64,000 nucleotides of DNA from the NCBI RefSeq assembly GCF_014656435.1, contig NZ_BNCK01000004.1, forward strand, positions 62,001-126,000, read 5' to 3'. Positions 1 through 64,000 of this stretch are shown here, one piece after another; within the stretch, counting starts at the first letter, position 1; every line of letters starts with the position of its first letter. The stretch is from Thalassotalea marina (GTDB taxonomy: Bacteria > Pseudomonadota > Gammaproteobacteria > Enterobacterales > Alteromonadaceae). The notes beneath the pieces were generated by a model. That model was given only the letters and a program-made list of their open reading frames with translations, was not told where the DNA came from and did no database searches. A program made the position numbers and the translations under genes.

Positions 1-1
1 C

Positions 2-304
2 AACAAAGAAACCGAATACTGGTTGCAAGTAGAATTTGAACAAGCAATTGATATTTCGGGCTTTAGAGTTATGGTTAATGCAAAATCTGCTGAATTAGGG
101 CGTGGTCCTCGTCATGTCACTGTACTTACGTCAATGGATGGTGAAGACTTTGAAGATGTAGGGCAATATTCATTGAGTCAATCTATTGACCAAAGAGCTA
201 ACTTGCCAACTAAAATAGAAGCCAAAGTGTTTAGACTGAAAGTCAATTCGAACCATGGTGATAAATACATTGAGATTGATGAGTTAGAAGTTTACTCAGA
301 CTAA
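2..304 (+). CDS. C-terminal part of a discoidin (F5/8 type C)-like protein, 5' partial
   Basis: The reading frame is open from base 2 and ends with TAA at 302-304, so the gene starts left of the window. The roughly 100 visible residues have the beta-sandwich pattern of a discoidin or carbohydrate-binding domain: a WLQVEF strand, then ISGFRV, VTVLTSMDG and a final IEIDELEVYS. Such domains usually bind sugars or cell surfaces and sit at the C-terminus of secreted enzymes. The enzymatic part, if any, is outside the window. A hairpin terminator follows directly. The domain call is moderate; the function of the whole protein is unknown. Confidence 0.6.
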   Translation, partial: NKETEYWLQVEFEQAIDISGFRVMVNAKSAELGRGPRHVTVLTSMDGEDFEDVGQYSLSQSIDQRANLPTKIEAKVFRLKVNSNHGDKYIEIDELEVYSD

Positions 305-324
305 ATCAATGTAATAAGATTTAG

Positions 325-359
325 AAGGTGAACATTTATAAAGAGTGTTCACCTTTTTT
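325..359 (+). terminator. Rho-independent terminator
   Basis: A 10-bp stem (AAGGTGAACA at 325-334 with TGTTCACCTT at 346-355) closes an 11-nt loop and runs into a T tract, 20 bases after the stop of the discoidin-like gene. Confidence 0.85.
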
Positions 360-402
360 GTTGCTAGATTTTAGGTATGTTTGATTAAACAGATAAAGAC
401 GT

Positions 403-867
403 ATGTTATTAACCATTGAAAAAGATGATTTGCTAGATGGCCAAATCATTGAGTTATTAAAAGATCATTTAAAAGACATGTATGCAACCTCACCAGCTGA
501 GAGTGTGCATGCACTAAAAATTGACGAGTTAAAACAGCCTGATATTCAATTTTGGGCAGCAAAAGTTAATCATCAAGTGGTTGGCTGTATTGCGTTAAAA
601 TATCAAAACAAACACTATGCTGAAATTAAATCAATGCGCACAGTGCCGGCTAAACGTGGTTTTGGTGTAGCACAAAAACTGCTCAATACGGTTATTGAAC
701 ATGCTAAAGAAAACCATTTACAACATTTAAAACTTGAAACCGGCACACAAGATTTTTTCTTGCCTGCTCGAACCCTGTATTTCAAAAATGGTTTTGTCGA
801 GACGCAGCCATTTGCTCAGTATAAATTAGATAAACACAGTACTTTTATGACTCTTGCGCTAGATTGA
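403..867 (+). CDS. GNAT family N-acetyltransferase (YsnE-like)
   Basis: A 154-residue acetyl-CoA-dependent acetyltransferase; the acceptor is unknown. The GNAT core is clear: strand beta4 IKSMRTVPAKRGFGVAQKLL with the acetyl-CoA pyrophosphate-binding loop (AKRGFGVA), then LKLETGTQDFFLPARTLYFKNGF. The ETG...FF.PAR.LY..NGF pattern is typical of the YsnE/PaiA-like subgroup. The last 9 bases overlap the convergent gene at 859-1905. No strong ribosome-binding site precedes the ATG, so the start rests on family length. Confidence 0.85.
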   Translation: MLLTIEKDDLLDGQIIELLKDHLKDMYATSPAESVHALKIDELKQPDIQFWAAKVNHQVVGCIALKYQNKHYAEIKSMRTVPAKRGFGVAQKLLNTVIEHAKENHLQHLKLETGTQDFFLPARTLYFKNGFVETQPFAQYKLDKHSTFMTLALD

Positions 868-1905
868 GTCAGTTGACGGCATATTGACGACAAAAAATAA
901 GCAATCTTTTGTCGCAATCTCAATATTGGTTGTCGCCATAAATATACGTAAATGTGTGGCACAAACTAACTGATTTTCTCTGGTTGTGAAAAAGTCGTTT
1001 ATGACATTTGCGCCCGCCTCGTTAATAAGTTCAAGGTTATCTAGTCCTTGTTCATCTAACCAGCCAAACATTTGGCCTTTTCTTGCACTGCCAAAATTAA
1101 ATTGTTCGATCTTATTTGACAGGGTAACACCACTGTTGCCTTCATCTTGGTCAGCGTATGTTAGTTCGACATGACTTTTTAGTTTCATGCGCAGTGGTTT
1201 ATAGACAATATCTACAGGATTTTTCTGCTGATATAAATCTAAATCCGGACAGTCTGCTAACGCTTTAATGCCTTGAAAAGCAACAGTATGCGCTTGTTCA
1301 TCTTTTGCGCCACCACATTCGATTGTTACTGTCGGACAATCAAAGTTTTGCTCTGTTAACGTACCTAAAGACAGGCTAGATAAAATAATAGTATCGCAAA
1401 AGAAGGAGGCTAAGCTTAAACACCTAGTTGAAATTAATGTTGATACGGCAAAGGCTGGAGCAGAGCCTGACGCATTGTGTAGGTCGACAACAGCTTCAGG
1501 TTTCACATCGGCAATTGCTTTAGCAATTAAATTTGCTCGCTTAAAGTAACCGTGATCAAGGTGACTGCCAAAACAACGATTTATATCTAAGCCATTGGTA
1601 AGATATCGACGGCTTAGTCTCGGACTTGCGTTTGCAGCCTCTACAGAAACAATAATGATCCTTATATTGGTTTCTGGTGTTGGCAGTTCACTGTCTTGTG
1701 TCAACCAACGGTGAATAGCGATTAACCCGGAAGGTTCGTTTCCATGCAACAACGTGGTAATTACACGAGTTTTATGTGTGTTTATTCCGGTGATATCAAT
1801 GATTGTTGGTACATCTAAAGACAACAAAAATTGTTGAAAATCAGCTTTTAAGGTTATCGAATCTGGATTTTTTAAATATTCAATATCTGTAAAATCAATG
1901 TCCAT
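859..1905 (-). CDS. Succinylglutamate desuccinylase/aspartoacylase family zinc hydrolase
   Basis: A 348-residue member of the M14 AstE/AspA superfamily of zinc amidohydrolases. Visible zinc ligands are His54 and Glu57 in HGNEPSG and His143 in VVDLHN; GLDINRCF supplies the substrate-binding Arg region. AstE itself releases succinate from N-succinylglutamate in arginine catabolism, but no other ast gene is nearby, so the substrate is not assigned. It is convergent with the GNAT at 403-867 and overlaps it by 9 bases. A second, more diverged M14 enzyme sits in the rimK operon at 41395-42447. Confidence 0.8.
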   Translation of the reverse strand: MDIDFTDIEYLKNPDSITLKADFQQFLLSLDVPTIIDITGINTHKTRVITTLLHGNEPSGLIAIHRWLTQDSELPTPETNIRIIIVSVEAANASPRLSRRYLTNGLDINRCFGSHLDHGYFKRANLIAKAIADVKPEAVVDLHNASGSAPAFAVSTLISTRCLSLASFFCDTIILSSLSLGTLTEQNFDCPTVTIECGGAKDEQAHTVAFQGIKALADCPDLDLYQQKNPVDIVYKPLRMKLKSHVELTYADQDEGNSGVTLSNKIEQFNFGSARKGQMFGWLDEQGLDNLELINEAGANVINDFFTTRENQLVCATHLRIFMATTNIEIATKDCLFFVVNMPSTDSI

Positions 1906-2045
1906 TTTTTAAGTCCGATGTTTAGATTAACAAATGCAGTTGTGAACAACCGAGGACATGATAAAAGAAACTTCTTGTTAAAATATTGAGGTTAATCAAG
2001 TGTCGAATAACTTTGTCAATAAAACTTGATCAATACAATGAGGAA

Positions 2046-2070
2046 AAAACAGCCAAATAATGGCTGTTTT
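2046..2070. terminator. Hairpin with A/T flanks upstream of the moxR operon
   Basis: AAAACAGCC (2046-2054) pairs perfectly with GGCTGTTTT (2062-2070) around a 7-nt loop. The longer T run is on the minus strand, so it would best stop leftward transcripts, but no minus-strand gene lies immediately to its right. Its role is therefore unclear; insulation of the 859-1905 promoter region is possible. Confidence 0.45.
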
Positions 2071-2165
2071 GCTATGTATCAGCAATTAAAAAGGAAAATT
2101 ATCGTTGCAGCTCAATAACATCCTCATCTATGCTGTAGATATCTCATCTAAAAAACGAGTAACAA

Positions 2166-3101
2166 ATGCAGCAAGTTACTGAGAAAATAATTGAACAAAT
2201 TGAACAGGTCGTTATTGGAAAACACCAGCAAGTCAAACTGGCGTTAGCTTGTATATTAGCAAAAGGGCATTTACTTATTGAAGATTTGCCTGGCATGGGA
2301 AAAACAACTTTAGCACATGTACTCGCCAGCACGTTGGGCCTTTCTTATCAACGTGTGCAATTTACCAGTGATTTATTGCCAGCTGATGTTATAGGTGTGT
2401 CTATTTTTAATCAAAATGAGCATTCATTTACTTTTCACCAAGGTCCTCTGTTTAATCAAGTTGTTTTAGCGGATGAAATCAACAGGGCAAGCCCTAAAAC
2501 GCAAAGTGCATTATTAGAAGCGATGGAAGAGCATAGAGTGAGTGTTGATGGGCAAACTTATTCGTTACCCGACCCATTTTTTGTTATTGCAACCCAAAAC
2601 CCTATGTTTCATGCCGGTACTTATCCTTTGCCAGAGTCGCAACTTGACCGTTTTATGATGAAAATTTCACTTGGTTTTCCCGATAGAGTGGCGGAACGCA
2701 AGATATTACAAAACGATAGCAATAACGCGATGTTTGAACGCATTTCTGCTTGTATTGATACTGATACGTTAAAAAGTATGCAACAGCAGAGTTCGCAGGT
2801 TTTTGTTTCAGACTCCTTACTCGATTACGTTATTGCTTTATGCGAAAAATCTCGTCTTGGGGAGTTACAAGTTAACCCATTATCACCAAGAGCAGGTAAA
2901 GCTATTGTGGCAGCTGCTAAATCGTGGGCTTTTATTCATCAGCGCGATCATGTACAACCTGACGATGTTAAATCGGTCTTTAGCGCTGTTTGTGAGCATC
3001 GATTGCTCGGCTCTAGACATGTTGGCGCAGTGGATTATCAACACGCGGGGCTTTCTAGCAAAATATTAGAACAAGTCGTTAGTCACGATCCGTTTAATTA
3101 A
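2166..3101 (+). CDS. MoxR family AAA+ ATPase
   Basis: A 311-residue AAA+ ATPase of the MoxR (AAA_3) group, thought to act as a chaperone that matures or activates partner complexes. Walker A is GMGKTTLA near residue 45, Walker B is VVLADEINRA near residue 105, and the sensor-1 stretch FVIATQNP and arginine-finger LDRF follow. It heads an operon with DUF58 (9 bases downstream) and a TgpA-type transglutaminase, a trio found in many bacteria and often linked to envelope or surface-protein maturation. The client protein is unknown. Confidence 0.92.
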   Translation: MQQVTEKIIEQIEQVVIGKHQQVKLALACILAKGHLLIEDLPGMGKTTLAHVLASTLGLSYQRVQFTSDLLPADVIGVSIFNQNEHSFTFHQGPLFNQVVLADEINRASPKTQSALLEAMEEHRVSVDGQTYSLPDPFFVIATQNPMFHAGTYPLPESQLDRFMMKISLGFPDRVAERKILQNDSNNAMFERISACIDTDTLKSMQQQSSQVFVSDSLLDYVIALCEKSRLGELQVNPLSPRAGKAIVAAAKSWAFIHQRDHVQPDDVKSVFSAVCEHRLLGSRHVGAVDYQHAGLSSKILEQVVSHDPFN

Positions 3102-3109
3102 TGTGATGA

Positions 3110-4105
3110 TTGTGTGTCGTGTTTAAATCAATCGTACAGCGTTTCAAAACAAAGTTTAATGCCTTTATTGATCGTCGAATGCCAACCACAGGTATTCACA
3201 AGCTCAGTCATAAAAACATCTTTATTTTCCCTACTTGGTTTGGCTTTGCTTTTTTAAGCTTTGCTGTTTTGCTATTTGTATTGGGAACAAATTATCAAAA
3301 CAATCTGATCATTTTGGTGAGCTTTTTTATTGTAGGTTTGTTTACCGTAGTGATGTTACACAGTTACAGTAATTTAGCCGGTTTAGAAATTCGCTCAAAC
3401 GGCACATTAACAGGCTTTGTCGCAGAGCCTATTGATGTTTCAATAGCGCTTTACAATACTGAAAAAAGACGTTCTTTTGTTTTCACCCTAAAGCAGCCTG
3501 TTTCCAGCAAAACTGTGATTGACATTGTCGCTGATAAGGCAAAATTATCGGTTACTTTACCACGCCGAGGTGTATTTACCATCGAGCGTTTACAGTTACT
3601 GTCAGAGTTTCCGTTAGGGATTTTTCGTACTTGGACGTATTTAAAGTTCCCGATCACCTTTATTGTTTACCCTGAACCTAAACCTTGTAAAGTTGCACAA
3701 ATTCAACACACCTTAATTGACGAAGAAGGGGATACAGAGCCCAATGATAAAAGGGTTAAAGGAGACGACTTTTACGAATTAGCTCAATACCAGCTAGGTG
3801 AACCATTATCGCAAGTTGCTTGGAAGCAAGTGGCTAAAGGACAGGCATGGCAGGTTAAACGCTATGCAAATCACGTTAAACCTAATCATAACGTATTAAA
3901 ACTTTACGATATGCCAGGTAATAACATAGAAAACAAACTCAGCCATTTGTGTTTCCTTGTTTTGGAATATCACCAAGCTCAAATACCATTTGGTTTGGAC
4001 TTAGCCGAGCAAATAATTGACAGCAACATAGGCGAGCAACATTTAACAACTTGTTTAGAGGCGTTAGCACGCTGGGGAAGCGATTGTGAGGCGAGAAATG
4101 AATAA
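3110..4105 (+). CDS. DUF58 domain-containing membrane protein
   Basis: Short-form DUF58 protein of about 330 residues. Two membrane helices lie at about residues 38-80 (FGFAFLSFAVLLFVLG and IILVSFFIVGLFTVVML), followed by a beta-rich domain and the DUF58 signature GDDFYELAQYQLGEPLSQVAW.Q.AK. DUF58 proteins are usually encoded next to MoxR ATPases and may bridge them to the membrane. No ATG is available: the start is TTG at 3110 or GTG at 3119. The end overlaps the next gene by 8 bases, indicating translational coupling. Confidence 0.88.
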   Translation: MCVVFKSIVQRFKTKFNAFIDRRMPTTGIHKLSHKNIFIFPTWFGFAFLSFAVLLFVLGTNYQNNLIILVSFFIVGLFTVVMLHSYSNLAGLEIRSNGTLTGFVAEPIDVSIALYNTEKRRSFVFTLKQPVSSKTVIDIVADKAKLSVTLPRRGVFTIERLQLLSEFPLGIFRTWTYLKFPITFIVYPEPKPCKVAQIQHTLIDEEGDTEPNDKRVKGDDFYELAQYQLGEPLSQVAWKQVAKGQAWQVKRYANHVKPNHNVLKLYDMPGNNIENKLSHLCFLVLEYHQAQIPFGLDLAEQIIDSNIGEQHLTTCLEALARWGSDCEARNE

Positions 4106-6110
4106 ACAACTGTTTCTTTTGCCAAAATCCACGCAAGTGTTAATACTCACAGTATTGTCGGTTAATTTATTACCTTTACTGTCTACCTTATCTTTATGGT
4201 TTTTAGCTATTTGTGCCATTGTTGTTTTGTGGCAATGGGCCATCTTCAAACAATTAGTTGGTGCGCCTAGAGCTTGGATGAAGGCGCTAATCGCGCTTTG
4301 TGGCTGTGTTTTGCTAATAGCATTTGGAAAGTCACTTGGCCTTTTGGCGGGTATGATCCACCTGTTATGTTTGTCTTTTATATTAAAACCACTTGAATTG
4401 CGTCGCAGGGCTGATTTTTATCAATTTGTGGTATTAAGTTTTTTAGTAACGACAACGGCGTTTATTTTTGAGCAGTCCATCTATTTTGCAATGTTGGTTG
4501 GTGCTATTTTACTGCTTAATATCATGTTGTTACTTAGCTACTTTTATCGTGAAAGTCGTTTGCAGCCTTTGGCAACGTATTCGACAAAACTGCTGCTGCA
4601 AAGTATGCCAATCGCCATCGCATTGTTTGTATTGTTTCCCAAAATTTCACCATTTTGGCAGGTACCTCAAGCTAAGAGTTCTCAAACGGGATTGTCTGAT
4701 AGTTTAACCATAGGCGATTTATCAAAACTCGCGTTATCTAATGAGTTAGCATTTCGTGTTGAATTTGAAGGCACAACGCCTAGCTACCAACAACTTTATT
4801 GGCGCGCTATGGTGTTAGAAAAATTTGATGGCAAAACTTGGCAGCGTAAAAGAGCTCGTATCGATGATGTTATAAACTATGCGCAAGTACCTGCAAATAG
4901 ACACAACATATCCACTAGCGCAGAAAAACTTGTGCGATATCAGATAATCCAGGAGACGAGTTTTAAGCCTTGGCTTTTGGTTTTAGATTTGGGTCAGCCA
5001 GATAGAGACAATCCGCTAAAAGACGTAATAGTGTTAAATGATTACAGTTTGGTGTTAAAAGACGGTGTCAATAAGCCGGTAGCATACAAATTGGCTAGCG
5101 ATTTAAATGCAAGGTTAAATTTATACGAATCAAATGTAGATTTGCGTTTTAACACATCAATTGATGCGAGCAGCAACCCTAGATTGTACGAATATGGTCA
5201 AACGCTCAAAGAAAACTTTAAAGGACAAAGCGAATTAATTGCGCAAGTGTTGCAAACCATTCGCCGACAAAACTATAGGTATACACTAGAGCCGCCGCCT
5301 ATCCCTGATCATTCATTAGACAGCTTCTTCTTTGATACCAAAGCAGGATTTTGTGAACATTATGCTAGTAGTTTTACTTACTTAATGCGCGCTGCTGGGA
5401 TCCCTGCACGGGTTGTACTTGGTTATATGGGGGGCAGTTACAACAGCCAAGGACAATATTTTAGGGTATTACAGCGCGAGGCTCATGCTTGGGTAGAAGT
5501 TTGGTTTGATCAGCGAGGTTGGGTGCGTGTAGACCCTACAGCTGCGGTTGACCCAAGTAGGGTATCACAAGGGTTTTCTTCACAGTTACTGCAAGAACAA
5601 ACGGCATTAGCTAGTTTTAGCTTTAGTCAGTGGATGTCTGGTCAAATGTTTGATCAATTAAGGTATTACGTTGATATGCTTGATTACCAATGGACAAAAG
5701 CCGTTATTAATTATTCGAGTCTTGCTCAGTTTAACTTGTTAACAAGCTGGTTTGGTCAGCAATTTAAGTTAATGGCTACCTTGAGTATTTTTGTAACTTT
5801 ACTCGTGGTTGTCTTTTTATATTTTGCTGTTAAGTGGCTGCAAAGTGTTAAAACAAGAGAGAGTAATCCTCATGTCAAATATTATGAGTTGATGTTAAAA
5901 GGGTTAGCCAAAAAAGGTATTTATAAAACCAACGAAGAGACTGATGCTGAGTTTATTCGTAAACTTAAAGAGATAGATACAAATATAGCTATGCATGTGG
6001 CGTTAGTGATACGCTGTTTTAACAAGGCGTTTTATCAACACATGAAGGTCAGTAAACAGGATATTATTAAAATGCGTCAAGCAGTAAGGCAAATAAACAA
6101 AACACCCTAA
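4098..6110 (+). CDS. TgpA-type transglutaminase-like membrane protein (DUF3488 + transglutaminase core)
   Basis: About 670 residues: five or six N-terminal membrane helices (DUF3488), a periplasmic transglutaminase/protease-like domain, a further helix near residue 560 and a cytoplasmic tail with a DUF4129-like stretch. The catalytic triad is visible: Cys in AGFCEHYASS (about residue 418), His in EAHAWVEVW (about 462) and Asp in WVRVDPTAAV (about 478). The start is ATG 4098, not GTG 4086, because GAGG at 4087-4090 lies seven bases before the ATG. It overlaps the DUF58 stop by 8 bases. The natural substrate is unknown; TgpA of Pseudomonas aeruginosa, the founding member, is essential. Confidence 0.9.
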   Translation: MNKQLFLLPKSTQVLILTVLSVNLLPLLSTLSLWFLAICAIVVLWQWAIFKQLVGAPRAWMKALIALCGCVLLIAFGKSLGLLAGMIHLLCLSFILKPLELRRRADFYQFVVLSFLVTTTAFIFEQSIYFAMLVGAILLLNIMLLLSYFYRESRLQPLATYSTKLLLQSMPIAIALFVLFPKISPFWQVPQAKSSQTGLSDSLTIGDLSKLALSNELAFRVEFEGTTPSYQQLYWRAMVLEKFDGKTWQRKRARIDDVINYAQVPANRHNISTSAEKLVRYQIIQETSFKPWLLVLDLGQPDRDNPLKDVIVLNDYSLVLKDGVNKPVAYKLASDLNARLNLYESNVDLRFNTSIDASSNPRLYEYGQTLKENFKGQSELIAQVLQTIRRQNYRYTLEPPPIPDHSLDSFFFDTKAGFCEHYASSFTYLMRAAGIPARVVLGYMGGSYNSQGQYFRVLQREAHAWVEVWFDQRGWVRVDPTAAVDPSRVSQGFSSQLLQEQTALASFSFSQWMSGQMFDQLRYYVDMLDYQWTKAVINYSSLAQFNLLTSWFGQQFKLMATLSIFVTLLVVVFLYFAVKWLQSVKTRESNPHVKYYELMLKGLAKKGIYKTNEETDAEFIRKLKEIDTNIAMHVALVIRCFNKAFYQHMKVSKQDIIKMRQAVRQINKTP

Positions 6111-6124
6111 CTTTCTCGCAAAAA

Positions 6125-6152
6125 AATAAAGCTCCTTACTAGGAGCTTTATT
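6125..6152. terminator. Bidirectional terminator between the transglutaminase gene and infA
   Basis: A perfect 11-bp stem (AATAAAGCTCC at 6125-6135 with GGAGCTTTATT at 6142-6152) and A/T runs on both sides, placed between two convergent genes. Confidence 0.85.
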
Positions 6153-6170
6153 TACAAATAACTGTTTAAA

Positions 6171-6395
<225 letters not shown>

Positions 6396-6473
6396 TTAAA
6401 CCTCTAATTTGTGCAGTGATAAAAAAGCTGCGCAGATCATGCCCAAATGATCGACTAAAGTAAAGCTATAGTG

Positions 6474-7175
6474 TTATTTATTTACTGCTTGCCATCGATT
6501 TTCTTTTAAAATCTGGTGTGGGTAGTACCGATTTTTGTAATTCATCTTCTGACAAGCGTCAATTTGGTAACCTAAATACAGGTATGGTTTGTGTAACTGC
6601 GCAGCCATTTGTATTTGGTTCAAAATTGAATAAACGCCAATTCCACGCTCTCGATAGTCAGGATCATAAAACGTATACACTGCCGATAAGCCATCTAATA
6701 ATTGGTCAGTAACTGCTACTGATACTAATTTATCTTCATCCCATAATTCGATAAAAAGCTGCTGGCATAAACGGGACGAAAGAAAGTTACGGTATTGTTC
6801 ATAGCTTGGTGGAAACATAGAGCCGTCGCTATGGACTTGGTTGATATACTTTTCGTATAGCGGGTAATAGTAGTCTTGCAACTTATAGTTTGATGCAATA
6901 ACCAAGTGTTTATTTTTACTGATAATACGCTTTTGGCTTTTCGACGGTTTAAAAAGTTGTGCCATGACACGCAACGATTGGCAGGCTTGGCAGTTTTCAC
7001 AATACGGTCGATAGATTTGGTCGCCACTGCGACGAAAACCCTGATGCATCAACCAAGAATAACTATCAGGGTTTTGTAAGCGTTCGTCGACGGCAATAAG
7101 CAACCGTTCTTGCTGCGAAGGCAAGTAATTACATGGAAAAGTTTGGCTGACACCAAGCTGAAAACTGTTGTTCAT
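6474..7175 (-). CDS. bpt: Aspartate/glutamate leucyltransferase (bacterial ATE family)
   Basis: A 233-residue aminoacyl-tRNA-protein transferase that moves Leu from Leu-tRNA onto proteins with N-terminal Asp or Glu, marking them for ClpS/ClpAP degradation. The N-terminal cysteine cluster ([22 protein letters not shown]) and the C-terminal [22 protein letters not shown] match the Bpt/Ate family, although annotation often calls it arginyltransferase. Only 3 bases separate its start from the stop of aat, so the two N-end-rule transferases are co-expressed. Confidence 0.95.
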
Positions 7176-7178
7176 AAA

Positions 7179-7895
7179 CTAAAGTATAGCTAAATCAAGC
7201 GGTCTTGGAAGCCAGAATTGTTCAGGTAGCTGTTTATTAACAAGCAATGACTGTTGATCGATAAACGCTTGCCTAGAAACTTCGATACAGCCCATATCCA
7301 CCAAAAATGGGTTGGCTATCTGACAATCGATAAATTTAATGCCTTGTGTTTGTAACAGGTTAGCAAGTGCCACCAGTGCAACTTTTGACGCATTTTTTTG
7401 AGAGTAAAACATTGACTCGCCAGAGAAAAAACCGCCCACAGCAATGCCGTATAAACCGCCAACAAGCGTGTTTTCTTGCCATACTTCAACAGAATGAGCA
7501 TAACCTTGCTTATGCAGCTCTTTGTATGCGTCAATCATCTCGTCGATGATCCAAGTACCTTCTCGACGAAACGGGGCATCTGCACAATATTCTATGACTT
7601 CTTCAAAAGCATGATTTAAGGTGACATGATAAGGACAACTTTTTAAGAATTTACGCAAAGTACGGTTAATTCTTAATTGGTCTGTTGGAATAATTGCGCG
7701 GGGATTTGGACTCCACCACAGTACTGGCTCGCCTTGGTTATACCATGGGAAAATACCGTTGCTGTAAGCGGAAACGAGGCGTTCGACGCTAAGATCTCCT
7801 CCCAGTGCAAGTAAGCCGTTAGGCTCTTTTAATGCACTATTAAGAGGAGGAAAAGCGAGACTTTCCGTGTCTAACCATTGGAGAGTCTCGGTCAT
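7179..7895 (-). CDS. aat: Leucyl/phenylalanyl-tRNA-protein transferase
   Basis: A 238-residue L/F-transferase that adds Leu or Phe to N-terminal Lys or Arg, creating N-degrons read by ClpS. Diagnostic stretches are FPPLNSALKEPNGLLALGGDLS, NGIFPWYNQGEPVLWWSPNPRAII, the acceptor pocket VEVWQENTLVGGLYGIAVGGFFSGESMF and IDCQI.NPFL..MGC. It lies 3 bases after trxB and 3 bases before bpt in a tightly packed minus-strand operon. Confidence 0.97.
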   Translation of the reverse strand: MTETLQWLDTESLAFPPLNSALKEPNGLLALGGDLSVERLVSAYSNGIFPWYNQGEPVLWWSPNPRAIIPTDQLRINRTLRKFLKSCPYHVTLNHAFEEVIEYCADAPFRREGTWIIDEMIDAYKELHKQGYAHSVEVWQENTLVGGLYGIAVGGFFSGESMFYSQKNASKVALVALANLLQTQGIKFIDCQIANPFLVDMGCIEVSRQAFIDQQSLLVNKQLPEQFWLPRPLDLAIL

Positions 7896-7898
7896 AGA

Positions 7899-8882
<984 letters not shown>

Positions 8883-9022
8883 TTATTGGGATTCTATGGA
8901 AAGAACTCAAGCGGGTAAAATAACTTTTCGATTATTTATTTTTGAATTTTTCCTAAATCGCACGTTTTTCTGTACAAAGTTCAATAATAGAACAAATGTT
9001 GCCTAATTAGAGGGCATAAAAC

Positions 9023-9056
9023 AAAAAACCAGCATTTTTACGTGCTGGCTTTTTTT
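9023..9056. terminator. Terminator downstream of pykA
   Basis: CCAGCA (9029-9034) pairs with TGCTGG (9043-9048), extended by A5/T7 flanks, about 16 bases after the pykA stop on the minus strand. The U tract works in either direction. Confidence 0.8.
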
Positions 9057-9071
9057 AATTCGCTTATAGCA

Positions 9072-10523
9072 CTAGGCTAAGTGCGCTTTACTGATGGTTA
9101 AAATTTTAACCGTATTGGTAGCACCAACCGTCTCCATTAAATCACCATGAGTGAAAATGACTTTATCACCTTCAACAAGTTGTGATTTGGCGATCACTGC
9201 TTTTAATACATCCATCGAAAGACTGTCATTGCTGCTATGAGTTGAATCAAACTCTACCGGGTAAACACCGCGATATATAGCACATTTATTTAATGTCTTT
9301 TGGTGACGAGATAGCGCGTAAATCGGCAGACCAGAAGTAATACGAGACATTAATTTGGCTGTTTTACCTGATTCTGTTAAAGCGATAATTGCTTTAGTGC
9401 CATTTAAATGGTTTGCAGCGTACATAGCAGATAGAGCGATGGTTTCTGATACTTCGTTAAACATTAGCTCTAAACGATGTTTTGACGTATTGACTGAGCG
9501 ATGTTGCTCAGCACCTAAACATACATTAGACATTGCAGTAACAGTTTCAACAGGGTATTTACCTGCCGCTGTTTCAGCTGACAACATTACCGCGTCAGTA
9601 CCATCTAATACGGCATTAGAAACGTCCATGACTTCAGCGCGTGTCGGCATAGGCTGAGAAATCATAGTTTCCATCATTTGAGTTGCTGTGATCACTACAC
9701 GGTTTAATTGGCGAGATCTGGCAATAATATGTTTTTGTTTGCCAACTAGGGCAGGGTCACCGATTTCAACACCTAAATCACCACGAGCAACCATAACAAC
9801 GTCAGAGGCTAAAATAATGTCATCAAGCACTTTGTCGTCATTTACAGCTTCCGCTCGTTCGATTTTAGCAACTAAACGTGCGTTACAGTTTGCTTCTTGA
9901 GCCAACAAACGTGCTTCACGCATATCTGCTGCATCTCTTGGGAAGGATACCGCAAGAAAATCAACATCAATTTTAGCTGCTGTTTTAATATCTTCTTTAT
10001 CTTTATCTGTTAACGCAGGTGCTGTTAATCCACCGCCTTGGCGGTTAATACCTTTGTTATTTGACAGCGGACCACCAACAGTCACTTCAGTATGTACAGA
10101 AGTGCCATTTGTACTTAACACTTTAAGTTGAACGCGGCCATCGTCAAGTAGCAAGATATCGCCGGCTTTAACGTCATTAGGTAAGTTTTTATAGTCAATA
10201 CCGACTTTTTCTTGGCAACCTTCACCTTTAGGTAATGAAGCATCAAGTTCAAAGTGATCGCCTACAATTAACTGAATAGGGCCATCTTTAAACGTAGAAA
10301 CACGAATTTTTGGTCCTTGCAAATCACCTAAAATGCCGACGTAAATGCCAAGTTCTGCAGCAAGTTCTCTAACTAAATTTGCGCGCTGAATATGATCTTC
10401 GGCGCTACCATGTGAAAAATTTAAGCGAACAACGTTAACACCAGCCGCTAACACTTTTTTCAACATTTCTCTGTCTTCTGTTGCCGGCCCTAACGTGGCA
10501 ACAATTTTAGTTCGTCTAGGCAT
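9072..10523 (-). CDS. pykA: Pyruvate kinase II
   Basis: A 483-residue pyruvate kinase that converts phosphoenolpyruvate and ADP to pyruvate and ATP. The N-terminus [37 protein letters not shown], the [19 protein letters not shown] stretch, the active-site KIERAEAV and [13 protein letters not shown], and [10 protein letters not shown] are clear. Sequence and length resemble the PykA rather than the PykF isozyme. It lies next to hexR and the Entner-Doudoroff operon, whose products feed pyruvate. An AAGGA site precedes the ATG. A hairpin separates it from hexR. Confidence 0.97.
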
Positions 10524-10555
10524 TTTTATCCTTCTTTAAAATCGGGTATATATAG

Positions 10556-10583
10556 TGAAAAAGGCAACGTGTTACGTTACCTT
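10556..10583 (-). terminator. Terminator between hexR and pykA
   Basis: AAGGCAACG (10561-10569) and CGTTACCTT (10575-10583) form a 9-bp stem with one mismatch. On the minus strand it is followed by five Ts, just after the hexR stop. Confidence 0.7.
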
Positions 10584-10588
10584 TGTTA

Positions 10589-11437
10589 TTATTCTTTGCG
10601 CTCGAAACGTGAGCTTCTTAGGCTGTCTTTAACCTTTTTAAGGTTATCTCTAAATTTCGTTCCGCGTCGTAATGTAAAGCCAGTTGCTAAAATATCAATG
10701 AGCGCAAGTTGTGCGATCCTTGATGACATAGGCATATACAAATCTGTGTCTTCGGCAACATCAACTGAAAGGACAATATTACATTCCTTTGCCAAAGGCG
10801 TACCTTCTGTAGTGATACCAATAACCGTTGCATCATTTTCTTTAGCCAGACTTGCAACTTCAACTAATGATTTTGTTCTGCCGGTATGTGAAATCAGTAC
10901 AACGACATCACCTTGTTGACTATTAATGGCACTCATTCGTTGCATTAATATGTCATCGAAGTAAACAACGGGTACGTTAAATCTGAAAAACTTATTTAGT
11001 GCGTCATGTGCGACAACAGCAGATGCGCCTAAACCAAAAAATGAAATTTTGTGCGCTTGAGTTAATAAATCAACTGCGCGATTAATAGTGCCAGTATTTA
11101 AACTTTTACGTGCTAATTCTAAACTAGCCATGGTTGATTCAAATATCTTAGCAGTGTATTCATCCGCCGTATCATTTTCATCAACGTGTCGGTTGACATA
11201 AGGAGTGCCGTTAGCCAAACTTTGCGCTAAATGCAGTTTGAAGTCAGGGTATCCTTTAGTATCTAATCGACGGCAAAACCTGTTTACTGTGGGTTCGCTT
11301 ATATTAGCTTGCTTAGCAAGTGCTGCGATACTTGCATGGATAACTGTATTGGGTGAAGACAAAATAACTTCAGCAACTTTACGCTCTGATTTGCTAAAAC
11401 TGTCTAGTTCATTCGCAATTTTTTCTAAAATATTCAT
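10589..11437 (-). CDS. hexR: HexR, RpiR-family repressor of central carbon metabolism
   Basis: 282 residues: an N-terminal RpiR helix-turn-helix (about 1-75, with SIAALAKQANISEPTVNRFCRRLDTKGYPDFKLHL) and a SIS sugar-phosphate-binding domain (about 125-255, ISFFGLGASAVVAHDA and VVVLISHTGRTKSLVEVA). HexR senses 2-keto-3-deoxy-6-phosphogluconate and represses zwf, edd/eda and related genes. It is divergent from zwf across a 292-bp gap holding three HexR-like palindromes, one of them close to the hexR start, which suggests autoregulation. Confidence 0.94.
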   Translation of the reverse strand: MNILEKIANELDSFSKSERKVAEVILSSPNTVIHASIAALAKQANISEPTVNRFCRRLDTKGYPDFKLHLAQSLANGTPYVNRHVDENDTADEYTAKIFESTMASLELARKSLNTGTINRAVDLLTQAHKISFFGLGASAVVAHDALNKFFRFNVPVVYFDDILMQRMSAINSQQGDVVVLISHTGRTKSLVEVASLAKENDATVIGITTEGTPLAKECNIVLSVDVAEDTDLYMPMSSRIAQLALIDILATGFTLRRGTKFRDNLKKVKDSLRSSRFERKE

Positions 11438-11466
11438 GCATTAGTATCCTAGATCTTTTTATTCAC

Positions 11467-11481
11467 TGTAATTAAATTTCT
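11467..11481. promoter_or_regulatory. HexR-like operator near hexR
   Basis: TGTAATTAAATTTCT matches the palindromic HexR box known from Shewanella and relatives (TGTAAT-N3-ATTACA) with two mismatches in the right arm. It lies about 30 bases upstream of the hexR start codon, fitting autoregulation. Assignment is by motif only. Confidence 0.6.
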
Positions 11482-11622
11482 GCGCAAAGAACAGAAATAA
11501 TGAAAATTTATTTCATTTTGCCACTCAATATAAATCAAAATGGCAAAAATTTGCAAATGTTTAATAATATAAAGCAGCTAAAATTGCTTCCTATGTTAAA
11601 ATACCTAAACCTTTACTAAATA

Positions 11623-11637
11623 TGTAGTAAAATTACA
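11623..11637. promoter_or_regulatory. HexR-like operator upstream of zwf
   Basis: TGTAGTAAAATTACA has one mismatch to TGTAAT-N3-ATTACA and is about 93 bases before the zwf start, in the expected promoter region. Confidence 0.65.
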
Positions 11638-11683
11638 AAAAGTTCTTTACTGAGCGCTCAACAAGCGCTAAATTATGAATAAA

Positions 11684-11698
11684 TGTAGTTTAGTTACA
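11684..11698. promoter_or_regulatory. Second HexR-like operator upstream of zwf
   Basis: TGTAGTTTAGTTACA has two mismatches to the HexR box. It is 61 bases (about six helical turns) from the previous site and about 32 bases before the zwf start. Confidence 0.55.
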
Positions 11699-11729
11699 AA
11701 GAAAACGATAAATCGAGAGAACTCTCCAT

Positions 11730-13199
11730 ATGAAAAATACTGAACAACAGTCGGCTAGTGAAATTGTCCTCTTTGGTGCCCTTGGCGACTTGTCGCGCCG
11801 CAAACTTTTACCTGCACTGTATCAACTAGATAACGTTGGTTTGTTAAATGACGAAAGTCGTATCCTTGGTGTTGCTCGTCAAGAACAATCCCTAGAAGAA
11901 TTTACCGCATTTGTTGTTGAGAATTTAGAATCTTTTGTCAAAGAAGGATTAAACAAGGAAACGTTAGATCGATTTACCGCTCGTTTGGTTTACCAACAAC
12001 TAGACTTTAAAGAAACAGATAGCTACAGCGCGCTTGCTGACACGTTAGCAGGTGGGCATGAAACTCGTATTTATTACTTCTCTACGCCACCAGCTATTTA
12101 CGGTGATATTACTGATGGTCTTAAAAATGCCGGCTTAGTAACTGATGCTGACCGCGTAGTGATGGAAAAGCCAATTGGCCACTGCCTAGAATCGTCTAAA
12201 GTAATTAACGACCAAGTATCTCGTTATTTCAAAGAAAATCAGATTTACCGTATCGATCATTATTTAGGTAAAGAAACTGTATTAAACCTATTAGTGTTAC
12301 GTTTTGCTAATTCGTTATTCACGACTAACTGGGACAGAAACTGTATCGATCATGTGCAAATTACTGTAGCAGAAAGTGTGGGTATAGAAGGGCGCTGGGG
12401 TTTTTACGATGAAGCAGGTCAAATGCGAGACATGGTTCAAAACCACTTATTGCAAATACTTTCGCTGCTTGCAATGGAACCACCGGCAGATTTAAGTGCA
12501 GATAGCATTCGTGATGAAAAGCTTAAAGTAATTAAAGCACTTGTGCCAATTAATCGCCATAACATTAAAGATACGACCGTGCGTGGTCAGTACACTGATG
12601 GCTTTTTAAATGGTGGCCCAGTACCTGGTTATTTAAATGAGGAAGGCGCTAACAAAGCGAGTAATACTGAAACCTTTGTTGCTATTAAAGCTGAAATTGA
12701 CAACTGGCGTTGGTCAGGCGTGCCATTTTACTTGCGTACGGGTAAACGTATGCCAGCAAAACACAGTGAAATTGTTGTGCACTTTAAGCCACAGCCTCAC
12801 AACATTTTTAAAGAAAGCTTTGCTGAATTACCGTGCAATAAGCTAACGATACGCTTACAACCAGATGAAGGTGTTGAGTTACAAATGATGAATAAGATCC
12901 CAGGGATCGCGTCGCAACTTAACATTCATGAAAACAAATTGGATTTAAGTTTCTCTGACATTTATCAAGATCAACGTGTTATTGATGCTTACGAGCGTTT
13001 AATGCTTGAAGTGATCAACGGTAATCAATCTCTGTTTGTTCGTCGCGATGAAGTTGAAGCCGCATGGACATGGGCAGACGGTATTATTGAAGCATGGCAA
13101 TCAACAAACGAAGCACCTAAGCCATATGCGGCAGGGTCATGGGGACCTGTCTCCTCTATTTCTTTAATTGCACGTGACGATAGACAGTGGGTGGAGTAA
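11730..13199 (+). CDS. zwf: Glucose-6-phosphate 1-dehydrogenase
   Basis: 489 residues. Oxidises glucose-6-phosphate to 6-phosphogluconolactone with reduction of NADP+. The NADP site FGALGDLSRRKLLPALYQL, the substrate site RIDHYLGKETVLNLLVLRFAN, and the ELPCNKLTIRLQPDEGV and PFYLRTGKRMP stretches are intact. First gene of zwf-pgl-edd-glk-eda; an AGAGA ribosome-binding site precedes the ATG. The gap to pgl is 3 bases. Control by HexR is likely from the sites upstream. Confidence 0.98.
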   Translation: MKNTEQQSASEIVLFGALGDLSRRKLLPALYQLDNVGLLNDESRILGVARQEQSLEEFTAFVVENLESFVKEGLNKETLDRFTARLVYQQLDFKETDSYSALADTLAGGHETRIYYFSTPPAIYGDITDGLKNAGLVTDADRVVMEKPIGHCLESSKVINDQVSRYFKENQIYRIDHYLGKETVLNLLVLRFANSLFTTNWDRNCIDHVQITVAESVGIEGRWGFYDEAGQMRDMVQNHLLQILSLLAMEPPADLSADSIRDEKLKVIKALVPINRHNIKDTTVRGQYTDGFLNGGPVPGYLNEEGANKASNTETFVAIKAEIDNWRWSGVPFYLRTGKRMPAKHSEIVVHFKPQPHNIFKESFAELPCNKLTIRLQPDEGVELQMMNKIPGIASQLNIHENKLDLSFSDIYQDQRVIDAYERLMLEVINGNQSLFVRRDEVEAAWTWADGIIEAWQSTNEAPKPYAAGSWGPVSSISLIARDDRQWVE

Positions 13200-13202
13200 A
13201 AC

Positions 13203-13895
13203 ATGTACGAAATTAATGAATTTACGACGAGAGCTGAACTAGACAATACACTTGCAGATAAAGTTGCCGATATTCTTGCAAAAGCAGTTGCACAACATGG
13301 TAGAGCTAGTATTGCCGTGTCGGGTGGTTCTACGCCAAAAGGCTTTTTTCAAGCGCTTTCAAATAAAGATCTACCGTGGAGTGAAATCACGGTAACACTT
13401 GCAGACGAGCGTTGGGTCAATATTGATAGTGATGCCAGTAATACTAAACTGGTCTACGAAAATCTTATTCAAAATAAGGCAACTAACGCGAAGTTTTTTC
13501 ATCTAAAACAAGGTGAACAGTTAACGCATGAGACTTTGGCAGACCTTAATTTAGCAGCAAAGTCTTCCATACTACCTTTGGATGTTTTAATTCTAGGTAT
13601 GGGTGAAGACGGCCATACAGCCTCATTATTCCCGTGCAGTGACCAGATCGATGAATGTTTATCAGCAACGACAGCACCACTTTTAAAAGTAGTGCCAAAA
13701 ACTGCGCCGCACGACAGAATTTCATTCAGTTATTCGTACCTAAAACCAAGTAAAAACGTGATATTGCACATTAGCGGGCAAGCTAAAATGGATGTGTTAA
13801 ATAAAGCGTTGGCCAATGACGATAAAAGAGAAATGCCAATAAGAGCATTCCTACACGACCCAGAAATCAATACGCAAGTATTTTGGGCGGAGTAA
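13203..13895 (+). CDS. pgl: 6-phosphogluconolactonase
   Basis: A 230-residue DevB-type lactonase that hydrolyses the product of Zwf to 6-phosphogluconate. Shows ASIAVSGGSTPKGFFQALS, ITVTLADERWV, and LDVLILGMGEDGHTASLFP. Second gene of the Entner-Doudoroff operon, 3 bases from both zwf and edd. Confidence 0.96.
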   Translation: MYEINEFTTRAELDNTLADKVADILAKAVAQHGRASIAVSGGSTPKGFFQALSNKDLPWSEITVTLADERWVNIDSDASNTKLVYENLIQNKATNAKFFHLKQGEQLTHETLADLNLAAKSSILPLDVLILGMGEDGHTASLFPCSDQIDECLSATTAPLLKVVPKTAPHDRISFSYSYLKPSKNVILHISGQAKMDVLNKALANDDKREMPIRAFLHDPEINTQVFWAE

Positions 13896-13898
13896 ATT

Positions 13899-15725
13899 AT
13901 GAATCAGCAAATAGTTGAAATTACTGAACGCATCATTGCGAGAAGTAAAGATACACGTCAAGCATACCTTGACAAGATCGAAAGAGCTAAAACAGGAACA
14001 GTGCATCGTGCAAGTTTATCTTGCGGTAATCTTGCACACGGATTTGCTGCTTGTAGCAAACAAGACAAAGACATTTTGCGTGGCATTAATCACTCTGATA
14101 TTGCCATTGTATCTGCATACAACGATATGCTTTCGGCACATCAGCCTTACGAAACGTATCCAGTAATCATTAAAGAAGCTGTTCGTGAAACTGGAGGCGT
14201 TGCCCAGTTTGCTGGCGGCGTGCCTGCAATGTGTGATGGTGTTACTCAAGGTCAACCAGGTATGGATTTGAGTTTGATGAGCCGTGACGTCATTGCTATG
14301 TCAACAGCTGTAGCTTTGTCACACAATATGTTTGATGGCGCTTTAATGCTTGGAATCTGTGACAAAATTGTTCCTGGACTACTGATAGCGTCAATGACAT
14401 TTGGCCATTTACCAACTGTTTTTGTGCCGGCTGGCCCTATGCCTTCAGGTATTCCAAACAAGGAAAAGGCGCGAGTTAGACAACAATTTGCTAAAGGTGA
14501 AATTGGCGAAGATAAGCTATTAGAAGCTGAGTCAGCTTCTTATCACTCAGCAGGTACTTGTACGTTTTATGGTACAGCTAACTCTAACCAGTTAGTGGTA
14601 GAAGTGATGGGCTTGCATTTGCCGGGAGCATCATTTGTGCCACCAAACACTCAGTTACGTGATGAATTAACTAAAGCGGCGGCTAGACAAGTTACACGTC
14701 TAACGTTGCAATCAGGTAACTATCAGCCAGTTGGACGAATGATCAATGAAAAGTCGATTGTTAATGCAATAGTTGCACTTTTAGCGACGGGGGGTTCAAC
14801 AAACTTAACCATGCACATTATTGCTTTTGCAAAAGCGGCTGGCATCATCATTAATTTCCAAGACTTTAATGATTTATCAGATGCAGTACCTCTGTTAACA
14901 CGTATTTATCCAAACGGTCACGCCGATGTAAACCATTTCCACCAAGCAGGTGGTATGGCGTTGTTAATCAAAGAATTACTGAACGCTGGTTTATTACATC
15001 CAGATGTTGAAACTATTTGTGGTTCTGGCCTTGAGCGTTATACCAAAACGCCAGAGTTAATAGACGGTAAGCTTGAATGGGTTGACTGTGTTGAAGTTTC
15101 TGGCGATCCAGAAGTCATTGCAACACCAGCAGCTCCATTTAAACCAGATGGTGGCTTAAAAGTATTAAAAGGTAACTTAGGTACCTCGGTATTAAAAACG
15201 TCTTCTTTAAGAGATGGCAGTTTTGTTATTAAAGCACCAGCCGTTGTTTTTGAAGATCAACATGAATTAGAAGCTGCGTTTAAAGCAGGTGAGCTAGAAA
15301 AAGATTTTGTTGCTGTTGTTAGGTTTCAAGGTCCAAAAGCTCGAGGCATGCCAGAACTTCATAAACTGACACCACCATTAGGCGTGTTACAAGACAAGGG
15401 CTACAAAGTTGCGCTAGTTACAGACGGTCGTATGTCTGGAGCTTCAGGTAAAGTGCCAGCGGCTATTCACCTTTGCCCAGAAGCGCTAGACGGTGGCTTA
15501 ATCGCAAAAGTACGAAATGGCGATGAAATATTAGTTGATGGTGAAACAGGTGAATTAACCTTATTAGTTGATGAAGCTGAATTAGCGCAACGTGAAAACT
15601 CCATGTTCCAAGTAAATGGTCATCATGAAGGAATGGGGCGTGAAATATTTGGTTTTATGCGCAGAAACCTAAGCACTGCTGATACAGGAGCTTGTTCATT
15701 GTTTGATGAAGGGCTTGAAGCATGA
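13899..15725 (+). CDS. edd: Phosphogluconate dehydratase
   Basis: 608 residues, the usual length for this [4Fe-4S] IlvD/Edd-family enzyme, which dehydrates 6-phosphogluconate to 2-keto-3-deoxy-6-phosphogluconate (KDPG). Features include CDGVTQGQPGMDLSLMSRDVIAMS, GICDKIVPGLLI, SAGTCTFYGTANSNQ and the C-terminal TDGRMSGASGKVPAAIHLCPEA. Its stop overlaps the glk start by four bases (ATGA). Confidence 0.98.
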   Translation: MNQQIVEITERIIARSKDTRQAYLDKIERAKTGTVHRASLSCGNLAHGFAACSKQDKDILRGINHSDIAIVSAYNDMLSAHQPYETYPVIIKEAVRETGGVAQFAGGVPAMCDGVTQGQPGMDLSLMSRDVIAMSTAVALSHNMFDGALMLGICDKIVPGLLIASMTFGHLPTVFVPAGPMPSGIPNKEKARVRQQFAKGEIGEDKLLEAESASYHSAGTCTFYGTANSNQLVVEVMGLHLPGASFVPPNTQLRDELTKAAARQVTRLTLQSGNYQPVGRMINEKSIVNAIVALLATGGSTNLTMHIIAFAKAAGIIINFQDFNDLSDAVPLLTRIYPNGHADVNHFHQAGGMALLIKELLNAGLLHPDVETICGSGLERYTKTPELIDGKLEWVDCVEVSGDPEVIATPAAPFKPDGGLKVLKGNLGTSVLKTSSLRDGSFVIKAPAVVFEDQHELEAAFKAGELEKDFVAVVRFQGPKARGMPELHKLTPPLGVLQDKGYKVALVTDGRMSGASGKVPAAIHLCPEALDGGLIAKVRNGDEILVDGETGELTLLVDEAELAQRENSMFQVNGHHEGMGREIFGFMRRNLSTADTGACSLFDEGLEA

Positions 15726-16696
15726 GTCAATCAGTATTTAATTTAGTTGCTGATATTGGTGGTACAAATATCCGTTTGGGTATCGCTAGAGCCAATGGTG
15801 AAGTAAATGAAATCACGGTTTATCAATGCAGAGACTTTGACAGTTTACAAGCGGTAGTAGAGCACTATTTGGCTGATAACCATATTAGTGACAGCAAAAT
15901 AAACGCATGTTTTGCAATTGCTTGTCCTGTTGAGAATGACTTGATCCAAATGACTAATTTGCCTTGGCAGTTTTCCAAAAGCGAATTAAAAGAACAGCTT
16001 AATCTCAATAAACTGCTTGTTATTAATGACTACACCGCAATTGCTTATGCGGTGCCGTTTTTAACTGAACAACAAAAAGTACAAATTGGTGCTGGCGAAG
16101 CACAATCGGGCAAACCAATTTCTATTTGTGGCCCAGGTACTGGGTTAGGTGTTGCCAACGTTGTTTCTGTTGCTGGTAAATGGATTGCCTTGAGCGGTGA
16201 AGGTGGTCATGTCGATTTTGCTCCTATTGATGAAACTGAAGTAAAAATATTTGAATATTTAAGTCAAAAATATGCACATGTTTCTTATGAACAGTTACTT
16301 TCTGGCTTAGGGATTGAACAAATTTACCAAGCTTTAGTGTCGATTAAAGGCGTTGACTTGCCTGAACTTTCAGCAAGTGAAATTTCTGAAAAAGCATTAA
16401 GCAATGAATGCTCTGTTTGCCTTGAGACACTCGAACAATTTTGCAAAATATTGGGCAGTTTCGCTGGTAATTTAGCGCTAACTTTAGCAAGTTTTGGTGG
16501 CGTTTATATTGCTGGTGGCATAGTGCCAAGATTTATTGAATTTTTTAATCAAAGTGAATTTAGAAGTCGGTTTGAGAGCAAAGGTCGCCTTGCTCAATTT
16601 AACCAAAATATTCCAACGTTTGTGATCACAGAATCGCAACCAGGCATCTTGGGTGCATCGGCCTATCTTCGACAACATAATAAAGAGGAATTATGA
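15722..16696 (+). CDS. glk: Glucokinase
   Basis: A 324-residue ROK-independent bacterial glucokinase. Phosphate-binding LVADIGGTNIRLGIA at the N-terminus, catalytic VINDYTAIAYAVPFL (Asp as base), SICGPGTGLGVA and ALSGEGGHVDFAP are clear. It phosphorylates cytosolic glucose for Zwf, so the operon can take free glucose to pyruvate and glyceraldehyde-3-phosphate. Overlaps edd and eda by four bases each. Confidence 0.96.
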   Translation: MSQSVFNLVADIGGTNIRLGIARANGEVNEITVYQCRDFDSLQAVVEHYLADNHISDSKINACFAIACPVENDLIQMTNLPWQFSKSELKEQLNLNKLLVINDYTAIAYAVPFLTEQQKVQIGAGEAQSGKPISICGPGTGLGVANVVSVAGKWIALSGEGGHVDFAPIDETEVKIFEYLSQKYAHVSYEQLLSGLGIEQIYQALVSIKGVDLPELSASEISEKALSNECSVCLETLEQFCKILGSFAGNLALTLASFGGVYIAGGIVPRFIEFFNQSEFRSRFESKGRLAQFNQNIPTFVITESQPGILGASAYLRQHNKEEL

Positions 16697-17343
16697 CGTT
16701 AGCTAATACATGGCAGATCCAGCCAAAAGAACTGTTTGCACTAGGACCAATCGTTCCTGTGTTAGTGATTAAAGATGTTGAAGATGCTTTACCTATTGCA
16801 GAAGCGTTATTAGCAGCAGATATCAAAGTCTTGGAAGTGACGCTTCGTACTCCTGCGGCATTAGATGTCATTGCAAAAATAGCCAAAGAATTACCAGAAG
16901 CTGTTGTTGGGGCAGGTACAGTGACAAATCGTGATTTGTTGCAACGTGCAGCTGATGCAGGTTCAAAATTTGCTATTAGCCCAGGCTTAACAAAAGATCT
17001 ATTGCAAGCAGGTAAAGAAGGTGATGTCGCTTTAATCCCTGGTATATCATCTATTTCAGAACTGATGGACGGAATAGATTGTGGCTATGATCATTTTAAG
17101 TTTTTTCCGGCAGAAGCATCTGGTGGTGTAAAAGCGATACAATCTATTGGTGGTCCATTCCCTGATATTCGCTTTTGTCCAACGGGTGGTATTAACCTTG
17201 ACAATATTAACAACTACTTAGCATTAAAAAATGTTTTATGTTGTGGTGGTTCTTGGTTGGTTTCTGACGAGATTATTGCTCAGAAAAACTGGTCCAAAAT
17301 AACTGATTTAGCAGTACAAGCCCTAAAGCATGTAAATAGCTAA
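16693..17343 (+). CDS. eda: KDPG / 4-hydroxy-2-oxoglutarate aldolase
   Basis: A 216-residue class I aldolase splitting KDPG to pyruvate and glyceraldehyde-3-phosphate. Glu of the EVTLRTP motif and the Schiff-base Lys of FKFFPAEASGG are present, with the phosphate-binding FCPTGGI and CCGGSWLV loops. Last gene of the operon, followed by a strong terminator. Confidence 0.97.
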   Translation: MTLANTWQIQPKELFALGPIVPVLVIKDVEDALPIAEALLAADIKVLEVTLRTPAALDVIAKIAKELPEAVVGAGTVTNRDLLQRAADAGSKFAISPGLTKDLLQAGKEGDVALIPGISSISELMDGIDCGYDHFKFFPAEASGGVKAIQSIGGPFPDIRFCPTGGINLDNINNYLALKNVLCCGGSWLVSDEIIAQKNWSKITDLAVQALKHVNS

Positions 17344-17359
17344 TTTAGACAAAATATAG

Positions 17360-17387
17360 AAAAACCCAGCATGAGCTGGGTTTTTTT
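17360..17387 (+). terminator. Terminator of the Entner-Doudoroff operon
   Basis: AAAACCCAGC (17361-17370), 4-nt loop, GCTGGG plus seven Ts, 18 bases after the eda stop. Confidence 0.92.
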
Positions 17388-17429
17388 ATGGTTTAATAAA
17401 ACATAGGCTTAACTGATAAAAAGAGAAAT

Positions 17430-17894
17430 ATGCAATCTCAATCTACTTCTGTCATTAATATGCTTAATGCTTTTCGATTAGAAAATCCTGAGGTCGTTCA
17501 AGACATACCTGTTTGGCATTTTTGTGATAATGAAATCGATGCAAATGATTGTGGTGAATTGGTGTTATCTGGCGATAAACAAGCAACTTCACCTTCTTTG
17601 TGGGGTATTGAGCGACGAAAAGAACCGATGCCGCAAGTTGGCGATCTTGATTTGATCACTAATTGGCAGGGTGAAGCCTTAGCAATTATTCAAACAAAGT
17701 CGGTAAAGCTAGTTGCGTTTAACAAGATTAGTCAGGCCTATGCATTTAAAGAAGGTGAAGGTGACAAATCTTTAACGTATTGGAAAGAAGTGCATTGGCT
17801 TTATTATCAAAGGGAGTTAGCCCCCTTTGATATGGAACCTACAACCGAAATGCCAATAGTGTGTATTGAGTTTGAAGTAATATTCAAACTCTAG
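17430..17894 (+). CDS. ASCH domain-containing protein
   Basis: 154 residues with the ASCH pattern: CGELVLSGDKQATSPSLWG, a central LAIIQTKSVKLVAFNKIS strand region, SLTYWKEVHWLYY and a closing CIEFEVIFKL. ASCH proteins have a PUA-like beta-barrel; some bind RNA and some are amidohydrolases or nucleases acting on modified nucleosides. No partner gene is visible. Single gene between the eda terminator and the YdcF-like gene. Confidence 0.85.
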   Translation: MQSQSTSVINMLNAFRLENPEVVQDIPVWHFCDNEIDANDCGELVLSGDKQATSPSLWGIERRKEPMPQVGDLDLITNWQGEALAIIQTKSVKLVAFNKISQAYAFKEGEGDKSLTYWKEVHWLYYQRELAPFDMEPTTEMPIVCIEFEVIFKL

Positions 17895-18006
17895 TGAAAA
17901 AAGTAACGTTAATGCTTTAGACTTTAACAAAGATCACGGCATAATAGCTAAAAGTAGGGCATAAACAAATATCTGTTTAACCCATGTTAGGTCAAATGGA
18001 CAACGT

Positions 18007-18531
18007 GTGGATATGGAAAATAACAAACAGTCGGTCGGATTAACGGTGATTATTCAACTAGGCGGGCCAAATGATGAGCAAGGCAACTTGTCAGACATTG
18101 CCATCGCAAGGTGTGAAAAAACGACACAATTAGCTGAACAGTTTCCAACGGCAAAAATCCTCTGTACTGGTGGCCATAGTGAACACTTTAATCAGTCTGC
18201 TTTTAATCACAGCGAATTAACACAATCTTACTTACAGCGTAAAGGAATTAGTAAAGAACGCTTTTTACCTTCTGCTCTTAGCCGATTCACCATAGAAGAT
18301 GCCACTTTATCTGCTCCTATACTTAGTAACCTAAAGGTTGATAACTTGCTATTGGTCACTTCTGGTTTTCATATGAACCGTGCTTTAGCCATTTTTAACC
18401 ATATATTTCCAACCTATACAATAACACCTGAGCCAGCGATTAATGCGGTTTCAGCTATTCGGCTTATTGAGCTTGAACAGCATGAAAGCAAAGCTATAAC
18501 TAGAGACAAACAGACGTTAGCGTCAATGTAA
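18007..18531 (+). CDS. YdcF/ElyC (DUF218) family protein
   Basis: 174 residues, DUF218 fold: VIIQLGGPNDEQGNLSDIAIARCEKT, AKILCTGGHSEHFNQS, a phosphate-binding-like region FTIEDATLSA and LLLVTSGFHMNRALAIFN. The family includes ElyC, linked to envelope lipid-carrier metabolism, and YdcF; no membrane segment is present here, so this is the soluble form. Start is GTG 18007 or ATG 18013; neither has a convincing ribosome-binding site. A GNAT gene follows after 4 bases. Confidence 0.8.
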   Translation: MDMENNKQSVGLTVIIQLGGPNDEQGNLSDIAIARCEKTTQLAEQFPTAKILCTGGHSEHFNQSAFNHSELTQSYLQRKGISKERFLPSALSRFTIEDATLSAPILSNLKVDNLLLVTSGFHMNRALAIFNHIFPTYTITPEPAINAVSAIRLIELEQHESKAITRDKQTLASM

Positions 18532-18535
18532 CAAC

Positions 18536-19036
18536 ATGATGAACTTTGAAAAAACAAACAAAAATTTATTCTTATCATTTTGGCCAGAATTTAAAGAAAT
18601 AGTTTCAGCTCAAGAAACCTATGCGTTTGATCCCGATATGAGTCAACAACAAGCATATTCAATTTGGGTAGAACAACCATTGGAAAGTTACGTCTTAGTT
18701 GAAAATGATATTGTATTAGGCAGTTATTATTTAAAAGCCAATGCCATGGGACCAAGTAATCACATTGCTAATTGTGGATATATGGTTTCCAAACATGCAC
18801 GTGGTCAAGGTGTTGCTCGTCAACTATGTTTACATTCGCAGCAAAGGGCTTTAACACTTGGTTTTAAGGCGATGCAGTTTAATTCTGTTGTTTCAACAAA
18901 TGAGGTCGCCATTAGATTATGGCAAAAGTTAGGTTTTGACATTATTGGTACAATCCCCAAAGCATATCAACATAAAACCAAGGGATTAGTAGACAGTTAT
19001 ATCATGTATAAATGGTTGGCAGAAAAGGACCTTTAG
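18536..19036 (+). CDS. GNAT family N-acetyltransferase
   Basis: 166 residues with a full GNAT core: LGSYYLKANAMG, CGYMVSKHARGQGVARQLCLHS (acetyl-CoA loop ARGQGVA), FNSVVSTNEVAIRLWQKLGF and a typical C-terminal strand. Acceptor unknown. It starts 4 bases after the YdcF-like gene and is probably co-transcribed. Two adjacent ATG codons (18536 and 18539) are possible starts. Confidence 0.88.
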   Translation: MMNFEKTNKNLFLSFWPEFKEIVSAQETYAFDPDMSQQQAYSIWVEQPLESYVLVENDIVLGSYYLKANAMGPSNHIANCGYMVSKHARGQGVARQLCLHSQQRALTLGFKAMQFNSVVSTNEVAIRLWQKLGFDIIGTIPKAYQHKTKGLVDSYIMYKWLAEKDL

Positions 19037-19107
19037 CCCCATACTACCAACCAAGGCGTACTATAAAATAATGTTTTAAGCCATCATGTTATAGGTTTAT
19101 AGGACTG

Positions 19108-20101
19108 TTAAAAATCAACAGTTGTGACTTGATTAGCCGTTACGTCAACTGTTGTTTGATTGCCATCTGGAGTTGGGATTGTTAGACCATCAAACTGAAT
19201 GTTGTCGTCTGTCGCTTGGTCACAAAATAACGCAACGGTGTAACTTCCGACAGGAACAAATCCAATTTCATAAGTACCATCAGCAAGAACACTAGCAGCA
19301 GCAAAAGGCGCTGTTGCGTCAGGTCCTTCACCTTCAAACTCTTCATCATCGGTGTCGTACAGGTCACCTAAGAGTGTTGGCTGACCTTCATAAGCATATA
19401 CTGCACATTGACCAAGGTTTGTATTATCAGCGGAAATAGTGCCAGAAATAGTACCAGCATCACTTACCACACGAACGCCGTGAGGCTTAATAATAAAACC
19501 ATTTTTGGCAGGATCTTTACCACGTTGAACTAACGATTTTTTTAGGTCGAATTCTAAGGTATATGCTGGAATTTCTCCCGATTGCTCAGCACCTTCAATG
19601 ACAACAAACTCGCCTAATCTCAATCTAGAGCTAGGAACTTTTATTGCATATTCGTTTGTATCATTATCTAACATGACATAAGAGCCTTCGTCTATTACGG
19701 TAAGCTCCATAGTGTAATCACCTGGCATAACCTCAATGTTTTGTAGCTCGTCAATAATTTTGAGCTGGCTTGCGCCTTGGTAGTCTAGCAAGTTAACTTT
19801 GATGGTATCCACTGTTTGGTCAGACTCATCAGTAAACTGGTCAATTACAACTTCTGTCGTACCTTGAGATGAATCTACAGGCTTTAAAGTAATGCTATCT
19901 ATCTCAATTGAGACGACAATGGCGTCGTCAACAGCGTCATCACTGACACCTAAAGAGAAAACTACAGCATTAGATGGTTGTTCTAACACTGGAGAAGAAC
20001 TATCTCCTGAAGAAGAGCCGCCACCGCAGCCGTATAGCGCAATGCTTGCAAGAACAAGAGGAGTGAGTTTCGTGAATTTTAAGGGGGTGTTGTTTCAACA
20101 T
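19108..20101 (-). pseudogene. DUF4382 domain lipoprotein with an apparent +1 frameshift near the 5' end
   Basis: The long frame (from 20094 down to 19108) encodes a DUF4382 domain (FSLGVSDDAVDDAIVVSIEIDSITLKP and following) and a C-terminal carboxypeptidase-regulatory-like beta domain. In that frame a lipoprotein signal can be read, LVLASIALYGC then a GGG/Ser linker, but it has no start codon. An ATG at 20101-20099, preceded by GAGAG, opens a different frame. The two join into one sensible signal peptide (MLKQHPLKFTKLTPLVLA...) if one base is removed from the G5 tract at 20083-20087. This is therefore a sequencing error, a phase-variable tract or a recent inactivation. It lies downstream of a secreted protease. 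Confidence 0.75.
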
Positions 20102-20130
20102 ATTACTCTCTTAGTTTTTTAAGTTATACA

Positions 20131-20155
20131 AAAAAGGCACTTAAAGTGCCTTTTT
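20131..20155. terminator. Terminator downstream of the S8 protease gene
   Basis: AAAAAGGCAC / GTGCCTTTTT hairpin with runs of A and T on both sides, 16 bases after the protease stop on the minus strand and about 30 bases before the lipoprotein start. Confidence 0.85.
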
Positions 20156-20170
20156 GATTATAGCGTATCA

Positions 20171-22759
20171 TCAGAATGTTACGAATGTTGTCGTAGAGCA
20201 GTTTTGCGTCGCTTGATAACAAACTAAATATTCGTAAGAATTTGAACCTTTTGCTATTTGTTCATCAGTAAATTGGCTATTTGTTGTCGTGAATATGATT
20301 TGCCCGTTGCGATAAATATCAACGGCTCCGGGTAAACCTGACCAGGAAAGGTCAACATACTGCCACCCTTTAATTTTATAGCCATTTGCGGTTAGCTGTA
20401 ATTCGCTAGAACTTCCTGTTGTGACATTAACTGTGTTTGAATATGGCGAATTACCGCCAAAATTATATGCTCTAACTCTATATTGATATTGTGTGGTCGG
20501 TGATAGAGCAGAGTCTTGATAGCTGTTGCTATCAGTAGGTAAGTTTGCTATTTCAAGCCAATTGTTTTCACCGTTTAGAGTACGTTCAACAGAAAAGCCT
20601 GTTTCATCAAGGGCATTGTCAGTCCAAATTAGATCAATGTTTGTCCCTTCAATACTGCTAACCTGTAAATTAGAGGGCGCGACTGGCGGGGTGCCTTGGT
20701 TAGTTTCAATTAAAACATACATATGATCAATGACTAATTCGTCAAGTGACTTGTTACCGGGAGAGCGGTTAGTATCTTCTACTCGTATCCAAAGTTGGCT
20801 ACTAGTGCTAGGTGAAAATGCGTAACTAAATTGGCCGCTATCCCCAGAGTTTAATGTCAGCATGTCGGTAAATTCATTACCATCAAATGAATAACTAAAG
20901 ACGAAGTTGTCATTATCAAGTGAGTTACTCGTTGCTGCGTTTACGATGAAGGTCATTAAACCTGGCGCAGTTGAAAACGTCCAAGTATGTTGCAAGTGAC
21001 TATATCGATTGGCAGGTTTACCACCAGACTCTCTTTCAGTGAGCGTTTGAGTCGAGTTATCCAGTTGCCATGTGTTGATATAAGTTCCATTGATTGTGCC
21101 AAAAGTAAAAATTTCTCCACTTGCTAACGCAGTGATATTTGTTGGCATTATGTCCGTTGTGGCACTGGTTTCATTTGAATATGGTGAGTTGTCAGCGCTA
21201 TTGCTTGCAAAAACTCTGTAATCGTAGCGCGTATCCGCTGCTAGCCCTAAGTCGCTATGATTGGTAGTGTTCGCAGGTAAGGATACCAGTGTTGACCAAG
21301 TTGCACCTGAATTGATGCTTCGCTCTATGGTATAGCTGGCTTCATTATCAGCGTTATCCAACCAACTAAGCTGTATCTCTTCATGGCTAACGGTTTGAGC
21401 CTGTAAATTAGTGGGGGCAACAGGTGGTAATACTTGTTGATTTAACGCATTAAAGGCATTCACTAACTTACCTGTTAATGTTTTATTTGTTAACGATGGA
21501 ATACTAACGCCGGTGCTAAGTATATGATCACGAATTTCTCCATAAGACCAAGTAGGATGTTGACTTAATAGCAGAGCGGCAAGCCCAGACACGTGAGGCG
21601 CAGCCATAGAAGTGCCGCTACTCCAGTAATAGCTGTTTAACATAGTGCTTGCAATGTTAACGCCTGGAGCACCAACATCCACACTGTTAATACCATAGTT
21701 TGAAAAGCCAGCCAGTTGATTTTTATTATCAGTCGCAGCAACAGATATAATGTTGTCAAGTGAGTAACTTGAAGGGTAATGTGGCGCACTGTCTGTGTTA
21801 ACCCCGTCGTTACCTGCAGCAGCGATAAAAAGGTGGCCTTGATTTGCGGCATTTTGAATGGCGGCTACTAAACTTTGAGAATATCCACCACCACCCCAGC
21901 TATTATTGGAAATTTTTGCGCCCATCATTACTGCATAATTGAGCGCTTCAATAGCATCGCTTGTATAACCGCCATTAGGGCCGATAAAACGTAGCGCCAT
22001 TATTTGACAGTTTCGTGCAACACCAACAACACCTTGAGCATTTTCAGCTTCAGCACAAATGGTTCCTGACACATGGGTACCATGGCCATCTTCATCCATC
22101 GGATCTCCGTCATTGGCAAAAAAGTCGACCCCGTGTACATCGTCAATATAACCGTTGTTATCATCATCAATGTTATTGTTGGGAATTTCATTTGCGTTAA
22201 CCCAAATATTGTTATCAAGATCTGGATGCAAATAGTTAACCCCTGTGTCTATCACTGCAACTATTACCGTGCCGTTGTTTGAATAGATACCCCAGGCAAG
22301 GTCGGCATCAATATCCGCATTGGGTGTACCCACACTTCCTTGTATTGTTTGGCCGATGTTTTCTAGCCCCCAAAGTAAACTGTAGTGAGAGTCGTTGGTT
22401 GTAGTGCTAACTTTATAATCTGGCTCTGCATATTCAATAAAAGGTAAATGCTGAAGTTTTTCTATCGCTTGTTCAACCGAGCTGTTTGAGCTGAGCGTTA
22501 GTTTTTCTAGCACTTTGACTACGCCATAAGCCTTGGCCTTACTAGCGTTAACTAGTTGGTGTGCTCTGGTCTTATCTTGCACATTGGCATGAGGTTTATA
22601 TTTAACCAATACGGTATTAGAGGAATATTCAACCTTGCTAACATGTAATGACATGCTGCGAGTAGGTAAAAGAGTATTGTCATTTGCTGTCGCCTTAATC
22701 AACAAACTGAAGTTGAGGACAAAAGTGACAGCCAAAGCTAACTTAATTAACAGATGCAT
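20171..22759 (-). CDS. Secreted S8 (subtilisin) family serine peptidase with two fibronectin type III domains
   Basis: 862 residues. A signal peptide (about 1-25) precedes an I9-like propeptide (about 48-117), then the peptidase with Asp171 in VAVIDTGVN, His226 in GHGTHVSGT and Ser384 in SSGTSMAAPHVSGLAALL. FN3 domains lie at about 445-540 and 695-785, each opened by PPVAP.NLQ, with a jelly-roll-like domain between them. A short beta domain ends the protein. Likely secreted for extracellular protein degradation. It has its own terminator. Confidence 0.93.
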   Translation of the reverse strand: MHLLIKLALAVTFVLNFSLLIKATANDNTLLPTRSMSLHVSKVEYSSNTVLVKYKPHANVQDKTRAHQLVNASKAKAYGVVKVLEKLTLSSNSSVEQAIEKLQHLPFIEYAEPDYKVSTTTNDSHYSLLWGLENIGQTIQGSVGTPNADIDADLAWGIYSNNGTVIVAVIDTGVNYLHPDLDNNIWVNANEIPNNNIDDDNNGYIDDVHGVDFFANDGDPMDEDGHGTHVSGTICAEAENAQGVVGVARNCQIMALRFIGPNGGYTSDAIEALNYAVMMGAKISNNSWGGGGYSQSLVAAIQNAANQGHLFIAAAGNDGVNTDSAPHYPSSYSLDNIISVAATDNKNQLAGFSNYGINSVDVGAPGVNIASTMLNSYYWSSGTSMAAPHVSGLAALLLSQHPTWSYGEIRDHILSTGVSIPSLTNKTLTGKLVNAFNALNQQVLPPVAPTNLQAQTVSHEEIQLSWLDNADNEASYTIERSINSGATWSTLVSLPANTTNHSDLGLAADTRYDYRVFASNSADNSPYSNETSATTDIMPTNITALASGEIFTFGTINGTYINTWQLDNSTQTLTERESGGKPANRYSHLQHTWTFSTAPGLMTFIVNAATSNSLDNDNFVFSYSFDGNEFTDMLTLNSGDSGQFSYAFSPSTSSQLWIRVEDTNRSPGNKSLDELVIDHMYVLIETNQGTPPVAPSNLQVSSIEGTNIDLIWTDNALDETGFSVERTLNGENNWLEIANLPTDSNSYQDSALSPTTQYQYRVRAYNFGGNSPYSNTVNVTTGSSSELQLTANGYKIKGWQYVDLSWSGLPGAVDIYRNGQIIFTTTNSQFTDEQIAKGSNSYEYLVCYQATQNCSTTTFVTF

Positions 22760-22910
22760 CGCTTACGCTCCTAAAAACGTCAAACAGGTGGCGTAATCTA
22801 AAATATAGTACTGGAAATTGGGTTAGTACAGTAACGTTATAAGAAGAAAGTCTTGTTTGGCAATGCTTGCAGCGAGATTTTATCTTTAAAATCTGTATAA
22901 GTTATTTTGT

Positions 22911-23660
22911 TTAAAGGTACTTATCATAAAAGGATTGTTTATCTATTTTTGATAAATTTTTCCAGAGTATATCGATTTTTTCTTTTTCAGCAGCGTAGAA
23001 TTGTTTGCTAAACACTAAATAACCATAACTACTATTAATTGGTAGTGGGTTGAGTGTAATGTGCTTAGGAAAATCTTTACGACCACAATGGGCTATTGAA
23101 GCGTCAACTTTGTCGTTAAGCAACAACTCCTGAGCTTTTTGTAACGAATCAACAGTGTATACGTCAAAGCCCATGTTTTTGTATCGCTCAATACTGCTGT
23201 AACCTCGTGGTAGCGCCATAGTCAGTAATTTTGGCAGTGTAATGGTTGTGCCATCCCACTTTATATTATGGCTATTGTTATATACCAAACATCCTGAGGC
23301 GACAGAAAATGCACGCTTAGGATCAGGCTGTTCGTCTGCAATAGGAAATACCGAAAACTTTTGCCTTTCAGGGGTGAATCGGCCAATAACAGCGTCAACT
23401 TTACCTTGTTTAATTTCTTTCAAACAGCGTTTCCACGGCATTCGAACGTAGGTAAATGTTACCGAAGGCGTATCTTTGTCTAACAGCTGTAATATTTCGA
23501 TGGCGGCGCCGGGTTTTACTGCAGGCACAACATCAGATTGTAGGGCAGGTTTGGCATAATGCGGCAACAACTCTCTGTTTTCATAACAGAAAGTTACCGG
23601 TGTTATGGTGTGTGCAGTATTTAACGCTGAACTTACTAACAATGTGGCAAAAAACGACAT
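22911..23660 (-). CDS. Periplasmic solute-binding protein, family 3 type
   Basis: 249 residues with an N-terminal signal sequence (SFFATLLVSSALNTAHT) and a PBP2-type fold: VTFCYENRELLPHY, PGAAIEILQLL, FTYVRMPWKRCLKEIKQGKVDAVIGRFTPERQKFSVFP. The W.RCL..I..GKVDA motif is common in the orphan amino-acid-binding-like proteins of marine gammaproteobacteria. No permease gene is next to it, so a sensory or scavenging role is possible. A related protein is at 26885-27679. Confidence 0.8.
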   Translation of the reverse strand: MSFFATLLVSSALNTAHTITPVTFCYENRELLPHYAKPALQSDVVPAVKPGAAIEILQLLDKDTPSVTFTYVRMPWKRCLKEIKQGKVDAVIGRFTPERQKFSVFPIADEQPDPKRAFSVASGCLVYNNSHNIKWDGTTITLPKLLTMALPRGYSSIERYKNMGFDVYTVDSLQKAQELLLNDKVDASIAHCGRKDFPKHITLNPLPINSSYGYLVFSKQFYAAEKEKIDILWKNLSKIDKQSFYDKYL

Positions 23661-23899
23661 AAATATTACCCGTTAGTTCTTTTAAAGAATTGTAGAACAC
23701 AATTGCTAATAGAACGTAAAAAGTACCGTTTAATTTCAATTTAATTATTGGCTATGCTTGTTCACAAGCTCGAATTTTTTAAAGCGAAAGTGTAAGAAAG
23801 CTCGTGGTGCATTTTATATGAATAAGGCAGGGGGACTTAACCTTTGTTCGTCATTTAAGATTAATCTCAACTGAGAAACAATTTGCTATTCTTTCTGTG

Positions 23900-24592
23900 C
23901 TAAAACATCGCTTCAATTGTCGAACGATAAGTTTTTCCAATCGTTAAGTCGATGTTACCAATCATTAAATGATCTTTGTCTATCGCATCTACTTTGGCAA
24001 TATTTACAATGATAGAACGGTGAATTCGAATGAATTCTTGCGAAGGTAAACTTTGTTCAAAAGATGATAAATTTCCAAGTAGGAACAACTTGCCAGAGTT
24101 TAGGAATATCTCGGTGTAGTCTCCTTGTGCGTGTAAATAAAGAATGTCATCTAACAAAATACGCTTTTTGATACCTGAATCTTTTACAAAGATATATCGG
24201 GGTTGGTTAACAGTATTTTGTGTTGGAGTTTGTGCATTAAGGGCTTGTTGTACTTTACCAATAGCTTTTACAAACCTTGGTAACAAAACAGGTTTAACAA
24301 TGTAGTCAACAACATCTACTTCGTAAGCGTCAACAGCATATTCACTGTGGGCTGTGATAAAAATAACTTTTATTTGTTTAGTTAAAGATTTAACGACATC
24401 AAGCCCTGAAATAAGCGGCATGTTGATGTCGGAAACAAGTAAATCGATATCATGTGTATTAATGTAATGTAACGCGTCAGCTGGATTAGAAAAACATGCC
24501 TTTAGCTCAATGGCTTCAATACTATTACAGTATTGGGTTAATAATTCGGTGACGTGTGATTCGTCGTCTAGCAATACAACTTTTATTGGCAT
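23900..24592 (-). CDS. LytTR family response regulator
   Basis: 230 residues: receiver domain 1-120 with phospho-acceptor Asp in LLVSDINMP and the Lys in VVDYIVKPVLLPRF, then a LytTR DNA-binding domain (YIFVKDSGIKKRILLDDILYLHAQGDYTEIFL and FIRIHRSIIVNIAKVD). It is the partner of the adjacent histidine kinase, whose stop it overlaps by 10 bases. Target genes are unknown; the divergent hydrolase or the nearby binding proteins are candidates. Confidence 0.94.
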   Translation of the reverse strand: MPIKVVLLDDESHVTELLTQYCNSIEAIELKACFSNPADALHYINTHDIDLLVSDINMPLISGLDVVKSLTKQIKVIFITAHSEYAVDAYEVDVVDYIVKPVLLPRFVKAIGKVQQALNAQTPTQNTVNQPRYIFVKDSGIKKRILLDDILYLHAQGDYTEIFLNSGKLFLLGNLSSFEQSLPSQEFIRIHRSIIVNIAKVDAIDKDHLMIGNIDLTIGKTYRSTIEAMF

Positions 24593-25665
24593 GGTATGGT
24601 TAAACTCGCGTTAAATAGACCTGTGTCTTTATGTGTTTTAAACGTGTAATTATCATCAAAAAGTAATGACAAACGTCGAGTTAGCGTTGTTAAACCCGTT
24701 CCGCTTTGAATAAACGCCGTACTCGCTTTTATTTGCTCACTAAAATCGACATTGGTCACGTTTAGAGTTAATAAATTGTCAGCAAAATTTAATGAGATAT
24801 CGATCGAGGATTTATCTTGGTTGTTAACACCATATTTGAAGGCATTTTCAATTATTGGATTTAATAACATAGGTGGAATTTTAATATCGCACGCTAAAGG
24901 ACCATAGTGGAAACTTACGTCAACTTTGCCATTTAATCGTAGTTTCTGCATTGCTATAAATGCTTCGATATGATCGATTTCATCTTCTAGCTGTACTAAT
25001 GGTTTTTGAGTTTGAGTAAAACTGTAGTGCATTAGTGCAGACAGTTGACCAATATCGGTAGCCAATTCATGCTGCTGTGTTTTATAAGCTTTTGCGTATA
25101 GCGCGTTTAAGGTGTTAAAAAGAAAATGAGGATTGGTTTGACTCGTTAGCAAACTCATTTGTGTTTGAAGGGTGTTTAGTTGCAACTCATCAAAATTTAG
25201 TTTTTGACGGATCAAGTTGATAATCATCCAAGCAAATAAAGCCGCTAAACCAAATACACTTTTTACTACGGTATTTACCAATAAAAAATAAAACACATGG
25301 TGTGATAACAAAGGTTCGTTATATTGCTTTAGTTGAACGGTATCTAGCCAAACGGTAAAGCTGACAGCAACTAACCAACTAAATGTAATTAATAAAGTTT
25401 TTAACCATCGCTTGGAATTGTTTAAGTTAACTAGGAAATAAACTAGGCTATAACTAGCCATATTGATAGCCAACCCTTGCCAAACTTGGTTAGCAAAAAA
25501 GTTAGCAGGAACCATTTTTCCAGATATGGCGTGACTTACAAATAAAGATAAAACAGTTAACAACAATAATACCGACACATGTATAAGCAAAGCATAATGC
25601 TGATTAAGTACTGTATTTGGGGTTTTCATTGCAATCCATTTGTCGACTCGTTGCCATGCCTTCAT
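24583..25665 (-). CDS. LytS/YehU-type sensor histidine kinase
   Basis: About 360 residues. Four membrane helices occupy the N-terminal third, followed by a coiled linker (LNFDELQLNTLQTQMSLLTSQT). The phospho-accepting His is in NPHFLFNTLNALYA. The N box is PIIENAFKYG and the G box is GTGLTTLTRRLSLLF. The frame is open to a GTG at 25743, but that start would leave only 20 bases to the divergent gene at 25764. ATG 25665 (used here) or ATG 25629 is more plausible. The ligand is unknown. Confidence 0.88.
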   Translation of the reverse strand: MKAWQRVDKWIAMKTPNTVLNQHYALLIHVSVLLLLTVLSLFVSHAISGKMVPANFFANQVWQGLAINMASYSLVYFLVNLNNSKRWLKTLLITFSWLVAVSFTVWLDTVQLKQYNEPLLSHHVFYFLLVNTVVKSVFGLAALFAWMIINLIRQKLNFDELQLNTLQTQMSLLTSQTNPHFLFNTLNALYAKAYKTQQHELATDIGQLSALMHYSFTQTQKPLVQLEDEIDHIEAFIAMQKLRLNGKVDVSFHYGPLACDIKIPPMLLNPIIENAFKYGVNNQDKSSIDISLNFADNLLTLNVTNVDFSEQIKASTAFIQSGTGLTTLTRRLSLLFDDNYTFKTHKDTGLFNASLTIPCQ

Positions 25666-25763
25666 CGAGTATTTATTTACTTTGGTAGATTTGTTCAACC
25701 ATAAACGATTAAATATTTTTATGATGAATACATAAATCGGCACATAAGATTAGGAATTATATA

Positions 25764-26774
25764 ATGAAAACTTTATTAAATGGAATGTTGTTATCATCAT
25801 TACTTGTTGCAACAGCATCATCAGCTGAATCTAACAATATTGCGCAGTCGCTGGCTGAAAACGGCAATGTTAAAAGTGTTAAATCATGCTTTGATGATCA
25901 TCGTAGTACCTACCAAGGATTTTTAGATTCTATCGTTGTTGAGCAAAAACAAAATTATGGGCGTATGGCAAATCATCTAACCGTAGAAAAACTGTCGCGC
26001 ATGTTCCCTGAAAAAAAATATCAAGCAACTAAAAAGAATGTGACTTGTTTACTTATCACTTACCAATCATTTGACGCACAAGTCGAAGGGTTTTTAGTCG
26101 CAGCGAAAAACATCAAAGAACCTCAACCATTGGTTGTTTTTAATCGTGGGGGAAATGGTGACTTTGGTAAACAGTCTATTTTACAAATGCTACGACAAAT
26201 GCCTTTAGTAAAGCAGGGGGCAATCGTGGTGGGTAGCCAATACAGAAAGCAAGATGAATTTGGTGGCAAAGATATTCAAGACGTACATCAACTGATAGAT
26301 ATTGCCAAAACATTACCTCAAGTCAAACCAGGCAACATAGATATGATAGGTGTTAGTCGTGGTGGCATGACAAGTTATATGGTAGCAAAAGAAAGAAACG
26401 ATATTGATTCTTTGGTTATATGGGCGGGAAATTCAGACCTAGAAAAAGGACTAACTATTCGCCCTGAGATGGAAAACGTTTATCAACAACGCATTCCCAA
26501 TTATGAAAATGACAAAGCGCAGCAATTGTTTAATCGCTCTGCGATAAAGTGGGTCGATTCGCTTGATAAAAATATTCGAATTCTATTGTTGCACGGTGAT
26601 AAAGATAAAAGGGTAAATGTAGTTCATGCAACAGACATGGATAAAAAACTTACCCAATTAGACCGTGAGCATAAATTAGTGGTGTATAAAGGTGGCGATC
26701 ACGGCTTGAGAAAGTATCAAAAACAAGTCAATCAAGAGATCTCAAACTGGATTTTTACCCCAAGCGTTGACTAG
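25764..26774 (+). CDS. Secreted alpha/beta hydrolase (S9/prolyl oligopeptidase-like)
   Basis: 336 residues with a signal peptide (LLNGMLLSSLLVATASSA). The fold is alpha/beta hydrolase: PLVVFNRGGNGDFG (oxyanion region), nucleophile Ser in DMIGVSRGGMTSYMVAKE, Asp in LLLHGDKDKRVNV and His in YKGGDHGLRKY. This resembles S9-type peptidases and acyl hydrolases. It is transcribed divergently from the LytS/LytTR pair, which suggests that the pair may control it. Confidence 0.82.
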   Translation: MKTLLNGMLLSSLLVATASSAESNNIAQSLAENGNVKSVKSCFDDHRSTYQGFLDSIVVEQKQNYGRMANHLTVEKLSRMFPEKKYQATKKNVTCLLITYQSFDAQVEGFLVAAKNIKEPQPLVVFNRGGNGDFGKQSILQMLRQMPLVKQGAIVVGSQYRKQDEFGGKDIQDVHQLIDIAKTLPQVKPGNIDMIGVSRGGMTSYMVAKERNDIDSLVIWAGNSDLEKGLTIRPEMENVYQQRIPNYENDKAQQLFNRSAIKWVDSLDKNIRILLLHGDKDKRVNVVHATDMDKKLTQLDREHKLVVYKGGDHGLRKYQKQVNQEISNWIFTPSVD

Positions 26775-26884
26775 CGACAGATTTTTCCTAAGCTTAATAG
26801 ATGTTGTTGTTTACTTAGTTAGCTTAAATTAAAGAGCATCAGGTAAATAACAACATAATGTTTGGCCTATAGGAAGCATTAGTT

Positions 26885-27679
26885 ATGAAGCGTTGTTTAT
26901 TACTTGTCCTATTGACGATGTTATGTAATCAAGTAACAGCAAATGCGCTTCCAGATCAAAATAGCAAATCTTTAAGCATTGGATGGAACATGTGGTATCC
27001 ATACCAGTATTTTGACAAAGATAAAGGCGTCGTTGGTCTAGACGTTGATATTACTAAAGCCGTTGCTAAAGCCGCAGGCTATGACATTCAATTTTCAAAA
27101 ATACCATGGAAGCGCCATTTAAAGTTGCTCAAAACGGGCGGCATTGATTTATCTGCCGGTTCATCGTTCACCAAAGAGCGGGCTAACTATGTATTGTACT
27201 CAAAACCTTACCGTAAAGAAGTTGCAGCTTTGTTTGTTCAAACCGGACGTTATCAAGAAATAAACCAGCAGATAATTGATTTAACAGACTTTACGAAAAA
27301 CCAATACAAAATCGCCATTGAGGAAGGTTATTTTTATGGTGAAAAGTTTGAAAGCCTTACTCGTCATCCTGCTGTTAAAAAACGCCTCTATAAAACGTTG
27401 TCTTTAGAAACGAACATAGAGAAATTAATGAATAGGCAAATTGATGTCATTGTTGCAGATCCCGTCACCGTTAAAGCGTTTGAAAAAAAGTACAATTTAC
27501 AAGGGCAACTAGCTCGTTTAAGCACGCCAGTTTATGAGAGCGAAATTTATTTTATGCTAAGTAAAAATAGTCAATCTAAAGAAACGTTAAAAAAAATTAA
27601 CTTAGCTATTGTAGAACTTGAAAAAAGTGGTGTGCTAAACTGTCTTATTAATCAATGGGGCGGTTTAGCCCTTGATTAA
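26885..27679 (+). CDS. Periplasmic solute-binding protein, family 3
   Basis: 264 residues with a signal peptide (LLLVLLTMLCNQVTANA) and an amino-acid-binding PBP2 fold: LSIGWNMWYPYQYFD, VVGLDVDITKAVAKAAGYDIQFSKIPWKRHLKLLKTGGIDLSAGSSFTKERANYVLYSKPY. AGGAAG precedes the ATG. No ABC permease is adjacent, so an orphan sensor-like binding protein is possible. Confidence 0.85.
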   Translation: MKRCLLLVLLTMLCNQVTANALPDQNSKSLSIGWNMWYPYQYFDKDKGVVGLDVDITKAVAKAAGYDIQFSKIPWKRHLKLLKTGGIDLSAGSSFTKERANYVLYSKPYRKEVAALFVQTGRYQEINQQIIDLTDFTKNQYKIAIEEGYFYGEKFESLTRHPAVKKRLYKTLSLETNIEKLMNRQIDVIVADPVTVKAFEKKYNLQGQLARLSTPVYESEIYFMLSKNSQSKETLKKINLAIVELEKSGVLNCLINQWGGLALD

Positions 27680-27780
27680 ATTGAATAAGATGAATAAGTC
27701 TTAACTTTATTTGTCAGATTTGATTTTTAGAGTTTAATCAAATCTGACGGTGAAGAGCTGTTTTGTGCCATAAACGGAAG

Positions 27781-27857
27781 GTGCTAACGTAACCAATAAA
27801 CGGCGCGAGGAACGAGCGTCCGGCACCCGCAGAGATAGAATTCAATTGTTTTGTTAG
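27781..27857 (-). repeat. attC-like recombination site after the LysE gene
   Basis: Read on the minus strand, CTAACAAAACAATT directly at the lysE stop is mirrored, imperfectly, by ATTGGTTACGTTAGC 60 bases on, with a GC-rich centre. This is the layout of an integron attC (TAAC...GTTAG ends, imperfect palindrome, overlap with the cassette gene's stop). It is more degenerate than the next one to the right. Confidence 0.55.
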
Positions 27858-27858
27858 T

Positions 27859-28479
27859 TTATTCTCGGCGAGCAAGCAAAAGCCCAACTCCTGCACTACC
27901 AAGCAGTCCAGCACAAACTCTATTAAAAAGCCGGCGCATAGATGGTCGGGAGAACCAATGGCGCAATGCTTTACCAAAGAATGCGTACCCAGCTATTGCC
28001 ACCCACTCAAGCATTAAAAATAGCACGCCAAGAATCAAAAACTGATATCCAACAGACCCCGCTGGATCAACAAACTGAGGCAGAAAAGCCGTAAAAATCA
28101 AAATGGCTTTGGGGTTTCCTGCAGCAAGTAAAAACTCCTGTCTCGCAAGTTGAAAGAAGCTTTTTCCTCCCTGTGCCTCGCTATCGCCCTCAGTTGGAGC
28201 TGCACTCCACAGCTGGTAGGCAAGCCAAAGTAGATAGACTCCTCCGGCTACTTTAATGACAAGAAACAATATTTCTGACGTAAACAGCACTGTTGCCAGC
28301 CCTGTAGCAGCCAGCGTGATCATACCTGCAAATGCAACCAGTCGACCAATACCAGCATAGCAAGCAGTCCTGATGCCATAACGTTTTGCATTTGCCATCG
28401 AAAGAAGGTTATTGGGACCAGGCGCCATATTCAAAGCAAAGCATGCTGGTATGAATAGCAAAATAGTCATTAGTGACAA
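27859..28479 (-). CDS. LysE/RhtB family amino-acid exporter
   Basis: 206 residues with about six membrane helices. The LysE signature is present: CFALNMAPGPNNLLSMANAKRYG near the N-terminus, then AGGVYLLWLAYQLW and LLAAGNPKAILIFTAFLPQFV. It exports amino acids or related small molecules. The start is TTG 28479, because AAGGA lies nine bases upstream of it, whereas the ATG at 28470 is too far away. Its base composition looks more GC-rich than its neighbours. It is flanked by attC-like palindromes and is probably an integron cassette gene. Confidence 0.88.
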   Translation of the reverse strand: MSLMTILLFIPACFALNMAPGPNNLLSMANAKRYGIRTACYAGIGRLVAFAGMITLAATGLATVLFTSEILFLVIKVAGGVYLLWLAYQLWSAAPTEGDSEAQGGKSFFQLARQEFLLAAGNPKAILIFTAFLPQFVDPAGSVGYQFLILGVLFLMLEWVAIAGYAFFGKALRHWFSRPSMRRLFNRVCAGLLGSAGVGLLLARRE

Positions 28480-28497
28480 GGTTGACTTTCCTTATTG

Positions 28498-28560
28498 AAC
28501 TAACGCTTCAAACACCGGTGCAGCAACGCTACGTCCGCGTGATTTGATTTGTTATAACCC
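28498..28560 (-). repeat. attC-like site between the OLD-like gene and lysE
   Basis: On the minus strand TAACAAATCAAATCACGCGG (28557 leftwards) faces CCGGTGTTTGAAGCGTTAG at the other end. The second arm, reverse-complemented, reads CTAACGCTTCAAACACCGG, so the arms match with small bulges. The ends have the TAAC/GTTAG core form. The site directly follows the stop of the OLD-like gene, as a cassette attC should. Confidence 0.65.
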
Positions 28561-28566
28561 GTTGCA

Positions 28567-30390
28567 CTAGTTTAGAAAACAAGCCATTGTTGTAAACCAC
28601 TCTTTCACTTCGCCATTAGGGTCTCTCTCATGAATCATATCCGCAGTCATAAGTGGAAAAGCTCTTTCAGCGAGGCGTATTTTGGCATTGTTGTCTTTCA
28701 TAACACCATCATATCCCTGTGCAACAGAATATACTTCTGCGAAAACCTTAGGCGTTGCTTTTCCATCTTCATTAGGGTGATCTGTTACAACAACGTCCAC
28801 ATCAAAAGCCGCTTTTATTACATCCGAGTGCAGGTAACTCTCGATTTCATGTTTTTGCGTAATGAAACCAATTGAACCATCGCCACGAGCATTAACTTGC
28901 TCAATCACACCAACATAGCTAGGCACATCAGCATCGTAGATGTGCAATTCAGGGCGTCCAAAACCTTTTAGATAATTATCGTTCACCCAATGTTTTAAAT
29001 TACCACCACCTAGAACAACGAAAGCGACTCTATCATCATTAGTTAAATCAGGAATCGAATTGTCTTCCAGATGTAATGCACGGCTTAGAGCTTTTAATGC
29101 TTTGACGTCTGTTGGACCTTCAACACAACAAATTAGCTTAACTCGACTATCTGGCGTCACGCCAAGAGCTTCAGCTACTTTTCCGAGTACATCTACACCA
29201 CTTTCAATGCAAGGTTTTTCATTTTCATCTCGTGTAACGAAACGAATACCCTCTATTGGAAGATCACTAGCAAACCCAGGGCTATGAGTCGTAAGTATTA
29301 CCTGACAATTATGTTCACTCGCAAGATCTGAAAATGCTTGTTGAAGTATCTTTTGATTGTTGGGATGCTGTGCGGTTTCAGGTTCCTCTACAGCGTATAT
29401 AATTCCTTTTTTGCTACCTTGTGTGAGGAGCCTTTCTGCTTCAGCTTTAAAGAAACTAACTAAGACCAATCGGCGCACACCGCTTCCACGCTTATTTAAT
29501 GGTATACCATCTGTACTAAGGCTTACGGAAAATAAGCCTGTCCATTTCGCTGGAGTCGGCGGAATAAAATCTGGCACTAGTTCTGATGCAAGAGTTTTAT
29601 CAATGGTTTCAAGTGCTTTATGAGTATTATTCGCAATCTCCTCCGTCCTTGCTTTTACTCTTTGCTGAATCCGTTCGATATCATCCTTAACTTCAGCTAT
29701 TGCAGTAGCAACAGCAGCCTTCATAGGATCTTGAACCTCTCCATCTGAATCTTTGCTACTTCTGTCACTTTGAAACAGAGCAAACAAAGGCAAATACTTA
29801 TCAAGTTGTTCCCAGATCCTTTTGCTATCTTCCTTGGGTTTTGTTACCGGTATTTCTATTTCTTGAAGTTCGAGGTTTTTAGCATTATCCCATATAGCTT
29901 TTCGCATTAGAGGGTTGCCTTTCAGGGCGCTATCAATGCCTTGATCTTTTATTATTTTCTGAAGATCTTTTTCTTTAAGTTCAAGTAAGTTACTTACACC
30001 AGCAGCTGTCGGGTGGTGGGCAATAATAAAAACATCACAACTTGGTGTTTTCTTTCCACAATCAAAAGTCTTTTTAATTTTTAAGGTTGACTCAGACGTC
30101 AATAAATATTCATTTCCTAGGGTGGTTTCATGCCCACTATCAAGAATTATTCTGTCTGGCAGATTCGTGAATTCACAGGTGATACAAACCACTTTATTCT
30201 CGTTAGAGATGTTTGCATCATCTTGGCTAATCTTCACTGTATCATTGTTGAAGAAGATCTCTAACGCTTCTAATACTGTAGACTTTCCTATATCGTTTTT
30301 GCCAATAAACGTAGTAAGGTCATCAATCTGAACCTTAACACGGTCTTTGTAGCAGCGTATGTTTTCGATTTCTACAGATACAAGCTTCAT
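28567..30390 (-). CDS. OLD-family-like ATPase/TOPRIM nuclease (candidate phage defence)
   Basis: 607 residues. An SMC/ABC-type ATPase comes first: Walker A GKNDIGKST at residues 30-38, signature-like GSGVRRLVLVSFF, Walker B GIIYAVEEPE and switch His in ILTTHSPGF. A TOPRIM-type domain follows, with the acidic CVEGPTDVKAL and IYDADVPSY. This order is that of OLD (overcoming lysogenization defect) nucleases. No UvrD-type helicase gene is adjacent, so it is not a Gabija pair. AAGGAA precedes the ATG. Flanked by attC-like sites, it appears to be cassette cargo. Confidence 0.8.
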   Translation of the reverse strand: MKLVSVEIENIRCYKDRVKVQIDDLTTFIGKNDIGKSTVLEALEIFFNNDTVKISQDDANISNENKVVCITCEFTNLPDRIILDSGHETTLGNEYLLTSESTLKIKKTFDCGKKTPSCDVFIIAHHPTAAGVSNLLELKEKDLQKIIKDQGIDSALKGNPLMRKAIWDNAKNLELQEIEIPVTKPKEDSKRIWEQLDKYLPLFALFQSDRSSKDSDGEVQDPMKAAVATAIAEVKDDIERIQQRVKARTEEIANNTHKALETIDKTLASELVPDFIPPTPAKWTGLFSVSLSTDGIPLNKRGSGVRRLVLVSFFKAEAERLLTQGSKKGIIYAVEEPETAQHPNNQKILQQAFSDLASEHNCQVILTTHSPGFASDLPIEGIRFVTRDENEKPCIESGVDVLGKVAEALGVTPDSRVKLICCVEGPTDVKALKALSRALHLEDNSIPDLTNDDRVAFVVLGGGNLKHWVNDNYLKGFGRPELHIYDADVPSYVGVIEQVNARGDGSIGFITQKHEIESYLHSDVIKAAFDVDVVVTDHPNEDGKATPKVFAEVYSVAQGYDGVMKDNNAKIRLAERAFPLMTADMIHERDPNGEVKEWFTTMACFLN

Positions 30391-30405
30391 GAAAATTCCT
30401 TTTTA

Positions 30406-30454
30406 GGGTTATAACGCCAGTTTTTGCGGTCGGTTGCAGCCACTTGTTAGCCCT
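30406..30454 (-). repeat. attC-like site between the 168-aa gene and the OLD-like gene
   Basis: On the minus strand GGGCTAACAAGTGGCTG is mirrored by ACTGGCGTTATAACCC. The TAAC-AAG...CTGGCGTTA form is common in chromosomal integron sites. It is short (49 bases) and begins 24 bases after the stop of the 168-aa gene. Confidence 0.6.
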
Positions 30455-30477
30455 TCCCGGCTAAATTGCATTACTGG

Positions 30478-30984
30478 CTATAGTTGACGGACAGCCATTC
30501 TAATAAAATCAGCTACTTGAATATCTGCAACCCAAGTATCTTTATTACGTTTACCATGAAGCTCGACGGAGCCATTTAGGCATTTCATTTTCCCTGGCAT
30601 TTCTTTCATACCAAAAGAAATATGTTCTGCATGGATTATTTTGTTACATGCCTGCCTAAAAGTTAGTACCTTTTCATTTTTTGAGCCTTTTCGTACTACA
30701 CCAACATTAATCTCAGGCCTCCGCTCGACTCGTATTTCATGTATCGGATCCATTGGCCATGAATCACTATCAATTAAATTTCTAAGAACAACTGCAACTT
30801 CAATGAGCAACTTGCTTGCTTGTGCAATTTCATGACGCACACGCAATTTATCAAACTCATCCTTATCATCTCCTGTAGAGAGCTTAGCTAAGCCTTCACT
30901 ACCGAATACAATTGTTGAAAGCTCGTATATCGACGCATATATGAGCGGCCTCTCTATCAACAGTGCTGTAGGAAATGCATTCAT
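30478..30984 (-). CDS. Hypothetical cassette protein (168 aa)
   Basis: No family recognised. A soluble, mostly helical protein is predicted: an N-terminal amphipathic stretch, then LRVRHEIAQASKLLIEVAVVLRNLID, basic segments (RVERRPEINVGVVRKGSKNEK) and FRQACNKIIHAEHISFGM. No signal peptide or membrane helix is seen. It lies between two attC-like sites and upstream of the OLD-like gene, so it is probably a cassette gene. A partnership with the OLD-like protein is possible but unproven. Confidence 0.7.
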   Translation of the reverse strand: MNAFPTALLIERPLIYASIYELSTIVFGSEGLAKLSTGDDKDEFDKLRVRHEIAQASKLLIEVAVVLRNLIDSDSWPMDPIHEIRVERRPEINVGVVRKGSKNEKVLTFRQACNKIIHAEHISFGMKEMPGKMKCLNGSVELHGKRNKDTWVADIQVADFIRMAVRQL

Positions 30985-31334
30985 AAAAAGAAAATTCTCT
31001 AATTTTTAAACTTGGCCTAACAACTTAATATCGACCCCACGGGGCGTTTTTCTACCATTGGTTGAGTCGTTTATCTGATTGAACCAGTTTTATCATAAAT
31101 TATAAGGTGTTGCTACATATCGTATATTTATAACTGTGGTGTTTTCCACAAGACATAAAAACAACCCAATGGGTCGTTTCCATGACTATAGGGGCAAGTT
31201 GCTAGTTATGATAAGAAATAAAAAAGAATTTATAAAACTTAAACGTTCGTTTTTCGCTCATAGCTGCCTGTCAGATAAAGTCCAAACTTATCCATTGAAA
31301 CGGTAAGATCAGATATGAGCAACTACCAATAAGA
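30985..31334. other. Gene-free stretch with an attC-like site and two related hairpins
   Basis: No credible gene. It holds the palindrome at 31015-31067, a related hairpin at about 31158-31177 (CAACCC/GGGTCGTTT core) and otherwise AT-rich sequence up to the end of the glutaredoxin gene. It forms the right border of the cassette-like region. Confidence 0.6.
31015..31067 (-). repeat. attC-like site, right end of the cassette cluster
   Basis: On the minus strand it runs from ACTCAAC to GTTAGGC. Both ends fit the integron core consensus exactly (RYYYAAC and GTTRRRY). The centre has a CCCC/GGGG hairpin. The arms are otherwise weakly paired, so it could be an eroded attC. Confidence 0.5.
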
Positions 31335-31742
31335 TTAAAGTAGGTTTAGTTTAGTTAGCTCTTCATCAAGTTTAGCTTTGTTAAAGCCATTAATGGCAAT
31401 GTTGCCAATAACTATTTTAGGGATGCCTTTAGCACCAATAGAATCATATAAAGCAACAATGTTGTCATCACCACTTTCAATATCTCTTTCTACATAGGCA
31501 ATGTTGTTTTGATTTAAGTACGATTTGAGCTCTTTACAGTAAGGGCACCATTGTGTCACATAAATGACGACTTTTTCGTTGGTGTTGACGAAATGTTTTG
31601 CACTATCAATTTGAATGATTTGTGGCGGCGCTGTTAACCATAAATAGGCCATATGGCTACCGGAGCCAACTGCTAAGCCACCTATAATACATAACAAACC
31701 AACAGCGACAGACTTTAAAATGGACGTTCCCTGACTAGACAT
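31335..31742 (-). CDS. Membrane-anchored glutaredoxin-like protein
   Basis: 135 residues from ATG 31742, chosen because AAGGAA lies about seven bases upstream; the frame continues to 31799. One N-terminal membrane helix (SVAVGLLCIIGGLAVGSGSHMAYLWL) precedes a glutaredoxin fold with the redox motif WCPYC and the cis-Pro loop KGIPKIVIG. The domain is probably in the periplasm, where it would act on disulfides or glutathione mixed disulfides. Monocistronic, adjacent to the cassette region. Confidence 0.85.
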   Translation of the reverse strand: MSSQGTSILKSVAVGLLCIIGGLAVGSGSHMAYLWLTAPPQIIQIDSAKHFVNTNEKVVIYVTQWCPYCKELKSYLNQNNIAYVERDIESGDDNIVALYDSIGAKGIPKIVIGNIAINGFNKAKLDEELTKLNLL

Positions 31743-31834
31743 AACACATTCCTTTTGTATTTTTATCAAACATAACATATTAATACGCGACTGTAGCAAA
31801 CAGTTATCAATAATTATTTGTTATAAATAACAAT

Positions 31835-32728
31835 TTACTTGGTTATTTCAATTGGTATTAGTTTGCTAAATTCATGTTTAATCCATTGTGTAGCGCGTTT
31901 TACCCTTAAACTTTCTTGATGCTCGCGGCTTATTCGCAACCAATAACTGTATCCCTTAAAAGAATTTGTATTATCTACTTTAGTAATCCAGCCATGTTCA
32001 ACAGCACTTGTTGCTAATACATCGCTTAATAAACCAACGCCTTGGCCTGTCATAACAGCTTGCAATACAAAAAATTCCTGAGGAAAGGTTTTAACTGTAT
32101 AGGCACTTGCATCAAAATGCTGCTGCCACGGAATATTGTTAAGCATTTCATTTTCTGGCCAATAGGTCACGAAAAGTTGTTGATTCGTTTTCTTCAGGCT
32201 TGAGTTAACAACAGGGTGTTGCACACTTTGATATAAACTAATGGTTTCTGTGTATAAAAAATCTTCGTTATTGTCATGTTCCGTGCTTCCATATCGAATA
32301 GCAATATCGAGATGTTTTTCTTTATCGATATCTACTAGCGAATCGCTGGCAAATATATTTAAGCTATATTCGGGCATGTTAACGTTAAATTGGCTAGATT
32401 TTGGCGTGAGCCAAAGGGCGGCAAAAGAATGACAACAGGAAATGCTTACCTCATTTTTATCTTGTGTTAAATGCTTAACTACATAATCAATCTCAGCTAA
32501 GTTGACGTGACAAGCATCTGCTAGTTTTTGTCCTGCTAATGTTAAAGTGATAGACCTAACTTGTCGCTCAAAAAGTGTAACGCGTAACTGTTCTTCGAGC
32601 GCTTTTATTTGGTGAGAAACTGCTGTAGGACTTATATTTAAGATGGTTGCGGCTGTTTTGAAACTTAAGTGTTTTGCCGCTAGCGTAAAAGTTCTTAAAT
32701 AATTTAAGGAAGAAATGTGAAAGAGCAC
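31835..32728 (-). CDS. LysR family transcriptional regulator (GcvA-like)
   Basis: About 297 residues. The N-terminal winged HTH (LNYLRTFTLAAKHLSFKTAATILNISPTAVSHQIKALEEQLRVTLFER) and LysR substrate domain are clear; MTGQGVGLLSDVLA is GcvA-subgroup style. The frame is open to TTG 32797, but that is close to the divergent azoR gene; GTG 32728 gives the usual LysR length. The divergent arrangement suggests it regulates azoR. Confidence 0.88.
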   Translation of the reverse strand: MLFHISSLNYLRTFTLAAKHLSFKTAATILNISPTAVSHQIKALEEQLRVTLFERQVRSITLTLAGQKLADACHVNLAEIDYVVKHLTQDKNEVSISCCHSFAALWLTPKSSQFNVNMPEYSLNIFASDSLVDIDKEKHLDIAIRYGSTEHDNNEDFLYTETISLYQSVQHPVVNSSLKKTNQQLFVTYWPENEMLNNIPWQQHFDASAYTVKTFPQEFFVLQAVMTGQGVGLLSDVLATSAVEHGWITKVDNTNSFKGYSYWLRISREHQESLRVKRATQWIKHEFSKLIPIEITK

Positions 32729-32837
32729 TTGTGCACCAATGAATAAGTTTAAGTTATCTATGAAAGGTAATATCTCAATTGTCGAACTGATAAGCAAGCA
32801 CTGATAATAAGTGCCTTTACTTCATCGGGAAAAACAC

Positions 32838-33500
32838 ATGAAAACCATTTTATACATAACGTCGAGTGTTCGAAGCTTCAAAGAAGAGGAAACACAACAT
32901 CAATCAATCACACGTTTATTAGGGGAGCGCTTTCTTGAACAATTCAGGTCGCGCTATCACGACGTAGAGATTATTCATCGCAATTTATCAATTGATCCGC
33001 CAAGTTTCCTTACTCAGGAGTTTATTGCCGCTGCATTTGAAAAAGCAGAGCTGACACCTGAACAAAAAGCAGTACTAAAAATGTCAGACCAATACATCGA
33101 AGAAATTAAACAAGCTAACATCATTGTGATTGCCAGCCCTATGTACAACTATGGTATGCCAGCTGTTCTAAAAGCATGGTTTGATAAAGTGATCCGAGTT
33201 AATAAAACTTTCAGTTTTGACTTAGCCCGTGGTGACGAGCCACTAGAGCCGATATTATCTGGAAAGTCTTTAGTTTTACTGGCTTCTTGGGGAGAGTTTA
33301 ACTTTAGAAAAGGTGAAAACAAATACCACTTAAATCATTTGTCGAGTCATATCGAACAACTTGCGCCTTATCTAGGGGCTGAACAATTTTTTGAAATAGC
33401 GTCTGAATATCAGGAATTTTCAGATGATCGTCATAGAGCGTCAAAATTGTCCGCGCTAACTCAAGTAAAGGAATTGGCAAATAACTTAGCGTCGATTTAA
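32838..33500 (+). CDS. azoR: FMN-dependent NADH:quinone oxidoreductase / azoreductase
   Basis: 220 residues of the flavodoxin-like AzoR family: N-terminal TILYITSSVRSFKEEETQHQSITRLLGERFLEQF, then ASPMYNYGMPAVLKAWFDKVIRVNKTFSF (FMN/dimer region) and VLLASWGEF. It reduces quinones and azo compounds with NADH. ATG 32838 has GGGA eight bases upstream and aligns with family N-termini; the frame itself opens earlier at 32811. Probably controlled by the divergent LysR. Confidence 0.93.
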   Translation: MKTILYITSSVRSFKEEETQHQSITRLLGERFLEQFRSRYHDVEIIHRNLSIDPPSFLTQEFIAAAFEKAELTPEQKAVLKMSDQYIEEIKQANIIVIASPMYNYGMPAVLKAWFDKVIRVNKTFSFDLARGDEPLEPILSGKSLVLLASWGEFNFRKGENKYHLNHLSSHIEQLAPYLGAEQFFEIASEYQEFSDDRHRASKLSALTQVKELANNLASI

Positions 33501-33598
33501 CTTGGCATAACATAAGTTGGTATTACAATACGCGTATTTATTAACACCAAAATTCTTACAGTGCTCAGCAATATGATTTGCTGGGCATTAATATCGTT

Positions 33599-34150
33599 AT
33601 GAACCAAACAAATTCACCTAACGTTATTGTGAGAAGAATTGTCATTGATGATGCAACAAAACTCTCGCAATTTTATTTTAAAAATCAAACGCACTTTAAA
33701 CCTTGGGAACCTAGCCGAAGTGATGATTATCATACTATTGCAGCTTGGCAAAAACGCCTTGTCGAATATGATAAAGAACATCAACTTAAAACAAGTGCAC
33801 ATTTTGCCGCTTTTAATGCGACCGATCACAATATTATTGCATGTTGTTCATTAACTAACGTCATTCAAGGGCCATTTAAAGCTTGCTATCTCGGATTTGG
33901 AGTAGACGAAGATCATGAAGGGCAAGGCGTAATGACAAGTTTATGCCGTTATGTAGTAGACATAGCGTTTAACAACTTATGTTTAAATCGTGTGATGGCA
34001 AATTATATGCCGGAAAATACTCGTTCTAAGAAGTTGTTAACATCTCTTGGCTTTGAAGAAGAAGGGTATGCAAAACGTTATTTGAAAATAAATGGCCAAT
34101 GGCGAGATCATGTTTTAACGGCAATGCATAATCCTAAAGAAGTTGATTAA
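33599..34150 (+). CDS. rimJ: RimJ-like ribosomal-protein-alanine N-acetyltransferase
   Basis: 183 residues of the GNAT RimJ/RimL branch. The C-terminal block NRVMANYMPENTRSKKLLTSLGFEEEGYAKRYLKINGQWRDHVLTAM closely follows E. coli RimJ, which acetylates the N-terminus of ribosomal protein S5. The acetyl-CoA loop is DHEGQGVMTSL. ATG 33599 is the natural start; the frame opens at a TTG 21 bases upstream. The symbol rests on recalled similarity. Confidence 0.85.
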   Translation: MNQTNSPNVIVRRIVIDDATKLSQFYFKNQTHFKPWEPSRSDDYHTIAAWQKRLVEYDKEHQLKTSAHFAAFNATDHNIIACCSLTNVIQGPFKACYLGFGVDEDHEGQGVMTSLCRYVVDIAFNNLCLNRVMANYMPENTRSKKLLTSLGFEEEGYAKRYLKINGQWRDHVLTAMHNPKEVD

Positions 34151-34284
34151 AAACTAAAACAATAAGTAACTCGGTGTTGGCCGATAACAATGACGAAAGA
34201 TTACAATTTAAAAATTGATTTTATTGCTCAACCAACTAGCCTTAACTATAAAGAATGTTGTTGTTTATAGGTCAAGGATTGAAC

Positions 34285-34686
34285 ATGTTTGAGCAATATC
34301 TAAAAAAACGATTAATAAAAAAGTACGCTAGAAAGTTACCTCAAGACTTAAAAGCCAATTACGGTTTACACCAATACTATTCTAAAGAGCAAGTTGATGC
34401 AGGCATTGAAAGAATGCGCCTTAGCAGCTCAACACCTAAAGCAATAAATGCTGTTGTATACGCTTATGCCATGTACTGTTCAGAAACCGAATTTAACGAA
34501 ATACATCAATTTGCAGATGTTAATAGTGAATATGCTGAACTGAGAGCGGAAATAGCCCTTATTTTAGCCATTCCTAGTACCTTTTTTGAATTTGATCTTT
34601 TGTTAACTGAATCAGGCTATTCAGGCGGGATCATTGCAACCAATAGCTTAGTCAAAATAAATGCCGCTAAACCAGATCAACTTTAA
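34285..34686 (+). CDS. DUF6559 family protein
   Basis: 133 residues, no known function. Basic N-terminus (MFEQYLKKRLIKKYARKLPQDLKANYG), then YYSKEQVDAGIERMRLSSS and the helical AYAMYCSETEFNEIHQFADVNSEYAELRAEIALIL typical of this small gammaproteobacterial family. ATG 34285 has AAGGA six bases upstream. No signal or membrane segment, so probably cytosolic. Confidence 0.75.
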   Translation: MFEQYLKKRLIKKYARKLPQDLKANYGLHQYYSKEQVDAGIERMRLSSSTPKAINAVVYAYAMYCSETEFNEIHQFADVNSEYAELRAEIALILAIPSTFFEFDLLLTESGYSGGIIATNSLVKINAAKPDQL

Positions 34687-34720
34687 AAACGTGAGCTGTT
34701 TTAACTGAAATCGCTATAAA

Positions 34721-36736
34721 TCAGATATTTGTATTTTTAGCCGTAATGGCGGGAGTGTATTTATAAATAGGGCATTTAGCTATCGCTCGGTTTAAATACT
34801 TGTTATCTGAATCTGAACTCGGTGAAAAATATTGAAAAAGTAAGCCTAACCGAACTGTCGCAGCTAAATCTAATCGCTCACTTTGAGACAGCTGTTCAAT
34901 TGTTTTAAGTTTATTCGCGGGCTTGATTTGTTCTGATGCCGTTAATAGCTCAATCCTTGATGTGTAGTAAAACCGAAACGCATGATCTATTTCCGATTGA
35001 TTACCTCGAGCATAATCACGGTCTAACACTGCCAATGCTTGTTGGTAGGTATTAATTGCTTGTTGTTGCTGCTCATTGGTAGCGTACATATCTGCTAAAA
35101 CGCCCCACATTTGGTGAATACCAGCATCACCAGCGAGCTCAATGGCTTTTTCCCGCAATTCGATCGCTTTGTTGTAGTTTTCAGAGAAGTAATAAAGTGT
35201 GCTTAATTGCTCAACGGGCAAATATGAATTTGGATTGTAGTTAATTATCGTTTGATAATGTTGCTTTGCTTGTTCAATGTTACCTGCACAATAATGAAGG
35301 GTGCCCAAATTTGTTAAAACAATATCATTTACATCCAAGGTGTTTGCCTTTTCAGTTGCTGCAATGGCTAAGTCTCTCTTGCCATCATTCCATTCGATAA
35401 CGCCCAAGAAAAAGTGATATTTCCAGTTTGATGTGTCTAACGCTATCGCTTTTTTTATATTCTCTTTGGCAACGTTCAAAGAGGTTAATTGTGGGACGTT
35501 TTTTTGATAACCCTCTAATTGTGCATAAGATAACTGATAATAAATAGCAGCATTTTTATTGGCGAAAGAGTCAAGTAGGCTAATCGCTTGTTCTGTATTA
35601 CCGGTTCGGCGCATTAATAAAGCATTTGAGGCCACCACAAAGGGTTTTGATGGCGCAAGTTGTTTCGCTGCTAAACAGTGTTTTGTGGCTTGTTCTAGTA
35701 AATAACGTTCATCTGATGACCAACTCTCATAAATATAAGCCTGACACAAACCAGCATGCGCATCCGCAAACTTGGGTGCTATTTGCAGAGCATTTAAAAA
35801 GCGGCTTTGTGCTGTTTTTACGTATTCTAAATTGTATGATTTCTCTAATAAATCCAACCCTTCAACATAAAACTTTGCCGCTGTTAAACCAATAAAGTTA
35901 TGACGACGAGATGGTAGGTTGGCAACAAAAATGCTTTTTATATCATTGGTGATAACTGCCGATATTTCATTTACGTTATTTTTTAGCTCTTTGGTAAGAT
36001 AAATATCTTGGGTGACTAATAAACTTAATTTTTTTCCATAGACATGGCCATGTTGCAAAGTATGCCTGCCGTATCCTCTAGAATTTAATACATAGATAAA
36101 ATCTATCTGTTTTCGGGCAATTTCTTGTGAAAATAAAATACTTTCAGGTGTATTGGTTAGCGTGTTGGGTACTACATTAAATTGGTTTTTTAAGCTCTCT
36201 CGTACTTCAGCTAGTATATGTCGCTGATCTTTAGCTCCATACAATGCAATGGCAGGTTTAATTCCTTTTGATATTACATTTTGATATTGCTGATTCAATA
36301 GTTCATCGCTGGATAATGCTGTATTAGGCGTATTACGAATATTAGTTGAATCGATTGTATCGGCGGTTGTTAAGGCTAAAACCAATAAAATGACAATGAG
36401 ACTGAGTAATAACAAATATTTTAGCTTTTTGTTGTTATTTGGCGGGGAAAATTCAGCAGGTTGCGGTTGAATATTGGGGCGTGTATCGCTGGTAAGATAT
36501 AGGGTGTAAGCTTCAACGCCCAACACGGCAGCGATGCGCTCAATTGATGAAGGTGATACAGCGATCTCTCGAAAAACTCGATTGACCATATCCTTGGGCG
36601 CGCTTTCTAGATTTTCAGCAGTTGCAATTTCTTCAGCTAACGCAGCTTGAGTTCTAAAGCCAGCTTCAAAAAGTGCGTGTTCAAGTTTTTTTCTGTCAGC
36701 CCTAACGCCTCTTTTGCGTTGTGCTTTTTTATCCAT
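34721..36736 (-). CDS. Membrane-anchored HTH protein with periplasmic TPR repeats
   Basis: About 671 residues from ATG 36736. The N-terminus is basic and helix-turn-helix-like (about 10-75: KKLEHALFEAGFRTQAALAEEIA, then SPSSIERIAAVLGVEAYTLYL). A single membrane helix follows at about 104-123 (KYLLLLSLIVILLVLALTTA). The rest is periplasmic: an alpha/beta region and at least six TPR units (for example FADAHAGLCQAYIYESW, NDIVLTNLGTLHYCAGNIEQAKQHYQTII, ADMYATNEQQQQAINTYQQAL). The topology recalls CadC/ToxR one-component regulators, but with a repressor-like HTH. It is divergent from a CsgG-like lipoprotein gene. Confidence 0.75.
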   Translation of the reverse strand: MDKKAQRKRGVRADRKKLEHALFEAGFRTQAALAEEIATAENLESAPKDMVNRVFREIAVSPSSIERIAAVLGVEAYTLYLTSDTRPNIQPQPAEFSPPNNNKKLKYLLLLSLIVILLVLALTTADTIDSTNIRNTPNTALSSDELLNQQYQNVISKGIKPAIALYGAKDQRHILAEVRESLKNQFNVVPNTLTNTPESILFSQEIARKQIDFIYVLNSRGYGRHTLQHGHVYGKKLSLLVTQDIYLTKELKNNVNEISAVITNDIKSIFVANLPSRRHNFIGLTAAKFYVEGLDLLEKSYNLEYVKTAQSRFLNALQIAPKFADAHAGLCQAYIYESWSSDERYLLEQATKHCLAAKQLAPSKPFVVASNALLMRRTGNTEQAISLLDSFANKNAAIYYQLSYAQLEGYQKNVPQLTSLNVAKENIKKAIALDTSNWKYHFFLGVIEWNDGKRDLAIAATEKANTLDVNDIVLTNLGTLHYCAGNIEQAKQHYQTIINYNPNSYLPVEQLSTLYYFSENYNKAIELREKAIELAGDAGIHQMWGVLADMYATNEQQQQAINTYQQALAVLDRDYARGNQSEIDHAFRFYYTSRIELLTASEQIKPANKLKTIEQLSQSERLDLAATVRLGLLFQYFSPSSDSDNKYLNRAIAKCPIYKYTPAITAKNTNI

Positions 36737-37036
36737 ATGCCGATCATCCAAATCTTAAATTGTATCCAAAGTTCAATGCATAAGAAGTTTACAGAATCAA
36801 AAACAGCTATAACCGAGTGGTTAAATAATGATCGATTGGTGTTGGGGCAATTTACCTTAAATAGCGTTAATTGTCGATAAACTACGCTAACTAAAGATGT
36901 AAGTTTTTAAAGCCAGTGCTAGGTTGTGCAGGCGACTTAGCGACCTGGAATAAAAGCAAAGAATTTACCGTTTTACTTTGTTGCTCCAGTGAACAGAAGT
37001 TTATTAATTGACCAATTAACGGAATGGAGAAGTGTC
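36737..37036. other. Divergent intergenic region
   Basis: About 300 bases between the HTH-TPR gene and the CsgG-like gene. It should hold both promoters. No clear palindromic operator was recognised; only GGAG close to ATG 37037 stands out. Confidence 0.5.
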
Positions 37037-38374
37037 ATGTTACTTAATCAGAAAGCTAAAAAAACTAACTATGCAAAGTGGGGAAAGATCACACTGTTTC
37101 CAGCTATTCTCACGATGTTAACCGCGTGCATGTCTACTAGTCCTACAATGGGCGGTTCAAGCGGTAATGTTGTTACTGGTGGAGCGGGTGGCAGCAATAC
37201 CGCTAACCATAACAGTGGTCTAGAAAAATGTACTACACCGCTTGGCACTTTATCTGTTTTTGAAGATACATCGCTCACTTGGTGGGTCGACTATCGCAAA
37301 CGCTATCCTAACTTAGGCAGTACAATTCCAGTGATCCGCTTAATGTTGCAGCAATCTAACTGTTTTGTTGTGGTAGAAAGGGGTCAGGCAATGAATGCAA
37401 TGAATAGGGAAAGACAGCTGATGCAGTCAGGTCAGCTTCGCCAAGGCAGTAATTTAGGAGGTGCTCAAATGGTGGCAGCAGATTACACCATTAGTCCTGA
37501 AATTCAGTTTGCAGCAAAAGGAACTCAAGGATTAAAAGCAGTCGGGGCATCATTATTAGGATCTTTTGGTTCCATTATTGGTGGTGGTCTAAGCAAAAAT
37601 GAAGCATCTACTACCTTGTTGCTAATTGATAACCGCTCTGGCGTACAAGTGTCAGCAGCGATTGGTAGTGCGGGCAATTATGACTTTAGCTTATTTGGCG
37701 GTTTATTTTCAGGTGGTTTTGCTGGAGCAAGTGGTTTTAGTAATTCACCAGAAGGAAAAATTATTACTGCAGCTTTTGCAGATTCTTACAATCAAATGGT
37801 GAAAGCATTACGCCAATACAAAGCTCAGGAAGTTGAAGGAGGACTTGGTAAAGGAGGGCAACTTACTGTAGGCGGTGCTTCTGATCAAACTCCAATTGCA
37901 ACGAATACCGCACACATTGTTGCAGCTCCAAAACCAGTGCCAGTTGTCGTACATAAAACCAGTATCAAAACCAACAATGTGGTTAGAAATCGAAGCTATG
38001 AGTTTGAGGTCGATGAGTATGATGAAGATGCAATGAATGATTATTATCGCTCACTTAAAAGTGTAAATGAGATGGCTAGTGGTTTGGCAACCATTTCTAT
38101 GTCAAATTCTAACCAACAGTATAAAGATATGGCTGCTACAGGCATGCAGATGTTTTTTGATAAACTCGCTACCAGCAAAATTGAGTTAGAGTCATGGCCG
38201 CTAAGCGCTAAACAACAAGCGTGGCAAGTACTTGGTAAAAAAATTGAAAAGTACAACAAAATGTTCGAAAAACATCGTAAGTCATTGCTGCTAAACAAGT
38301 CTTTAGACAGCCGTGTGGCGGATATTTTAAACTCAATAGAGTTGATCACTAAAGAAACCTTGTTTGGTGCTTAA
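37037..38374 (+). CDS. CsgG/HfaB-like outer-membrane lipoprotein
   Basis: 445 residues from ATG 37037, which has GGAG seven to eight bases upstream. The signal peptide ends in a lipobox (MLTAC). A CsgG-like domain follows: LSVFEDTSLTWWVDYRKRYPNLGSTIPVIRLMLQQSNCFVVVERGQAMNAMNRERQLMQSGQLR, AADYTISPEIQF and STTLLLIDNRSGVQVSAAIGSAG. A glycine-rich segment and a mostly helical C-terminal domain end it. CsgG forms the curli secretion pore; no curli subunit genes are nearby, so a separate secretion or stress role is likely. Confidence 0.78.
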   Translation: MLLNQKAKKTNYAKWGKITLFPAILTMLTACMSTSPTMGGSSGNVVTGGAGGSNTANHNSGLEKCTTPLGTLSVFEDTSLTWWVDYRKRYPNLGSTIPVIRLMLQQSNCFVVVERGQAMNAMNRERQLMQSGQLRQGSNLGGAQMVAADYTISPEIQFAAKGTQGLKAVGASLLGSFGSIIGGGLSKNEASTTLLLIDNRSGVQVSAAIGSAGNYDFSLFGGLFSGGFAGASGFSNSPEGKIITAAFADSYNQMVKALRQYKAQEVEGGLGKGGQLTVGGASDQTPIATNTAHIVAAPKPVPVVVHKTSIKTNNVVRNRSYEFEVDEYDEDAMNDYYRSLKSVNEMASGLATISMSNSNQQYKDMAATGMQMFFDKLATSKIELESWPLSAKQQAWQVLGKKIEKYNKMFEKHRKSLLLNKSLDSRVADILNSIELITKETLFGA

Positions 38375-38417
38375 ACCAATAGTGCTTTATCCCTTTTACC
38401 TTAAAAAATGACTGCAC

Positions 38418-38468
38418 CTAATAGTATCGGGTATAGCACTCGGTACTATTAGATCGGTACTATTAGAT
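38418..38468. repeat. Tandem 14-bp repeat with a matching inverted copy
   Basis: CGGTACTATTAGAT occurs twice back to back (38441-38454 and 38455-38468). CTAATAGTATCGG at 38418-38430 is an inverted partner with one mismatch, so either copy can pair with it. It lies 44 bases after the CsgG-like gene and may act as a terminator-like hairpin, although no T tract follows. Confidence 0.6.
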
Positions 38469-38616
38469 AAGACAGCAATATAACTTTATCTTAAGATTTA
38501 ACTGGTGGCTTTTATCTGTGTGAACCACCAAGTTAGTTATTTTTTCTTTTGAGTGTAATTTTTTAAACGCTATTGAGACTTGGTGTGCATTAAATGTTGG
38601 AAAGTAGCTAACTACA

Positions 38617-38940
38617 ATGAAAGTACACGAGTTGAAATCTATTTTAACAGTCTTGGCCCCAAACAAACGCAGAGGTTTAGGCGTTTTTACTCTTGCTGAG
38701 CAAACTGACCTTGAACCAGCGACATTAAGAAAATATTTAAATAAACACCAAAACTATTTTGTGAAAATTCCTAATAGTCAGTTATACACTATTAACCGTC
38801 ATGGTGACGGTAAAGGTGACATTACCCAAATATCTGCACACTATAATGCACGTCTAAATAAACAAAAACGCGATCAGTATTTATGTCTATTTACCGTGTT
38901 TATTAGCCTATTATCAATACTTATTACGACTAACCAATAA
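38617..38940 (+). CDS. Small winged-HTH-like protein with a C-terminal membrane anchor
   Basis: 107 residues, not assigned to a family. The N-terminal part looks like a winged helix (MKVHELKSILTVLAPNKRRGLGVFTLAEQTDLEPATLRKYLNKHQNYFVKI followed by a strand pair). A basic linker leads to a membrane helix at the very end (YLCLFTVFISLLSILITTN). This would be a tail-anchored, inward-facing DNA- or RNA-binding protein. It is followed by a Zn-ribbon gene in the same orientation. Confidence 0.6.
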   Translation: MKVHELKSILTVLAPNKRRGLGVFTLAEQTDLEPATLRKYLNKHQNYFVKIPNSQLYTINRHGDGKGDITQISAHYNARLNKQKRDQYLCLFTVFISLLSILITTNQ

Positions 38941-38993
38941 TGGATTAAAACTCCAATTGGTTGTGTTTTACGTCCTAACGTTGAGGAAAAAAT

Positions 38994-39197
38994 ATGACTT
39001 CAAAATGGAAGTGCCCAAAATGCGAATCCACAAAATTTGATACTGACACTATTGCAACTACAGGTAGTGGCTGGTCGAAGATATTTGATATGCAAAATAG
39101 AAAATTTACAGCTGTTATCTGCAAAAACTGTACTTATACAGAATTTTACCGAGGATCAACAAGTACTCTAGGAAACGTGTTTGATCTGTTTACGTGA
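38994..39197 (+). CDS. Zn-ribbon nucleic-acid-binding protein (DUF2082)
   Basis: 67 residues with two CxxC pairs, CPKCES and CKNCTYTEFY, separated by the conserved IATTGSGWSKIFDMQNRKFTAV and closing with GNVFDLFT. This is the full-length pattern of the DUF2082 zinc-ribbon family. GAGGAAAAAAT precedes the ATG. Function unknown. Confidence 0.85.
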   Translation: MTSKWKCPKCESTKFDTDTIATTGSGWSKIFDMQNRKFTAVICKNCTYTEFYRGSTSTLGNVFDLFT

Positions 39198-39527
39198 TAA
39201 TTGACTTTAATTTTGTCTGAGTAATAGCGCTTTTATCTGATGTTGAAGTTGTGTTTAGTTAACCTAGCAGGCGTTTTGGAACACAACTAACTATTTTTTA
39301 AAAACCAATAAGTAGTAATCAATAAATAAAGCTATGGCATTATTGTGTTGAATAAAAACGTTTGTTGTTATTCAAAATTTCTTCAAGTAAAGAGCGTAAT
39401 CGCCAGCACGAAAATAAAATAAAATAAAAATTAAGTTGATAAAAAACAATAGCTAGTAGAATGAAAATTAATCGATATATGCTGTTTGAAAAAAATAATT
39501 TATCAACTTAATAAAATTTTTTACTGA
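39198..39527. other. AT-rich gene-free stretch
   Basis: No gene seen. AGTTGTGTT at 39247-39255 and AACACAACT at 39280-39288 form a 9-bp inverted repeat with a 24-nt loop, followed by a T run at 39293-39299. This may be the terminator of the Zn-ribbon gene. The rest is featureless. Confidence 0.45.
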
Positions 39528-40370
39528 TCAGCCCCGAATAAACGGGAACAACATTAATGCATCTTTTATCAAAGATGTTTTATCACTTTTATTTAAATAT
39601 ATTGCGTATATATCTCGATGATATTCAGGTGCGTTTTCAACTAAATAAAGTTTTTTCTTGCGCACATGCTGAAAACACATTTGCTTAGGTAAATATGCGC
39701 AACCCGTCGCTTCCATAATAAAATTAAGTGCTATCCTAGGTTGGCTCATGTTATGCCTAATAGCAGTATTGTCTCCAAAATCACGCATAAACTGGCTATT
39801 CACCGACTCACCATAATCCACCATGACCATGTTTTCTATGGTATCTAATGAAGCTTCTGCATCTGTACTCACTAATTGTAAGGGAACAGACGCCACTTTT
39901 TCGGCAACTATGTCCTCCACATGCGGCGGTTCAAATAAAAACGCGATATCGATAAGGCGAGTAAGTAACTGTTTTCTCAATTCTAACGGCGAGAATGTGT
40001 GGGTAAATAAGTGTACGTCATCAAGGTTACGGTGAATTTTTTGCAGCCACTCTTGTAAAACAATATCCCAAATAGACATCATGGCACCAACAAACAACTG
40101 ATGTGAACTACCTTGTGCAATACCAACATCCTGTTTTACTTTTTGCCACATCATCAACATTTCATTGGCATGTTTTACCAACTTATACCCCTCAGCGGTT
40201 AGTTTTAATCGTTTTTGTGAACGATCAAAAAGTAAAACACCTAATTCGTCTTCTAATTGTTTTATTCTGCTACTTACGGCTGCTTGTGTCAGGTACAGGT
40301 TGTCAGCTGCTATTCTTACATGTAGTGTTTGACTTACTTCGATAAAAGTAGAGAGTAGTTCTATCTTCAT
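39528..40370 (-). CDS. LysR family regulator, HdfR-like
   Basis: 280 residues. The HTH domain (MKIELLSTFIEVSQTLHVRIAADNLYLTQAAVSSRIKQLEDELGVLLFDRSQKRLKLTAEG) closely follows E. coli HdfR, which represses flhDC. The effector domain is LysR-like but slightly short. It is divergent from the rimK operon (96 bases apart), so it may control that operon instead. The symbol is withheld because context differs. Confidence 0.82.
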   Translation of the reverse strand: MKIELLSTFIEVSQTLHVRIAADNLYLTQAAVSSRIKQLEDELGVLLFDRSQKRLKLTAEGYKLVKHANEMLMMWQKVKQDVGIAQGSSHQLFVGAMMSIWDIVLQEWLQKIHRNLDDVHLFTHTFSPLELRKQLLTRLIDIAFLFEPPHVEDIVAEKVASVPLQLVSTDAEASLDTIENMVMVDYGESVNSQFMRDFGDNTAIRHNMSQPRIALNFIMEATGCAYLPKQMCFQHVRKKKLYLVENAPEYHRDIYAIYLNKSDKTSLIKDALMLFPFIRG

Positions 40371-40465
40371 TTTAATAAATAAAATCTATTAACTAGTGGC
40401 ATTTATTTTGATTTTGTTTTTTAAAATTTTCAACTAAATTTGCAATTGTTAAACAGGAGCCAAAA

Positions 40466-41371
40466 ATGAAAATTGCTATTTTATCTAGAAACGAAAATTT
40501 ATATTCAACAAAACGATTAAAGGAAGCGTGTTTATTGCGCGGACATGAGGTTGATATTATTGATACCTTACATTGTTACATGGACATCACTAGTGCGCGT
40601 CCAGCCGTACGATATCACGGTAAAGAATTACCTAAATATGATGCAATCATTCCAAGAATTGGAGCATCTGTAACTTTTTATGGCACAGCGGTAGCACGTC
40701 AATTTGAAATGATGGGAACCTTTAACGTAAACGAGTCGGTTGCGATCAGCCGTTCACGCGATAAATTACGTTCGTTGCAGTTGTTATCTCGCAAAGGCAT
40801 AGGTTTGCCACGCACTGGTTTTGCCAGTAAGCCAGACAACATTAAAGATTTGATTAAAAACGTTGGTGGTGCGCCAGTGGTAATTAAGTTACTTGAAGGC
40901 ACGCAAGGCATAGGTGTGGTATTAGCTGATACAGCAAAAGCCGCTGAAAGTATTATTGAAGCTTTTATGGGTTTAAAGGCTAATATTTTAGTACAAGAGT
41001 TTATCAAAGAAGCTGGTGGTGCTGACATTAGATGTTTAGTGATCGGTGGACGAGTAGTTGCTGCGATGAAACGTCAAGGTGCTGAAGGTGAATTTCGTTC
41101 TAACTTACACCGTGGTGGCAGTGCTGAAGTTGTTAGACTAAGCAAAGAAGAACGAGCAACGGCAATCGCTGCGGCAAAAGCAATGGGCTTAAATTGTTGT
41201 GGTGTTGATTTATTGCGTTCGCATAACGGCCCTATGGTAATGGAAGTTAACTCTTCACCAGGTTTAGAAGGTATCGAAAAGGCAACTGGTTTGGATGTAG
41301 CAGGTAAATTAATCGAATTTATCGAAAAAAATGCAAAAGAAAACGCGAACAAAACTCGTGGTAAAGGTTAA
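40466..41371 (+). CDS. rimK: Ribosomal protein S6-L-glutamate ligase RimK
   Basis: 301 residues, ATP-grasp ligase that adds glutamates to the C-terminus of ribosomal protein S6 and can form poly-alpha-glutamate. N-terminal [24 protein letters not shown]-binding [48 protein letters not shown] and Mg-binding [19 protein letters not shown] are complete. AGGAGC precedes the ATG. It heads a seven-gene co-directional set with an M14 hydrolase and a RimB-type protease next. Confidence 0.97.
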
Positions 41372-41394
41372 CTATTAGTTCAGGGAACAGGTGA

Positions 41395-42447
41395 ATGAAG
41401 AAAAGTAATTCAATGGATGCTCTAAAAATTGGCGAACATGCTATTTACCCGGGAGAAACACGAAAGGTTGATCTCCCAGTTGCAAGGCTATACACAGATT
41501 CAGAGGTCAATTTACCGGTTTATATCATTAGAGGTAAAAAACCAGGCCCAACTATCTTTGTTAGTGCGGCAGTGCATGGTGATGAATTAAATGGCATTGA
41601 GATTATTAGAAGACTGATAAACTTAAAAAAAATGCGCATTTCTTCTGGTACACTTATCGCGGTGCCTATGGTAAATGTTTATGGTGTTGTCAACCAAACG
41701 CGTTATATGCCAGACCGAAGAGATTTGAACCGAAGTTTTCCAGGTTCAGCCAAAGGTTCACTAGCTGCGCGTGTTGCCAATATCTTTTTAAAAGAAATTG
41801 TCAGCCATTGTGATTATGGTATTGATTTACACACAGGTGCTATTCATCGCTCAAACTTACCGCAAATTAGAGCGCAACTGTCTGATGAAGGCACACTTGA
41901 GTTGGCCAAAGCATTTGGTGTTCCTGTAATTTTGAACTCTAGTATTATCGAAGGATCATTAAGAGATGCCGCAGTAGAGGGTAATACCAAGGTATTACTT
42001 TACGAAGCGGGAGAAGCATTACGCTTTGATGAGTTTTCGATTCGTGCTGGCATCAAGGGCATTATCAACGTATTGCGTTATTTAAAAATGATGCCAAAAG
42101 GACGAACGGCAAAAAGCCAAGTGAATTATTTTATTGCCAATAATAGTGGCTGGGTTAGGGCAACCAGCAGTGGTATTGTGACACATCATTTTAAATTGGG
42201 TGACCAAGTTAAAAAGGGCGAAGTATTAGCTGATATTGGCAGTCCGTATGGCGAATCTTTAGGAACGGTTGTAGCTAATAAAGGCGGCGTGATTATTGGT
42301 AAACAAAACATTCCGCTAGTGCAGGAAGGTGAAGCCATGTATCACATTGCGTATTTTAAAGAAGATGATGAGCAAATAGCAGAACACATTGAAAGTGTCG
42401 AGACCGCATTAGTCCACGAGACTAAAACTAATGAGGAATTGTTATGA
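41395..42447 (+). CDS. Succinylglutamate desuccinylase/aspartoacylase-type M14 zinc hydrolase
   Basis: 350 residues. Zinc ligands His61 and Glu64 (HGDELNG) and His146 (DLHTG), with MPDRRDLNRSFPG for the substrate carboxylate, place it in the M14 AstE/AspA superfamily. The C-terminus has a lipoyl/biotinyl-like beta region (SGIVTHHFKLGDQVKKGEVLADIGS). Members of the superfamily cleave N-acyl amino acids or C-terminal residues. Between rimK and rimB-like genes, an action on glutamylated proteins or peptides is plausible, but this is inference. It overlaps the next gene by four bases. Confidence 0.85.
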   Translation: MKKSNSMDALKIGEHAIYPGETRKVDLPVARLYTDSEVNLPVYIIRGKKPGPTIFVSAAVHGDELNGIEIIRRLINLKKMRISSGTLIAVPMVNVYGVVNQTRYMPDRRDLNRSFPGSAKGSLAARVANIFLKEIVSHCDYGIDLHTGAIHRSNLPQIRAQLSDEGTLELAKAFGVPVILNSSIIEGSLRDAAVEGNTKVLLYEAGEALRFDEFSIRAGIKGIINVLRYLKMMPKGRTAKSQVNYFIANNSGWVRATSSGIVTHHFKLGDQVKKGEVLADIGSPYGESLGTVVANKGGVIIGKQNIPLVQEGEAMYHIAYFKEDDEQIAEHIESVETALVHETKTNEELL

Positions 42448-42878
42448 ACGATAGAACGATCATAGGTCACGTAGAAAATATTGATTTACCTGAATTAGGT
42501 ATATTTCAGTTAACCGTGAGGGTAGATACTGGCGCACAAACGTCTTCGTTGCATGTTGATAATATTCAACGTATTGCCGTTAAAGGGAAACCAGCAGTTT
42601 CGTTTGATATACACCCAGAAATTCACAACGTGGATAAAACGGTACGCTGCCAAGCTATGTTGCATGACGTTAGAAACATAAAGTCTTCAAACGGACAAAC
42701 TGAGCAACGTTATGTCATAAAAACCGCAGCGCTGTTAGGCGATCACGCTTGGGATATTGAGATAACGTTAACCGATCGTTCTGATATGACATATCTAATG
42801 CTACTAGGACGTCAAGCGATGTCAGATCGTTTTTACATCGATGCCGCGAATGCCTTTGTCGCATCATTAAGTCAGTAA
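42444..42878 (+). CDS. RimB-like retropepsin-type protease (ATP-dependent zinc protease family)
   Basis: 144 residues with the aspartic-protease-like motif VDTGAQTSSL (Asp28-Gly30), RYVIKTAALLGDHAWDIEITLTDRSDMTYLMLLGRQAMSDRFYID. This is the family called ATP-dependent zinc protease, which includes RimB of the Pseudomonas rimABK operon, a retropepsin-like partner of RimK. Its start overlaps the M14 gene (ATGA). Confidence 0.88.
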   Translation: MNDRTIIGHVENIDLPELGIFQLTVRVDTGAQTSSLHVDNIQRIAVKGKPAVSFDIHPEIHNVDKTVRCQAMLHDVRNIKSSNGQTEQRYVIKTAALLGDHAWDIEITLTDRSDMTYLMLLGRQAMSDRFYIDAANAFVASLSQ

Positions 42879-42893
42879 CTTAAAGGTAAAATA

Positions 42894-43769
42894 ATGTTAG
42901 AAAAAATCACTTATTGGCTGAACTACACGCTGTTTACCGTAAATGATACAAAAATCACACTTTTAGAAGTACTCACGGTACCCGCTTGGATCCTGTTGAG
43001 TTTTTATATCGCACATTTGCTGATTAAATTTATCGGTAAAAAGCTAAAAGCTAGAAACAAAGATCCTAATATCATTCATTTAGTGCAACGTATTTTATAT
43101 GTTATTGCACTGGCGATAATCTTTTTAACAACGTTGTCGTTATTGAATGTTCCTATTACTGCATTTGCGTTTTTATCGGGTGCCATAGCGATTGGTTTTG
43201 GTTTTGGTGCTCAAAATATTATTAACAACTTTATCAGTGGCTGGATTTTAATGGGTGAAAAACCTATTCGAATTGGTGACTTCCTTGAAGTTGAAGGGGT
43301 TAAAGGCGTAGTAGAAGAAATTAACACCCGATCGACTCGTGTTAGGCGTGTTGATGGCGTTCATATGTTGATCCCAAACAGCAAGCTTTTAGAAAATACT
43401 GTTATTAACTGGACGTTACGTGACAAGTTAATTCGTGGTGTTGTTGGTGTAGGTGTTGCTTATGGCAGTGATTGCCAAAAAGTGAGAGACATTATGCTTA
43501 AAGTGGCTAAGGAACAAAGCGAAGTACTAGTAGACGGTCTGCGCGATCCTATAGTGTTTTTTCAAGACTTTGGTGATAACGCACTGGTATTTGAGTTGTA
43601 TTTTTGGATCAATTCGCAGGTAGAAGGTGGCTTACGTTTGGTTGCTAGTAATATACGTTTTGATTTAGACGCTGAGTTTAATAGAGCCGGCATCGTTGTC
43701 GCATTCCCACAGCGAGATGTTCATATTGATGGTGAAGTGAAAATCGTTAGAGCAAAGCGCGAAGATTAA
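42894..43769 (+). CDS. MscS family mechanosensitive ion channel
   Basis: 291 residues: an N-terminal helix (VLTVPAWILLSFYIAHLLIKFIG), a second (ILYVIALAIIFLTTLSLL) and pore helix TM3 (FAFLSGAIAIGFGFGAQNIINNFISGWILMGEKPIRIGDFLEV), then the beta and alpha/beta cytoplasmic vestibule. It opens on hypo-osmotic shock in the inner membrane. AAGGT precedes the ATG; 15 bases from the RimB-like gene. Confidence 0.93.
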   Translation: MLEKITYWLNYTLFTVNDTKITLLEVLTVPAWILLSFYIAHLLIKFIGKKLKARNKDPNIIHLVQRILYVIALAIIFLTTLSLLNVPITAFAFLSGAIAIGFGFGAQNIINNFISGWILMGEKPIRIGDFLEVEGVKGVVEEINTRSTRVRRVDGVHMLIPNSKLLENTVINWTLRDKLIRGVVGVGVAYGSDCQKVRDIMLKVAKEQSEVLVDGLRDPIVFFQDFGDNALVFELYFWINSQVEGGLRLVASNIRFDLDAEFNRAGIVVAFPQRDVHIDGEVKIVRAKRED

Positions 43770-43800
43770 ACGCAATAGCTAACTAGCAAAAGGGGTAAAC

Positions 43801-44670
43801 ATGGAATCTTTAACAGTAAAAAATGCAATATGGTTAGTTGACTGTAAACATGAAACTAACAAGCTGGTACTGCAAAAAGTCGTTCGGTTTGTAAAAACCT
43901 ATCAGAGTGATTTAACCATAGTGTTTGATCAAAGACTAAGAGCGATTGAAAAAAAGTATTGGTTTAATTTTGCAGAATCAGAAGCCCTAGAAAAAGAATG
44001 GCATAATAGCGTTGAGAAAAGCAAAAACAACATTGTTAAGCTGTTAGCAAAAAGTAATATTGACTATCAAACAAAATGTTTGGATAAAGGCAATTATCGC
44101 GAGCTATTTAAAATACTAAATGAAGATAGCCTGTTGATTTTACAAGATGAAACTACCGAGCAGCGCCATCCTATTTTTCAACAGCTAGCCAGTATTCCTT
44201 GCCATGTTTACATTGCTAAAAAAGATAAGTGGAACGAGCAACCTAAAGTGATGGGGGCAATTGACCCACTACATGAGAATGCCAGACCTTTTGATCTCGA
44301 CCATTTAATTGTTAATCATGTTCGAGCATTAGCAAAACACTTGGAAGCTCAGTGGTATTTGGGCCACGCAAGCTATGTACAAGCAGCATTTTTAAAATAT
44401 AAAAAAGAGTTTGATAAAGTTCACCATGACGGAGTTAATGCTTTTGTCGACAGTATTGGTGTTAATAGAAGGCGTGTTGTTTTTTTAAATGGTTTGCCTG
44501 AAGATGCAATCAATAAATGGGTAAAAACCAATGAGGTTGATATTACTGTCATGGGTATTGTGGCAAGAAATAATTGGATTTCTCATTTGGTTGGCAGTAC
44601 AACCGTTGCATTATTGCAAAATCCACCATCAGATATGCTGTTAATTAAAAGTATGGCAGAGGATGAATAG
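43801..44670 (+). CDS. Universal stress protein, tandem Usp type (UspE-like)
   Basis: 289 residues with two Usp-like halves. The first is diverged; the second ends in the recognisable VDITVMGIVARNNWISHLVGSTTVALLQNPPSDMLLIKS. The glycine-rich ATP loop is partly replaced (IVARNNWISHLVGST), so nucleotide binding is uncertain. It lies in the rimK operon between mscS and zntB; AGGGGT precedes the ATG. Confidence 0.8.
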   Translation: MESLTVKNAIWLVDCKHETNKLVLQKVVRFVKTYQSDLTIVFDQRLRAIEKKYWFNFAESEALEKEWHNSVEKSKNNIVKLLAKSNIDYQTKCLDKGNYRELFKILNEDSLLILQDETTEQRHPIFQQLASIPCHVYIAKKDKWNEQPKVMGAIDPLHENARPFDLDHLIVNHVRALAKHLEAQWYLGHASYVQAAFLKYKKEFDKVHHDGVNAFVDSIGVNRRRVVFLNGLPEDAINKWVKTNEVDITVMGIVARNNWISHLVGSTTVALLQNPPSDMLLIKSMAEDE

Positions 44671-44706
44671 TTACCTCTTGGGTAATTATGCGTTAGGAAT
44701 AAAGAC

Positions 44707-45654
44707 ATGAACTATGAATTTTTAATTGATGCTTGGCAAATTAACGAACAAGGCCAAGGAACTCAGGTCAATCCCGCCGAATTAGACAACTACGACGGTG
44801 TGTGGATGCACTGTAATCGCTCGTCGGCTGAATTTGAACAATGGCTGGGTAACGAAGGCTTTTCAGAAGCGATTGTTAAATCGTTGTTGGCGACGGATAC
44901 ACGCCCTAGATTCCAGCAAATAGACGAAGAAAGCTTTTTCCTAATACTGCGCGGTGTGAACTTAAACTCAGGTAAACAACCTGATGACATGTTAACGATT
45001 CGCTTGTTGTATACACCCAATAGGTTGATCTCTTGTAATTTACAACGTTCTCGAGCGATTCAATCGGTTATAAGTGATTTTAAAAACGGACAAGGTCCTA
45101 AAAGCATTGAAATGCTAATTGTCGCAATATTGACTCAAGTTAATCTAAAAATTGAATCTGTTCTTGAGCCAATTGAAGAGTTTATAGATGCGCAGGATGT
45201 TGAATCTTACGATGTTAACCAAGTGAATGAAATTAACGCGATGCACAAAAAGCTATTACGTTTAAATCGTTTTCTTAAACCACAAACGCATGCATTGACC
45301 GCGTTGTCTAAGATCGAAATGCCAGTTTTTGAACAACATTTAGTCGGGCTAGCAAACCAGTTGGACAACCTTCAGCGTATTGTTGACACCATAGATTTTG
45401 ACATCGCACAAATTGACGTTATTAACAGTCGCATTGTGCAAATCCATAATGAAGTGATTAATCGTAATACGTATTTATTATCAATTATTGCAGGTATCTT
45501 TTTACCTTTAGGCTTTTTAACAGGGCTTTTTGGTATAAATATTGGTGGTATGCCTGGTGTAGAAAACAGTGATGCGTTTTATTGGTTTTGTGGCATCTTA
45601 ACGGGTATTGGAGTATTTGAGGTTGTCTTGTTTAGACGACTTAAATTTTTGTAA
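44707..45654 (+). CDS. zntB: CorA-family zinc transporter ZntB
   Basis: 315 residues: a large cytosolic domain and two C-terminal membrane helices (LLSIIAGIFLPLGFLTGLF and FYWFCGILTGIGVFEVVLF) with the family loop GINIGGMPG between them. The GIN plus GGMPG form favours ZntB over magnesium-type CorA (GMN). E. coli ZntB transports zinc. TAGGAA precedes the ATG. Fifth gene after rimK. Confidence 0.86.
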   Translation: MNYEFLIDAWQINEQGQGTQVNPAELDNYDGVWMHCNRSSAEFEQWLGNEGFSEAIVKSLLATDTRPRFQQIDEESFFLILRGVNLNSGKQPDDMLTIRLLYTPNRLISCNLQRSRAIQSVISDFKNGQGPKSIEMLIVAILTQVNLKIESVLEPIEEFIDAQDVESYDVNQVNEINAMHKKLLRLNRFLKPQTHALTALSKIEMPVFEQHLVGLANQLDNLQRIVDTIDFDIAQIDVINSRIVQIHNEVINRNTYLLSIIAGIFLPLGFLTGLFGINIGGMPGVENSDAFYWFCGILTGIGVFEVVLFRRLKFL

Positions 45655-45666
45655 AGTGGATTTTTA

Positions 45667-46167
45667 ATGTACGATTCTGACAATAAATTAATAGCTAGAC
45701 TACAATCAACTATTTATGTATCGGTTAAGGTTCTTGCCGTATTGATGACCTTTGTTATTTTTATGGGGGTGGTTGATGTAGCTTGGACTATTTATCAAAA
45801 GTTAGGCAATAAGCCGCTATTTATCTTAACGGTAAATGATATGTTGGCCACTTTTGGCTCGTTTATGGCAGTATTGATCGCCATCGAGATATTTGTGAAT
45901 ATCACTATTTATTTAAAAGAGGAGATCATTCACGTAAAAATAGTGATTGCAACTGCGCTTATGGCAGTATCGCGTAAAGTGATTATTTTAGATTTAAAAG
46001 TGGTAACAGCAGAACAGATTTACGGCCTAGGTATTTTAATCGTTGCGTTAAGTATCGGTTATTGGGTGGTACTGCAACTGCCCAGTGTGAAAATTAACAA
46101 GCCTAACGAACCAGCCAAGTTAACTAACCCACTTAAACAGCAAAGTGAACAAAAAGCGGATCAATAA
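45667..46167 (+). CDS. PsiE family (phosphate-starvation-inducible) membrane protein
   Basis: 166 residues with four membrane helices: VLAVLMTFVIFMGVVDVAWTIY, MLATFGSFMAVLIAIEIFVNITIYL, VIATALMAVSRKVIILDL and LGILIVALSIGYWVVLQL. The layout and the RKVI.LD segment fit the PsiE family, of unknown biochemical role. Last gene of the rimK set, 12 bases after zntB. Its stop codon lies inside the terminator of the convergent QEGLA gene. Confidence 0.83.
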   Translation: MYDSDNKLIARLQSTIYVSVKVLAVLMTFVIFMGVVDVAWTIYQKLGNKPLFILTVNDMLATFGSFMAVLIAIEIFVNITIYLKEEIIHVKIVIATALMAVSRKVIILDLKVVTAEQIYGLGILIVALSIGYWVVLQLPSVKINKPNEPAKLTNPLKQQSEQKADQ

Positions 46168-46175
46168 CGATCCGC
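46156..46175 (-). terminator. Terminator of the QEGLA gene, overlapping the end of psiE
   Basis: GCGGATC (46156-46162) pairs with GATCCGC (46169-46175). On the minus strand it is followed by TTTTT, 11 bases after the minus-strand stop. The hairpin covers the stop codon of the convergent PsiE gene. Confidence 0.75.
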
Positions 46176-46185
46176 TATAAAACAC

Positions 46186-47337
46186 TTATTTCAAACTATC
46201 GACCACAAACTTCAATACTGGGTCGGTTTCCATTGGGCGTCTAATGGCAGGGCTAATAAAGTTAGGCGCTATAAACACGCCTTGATCAACAAGCTTGTTA
46301 ATCAATGGCAATTGCTCCATTGATATTTTTCCGCACAATAAGTTATTGATATTGGTTTTGCTGTTGTATGCGGTAATAATTTGTTTAAACCCTTTAAGGT
46401 ACAAGTAGTCTTTAGTAAAGCCACCACCACGATAGACTCTAGAGCACATGGCAAATGCTTTTTCTTCTGAGAGTTTAAATTCTTCAACTAACATTGAAAA
46501 AGTCCGGCGAAAATCTTTTTCTTTTATCATAGAATCAACCGACACGACTCGAAGCGCCAACATGCGTAATCGATCTAACGACATAAAGCCTGCTAAGTAT
46601 TCACATAACATAGCTAAACCTTCTTGACTGGTTGTGTTTACTGGCGAGCCTAAAGCCAATATTTTTAATGGTTGTGCTTTTGCGTTCAACGAAGTCGCTA
46701 AATGCACACCAAGTTCATGGTGAGCTAATGCTTTTAGCTGCTGACGGTTAATTTTTGCTTTGCGATTGATTTTAACTACGTCACCTGAAACAAGCGCGTT
46801 AGCAATCATGCTATCAACTATTTCAAGTTTTAAAGGGTAGTGGTTTGCTTGTGCAAAGTTCTCAAAAAAGTGCTGTATTTCTTCAATAGAAACGGTGTCA
46901 GTTTCCGTCTTTTCTAAATCTGACGTTACATGCAATAAATAATGAGCGTTTTTAAGTTCACTATTGGCAGGCTCACCGTAGTAACGGAGAGAGTCATACA
47001 AAAACTCAGGGCTGCCGATGTGTTGAAACTGGTCGAGTTTATCAACATAAGACTGAATGACTTCACTGTATAGTGTATAAAGCGCTTTATTGTTTAACTG
47101 CTCAATAGGCAAGTTAAATAACTGACGTTTCTTTTCAAACAAAGCAATATTGTTTTGGTTATAAGTAAATTGGGGCGCTTTACTAAAGTTACTTTCAAAA
47201 AACTGTTTTTTTTGGTCTAAGTAATTAGTAGGTGCAATTGCCGTTAAAATATCAATGTGTTGTACGCTAACATACAATTGTTCATCAATTTGTTGTAACG
47301 TGGGATCAACACCACGATGTTTTGTTGCCTTAGTCAT
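46186..47337 (-). CDS. DUF1704 (QEGLA-motif) zinc metallopeptidase, MATCAP family
   Basis: 383 residues. An unusual HExxxH zinc motif is visible as HELGVH (His207, Glu208, His212), with the family hallmark QEGLA at 238-242 giving a further Glu. Annotation pipelines call it flavohemoglobin expression-modulating QEGLA motif protein. The same family in animals contains the tubulin carboxypeptidases MATCAP/TMCP, which remove C-terminal Tyr or Glu. It is convergent with the rimK operon. A role in trimming glutamylated C-termini is inference from family and context. Confidence 0.88.
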   Translation of the reverse strand: MTKATKHRGVDPTLQQIDEQLYVSVQHIDILTAIAPTNYLDQKKQFFESNFSKAPQFTYNQNNIALFEKKRQLFNLPIEQLNNKALYTLYSEVIQSYVDKLDQFQHIGSPEFLYDSLRYYGEPANSELKNAHYLLHVTSDLEKTETDTVSIEEIQHFFENFAQANHYPLKLEIVDSMIANALVSGDVVKINRKAKINRQQLKALAHHELGVHLATSLNAKAQPLKILALGSPVNTTSQEGLAMLCEYLAGFMSLDRLRMLALRVVSVDSMIKEKDFRRTFSMLVEEFKLSEEKAFAMCSRVYRGGGFTKDYLYLKGFKQIITAYNSKTNINNLLCGKISMEQLPLINKLVDQGVFIAPNFISPAIRRPMETDPVLKFVVDSLK

Positions 47338-47566
47338 TTCGACACATTTCTCTCTTTGCGTAATACACTGAAATACTGTGATATTTTAATCATGCTGATA
47401 TCAATAATATAACTAAAATTTATTGTTGATAGGACAACTATTTTGTCGTGAAAATTCCAATTTCTATCATCAAAGTTTTTTTATCTTAAAGATAATAATT
47501 ATTAGTTTTTCTTTTTTAAAACTTCATCCTAAATTTGCACCAATTACACCAAGTTAAGGTAATGGG

Positions 47567-47824
47567 ATGAAAAAGGTTAGTTTGTTGTTCGTTACTTTGT
47601 TTACTTCTGGGTACTTGTACGCAGATGAAAGTGAAAAGTTAGGAATGGCAGAACCAGAAGTTGTTAAGAATTACTATGAATACTGTATTGAAATTAAAGC
47701 TGAAGAAGACGAACTAGAGCCGCATATTTTAGGCTGCGTAAATACTCAGTTAAAAGAATCAGGTTTCGATTTGTTTAAAACATATCGAGATATTATCGCT
47801 CATATTAAAACAGGAGACGAGTAA
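47567..47824 (+). CDS. Small secreted hypothetical protein (85 aa)
   Basis: A signal peptide (KKVSLLFVTLFTSGYLYA) precedes a mature part of about 66 residues, acidic, with two cysteines (YYEYCIEIKAEEDELEPHILGCV) that could form a disulfide. Family not recognised. GGGATG context and coupling to the following gene (TAATG overlap at 47824) support expression. Likely periplasmic. Confidence 0.7.
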   Translation: MKKVSLLFVTLFTSGYLYADESEKLGMAEPEVVKNYYEYCIEIKAEEDELEPHILGCVNTQLKESGFDLFKTYRDIIAHIKTGDE

Positions 47825-48204
47825 TGGAAACTGCAATCAGACAAGGTAAAGTGCCTTTTCATGCAATTGACATATTTCCATATGGGCTTTCAAGAAGTAG
47901 TTATTTTAATAAACGAGAATCTGAAGAGCTAACTAAATATGGTCATACTTTCCTTCAACTTCAAAATGGCATTATTTCGCCAGAAAACGAAGAAGAGCAG
48001 ATGTTTATCGACCAGCTCAATAGTGAAGAAGAAAGTACACTTTACAGCGTAAAATTGTGGAAAAAGTTCCTATACGCGGTAAATAAACGACGCACGTTTC
48101 ATGGGTTTTCTATGAGCAGTAGGTTTATTCAAGACTATATTCCTAGTGCCGCTAATGATGACGAAGACGACGTGTTAGAAGACGATATAGAATTTGCCAG
48201 TTAG
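47824..48204 (+). CDS. maoP: MaoP-like DUF413 protein
   Basis: 126 residues. The DUF413 core is seen: FPYGLSRSSYFNKRESEELTKYGHTFLQLQNGIISPENEEEQMFI, VKLWKKFLYAVNKRRTFHGFS, then an acidic tail. In E. coli, MaoP (YifE) is a small DNA-associated protein needed to structure the Ori macrodomain, and it is encoded next to hdfR. Here an HdfR-like gene is about 7 kb away. It overlaps the preceding small secreted gene by one base. Confidence 0.78.
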   Translation: METAIRQGKVPFHAIDIFPYGLSRSSYFNKRESEELTKYGHTFLQLQNGIISPENEEEQMFIDQLNSEEESTLYSVKLWKKFLYAVNKRRTFHGFSMSSRFIQDYIPSAANDDEDDVLEDDIEFAS

Positions 48205-48272
48205 AACTTAAGTAAATTGATGGTGTTTAACTAATAAACACCGTTGAATACCGAGTTCAAAGGTAAAAGTAA

Positions 48273-48334
48273 GTTCTACGTTGGACAGTCAAACCAATGT
48301 AGAACATGTTGTCACCACCAAAATGACTGGTGAC
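48273..48334 (+). promoter_or_regulatory. Two adjacent hairpins upstream of a small gene
   Basis: GTTCTACGTTGG (48273-48284) pairs with CCAATGTAGAAC (48294-48305). Just after it, GTCACCA (48311-48317) pairs with TGGTGAC (48328-48334). No T tract follows either, so they are more likely a structured leader than terminators. They end 23 bases before ATG 48358. Confidence 0.55.
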
Positions 48335-48357
48335 GTATATAGATGTGGACATTGAAA

Positions 48358-48552
48358 ATGAACATTGAAACATTTGACGATAACTATGCTGAAGAATGGG
48401 AAATGGGTTATCAAGTGGCTTATACCTCAGGAAAACCTGCGCCGATGAAATCAAAACGTCGTAAGCCTTTAACAGCAAGACAAAAAATAGAAAGATTTAT
48501 GGATAAAGCAAAGTTAGATAAAGACATTGGAGACTTTGCAGAGTACAACTAG
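48358..48552 (+). CDS. Small hypothetical protein (64 aa)
   Basis: Starts at ATG 48358 (an in-frame ATG at 48343 is also possible). It has an acidic N-terminal half (MNIETFDDNYAEEWEMGYQVAY) and a basic C-terminal half (KSKRRKPLTARQKIERFMDKAKLDKDIGDF). No family firmly recognised; the C-terminal stretch loosely recalls the PA3496-type small proteins. It is preceded by two hairpins. Confidence 0.55.
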   Translation: MNIETFDDNYAEEWEMGYQVAYTSGKPAPMKSKRRKPLTARQKIERFMDKAKLDKDIGDFAEYN

Positions 48553-48604
48553 ATCTTAAAGATGAGTAACTCGTGCAACGCGAGTTACTCGATAAAAGTA
48601 AAGT

Positions 48605-49819
48605 CTACAACCTCGTTTTTGTTAAGATTGGCGTGTAGTAGAAAAGAAATATTGTAAAAGCGATTACCCAACATAAAGCACTGATTGTCCATCCCCAAGT
48701 CACCATACCCAAAGCAGGCAAAACAACGCGCGTTAATGTTGCGGCAATCATCAAGATAAAAGCGATAACAACAATACGTGGAATTTTTAACATTCTTCCT
48801 GTGTGGCCCAATGATACTCGGCTCATCATTGACAAGATCATAAAACCTATGGAACCAATGGTTATTAAATGAAACCCGTAAGTTGTTGGCAATTCATTAA
48901 ATACAGATATAAAACTTAACCCCATACCAATTAAGCCAGCGGCCATAAACAAGTAGGCAAGATGTAACGACCATAGAAGAGGCACATGAAATGTGTTTAG
49001 GCTTCGCCATTTCGACACTCTTAACAATTGACAAGCTCCAGAGATCAACAAAGTCGCTGACAAAACAGTGTTTAAGTTAAACCAAGCATTTAAAAAGTAT
49101 AAAATGGCACTACCTATGGCTAAAACAAAAACTAAGTTTTCAAGCCAGCTAATGGGTGGAATAGGAGGGGTTTTTGCGCCATTGACGGTAAAAAACGGAA
49201 TAACACGGCCGCCTAAAATGGTAATTAAAACCACAAAAACTAACACCATAGTTTTTGCTAAATGCAGCGCTAGTGATGAACTGTCAGCTAAATCTAAAAT
49301 TACTATTGATAAGTTTAATGTCGCCATAACGGTCAACAGCGGAATAAATATAAAGTTTCGTCTATTGTTCGTGCTAATGACAATTTCTGCATAAAAGCCG
49401 ATGACAGCTAACCACCAAAATGCTTTTAATACTAGCGCTATGGTAACTGTCATTTGGGTATTTGCCCAAAATAACGTGTGGCTAAACACCCACATAACAA
49501 CAAGTAGAAACGCCTTTAAGCCTTTAATACTCGATTTGCCCGTCCAGGTTTGTACGGCAGTTAAAATAAAACCGACCGCAACAGTTGAAGCAAAAGTAAA
49601 TATCATTTCATGGATATGCCAAACTAACGGTGACAATCCGCCATGGGAAAGTGCTAAGCCGTGAGTCATGTAACTAAGCCAAATAGTTAAACTAATGATG
49701 CTAGCCAAAGAAGCAAGTATAAAATGGCTGCGAAAAAGTAAATCAAAAACTGGATGTTGCCAAACGTATTGATGTTTGTTCTGGCTGGCAGATTGTTGCG
49801 GTTCATTAATTGTTAACAT
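48605..49819 (-). CDS. nnrS: NnrS family heme-copper membrane protein
   Basis: 404 residues with about twelve membrane helices and histidines typical of NnrS: FRSHFILASLASIISLTIWLSYM, PLVWHIHEMIFTFASTVAVGFILTAVQTWTG, GRVIPFFT, HVPLLWSLHLAYLFMAAGL and MSRVSLGHTGRML. NnrS lowers nitrosative stress by handling iron-nitrosyl species. It is 1 base downstream of a small membrane-protein gene and divergent from norR. Confidence 0.92.
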   Translation of the reverse strand: MLTINEPQQSASQNKHQYVWQHPVFDLLFRSHFILASLASIISLTIWLSYMTHGLALSHGGLSPLVWHIHEMIFTFASTVAVGFILTAVQTWTGKSSIKGLKAFLLVVMWVFSHTLFWANTQMTVTIALVLKAFWWLAVIGFYAEIVISTNNRRNFIFIPLLTVMATLNLSIVILDLADSSSLALHLAKTMVLVFVVLITILGGRVIPFFTVNGAKTPPIPPISWLENLVFVLAIGSAILYFLNAWFNLNTVLSATLLISGACQLLRVSKWRSLNTFHVPLLWSLHLAYLFMAAGLIGMGLSFISVFNELPTTYGFHLITIGSIGFMILSMMSRVSLGHTGRMLKIPRIVVIAFILMIAATLTRVVLPALGMVTWGWTISALCWVIAFTIFLFYYTPILTKTRL

Positions 49820-49820
49820 G

Positions 49821-50093
49821 CTAAAACACCTTATAACCTAATCCGTGTACGCCAACACAGCGAATAACATAGCCTATTTTAAACAAGCTGGCTGATAAAA
49901 TAGTACCAACATGGCCAGCTATCTGAGTTGAAAGGCTAACATATTGGTCTAGCGCAAAATTCATCGTAATAAGGGCCGCGGTTATAAGGCCACAAGTGAT
50001 CAATAGCCAATTCCCCGCAATAATACAAAGTTGAAAATTTAGCTGGCTATCATTAACAAAGGGTGAGTTCTTTAAAAATAACTGCGTGTACAT
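49821..50093 (-). CDS. Small membrane protein of the nitric-oxide locus (90 aa)
   Basis: Two membrane helices are predicted (LCIIAGNWLLITCGLITAALITM and IAGHVGTILSASLFKIGYVIRCVGVHGLG). No named family is assigned; the second half resembles the small transmembrane sensor-regulator-like proteins found next to NO genes. It is directly followed by nnrS (1 base) and preceded by a sigma54-type promoter and NorR-type sites, so it is probably induced by NO. Confidence 0.72.
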   Translation of the reverse strand: MYTQLFLKNSPFVNDSQLNFQLCIIAGNWLLITCGLITAALITMNFALDQYVSLSTQIAGHVGTILSASLFKIGYVIRCVGVHGLGYKVF

Positions 50094-50128
50094 AATTTGA
50101 TTACTATCAATAAAGGATACAATGACTA

Positions 50129-50145
50129 ATCAAATTTAGTGCCAA
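50129..50145 (-). promoter_or_regulatory. Sigma54-type promoter for the 90-aa gene and nnrS
   Basis: On the minus strand TTGGCACTAAATTTGAT fits the sigma54 -24/-12 pattern (TGGCAC-N5-TTGCW), with the correct 12-base GG-to-G spacing and one deviation (GA for GC in the -12 element). It points at the gene starting at 50093. Confidence 0.7.
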
Positions 50146-50197
50146 TAGAATAAAATGATAAATATCAATAAAATGGAAAAATTCGCTTGAGTATTGA

Positions 50198-50208
50198 GTC
50201 AATATGAC
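50198..50208. promoter_or_regulatory. NorR-type enhancer site 1
   Basis: GTCAATATGAC is a perfect palindrome of the NorR core (GTCA-N3-TGAC), lying about 53 bases upstream of the sigma54-type promoter. Confidence 0.7.
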
Positions 50209-50223
50209 ACACAATCGAATGTA

Positions 50224-50234
50224 GTCATAATGAC
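50224..50234. promoter_or_regulatory. NorR-type enhancer site 2
   Basis: GTCATAATGAC is a second perfect palindrome, with its centre 26 bases from that of the first. Both sites fall inside the longest possible norR frame, which argues for the later norR start at 50254. Confidence 0.7.
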
Positions 50235-50253
50235 ACGTGTGAGTCTTACTGGT

Positions 50254-51834
50254 ATGTCGATATCTAACACTTCTTTAATAGAATTAGCCATAAACCTTGC
50301 GAATGCAACAAATAGTAATACGCGCTTTGATGCTATGGTCAGTGCAATTAGAACTGCAATTAACTGTGAATCTGTTGCCTTACTTGTTCATCAGCAGGGC
50401 ACATTAGTTCCACTAGCGCTGCAAGGGCTCAGCAAAGATACGTTAGGGCGACGGTTTGTTATCAAAGAGCACCCAAGGCTGCTAAAAATATGTGGCACTG
50501 AGAAAGTAGTTAAATTCAGTAAAGATTGCACCTTACCTGATCCTTACGATGGCCTTTTAATTAATAGCAATGAAAACCTACCGGTACACGCCTGTATGGG
50601 AATGCCAATAATTAGCGAGGGAATACTTCTTGGGGTTGTTACCTTTGATAGTTTAGAGCCTGATGCGTTTGATCATTACGATGATAGAAGTTTACAGTTG
50701 GTTAATAGCATTATTGGACCTGTTTTTCATAACATGTTGCTAATGCGGCAACTAGAATCGGATATTTCTCACAATCAACAAGTTGTATTTGCTTTAAGTC
50801 ATCAGCAGGCAGAGTCTGGACGTTTTGAAATTATTGGTGAAAGTCCGGCAATTAAAAAGCTTAAACAAGAAATTAGCTTAATTGCACCAGCAAATTTTAA
50901 CGTGTTGATCCAAGGTGAAAGTGGCGTAGGGAAAGAGCTTGTTGCACATCAACTACATTTGGCCTCACAACGCAGTCATAACGCATTAGTTTATGTTAAT
51001 TGTGCTGCTTTACCAGATAACTTAATTGAAAGTGAGCTGTTTGGCCACGTAAAAGGCGCGTTTACTGGCGCTGATAAAAGCCGTTCAGGTAAGTTTTTGC
51101 TGGCTGACAAAGGTACGATATTTTTAGACGAAATAGGTGAATTACCCCTAGCTGTTCAAAGTAAACTATTACGCGTAATACAAAGCAATGAAATACAAGT
51201 ATTGGGTAGCGATCAAACACTAACGGTTGATGTTAGAGTGATTGCTGCTACTAACCGAGAACTTGCAACAGAAGTAGAACAAGGCACTTTTCGATCCGAT
51301 TTATATCACCGCCTACATGTGATGCAAATTACCATTCCACCTTTAAGAGACAGAGTAGACGACGTTTCGCTATTGTGTGGTTATTTTGTTGAGAAACTTA
51401 AACGTAAATTGGGAATACCGCAGTTAACCATAAGCAAAGCGGCGCTTAAGTATTTTAATCAATATCAATGGCCTGGCAACGTTAGAGAATTGGAACACAG
51501 TATTAGCCGTGCCGCATTAAAAGCGAGCCATCGAGCTAAAACACAAGGAAAGTTAAATATTGTGTCAATCGAGATAAACGATTGCGACTCCCTCGATAAC
51601 GCGACACAAGTTAAAGTTAATCAGGATGCTCCAGAGGTTGAACCTCTATTAAATGCCAGTTTAAAAGAGCAAGTTGAACACTTTCAAAAACAAATATTGC
51701 TTGCAACGTTAGAAGAAGAACAAGGGAATATTAGCGCTGCTGCAAAACGTTTACAGCTTGACCGAGCAAACTTAAACCGCTTATTAAAACGTTTGGGTGT
51801 TACCGTTAAAAAAGTAGTAACTCATTTAAGTTAA
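50254..51834 (+). CDS. norR: NO-responsive sigma54 activator NorR
   Basis: 526 residues: GAF domain with non-heme iron (about 15-170; [31 protein letters not shown]), AAA+ domain with Walker [14 protein letters not shown], sigma54-contact GAFTGAD and Walker [11 protein letters not shown], and a Fis-type HTH ([25 protein letters not shown]). The frame is open from TTG 50194, but the start is placed at ATG 50254: [19 protein letters not shown] aligns with the E. coli NorR N-terminus, and NorR-type operators occupy 50198-50234. Divergent from nnrS. Confidence 0.93.
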
Positions 51835-52056
51835 GTGCTGAATTACAAATAGCATCATCTTCTTACATATTGAACATAAATTAATATGTTTTACTTGTTG
51901 ATTTTCAAATAAATTTAGTTAGTTTATCTACTCCTAATAACGCCAGCACTAAAACTAGACGGCAAGGCAGTGATAAAGCTGACGACAGGGCGCTGTTAAC
52001 CTTAAAAAAATCGTTACCACTTAAATAAACACCATCAATATAAAACAGGAGTATAT

Positions 52057-52440
52057 ATGGACATCACCACCAAAGAGCGATTAATAAACCAATACCTTAA
52101 TGCCTATAACGATTTCGATATTCAAGGCATGTTAGATGTGCTAACACAAGAAGTATTGTTTAAAAACTTTTCTGGTGATGAGCAAACGTTTGCAACTAAA
52201 GGAAAAGACGAATTTAAAATATTAGCAGAACAAGGCGCGCAGTATTTTACTCAGCGCCAGCAGATCATTACAGATATTGAACATTTTGATGATAAATCTA
52301 TTATTGAACTCGACTACTATGCCATTGTTGGTACCGATTTACCCAATGGCTTAAAAGCGGGTGAAGAGCTAAAGCTAAAAGGCCGTTCCATTTTTAAATT
52401 TGGTAAAGATAAAATATCGTCCATCACCGACGTAAGTTAA
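52057..52440 (+). CDS. NTF2/SnoaL-like family protein
   Basis: 127 residues with the cone-shaped SnoaL-like pattern: LINQYLNAYNDFDIQGMLDVLTQEVLFKNFSG, FKILAEQGAQYFTQRQQIITDIEHFDDKSIIELDYYAIVGTDLPNGLKAGEELKLKGRSIFKF. Such folds are small ligand-binding proteins or enzymes; no substrate can be inferred. AGGAG precedes the ATG. It is monocistronic and borders the accessory stretch. Confidence 0.8.
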   Translation: MDITTKERLINQYLNAYNDFDIQGMLDVLTQEVLFKNFSGDEQTFATKGKDEFKILAEQGAQYFTQRQQIITDIEHFDDKSIIELDYYAIVGTDLPNGLKAGEELKLKGRSIFKFGKDKISSITDVS

Positions 52441-52779
52441 GCAAAAAGGGTACAGTGCAAAGCTGTACCCCAATTAAAATTGATGTCAGAAGATACTCCT
52501 ATTAAACAAATCTGGTAAACGATTTCTCCAAGCCCAAAGTTCGACTTGCCCCCCCCAATAATAATTGTCTATAGCTATTGTTCGAATTTGTTCTCGCTTT
52601 CTACAAGAAATAGAGACTTGATCTCGCTATCCCCTTAGAAAGCGAGACTCAACAGAAATAAGTCATTGAAAGTTATAAGTTTCAGGGATAGTATTAAAAC
52701 AAATGTTTGAAGACTTAAGTCTGGTGATAGAGAGACTTAGGCCTTTTAATTACGCTGTTAGCTTTCACATGGAGTATCA
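52441..52779. other. Gene-free stretch with hairpin, C8 tract and long inverted repeat
   Basis: GGGTACAG/CTGTACCC at 52448-52470 is a hairpin just after the NTF2-like gene; its T run is on the minus strand. An eight-C tract lies at 52549-52556. A perfect 12-bp inverted repeat TCTCGCTTTCTA (52592-52603) / TAGAAAGCGAGA (52636-52647) has a 32-nt loop. No gene was found. Confidence 0.65.
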
Positions 52780-53427
52780 ATGAGCAATCAAACATATAGA
52801 ATTTTACTTGATGGTAAATGGTCATTAGAGGATTTAATGAACTTCTCAAGGATCTATTTTCAAAATTATTCGTTTTTGTATTGCTTAGAGTCTGACGCAG
52901 TTCCAGTTGCAAATGACCATGTCGAAAATGTTTTAAGGCAGTATGAATTAAGGCACGGCCTTAGTTACGTAAATATTTATGATGTTTTCAGAAGCAATAT
53001 AGCCAAAGATGACTTCCCACAAATTAAATCAATTCATTACGCATCACCCGGTTGGCTAGACTTAGCATTGAATGTTGATGTGGCATTACAGTTTGCAAAG
53101 GTTTTAGGTATATATTTGGGAGCTCCTCTGGCCGTAGCTCAAACATATAAAAAACTATATGCAATATTCTCTGATTTAGCTGAAAAACGGAAAAAGTTAA
53201 AATTAAGCACTCTCAAACTTGATAAAGCACAGGCTGTTGAAGCGCAAAAGTTGAGTAATGAATTAGCTAAAGGTTTAGGCTTTCAAAGCATACAAAAACT
53301 AGACGAACATACCAAAGACACCGAAGAGAGTTCAAAGTTACTAATGGCTCATTATCGTAGGGTTAAAAAAATCGCAAAATTTGTAGAGTCAGGTAAAGCT
53401 TCATTTCCCGCGGACGGTGAAAGCTAA
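52780..53427 (+). CDS. Hypothetical cassette-type protein (215 aa)
   Basis: No known family. Soluble alpha/beta protein with a long helical, charged C-terminal half (YKKLYAIFSDLAEKRKKLKLSTLKLDKAQAVEAQKLSNELA, then ESSKLLMAHYRRVKKIAKFV). A short hydrophobic segment (VALQFAKVLGIYLGAPLAVAQTY) is in the middle. ATGGAGT context precedes the ATG. Its stop codon lies inside the left end of a VCR-like attC, the normal arrangement for an integron cassette gene. Confidence 0.72.
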   Translation: MSNQTYRILLDGKWSLEDLMNFSRIYFQNYSFLYCLESDAVPVANDHVENVLRQYELRHGLSYVNIYDVFRSNIAKDDFPQIKSIHYASPGWLDLALNVDVALQFAKVLGIYLGAPLAVAQTYKKLYAIFSDLAEKRKKLKLSTLKLDKAQAVEAQKLSNELAKGLGFQSIQKLDEHTKDTEESSKLLMAHYRRVKKIAKFVESGKASFPADGES

Positions 53428-53520
53428 CAAGCGCCTCAACAAAGGACGCAAAAAGCTTGGCTTGCGTCACTTCGTTCCTAATTTTAGCCAAGCCTTTTAC
53501 GCCTGTTAGGCGGGCGTTAT
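53422..53520 (+). repeat. VCR-like attC recombination site
   Basis: Ends are GCTAACAAGCGCCTCAA and GTTAGGCGGGCGTTAT, the outer arms of the long Vibrio/Shewanella-type attC. The inner arms GACGCAAAAAGCTTGGCT (53445-53462) and AGCCAAGCCTTTTACGCC (53486-53503) form a long stem with two mismatches. About 99 bases. It begins within the stop region of the 215-aa gene. Confidence 0.88.
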
Positions 53521-53539
53521 AAATACTAAGGAAGGCTTT

Positions 53540-53962
53540 GTGAAAGTTTTTAAATTGTTTTTATTGCTCTTTGCATTTAATGCTTCTGCAAAAGAAAAAG
53601 GGGTTGTCGTAAAAATCCTTCCAGATAAATTGATCTTGCCATTAAACTGCGTAGCTCATGCAAATTTGCAAAATGAAAAGTTCTCCGTTTTATACACTTG
53701 TTTAAATCAATTTAACCAAAAGTATTATTTTGATTTTCGTATAAATAGTGGAGATGTTGTAAGTGAATTAAATCGATCACTAAATGTAATTGACGTTAAC
53801 CAAACAGAAATTGGCAAATATACTGCGTATGAAATAACAGTCAAAGATTTGCATAACAATGAATCAAAGATTACATCATTCTGCACAAGGGATATTTGTC
53901 TTGATTTATTTGGCAACTATGATGAATTAATAAGAGAATCAACCCTCAAGCAATTGAGATAA
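53540..53962 (+). CDS. Small secreted hypothetical protein (140 aa)
   Basis: Starts at GTG 53540 with a strong AAGGAAGG site just upstream. A signal peptide (KVFKLFLLLFAFNASA) and four cysteines in the mature part (NCVAHANL, YTCLN, FCTRDICLDLF) suggest a periplasmic, disulfide-bonded protein. Family unknown. It starts 20 bases after the attC, so it may be the next cassette gene, although no attC was found at its 3' end. Confidence 0.7.
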   Translation: MKVFKLFLLLFAFNASAKEKGVVVKILPDKLILPLNCVAHANLQNEKFSVLYTCLNQFNQKYYFDFRINSGDVVSELNRSLNVIDVNQTEIGKYTAYEITVKDLHNNESKITSFCTRDICLDLFGNYDELIRESTLKQLR

Positions 53963-54049
53963 TAGTATTTAAAACAAGGCAACATAAAATTAAACTGGAA
54001 AAACAATATAAATATAAAACGGAAGATGTTTTGCAAAGGAAATGTAGTT

Positions 54050-54349
54050 ATGAATCAACAGGCAGTTAAATATAAAAATATCCCCAAAGCGAGCACTGAA
54101 TTTTGTCGAATTGCGTTAAATTCAAGGCCAATGGTAATTGCTAGTCAATTGGTACTGTTTTCTTTGTTGTTGATATGCGCTGGATTAAGTGAATATAACG
54201 TTATAGGGCAGACTGCACTGATATCCTGTATTGTATTCAATACTGGTTTAATGCTTGTTCTTTTATCATTGTCTTCATTGGCATCCAATCAGTTAAAATT
54301 TATTTTGGCTGTTATGGTGATGGTCTTTGTTTACATGGTTATTATTTGA
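54050..54349 (+). CDS. Small membrane protein (99 aa)
   Basis: ATG 54050 has AAAGGAAA nine bases upstream; an in-frame ATG at 54026 is less likely. Three hydrophobic segments (MVIASQLVLFSLLLICAGLS, ALISCIVFNTGLMLVLLSL and FILAVMVMVFVYMVII) indicate an inner-membrane protein. No family recognised. Confidence 0.6.
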   Translation: MNQQAVKYKNIPKASTEFCRIALNSRPMVIASQLVLFSLLLICAGLSEYNVIGQTALISCIVFNTGLMLVLLSLSSLASNQLKFILAVMVMVFVYMVII

Positions 54350-54468
54350 TTAAAAACCGCTTCAGCCTTTACTAAGCTTCTTCAAAGACGTTTTTTATAA
54401 ATTTGTGACCTTAGTGCCCAATAGTTCACACAGTTTATTGTTTTACATATATAAGTTTTAAAAAAACC

Positions 54469-55104
54469 ATGCCAACAAAAATAACCATTTTAAATGCGTC
54501 TGGAAAGTTTTCTCGCGTTTTAGACTTATTGGAATCTAGAGCACAAAGATCACTTGCTGACATTAAAGCTCACATTGAGTTGCCAAATATAGATATAGTC
54601 ATTAGTCCGTGTAGCGATGAATATAAAACGGAAAGTGGTATTTTAGGGTGTGTTAGCAGTCAATATGTGATTGACATATTGTTAGATGCTGATCATGCAA
54701 ACCTAGTTGATATTATTAATCGAGAACTGACTGCGGTAATAGCGCATGAATTACATCACGTAATCAGGCAGTCTGCGGGAATTAAAAACAAAAATTTAAT
54801 AGAAAACCTTATTACAGAAGGGCTTGCTTGCCATTTTGAAACTAAGTTTAATGGCAATACCACGCCGAGATTTTTTGATGAGATTAAACAATATGATTGG
54901 CGTGATTTATTTCATCAAATGAAACCTCACTTACAAGATATCGATTTTGATTATCCCGTCTATTTTGCTGGAAAGGATACTAAACAGTTCCCTAATCGAG
55001 CGGGTTATTGGGTTGGTTTTAATTTAGTTTCACAATACATTAGTAAACATGGTGGATGTGCTGTTTCACTGGTTGCCAGTACTGCTGAAGAGTTACGCAT
55101 TTAA
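54469..55104 (+). CDS. DUF2268-type zinc metallopeptidase
   Basis: 211 residues with a gluzincin-like motif: HELHH in AVIAHELHHVIRQ (HExxH) and a downstream Glu in LIENLITEGLACHFETKF. The C-terminal YWVGFNLVSQYI fits the DUF2268 family of predicted zinc-dependent proteases. No signal peptide, so probably cytosolic. No clear ribosome-binding site at the ATG. Substrate unknown. Confidence 0.78.
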   Translation: MPTKITILNASGKFSRVLDLLESRAQRSLADIKAHIELPNIDIVISPCSDEYKTESGILGCVSSQYVIDILLDADHANLVDIINRELTAVIAHELHHVIRQSAGIKNKNLIENLITEGLACHFETKFNGNTTPRFFDEIKQYDWRDLFHQMKPHLQDIDFDYPVYFAGKDTKQFPNRAGYWVGFNLVSQYISKHGGCAVSLVASTAEELRI

Positions 55105-55180
55105 TTGTTGTTCTATTATCGCTAATCAAAGTCTTTGTTTTTTTGAACCATAAAAGTGACTATTGAGTTTAAGGATTTAA

Positions 55181-55657
55181 ATGAAGCCAAATTTTTATGG
55201 TAAAAGAGTTCTTTTAAGATCCATTTGTTCAGAAGATACAAATGATCTGTTTGAAATTTACGGTGATGTTCGAACTATGGAATTTGCTTCAGACCCTGTT
55301 TTCAAGTCAAAAGATACGATAAATGTGATGTTAAAAAGCATCGACAGACTCGAAATTTTAGGCAAAGGATTGGAATGGGCGATCGTGGCAAAAGCAACAC
55401 TAAAAGTTATTGGAACTTGTGGTTTACATAGTTTTTGTAATAAAGGTCGTTCGTGTGAGGTTGGATGTTTATTAAACTCATTATATTGGCGCCAAGGATA
55501 TATGTCAGAAGCGCTTTGTCTACTTTTTTCCCATGCTAAACTATTGGGTATTGAAACTTTGTATGCAGACATTGACGAAGACAATTTTCGTTCACAAGCG
55601 TTTTTTTCAAAATTAGGTTTTATAAAACGAAATGGATACTTCCTGCGCGTATTATAG
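55181..55657 (+). CDS. GNAT family acetyltransferase (RimJ/RimL type)
   Basis: 158 residues: GKRVLLRSICSEDTNDLFEIYGDVRTMEFASDPVF, WAIVAKATLKVIGTCGLHSF, CEVGCLLNSLYWRQGYMSEALCLLFSHA (acetyl-CoA loop WRQGYMSEA) and TLYADIDEDNFRSQAFFSKLGF. Acceptor unknown. It lies at the right end of the accessory stretch; acetyltransferases are common cassette cargo, but no attC is adjacent. Confidence 0.85.
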   Translation: MKPNFYGKRVLLRSICSEDTNDLFEIYGDVRTMEFASDPVFKSKDTINVMLKSIDRLEILGKGLEWAIVAKATLKVIGTCGLHSFCNKGRSCEVGCLLNSLYWRQGYMSEALCLLFSHAKLLGIETLYADIDEDNFRSQAFFSKLGFIKRNGYFLRVL

Positions 55658-55828
55658 TTTTTGACGAAGTTGATTCTTGTTAATGGATTTGCTTGCTCAT
55701 AGTAAGCTTTTACATAGTTTAAAGGTGAAATTTGTCATAAGCTATTTGCATTTAAACGACTTAGGCTTACTATCAATAGAATATAAAACACTGAATAACA
55801 CTTAGTTTTGATATAGTGAGCAGTTTTA

Positions 55829-57109
55829 ATGCGGGCATTCATTTCTCTCTACCTAACAAACTTATTTTTAGTAGGTGGAACAGGTTTACTCACTACTTAC
55901 TTAGCACTGTATTTAACCCAACATCAAATCTCTACCTTTTGGGTGGGTTTGATGACCTCTGCGTATTATTTTGGTTTGTTATTTGGCGCCAAAATTGGTT
56001 ATTACTTTATTAAAAGCGTTGGTCATATTCGAACATTCTCTGCCAGCACCGCCGTGGTAATAGCCTGTGTAGCTATGCATGGTTTAACTGATAATATTTA
56101 TTTTTGGTTAGTACTGCGTATTACCGTTGGTATTGGCATGATGTGTAATTACATGGTGCTTGAAAGTTGGCTTAACGAACAAGCGGCACCCGAAAATAGG
56201 GGTAGAGTGTTTTCCATGTATATGATCACTTCTTACCTTGGCATGATTGGCGGTCAATACGCTTTATCACAATTTCCGGAGCTTGGGCTTGCACCACTTT
56301 TACTTGTTTGCATTGCTGTATCATTTGGCATTGTTCCTATTGCAACAACACGTAGAATTCACCCTAAGCCGCTAAAACCTGTAACAATTGGCTTTTTTAG
56401 TTATTTCAAAGAAGTGCCACAATCACTCACGGCTGTGCTATGTGCAGGGATCATCAACGGTAGCTTTTATGGTTTGGCACCGGTATTTGCAAAAGAGAGT
56501 GGGTTTAGTACTAACGATATTGCTTTATTTATGTCGTTAACTATCGGTGCGGGTCTATTAGCACAATGGCCTATGGGGATATTGTCTGATAAGTTCAAAC
56601 GCAGTGTGTTAATTCGTATAAACACGGTGTTTATTGGCGCTATTTCTTTGTTTATGGCGTTAAACTCCTCGGCACATCCGATGTTATTAGTTGCTACATT
56701 CACCTTTGGTTTGTTTGCTTTTACCTTGTATCCACTTTCTTCGGCGTTAGCAAACTCACGTATTACCGATGAATATCGAGTGGGTGTTTCTTCGGCGTTA
56801 TTAATGGCTTTTGGTATCGGCGCAGCTATAGGATTATCCGTTATTGCACAGCTGATGGAAATGGTAGGGCACCAAGCACTTTATGGCGCCATATCGGCAT
56901 TAACGGTATTCATGTTTGCATTGCTTACTGGCATAAACTCAATTCAAAAACGAGAAAAACCAAAAGAAAGTGACTATGTGGTAACGCCTTCAGACATTAC
57001 GGCTTCGCCACTTGCCGCTTCCATGGACCCGCGAATTGAAGAATCAACTGCGCAAGAACAACTTCTTGTATCAGACGATGAAGAAATTAAAGAGGACATT
57101 AAACATTAA
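55829..57109 (+). CDS. MFS transporter, YcaD-like
   Basis: 426 residues with twelve predicted helices and the MFS loop LSDKFKRSVLIRINTVFIG between TM8 and TM9. WVGLMTSAYYFGLLFGAKIGYYFIKSVGHIRTFSA and VLESWLNEQAAPENRGRVFSMYMITSYLGMIGGQYAL are very close to the YcaD branch. Substrate unknown. The tail after residue 385 is acidic and low complexity. Confidence 0.86.
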   Translation: MRAFISLYLTNLFLVGGTGLLTTYLALYLTQHQISTFWVGLMTSAYYFGLLFGAKIGYYFIKSVGHIRTFSASTAVVIACVAMHGLTDNIYFWLVLRITVGIGMMCNYMVLESWLNEQAAPENRGRVFSMYMITSYLGMIGGQYALSQFPELGLAPLLLVCIAVSFGIVPIATTRRIHPKPLKPVTIGFFSYFKEVPQSLTAVLCAGIINGSFYGLAPVFAKESGFSTNDIALFMSLTIGAGLLAQWPMGILSDKFKRSVLIRINTVFIGAISLFMALNSSAHPMLLVATFTFGLFAFTLYPLSSALANSRITDEYRVGVSSALLMAFGIGAAIGLSVIAQLMEMVGHQALYGAISALTVFMFALLTGINSIQKREKPKESDYVVTPSDITASPLAASMDPRIEESTAQEQLLVSDDEEIKEDIKH

Positions 57110-57219
57110 CATCTACTCGCTTTGCCAAGAGGTGTTAATGGGAAAGTTGACTATAAGTAGACATAGTCATAATTGACGTTAAAACAGCATATTAATAATC
57201 AGAGATAGGTGGATAAAAC

Positions 57220-58086
57220 ATGTGTCGATTTGTCATTTACAAAGGAGAAGCCATCACCATGAATAAATTGGTGATTGCCCCGGCGAATTCACTCATTGTA
57301 CAAAGTAAAGAGTCTAAAAAACGCCTGCTACCAGTAAATGGTGATGGTTTTGGCGTTGGTTGGTATCCGCTGCATGATGATCCAGAACCTGCTCGTATCG
57401 TCAGTATTGAACCTGCTTGGAGTAACCAAAACTTAATTCAATTAACGTCAAAAGTGAGCAGTGAACATTTTTTTGCTCATGTTCGTGACGCTTCCAAAGG
57501 TATGCCTGTGTCGCAAAGCAATTGTCATCCGTTTACTTCTGGTCGATACATGTTTATGCACAATGGTCGGTTAGATCAGTTCACTAAATTTAAACGAAAT
57601 ATTTTAAATGGCTTATCAGATAAAGCATTTAACCTGATCAAAGGCAATACGGATTCAGAATATGCATTTGCTTTGTTTATGGATGTAATTAATTTTGCAG
57701 AAAATTTATCACCCGAACAACTCAAACAAGGATTATACGAAACGATAAAACGCATTGTTGCTTATAGAGTAGAGGTAGGTGCAAATACTAATGCATTTAT
57801 TAACTTTGCTGTGAGCGACGGTTCAACGATTGTAGCGACACGATTTGCCACAGATCAACATAAACAACCCGCTTCACTTTTTTATTGCAAAGGGTGTTTT
57901 GAATACGACCATAACAAAGATGATATTTTGGTCGAGCATGGTATTGGAAATAACGTAATCATTTGTTCAGAGCCATTATCAGAAACTTCTCATGGTTGGC
58001 AAAAAGTAGAGCGAAATCATGCCGTCATTGTTCATGAAAACAATAATGTTAGTGTAGAAAAAATTCCTATTCCGTATCAAAGTTAA
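57220..58086 (+). CDS. Class II glutamine amidotransferase domain protein
   Basis: 288 residues. An Ntn-type glutaminase: Cys2 (MCRFVIYKGEA) would be the nucleophile after Met removal, followed by NGDGFGVGWYP, FFAHVRDASKGMPVSQSNCHPF, FMHNGRLDQF and GNTDSEYAFALF. It resembles YafJ and the EgtC-like hydrolases; no synthetase partner is adjacent, so the amide donor and acceptor are unknown. Confidence 0.87.
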   Translation: MCRFVIYKGEAITMNKLVIAPANSLIVQSKESKKRLLPVNGDGFGVGWYPLHDDPEPARIVSIEPAWSNQNLIQLTSKVSSEHFFAHVRDASKGMPVSQSNCHPFTSGRYMFMHNGRLDQFTKFKRNILNGLSDKAFNLIKGNTDSEYAFALFMDVINFAENLSPEQLKQGLYETIKRIVAYRVEVGANTNAFINFAVSDGSTIVATRFATDQHKQPASLFYCKGCFEYDHNKDDILVEHGIGNNVIICSEPLSETSHGWQKVERNHAVIVHENNNVSVEKIPIPYQS

Positions 58087-58275
58087 TGATAGCCACTGAC
58101 TGGATTTAAATTCTTATCAATATTTATTATTACTTCCAACAAAGGTTTCTAAATTAATCCAAGACTATTTGCCTTAAAACAAGGATAATTACCAGCAAGT
58201 TTTTATATCGATTAATTGGCATAAACATGTAAATGTTGAATTATGCTGATTAACGCGCCAAAGTTGGAATCCACC

Positions 58276-60456
58276 ATGGAAATTAAAGTAAATTTTCTCG
58301 ATAACTTGCGAATTGAAGCCAAGTTTGATGACTTTTCCGTCATTGCAGATCAACCCATTCGTTATAAAGGTGATGGTTCAGCGCCAAGCCCATTCGACTA
58401 TTTCCTTGCTTCATCAGCGTTATGTGCTGCGTATTTTATTAAGGTTTACTGTAATTCTCGGGATATTTCGACTGAAGGTATTAGGCTTTCTCAAAATAAT
58501 ATTGTTGATCCTGAAGACAGGTATAACCAAATCTTCCAAATTCAGGTGGAAATACCAGAACATATTTCTGACAAAGACCGCCAAGGTATTTTGCGTTCTG
58601 TTGAGCGTTGTACGGTTAAAAAAGTCATTCAAACCGGCCCTGAATTTAAAATAGAAACGGTCGAAAATTTAGATCAAGACGCACAAGCCATGTTAATGGT
58701 TGATGCAGACGAAGATCACAGCACGTTTATTCTTGGAAAGGACTTACCACTTGAGCAAACCATCGCCAATATGACTGAAATTTTGGCCGGTTTGGGCATG
58801 AAAATTGAAATTGCTTCATGGCGTAATATAGTGCCACACGTATGGTCTCTGCACATTCGAGATGCAGCCTCACCAATGTGTTTCACGAATGGTAAAGGAG
58901 CAACAAAAGAAAGTGCACTTTGCTCAGCGCTAGGCGAGTTTATCGAGCGTTTAAACTGTAACTTCTTTTATAATGATCAATATTTAGGTCAAGAGATCGC
59001 CAATAGCGACTTTGTGCATTACCCTAATGAAAAATGGTTTAAACCAGGTCCTAACGATGAATTGCCAACTGAAATTTTAGATGAGTACTGTTTAGATATT
59101 TACGATCCAGAAGGAGAGTTGCGCGGTTCGCATCTAATTGATACCAATTCAGGTAATGTTGAACGTGGTATTGTTTCTATTCCTTACACGCGCCATTCTG
59201 ACGGCGAAACCGTATATTTCCCGTCAAACTTAGTGGAAAACTTATTTTTAAGTAACGGCATGAGTGCGGGCAACAACTTCGAAGAAGCAAAAGTTCAATG
59301 TTTGTCAGAGATTTTTGAACGTGCTGTTAAGCGTGAAATTATCGAACAAGAATTAGTATTGCCTGACGTACCTGAGTCTGTTTTAGCCAAATACCCAAGT
59401 ATTGTTGAAGGTATCAAAGGGCTGGAAGAGCAAGGATTTCCGGTCGTTGTTAAAGATGCATCTCTTGGCGGTCGATTCCCAGTGATGTGTGTTACCTTGA
59501 TGAACCCAAAAACTGGTGGTGTGTTTGCGTCGTTTGGTGCTCACCCAAGTCTAGAGGTGGCATTAGAGCGAAGTTTAACTGAGCTTTTACAAGGGAGAAG
59601 TTTTGAAGGCTTAAACGATGTACAAAAACCAACTTTTAATAGTATGGCGGTTTCAGAGCCTGAAAATTTTGTTGAACACTTTATTGATTCGACAGGTGTG
59701 ATTTCTTGGCGATTTTTTAGCGCTAAACATGACTTTGAATTTGTAGAATGGGATTTTTCAGGCAGCAACGAACAAGAATGTGCAACCTTATTTGGCATAC
59801 TAGAAACATTAGGTAAAGAAGCTTATGTTGCTGAATTCACTGGTTTAGGCACTGCTTGTCGAATTTTGGTTCCTGATTATTCAGAAGTGTACCCAGTTGA
59901 AGATCTTATTTGGGACAATACCAACAAAGCGCTGAACTATCGAGAAGATATTCTAAACATTCATAAACTTAGCGATGAACAGTTAGCAGATTTGGTTGAA
60001 CGTTTAGAGGAAAGCCAACTTGATAACTATATCGATATAATCACGCTAATTGGTATCGAATTTGATGAAAATACGGTGTGGGGCCAGTTAACCATCCTGG
60101 AATTAAAGATCTTAATTTACTTAGCTCTTGGTGAAATTGAAGAAGCAATTGAGTTGGTTGGTGAGTTTTTACAATACAACGACAATACTGTTGAACGAGG
60201 TCTGTTCTATCAAGCTATGCACGCCACATTGGAAGTTGCACTAAATGACGATCTAGAAATTGAAGATTATCTTACTGCGTTTACCCGCATGTATGGCGAA
60301 GAAGTCATCAATAATGTTATAGGCTCAATAAACGGTGATGTAAAATTCTATGGTTTAACGCCAACTAGTATGGCGCTTGAAGGATTAGATAAACATCAGC
60401 GATTAATAGAAAGCTACAAAAAACTTCACAAAATGCGAGCTTCTCTAGCAAGTTAA
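58276..60456 (+). CDS. ycaO: OsmC domain / YcaO domain fusion protein
   Basis: About 727 residues from ATG 58276 (TTGGAAT upstream; an in-frame ATG lies at 58243). Residues 1-130 are OsmC-like (YKGDGSAPSPFDYFLASSALCAAYFIKVYC with the redox-type Cys). The rest is a full YcaO: HVWSLHIRDAASPMCFTNGKGATKESALCSALGEFIERL, YPNEKWF, VQCLSEIFERAVKREI and VKDASLGGRFPVMCV. E. coli YcaO potentiates RimO methylthiolation of ribosomal protein S12. The OsmC fusion recurs in marine gammaproteobacteria. A terminator follows. Confidence 0.92.
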   Translation: MEIKVNFLDNLRIEAKFDDFSVIADQPIRYKGDGSAPSPFDYFLASSALCAAYFIKVYCNSRDISTEGIRLSQNNIVDPEDRYNQIFQIQVEIPEHISDKDRQGILRSVERCTVKKVIQTGPEFKIETVENLDQDAQAMLMVDADEDHSTFILGKDLPLEQTIANMTEILAGLGMKIEIASWRNIVPHVWSLHIRDAASPMCFTNGKGATKESALCSALGEFIERLNCNFFYNDQYLGQEIANSDFVHYPNEKWFKPGPNDELPTEILDEYCLDIYDPEGELRGSHLIDTNSGNVERGIVSIPYTRHSDGETVYFPSNLVENLFLSNGMSAGNNFEEAKVQCLSEIFERAVKREIIEQELVLPDVPESVLAKYPSIVEGIKGLEEQGFPVVVKDASLGGRFPVMCVTLMNPKTGGVFASFGAHPSLEVALERSLTELLQGRSFEGLNDVQKPTFNSMAVSEPENFVEHFIDSTGVISWRFFSAKHDFEFVEWDFSGSNEQECATLFGILETLGKEAYVAEFTGLGTACRILVPDYSEVYPVEDLIWDNTNKALNYREDILNIHKLSDEQLADLVERLEESQLDNYIDIITLIGIEFDENTVWGQLTILELKILIYLALGEIEEAIELVGEFLQYNDNTVERGLFYQAMHATLEVALNDDLEIEDYLTAFTRMYGEEVINNVIGSINGDVKFYGLTPTSMALEGLDKHQRLIESYKKLHKMRASLAS

Positions 60457-60462
60457 TTAAAT

Positions 60463-60487
60463 AGGGCGCTAATAAGCGCTCTTTTTA
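60463..60487 (+). terminator. Terminator of the OsmC-YcaO gene
   Basis: AGGGCGCT (60463-60470), 4-nt loop, AGCGCTCT with a T tract, 7 bases after the stop. Confidence 0.85.
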
Positions 60488-60616
60488 TTGCTTGTTTTAG
60501 TAAGCAGTATTGGCTTAGATAACAATGCTTGATAAGCTTGCCCGACAATTTAGTTTTTTTATCAATAGCTGTAAGTACTTATAACTATTGGTAAAACAGA
60601 ATTAACTAGGAAACAT

Positions 60617-61024
60617 ATGGAATTAAATGGATTGCAACAAGAATGGCGCGTTTTGCAATCAGCCAATGATAATTTTGAGTCATTATCGCTACTAATTAAA
60701 CTAGTTGCTGTGGCTTTATTATTTATTGGTGTGATCAATGGCGTTTACGGTTTACCTGTTGCCTTGATTTTATCTTGTTTATGGTTGCAAGATGCAATTT
60801 GGAAAACTTTTCAGTCTCGGCATGAAGTTAGATTAATCGAAATTGAACAAGCTATTATCAATGGTGAAGCGGACAAGGCTTTTCAATTTAATGTAACTTT
60901 TACTAAGTCACGACCAGGTACTTTTGGTTTAATTAAAGCTTATTTAACTAATGCATTAAGGCCAACAGTCGCATTTCCACATATCGTACTGATTATGTTG
61001 AGCTTTGCATTGCCACTTATGTAG
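60617..61024 (+). CDS. Small integral membrane protein (135 aa)
   Basis: Two adjacent helices (LLIKLVAVALLFIGVING and LPVALILSCLWLQDAIW) and one C-terminal helix (VAFPHIVLIMLSFALPLM) surround a soluble stretch (RHEVRLIEIEQAIINGEADKAFQFN). No family recognised. CTAGGAAAC precedes the ATG. A bidirectional terminator separates it from ald. Confidence 0.65.
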   Translation: MELNGLQQEWRVLQSANDNFESLSLLIKLVAVALLFIGVINGVYGLPVALILSCLWLQDAIWKTFQSRHEVRLIEIEQAIINGEADKAFQFNVTFTKSRPGTFGLIKAYLTNALRPTVAFPHIVLIMLSFALPLM

Positions 61025-61050
61025 AATTTTATCTAAAGGTATTTAGTATA

Positions 61051-61082
61051 AAAAAAGCCAAGCGTAAAAGCTTGGCTTTTTT
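61051..61082. terminator. Bidirectional terminator between the membrane-protein gene and ald
   Basis: AAAAAAGCCAAGC / GCTTGGCTTTTTT hairpin, 13-bp stem, placed between convergent genes. Confidence 0.92.
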
Positions 61083-61099
61083 ATAAATCACTATGAAAA

Positions 61100-62218
61100 T
61101 TACGCGTTTAACGCTACTTCTGGTGCAACGTATTCAAAACCTAAGTTTTCAGCAACTTCTTTAACTGTTACTTTACCAGCAATAACGTTTAAGCCGTTTA
61201 ATAGGTGCTTGTTATCGTTAAGTGCTTGCTTGTAACCTTTATTCGCTAGTTGAATAATGTAAGGTAAAGTCGCGTTGTTTAATGCAAACGTTGAAGTACG
61301 TGGTACCGCACCTGGCATGTTTGCAACACAGTAGTGAACAACGTCATCAACAATGAACGTAGGCTCAGCGTGAGTAGTTGGAGTAGAAGTTTCAATACAA
61401 CCACCTTGGTCGATTGCAACGTCAACGATTGCAGAACCAGGCTTCATGTTTTTGATGTGCTCTTTAGTCACTAACTTAGGAGCAGCTGCGCCTGGGATTA
61501 AAACACCACCAATAACTAAGTCAGCTTCTAATACGTGTTTTTCTAACGCGTCAGCTGTTGAATAAACCGCTTTAATACGGTTACCAAATTGGTCGTCTAA
61601 CTTACGTAAAACATTCACGTTGCGGTCAAGTACAACAACTTCAGCACCCATGCCTACAGCCATTTTCGCTGCGTTAGCACCAACCATACCGCCACCGATA
61701 ATGACAACTTTAGCTGGTTCAACACCAGGAACACCACCTAGTAACATACCGCGACCAGCATTTGATTTTTCTAATGCTTGAGCGCCTGCTTGAATTGACA
61801 TACGGCCAGCAACTTCTGACATTGGAGCTAATAGCGGTAAACCACCGTTATTATCAGTTACTGTTTCGTATGCGATACAAATAGCGTTACTTTTCACTAA
61901 GTCTTGTGTTTGAGGTAAATCAGGTGCTAAGTGAAGGTAAGTAAATAGGATTTGACCTTCGCGTAACATTGCACGCTCAACAGCTTGTGGTTCTTTTACT
62001 TTAACAATCATGTCAGCTTGAGCAAACACGTCGCTTGCAGCTGGCAAAATTGACGCACCTGCGTCGATATAATCTTGGTCACTAAAACCGATACCACTGC
62101 CAGCTTCTGTTTCTACAACAACTTGATGGCCATGCGCGATCAATTCTCTAACGCTGCCAGGCACCATGCCAACACGGTATTCATGGTTTTTAATTTCTTT
62201 AGGTACACCAATTATCAT
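61100..62218 (-). CDS. ald: Alanine dehydrogenase
   Basis: 372 residues, usual length. NAD-dependent reversible deamination of L-alanine to pyruvate. MIIGVPKEIKNHEYRVGMVPGSVRELIAHGHQVVVETEAGSGIGF, catalytic MIVKVKEPQ and YLHLAPD, NAD loop VVIIGGGMVGANAAKMAVGMGA and MPGAVPRTSTFALNNATLPY are complete. Divergent from lrp across 138 bases, and so probably under Lrp control. Confidence 0.97.
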   Translation of the reverse strand: MIIGVPKEIKNHEYRVGMVPGSVRELIAHGHQVVVETEAGSGIGFSDQDYIDAGASILPAASDVFAQADMIVKVKEPQAVERAMLREGQILFTYLHLAPDLPQTQDLVKSNAICIAYETVTDNNGGLPLLAPMSEVAGRMSIQAGAQALEKSNAGRGMLLGGVPGVEPAKVVIIGGGMVGANAAKMAVGMGAEVVVLDRNVNVLRKLDDQFGNRIKAVYSTADALEKHVLEADLVIGGVLIPGAAAPKLVTKEHIKNMKPGSAIVDVAIDQGGCIETSTPTTHAEPTFIVDDVVHYCVANMPGAVPRTSTFALNNATLPYIIQLANKGYKQALNDNKHLLNGLNVIAGKVTVKEVAENLGFEYVAPEVALNA

Positions 62219-62356
62219 AATTTAATGCTCTTAGCTTTTTCTCTGTTGAAATATGGTGCTAGTATAGTAGGGTCTTATCAGAATAACCTGTGGTATTATC
62301 GATTTTAATAGAATAAAAAACTATAAAAGTGCGAAGTAAAAGAGAATTATAAACCT

Positions 62357-62836
62357 ATGAGTGAAAATGAGCGTAAACTTGACCGTATCGATAAAAATAT
62401 TTTATTTGAATTACAACGTGATGGACGACTATCTAATGTAGAACTATCAAAACGTGTAGGTCTCAGCCCAACTCCCTGTTTAGAAAGAGTAAAGAGGCTA
62501 GAATCTGAAAACTATATCACGGGATACAAAGCTGAATTGAACCCGATGAAATTAGAAGCTGCACTGTTAGTATTTGTGGAGATTACGTTAATGCGTACTA
62601 GTCCTGACGTGTTTGACGAGTTTTCGCGGTCAGTACAAAATTTGGAAGTGATCCAAGAATGCCATCTAGTGTCAGGTGATTTTGATTTTCTGTTAAAAAC
62701 GCGGGTAACAGATATGGCAGCCTATCGAGAATTATTAGGTGATACCTTATTAAAGCTTCCTTCTGTAAGTGAAAGTAGAACCTATGTGGTTATGGAAGAG
62801 GTAAAATCGTCTAATATCCTACCAATTAAACGCTAA
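62357..62836 (+). CDS. lrp: Leucine-responsive regulatory protein
   Basis: 159 residues. The N-terminal HTH (LDRIDKNILFELQRDGRLSNVELSKRVGLSPTPCLERVKRLE) and the C-terminal RAM/AsnC effector domain (YRELLGDTLLKLPSVSESRTYVVMEEVK) are near identical in pattern to enterobacterial Lrp. It is a global regulator of amino-acid metabolism and lies between ald and ftsK, as in many relatives. Confidence 0.95.
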   Translation: MSENERKLDRIDKNILFELQRDGRLSNVELSKRVGLSPTPCLERVKRLESENYITGYKAELNPMKLEAALLVFVEITLMRTSPDVFDEFSRSVQNLEVIQECHLVSGDFDFLLKTRVTDMAAYRELLGDTLLKLPSVSESRTYVVMEEVKSSNILPIKR

Positions 62837-62922
62837 GGCATTTATTCTGCACAGATAGTTTGATATTTTACATACATTACATATTTAGTTAGTCATTGAG
62901 AAACAGATTGTCCGACCAAGCG

Positions 62923-64000
62923 ATGCAAACCCCAAAACTTAACGGTGTTCAACGCCTATTAGAAGCAGGCTTATTAACAACGTGCATTTTTGCTATGTAC
63001 TTGATGATGGCGCTGTACAGTTTTAACCCGGCCGATCCTGGCTGGTCTCAAACTGGATATCAAACTCCAATACTTAATCTAGGTGGAGCTGTAGGTGCGT
63101 TTATCTCAGATTTGCTATTAAATCTATTTGGCCTCGTTGCGTATAGCTTACCATTTGTTATCGCATTAACTGGTTGGTTAATGTTTCAAAAGTACTATCG
63201 TTTAATGCAAATAGACTATTTGACGCTTGGTCTTAAATTTATCGGCTTCATCATGATGTTTATTGGCATAACAGCGATCGCTAGTATGAATTTTGACGAT
63301 GTGTTTTATTTCTCAGCCGGTGGAATTGTTGGTGATGTGATCAGCCAAGGCGCTTTGCCTTATTTGTCATTTGTTGGTAGTACTTTATTGTTTTTAATGT
63401 GCTTAGGCACAGGGTTTGTGTTACTGACCGGCATTTCGTTACTAAAGGTAATTGACAAAGTAGGGGAGTACGCTATCGCAGGTGCGATGTCGCTTACACA
63501 CTTCCCAGCATGGGTAACAGAAAAATTTGGTACCAGTGAACAACGCGAAAAACCAATTAAAGAAGATAAATTACAAAATAAATTGGTACCCGATCACCAA
63601 ATTGATCAAATATCACACAGCGTTGACGATGCTCCTGCAATAGAACAAGAATCAGAGTTCCATGCAGACTTAGATGAAATAACCACGCCAGAAGATGAAT
63701 CTGCTTTTGCTGAAAGTAAAGACGATATTTCATACCACCTTGACGACGATGTAGAGCCTTTTGTGCCAATTGATGATCTGATTGGTGAACCAATGGCATT
63801 TAATGTTCAAGAACATGTCAGTGCCGACGAAATTGCCGCAGCATTTGAGCCTGTAGATAAGTTAGATGTAGCAGAAGACGAACCGGTTGTTAAAAATCAG
63901 CCTGCTAAATCTAACTCAGTAGAGGAAATGGGCCTGCCATCGTTATCTTTATTAGATAAACCAAACAAAAAGCAACATCCTATTTCTCAAGAAGAGTTAG
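62923..64000 (+). CDS. ftsK: DNA translocase FtsK, 5' part (runs off the window)
   Basis: Open from ATG 62923 to the right edge (359 codons visible). TTG 62908 is an alternative start with GAG at a good distance. The N-terminal four-helix membrane domain is seen: LLEAGLLTTCIFAMYLMMALYSFNPADPGWSQTGY, then LLLNLFGLVAYSLPFVIALTGWLM and further helices. The acidic linker (DDAPAIEQESEF..., PSLSLLDKPNKKQHPISQEEL) has begun by the end. The motor and gamma domains lie outside. FtsK couples division to chromosome dimer resolution. Confidence 0.93.
   Translation, partial: MQTPKLNGVQRLLEAGLLTTCIFAMYLMMALYSFNPADPGWSQTGYQTPILNLGGAVGAFISDLLLNLFGLVAYSLPFVIALTGWLMFQKYYRLMQIDYLTLGLKFIGFIMMFIGITAIASMNFDDVFYFSAGGIVGDVISQGALPYLSFVGSTLLFLMCLGTGFVLLTGISLLKVIDKVGEYAIAGAMSLTHFPAWVTEKFGTSEQREKPIKEDKLQNKLVPDHQIDQISHSVDDAPAIEQESEFHADLDEITTPEDESAFAESKDDISYHLDDDVEPFVPIDDLIGEPMAFNVQEHVSADEIAAAFEPVDKLDVAEDEPVVKNQPAKSNSVEEMGLPSLSLLDKPNKKQHPISQEEL

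Follow-up and report, generated by a model that had tools for sequence, protein, structure and literature searches.

Co-occurrence of stand-alone DUF1704 metallopeptidases with the glutamate ligase RimK, and a DUF1704 gene behind a rimK operon in Thalassotalea marina

The main clade of stand-alone DUF1704 proteins (clade C) occurs almost only together with RimK in the surveyed genomes: in our class sample, RimK is present in 38 of 39 clade-C genomes versus 130 of 331 others (p 1.7e-13). The DUF1704 gene studied here lies behind a rimK operon of Thalassotalea marina, and our best reading is that it encodes a zinc carboxypeptidase which would act on short glutamate tails or on poly-alpha-glutamate made by RimK. 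The locus is part of a 64,000-nt stretch of DNA, referred to as the window (assembly GCF_014656435.1, contig NZ_BNCK01000004.1, positions 62,001–126,000 of the forward strand). Genes were called from the open reading frames of the window and identified by Pfam and NCBIfam profile scans against curated cut-offs. All genes that an initial annotation had listed around rimK were recovered in place, with their families matched by the scans (Table 1).

Table 1. Features of the rimK locus and its surroundings. Coordinates count from the first nucleotide of the window.
Feature	Coordinates	Strand	Basis
LysR regulator, HdfR-like (below HdfR model cut-off)	39528..40370	-	Profile scans; divergent from rimK
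rimK, S6 glutamate ligase (ATP-grasp)	40466..41371	+	NF007764 464 bits vs cut-off 331
M14 AstE/AspA-type zinc hydrolase	41395..42447	+	PF24827 (AstE_AspA_cat) 131 bits
RimB-type retropepsin	42444..42878	+	PF05618 102 bits; NF052261 117 bits, cut-off 200 not reached
MscS-type mechanosensitive channel	42894..43769	+	PF00924 and PF21082
UspE-like universal stress protein	43801..44670	+	PF00582
CorA/ZntB-type transporter	44707..45654	+	PF01544 165 bits; ZntB best NCBIfam match, 173 bits, below cut-off 292
PsiE-type membrane protein	45667..46167	+	PF06146
Terminator-like stem, 9 pairs, between convergent psiE and DUF1704	46155..46176	listed on minus strand	Consensus match only
Stand-alone DUF1704 (MATCAP/QEGLA) metallopeptidase, clade B	46186..47337	-	PF08014 339 bits; TIGR02421 389 bits
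NnrS	48605-49819		PF05940 289 bits
GAF-sigma54-HTH_8 regulator	50194-51834		Profile scan

The window RimK clears the cut-off of its equivalog model. The retropepsin was named RimB-type, as NF052261 (RimB), despite its sub-cut-off score, is the highest of four RimB/RloA models; the protein carries the Asp-Thr-Gly motif (DTGA in the reading frame) and a PF05618 domain, and the gene order is rimK-M14-rimB. RimK and RimB-type genes are likewise clustered in the RimABK system of Pseudomonas fluorescens (RimK, RimB, RimA), and the C-terminus of ribosomal protein S6 in this genome is Glu-Glu, an acidic end as expected for a RimK substrate. In contrast to RimABK, the window cluster lacks RimA, includes an M14 hydrolase and MscS, and has DUF1704 behind it.

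The DUF1704 protein scores above both curated cut-offs (27 bits for PF08014, 338.65 bits for TIGR02421), and the HExxxH and QEGLA motifs claimed for it by the initial annotation are indeed present (HELGVH, residues 207-212; QEGLA, residues 238-242). The zinc-site residues H207, E208, H212 and E239, with glutamate as third ligand, are unchanged in all 98 aligned DUF1704 domains, as are R256, R263, R300, R303 and K309. The window protein shares its Pfam family with the animal MATCAP/TMCP proteins (KIAA0895L, KIAA0895): the DUF1704 profile matches human KIAA0895-like (MATCAP1/TMCP1) structures, 7z5g among them, at 4e-15, and the HExxxH, EGLA, RxxRG, FxKDxxYLxG and GKxS blocks align with the human chain. 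The two differ in that the window protein has QEGLA where the human one has EEGLA, and in that the former is bacterial and its carboxypeptidase activity putative. Human TMCPs are described as deglutamylases in the excerpted text of PMC10499314. Since the host of the window protein is a bacterium, tubulin is not its substrate. A structure model built from two sequences was poor, with a mean pLDDT of 40. Among the matches listed in a search of open-licence papers, we found neither a biochemical study of a bacterial DUF1704 protein nor a publication on DUF1704 together with RimK. DUF1704 beside ATP-grasp ligases may already be described in the ATP-grasp amidoligase survey that Iyer and colleagues published in 2009.

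A quick tree of 98 DUF1704 rows (68 stand-alone, 30 ligase-linked), in which 23 forks are weak and 13 clade-A rows carry a long-branch warning with respect to clade C, divides the family into three clades; four broken or fragmentary copies (G029, G221, G537 and G553) were left out. Clade C comprises 61 stand-alone long forms, and clade A consists of DUF1704 copies that have a GshB-like ligase or FGase of their own alongside. The window protein falls outside clade C, in a small stand-alone clade B that is nested in the ligase-linked clade A (SH-aLRT 97 in this quick tree). The seventh row of clade B, from Oleiphilus, is the one relative obtained in a scan of named genomes with the window DUF1704 as single query, and stands outside the six genomes in which RimK was counted. 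As a separate observation, kept out of the evidence, one alignment column that was picked by scanning all columns holds Y97 in clades B and C and L in clade A, and may mark a specificity residue.

Together, rimK, M14 and rimB make up a conserved unit. In 20 fetched rimK loci, which were hand-picked and include ten from the family of the window genome, M14 and the RimB-type gene each adjoin rimK in 18. Other features of the window locus recur more sparsely: loci L079 and L083 also have a LysR relative beside rimK (71% and 60% identity) and MscS directly 3′ of rimB, and L118 has a CorA-family gene downstream of rimK-rimB. DUF1704 is present in none of the 20 loci, which were drawn from outside the cases where RimK and DUF1704 had been seen close together (four in genus g16, later three in the class sample). 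On this count, the idea that DUF1704 belongs to a conserved rimK locus is rejected. The module proposed in the initial annotation is partly supported: for rimK, M14 and rimB as a unit, but not for DUF1704 as a conserved rimK neighbor.

Seen from the side of DUF1704, RimK is found within 6.5 kb of 8/68 stand-alone rows, in four lineages, and of 0/30 ligase-linked rows; in the fetched stretches of the remaining 60 stand-alone rows it is absent within this distance. By chance, about 0.35 such proximities would be expected in 67 loci, with RimK copy numbers partly assumed. When all DUF1704 neighbors were clustered, RimK was tied second by lineage count. The contexts of the window and Oleiphilus rows were assigned manually, and a greedy reading-frame filter dropped some real genes (five DUF1704 reading frames are absent from the neighbor tables), so that neighbor counts may be too low.

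The strongest competing explanation, which we consider rather unlikely, is that the window DUF1704 works in a GshB-like/FGase ligase pathway of the same genome, with a small glutamyl peptide or some other protein as its substrate, and lies next to rimK by chance. The nesting of clade B in the ligase-linked clade favors it, as do the poor conservation of the rimK adjacency in relatives and the terminator-like stem, a consensus match only, that separates DUF1704 from the rimK operon. Moreover, the genome does contain such a pathway: a second DUF1704 domain forms one protein with an FGase domain, and its gene directly follows a GshB-like ATP-grasp gene (C13 of this genome), an operon type that probably also includes Photobacterium RS17020-RS17025. 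The window copy shares the DUF1704 domain with this group, in which its clade is nested, but it lacks an FGase domain and no GshB-like gene adjoins it, whereas the operon has its own ligase next to it. The fetched stretches (that of L056 being just 5 kb long) carry no tagged GshB-like or FGase gene within 6.5 kb of clade-B DUF1704, and neither L097 nor the scanned window genes include one. The order sample includes six clade-B genomes, of which four (G085, G017, G132 and G144) have a single DUF1704 match each, indicating that the ligase-linked copy is absent there, yet all six have RimK.

For the survey, the threshold for counting RimK as present was E<=1e-60 for the class and phylum samples, and for the order sample a score exceeding the cut-off; since match lists with positions were capped, presence was read from the genome rows and proximity was determined on the fetched DNA. 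G029, a fragment closest to clade A, was counted there in the order sample, G221, G537 and G553 were placed in no clade, and G135, G189, G284 and 12 new phylum genomes were assigned to a type from their score and frame length. The co-occurrence of DUF1704 with RimK that the initial annotation would predict is pronounced for clade C, but in clade B, to which the window gene belongs, the 6/6 genomes with RimK in the order sample do not reach significance (p 0.083). In the order sample, 21 of 22 clade-C genomes have RimK (p 1.2e-4), and in the one exception, G183, RimK-like pieces lie at the ends of contigs; no match of the RimK class was obtained for G556, a clade-C genome whose best score is 79 bits. 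Ligase-linked DUF1704, which serves as an internal control, is accompanied by RimK in only 4/17 genomes of the class sample and 7/15 of the order sample. Conversely, 129 of the 168 RimK-positive class-sample genomes lack a stand-alone DUF1704, and DUF1704 is absent from all 14 control genomes, including E. coli, which has RimK; DUF1704 is therefore at most an accessory. A role as substitute for RimB was rejected, as PF05618 occurs in 35/39 RimK-positive genomes with stand-alone DUF1704 versus 114/129 without (p 1); this family also covers RloA-type proteins, so these counts are not of RimB alone.

We regard it as improbable that this co-occurrence merely reflects common ancestry and lifestyle of RimK-rich gammaproteobacteria with no biochemical link. 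Stand-alone DUF1704 is clumped by lineage: all 12 further stand-alone genomes of the phylum sample have RimK, nine of them from one family. The counts are by genome, genus and family rather than along a species tree, and, judged from listings, only a few families have both states. However, the association persists by genus (RimK in 31/32 with stand-alone DUF1704 versus 102/241) and, for clade C, by family (21/21, p 4.8e-6, with the total of 167 families an estimate), the ligase-linked clade shows no RimK link in the same samples, and proximity to RimK is found in four lineages. A function in the nitric oxide response is highly improbable: the NCBI family name is flavohemoglobin expression-modulating, NnrS and a GAF-sigma54 activator lie 1.3-4.5 kb from the window DUF1704, and an NnrS relative lies near one clade-C gene (G466), but among DUF1704 neighbors the regulator is confined to the window and NnrS recurs in two lineages, versus four for RimK, and the name, a hypothetical-equivalog label, spans all three clades alike.

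Returning to a carboxypeptidase acting on RimK products, we give an even chance to a locus that writes and removes glutamate chains in a low-osmolarity setting, with DUF1704 as the hydrolase that trims glutamyl products of RimK or of a neighboring ligase. RimB is an eraser of RimK tails and requires six contiguous glutamates, or five with the encoded one, according to the excerpted text of PMC11957791; a need for five to six glutamates leaves room for an exopeptidase. Long chains are cut by the endopeptidase RimB, the published part of the scheme, and DUF1704 may take glutamates singly off chains too short for RimB or break down released oligoglutamate; more tentatively, M14 would complete the breakdown of the short glutamyl product. 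In general terms, DUF1704 may hydrolyze the glutamyl product of its partner ligase in each genome, be this RimK or a neighboring GshB-like ATP-grasp protein. The window gene would have originated in the GshB/FGase-linked lineage, lost its FGase domain and come to lie behind the rimK operon, from which it is probably transcribed separately.

Adaptation to low osmolarity is a probable setting. In the excerpted expression data of PMC10308900, low salt raises expression in Photobacterium 52-fold for RimK, 38-fold for a GshB-like gene and 27.5-fold for a QEGLA gene; by locus number, this QEGLA gene adjoins the GshB-like gene and is thus probably of the ligase-linked type, unlike that of the window. 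Of the tie to stress drawn in the initial annotation, these published data favor low salinity over stress in general. The Rlo system of Pseudomonas aeruginosa (RloA retropepsin, RloC ATP-grasp, RloB) also pairs a retropepsin with an ATP-grasp protein and is linked to hypo-osmotic stress; it differs in its secreted proteases, and DUF1704 is absent from its description in the excerpted text of PMC12239564.

A bolder and unlikely extension is a bacterial low-osmolarity glutamate-polymer cycle, in which RimK or the GshB-like ligase would chain free glutamate on S6, on peptides or as free polymer, leaving fewer solute particles and retuned ribosomes, and RimB and DUF1704 would give the glutamate back. 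If such a cycle existed, the animal tubulin-code pair of an ATP-grasp writer and a MATCAP-type eraser would be matched by an older pair in bacteria. The tails that RimK adds to ribosomes act as a regulatory switch, RimB is inactive in vitro on tails below its minimum length, and DUF1704 is a concrete, easily assayed candidate for complete tail removal. If true, a family that so far carries just a flavohemoglobin label would gain a function, and the glutamate codes of bacteria and eukaryotes would be connected.

A quick tree of 98 DUF1704 domains split the family into three clades. The 61 rows of clade C are stand-alone proteins, 52 of them with stop-to-stop frames of 424–501 residues, and BLAST searches detected no FGase domain in any of the 61. 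The 30 rows of clade A are ligase-linked, 16 of them being FGase fusions; 29 either carry FGase or have an FGase or GshB-like ATP-grasp gene within 6.5 kb. The window copy belongs to clade B, seven stand-alone rows of about 385 residues that are nested within clade A (SH-aLRT 97 for a set of 24 containing clade B). This suggests that the window protein arose within the ligase-linked group and that its FGase domain and neighbouring ligase gene were both lost. Seven further DUF1704 proteins, covering the three clades, were scanned with NCBIfam, and each passes the same QEGLA model. In one genome, G360, which has no RimK match at E≤1e-60, two FGase-less DUF1704 genes flank two GshB-like ligases (locus L142), representing another DUF1704-ligase arrangement. 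In G221 (contig C45) and G029 (contig C1), the DUF1704 frame is interrupted by internal stops and probably represents a decaying copy; RimK gave no match in G029, whose DUF1704 fragment is nearest to clade A.

Conservation analysis showed that clade C co-occurs with RimK. Among 370 genomes of the class, 38 of the 39 with clade C encode RimK compared to 130 of the 331 others (Fisher p = 1.7e-13), as do all 21 families with clade C. Considering all stand-alone DUF1704 in this sample, 39 of 41 genomes are RimK-positive; by genus, RimK is present in 31 of 32 versus 102 of 241 genera (p = 6e-10). In 197 genomes of the order, RimK accompanies clade C in 21 of 22 cases (p = 1.2e-4), and the exception, G183, carries fragments resembling the N- and C-terminal parts of RimK at the ends of contigs; these probably come from two similar RimK copies that were split by assembly. 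The sole unexplained miss, G556, is a draft genome of 95% completeness whose sister genome G491 has RimK. All 12 stand-alone genomes newly met in a phylum sample (244 genomes) are RimK-positive, nine of them from one family and 11 from families already covered by the class sample. In the ligase-linked clade, RimK presence does not differ from background (4/17 in the class and 7/15 in the order sample). The dependence runs one way, since 129 of the 168 RimK-positive genomes of the class sample lack a stand-alone DUF1704 and none of 14 control genomes, including E. coli, contains DUF1704.

Locations of features
Feature	Location	Strand	Size
rimK cluster	window 40466–46167	+	
DUF1704	window 46186–47337	−	
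NnrS, GAF-sigma54 regulator	window 48605–51834		
DUF2268 predicted zinc protease	window 54469–55104		
OsmC-YcaO protein	window 58243–60456		
GshB-like ATP-grasp ORF	L057 (contig C13, window's genome)		391 aa
FGase-DUF1704 fusion ORF, following	L057 (contig C13, window's genome)		663 aa
RimK-like pieces, N- and C-terminal, two each	G183 contigs C63, C81, C58, C76 (L158, L160, L161, L162)		
Second RimK paralogue with signalling genes	L037:3108–8377; L038:3026–8404		

ORF analysis and family scans of the window agree with the gene description of the initial annotation, and the HELGVH and QEGLA motifs of DUF1704 were found where it had placed them. A LysR gene is divergent from rimK, which is followed by genes for an M14 AstE/AspA-type hydrolase, a RimB-type retropepsin, MscS, a UspE-like protein, a CorA/ZntB-type transporter and PsiE. 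The stop codons of psiE and DUF1704 lie 18 bases apart, and a terminator-like stem of nine pairs (a consensus match only) covers this junction; thus, DUF1704 is probably transcribed separately. In this genome S6 ends with Glu-Glu, as would be expected for a RimK substrate. The genome also has a second DUF1704, fused to FGase and directly behind a GshB-like gene; this pair is probably of the same kind as one whose expression rises strongly in Photobacterium at low salt. NnrS and a GAF-sigma54 regulator adjoin the window DUF1704 in a possible nitric oxide cluster. The window also encodes a DUF2268 protein and an OsmC-YcaO protein; in E. coli, YcaO has been connected with the modification of a different ribosomal protein.

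Twenty rimK loci of the order were fetched, ten of which belong to the window's family; loci already recognised as close to DUF1704 were not among them. M14 and RimB each adjoin rimK in 18 of the 20, MscS directly follows RimB in two, and CorA-family matches occur anywhere in the stretch in six, several at low identity. Thus, the order has an established rimK-M14-rimB unit, with MscS as a local addition and DUF1704, present in none of the 20, as an unusual neighbour. No paper combining RimK and succinylglutamate desuccinylase was found in a collection of open-licence papers. The initial proposal that the locus may write, trim and erase glutamate tails, with DUF1704 as eraser for RimK, finds more support genome-wide, through clade C, than it does here: the window gene lies outside the clade with strong statistics, and RimK in 6/6 clade B genomes is alone not significant (p = 0.083).

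RimK is encoded within 6.5 kb of DUF1704 in 8 of the 68 rows of clades B and C and in 0 of the 30 rows of clade A. The eight rows fall into four lineages: the window itself, four genomes of genus g16, two of family f161, and G223. With partly assumed RimK copy numbers, the chance expectation for 67 loci is about 0.35 (P = 5e-4 for at least four, 4e-9 for at least eight); the former value is safer, as sister genomes do not count as independent. The layout is similar in f161, G223 and the window: DUF1704 converges on the end of the rimK cluster, at gaps of 9 and 33, 57 and 18 bases, respectively, and a CorA-family gene lies in between in both G223 and the window. In a clustering of every gene within 6 kb of a clade B or C gene, with no candidate list given in advance (66 fetched loci and the window), RimK (four lineages) shared second place with a cluster resembling ABC-type ATPases, behind a broad cluster of apparent PAS-type signalling proteins (nine lineages), both of these broad clusters being named by eye; RimB was found in three lineages. 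At L037 and L038, a second RimK paralogue adjoins receiver-GGDEF-EAL, receiver and CHASE-PAS histidine kinase proteins (domains scanned in L037 only) with DUF1704 divergent, a setting reminiscent of c-di-GMP control of RimK by RimA.

The zinc-site residues H207, E208, H212 and E239 and the basic residues R256, R263, R300, R303 and K309 are invariant in all 98 domains, and the DUF1704 profile matches human KIAA0895-like structures (4e-15) with the same motifs. Human TMCPs are described as HExxxH carboxypeptidases that strip polyglutamate from tubulin (PMC10499314). RimB is reported to be an endopeptidase requiring six contiguous glutamates, or five together with the encoded one (PMC11957791), so that short tails would fall to something else. 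Replacement of RimB by DUF1704 is not borne out, as PF05618 occurs in 35 of the 39 RimK-positive genomes with and 114 of the 129 without stand-alone DUF1704. Instead, DUF1704 might act as an exopeptidase complementing RimB, which is consistent with the residues, the human match, the RimB limits and the PF05618 counts. Gene layout, residues, co-occurrence and proximity are observations of this analysis; the activity, the substrate and the role in physiology are inferred.

The rimK cluster of the window includes a channel and a CorA-family gene; we take K05844 to be RimK and K03284 to be CorA. Glutamate-modification genes including K05844 are reported to be commoner in brackish genomes than in marine relatives, and likewise a mechanosensitive channel and the magnesium uptake gene K03284 (PMC10219603). 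In Photobacterium damselae, low salt is described to increase RimK 52-fold, a GshB-like ligase 38-fold and a QEGLA gene 27.5-fold (PMC10308900), and hypo-osmotic stress reportedly requires RimB-like RloA proteases (PMC12239564). Together with the channel and CorA genes of the window, these data make low osmolarity our best guess for the setting in which the system would act in T. marina.
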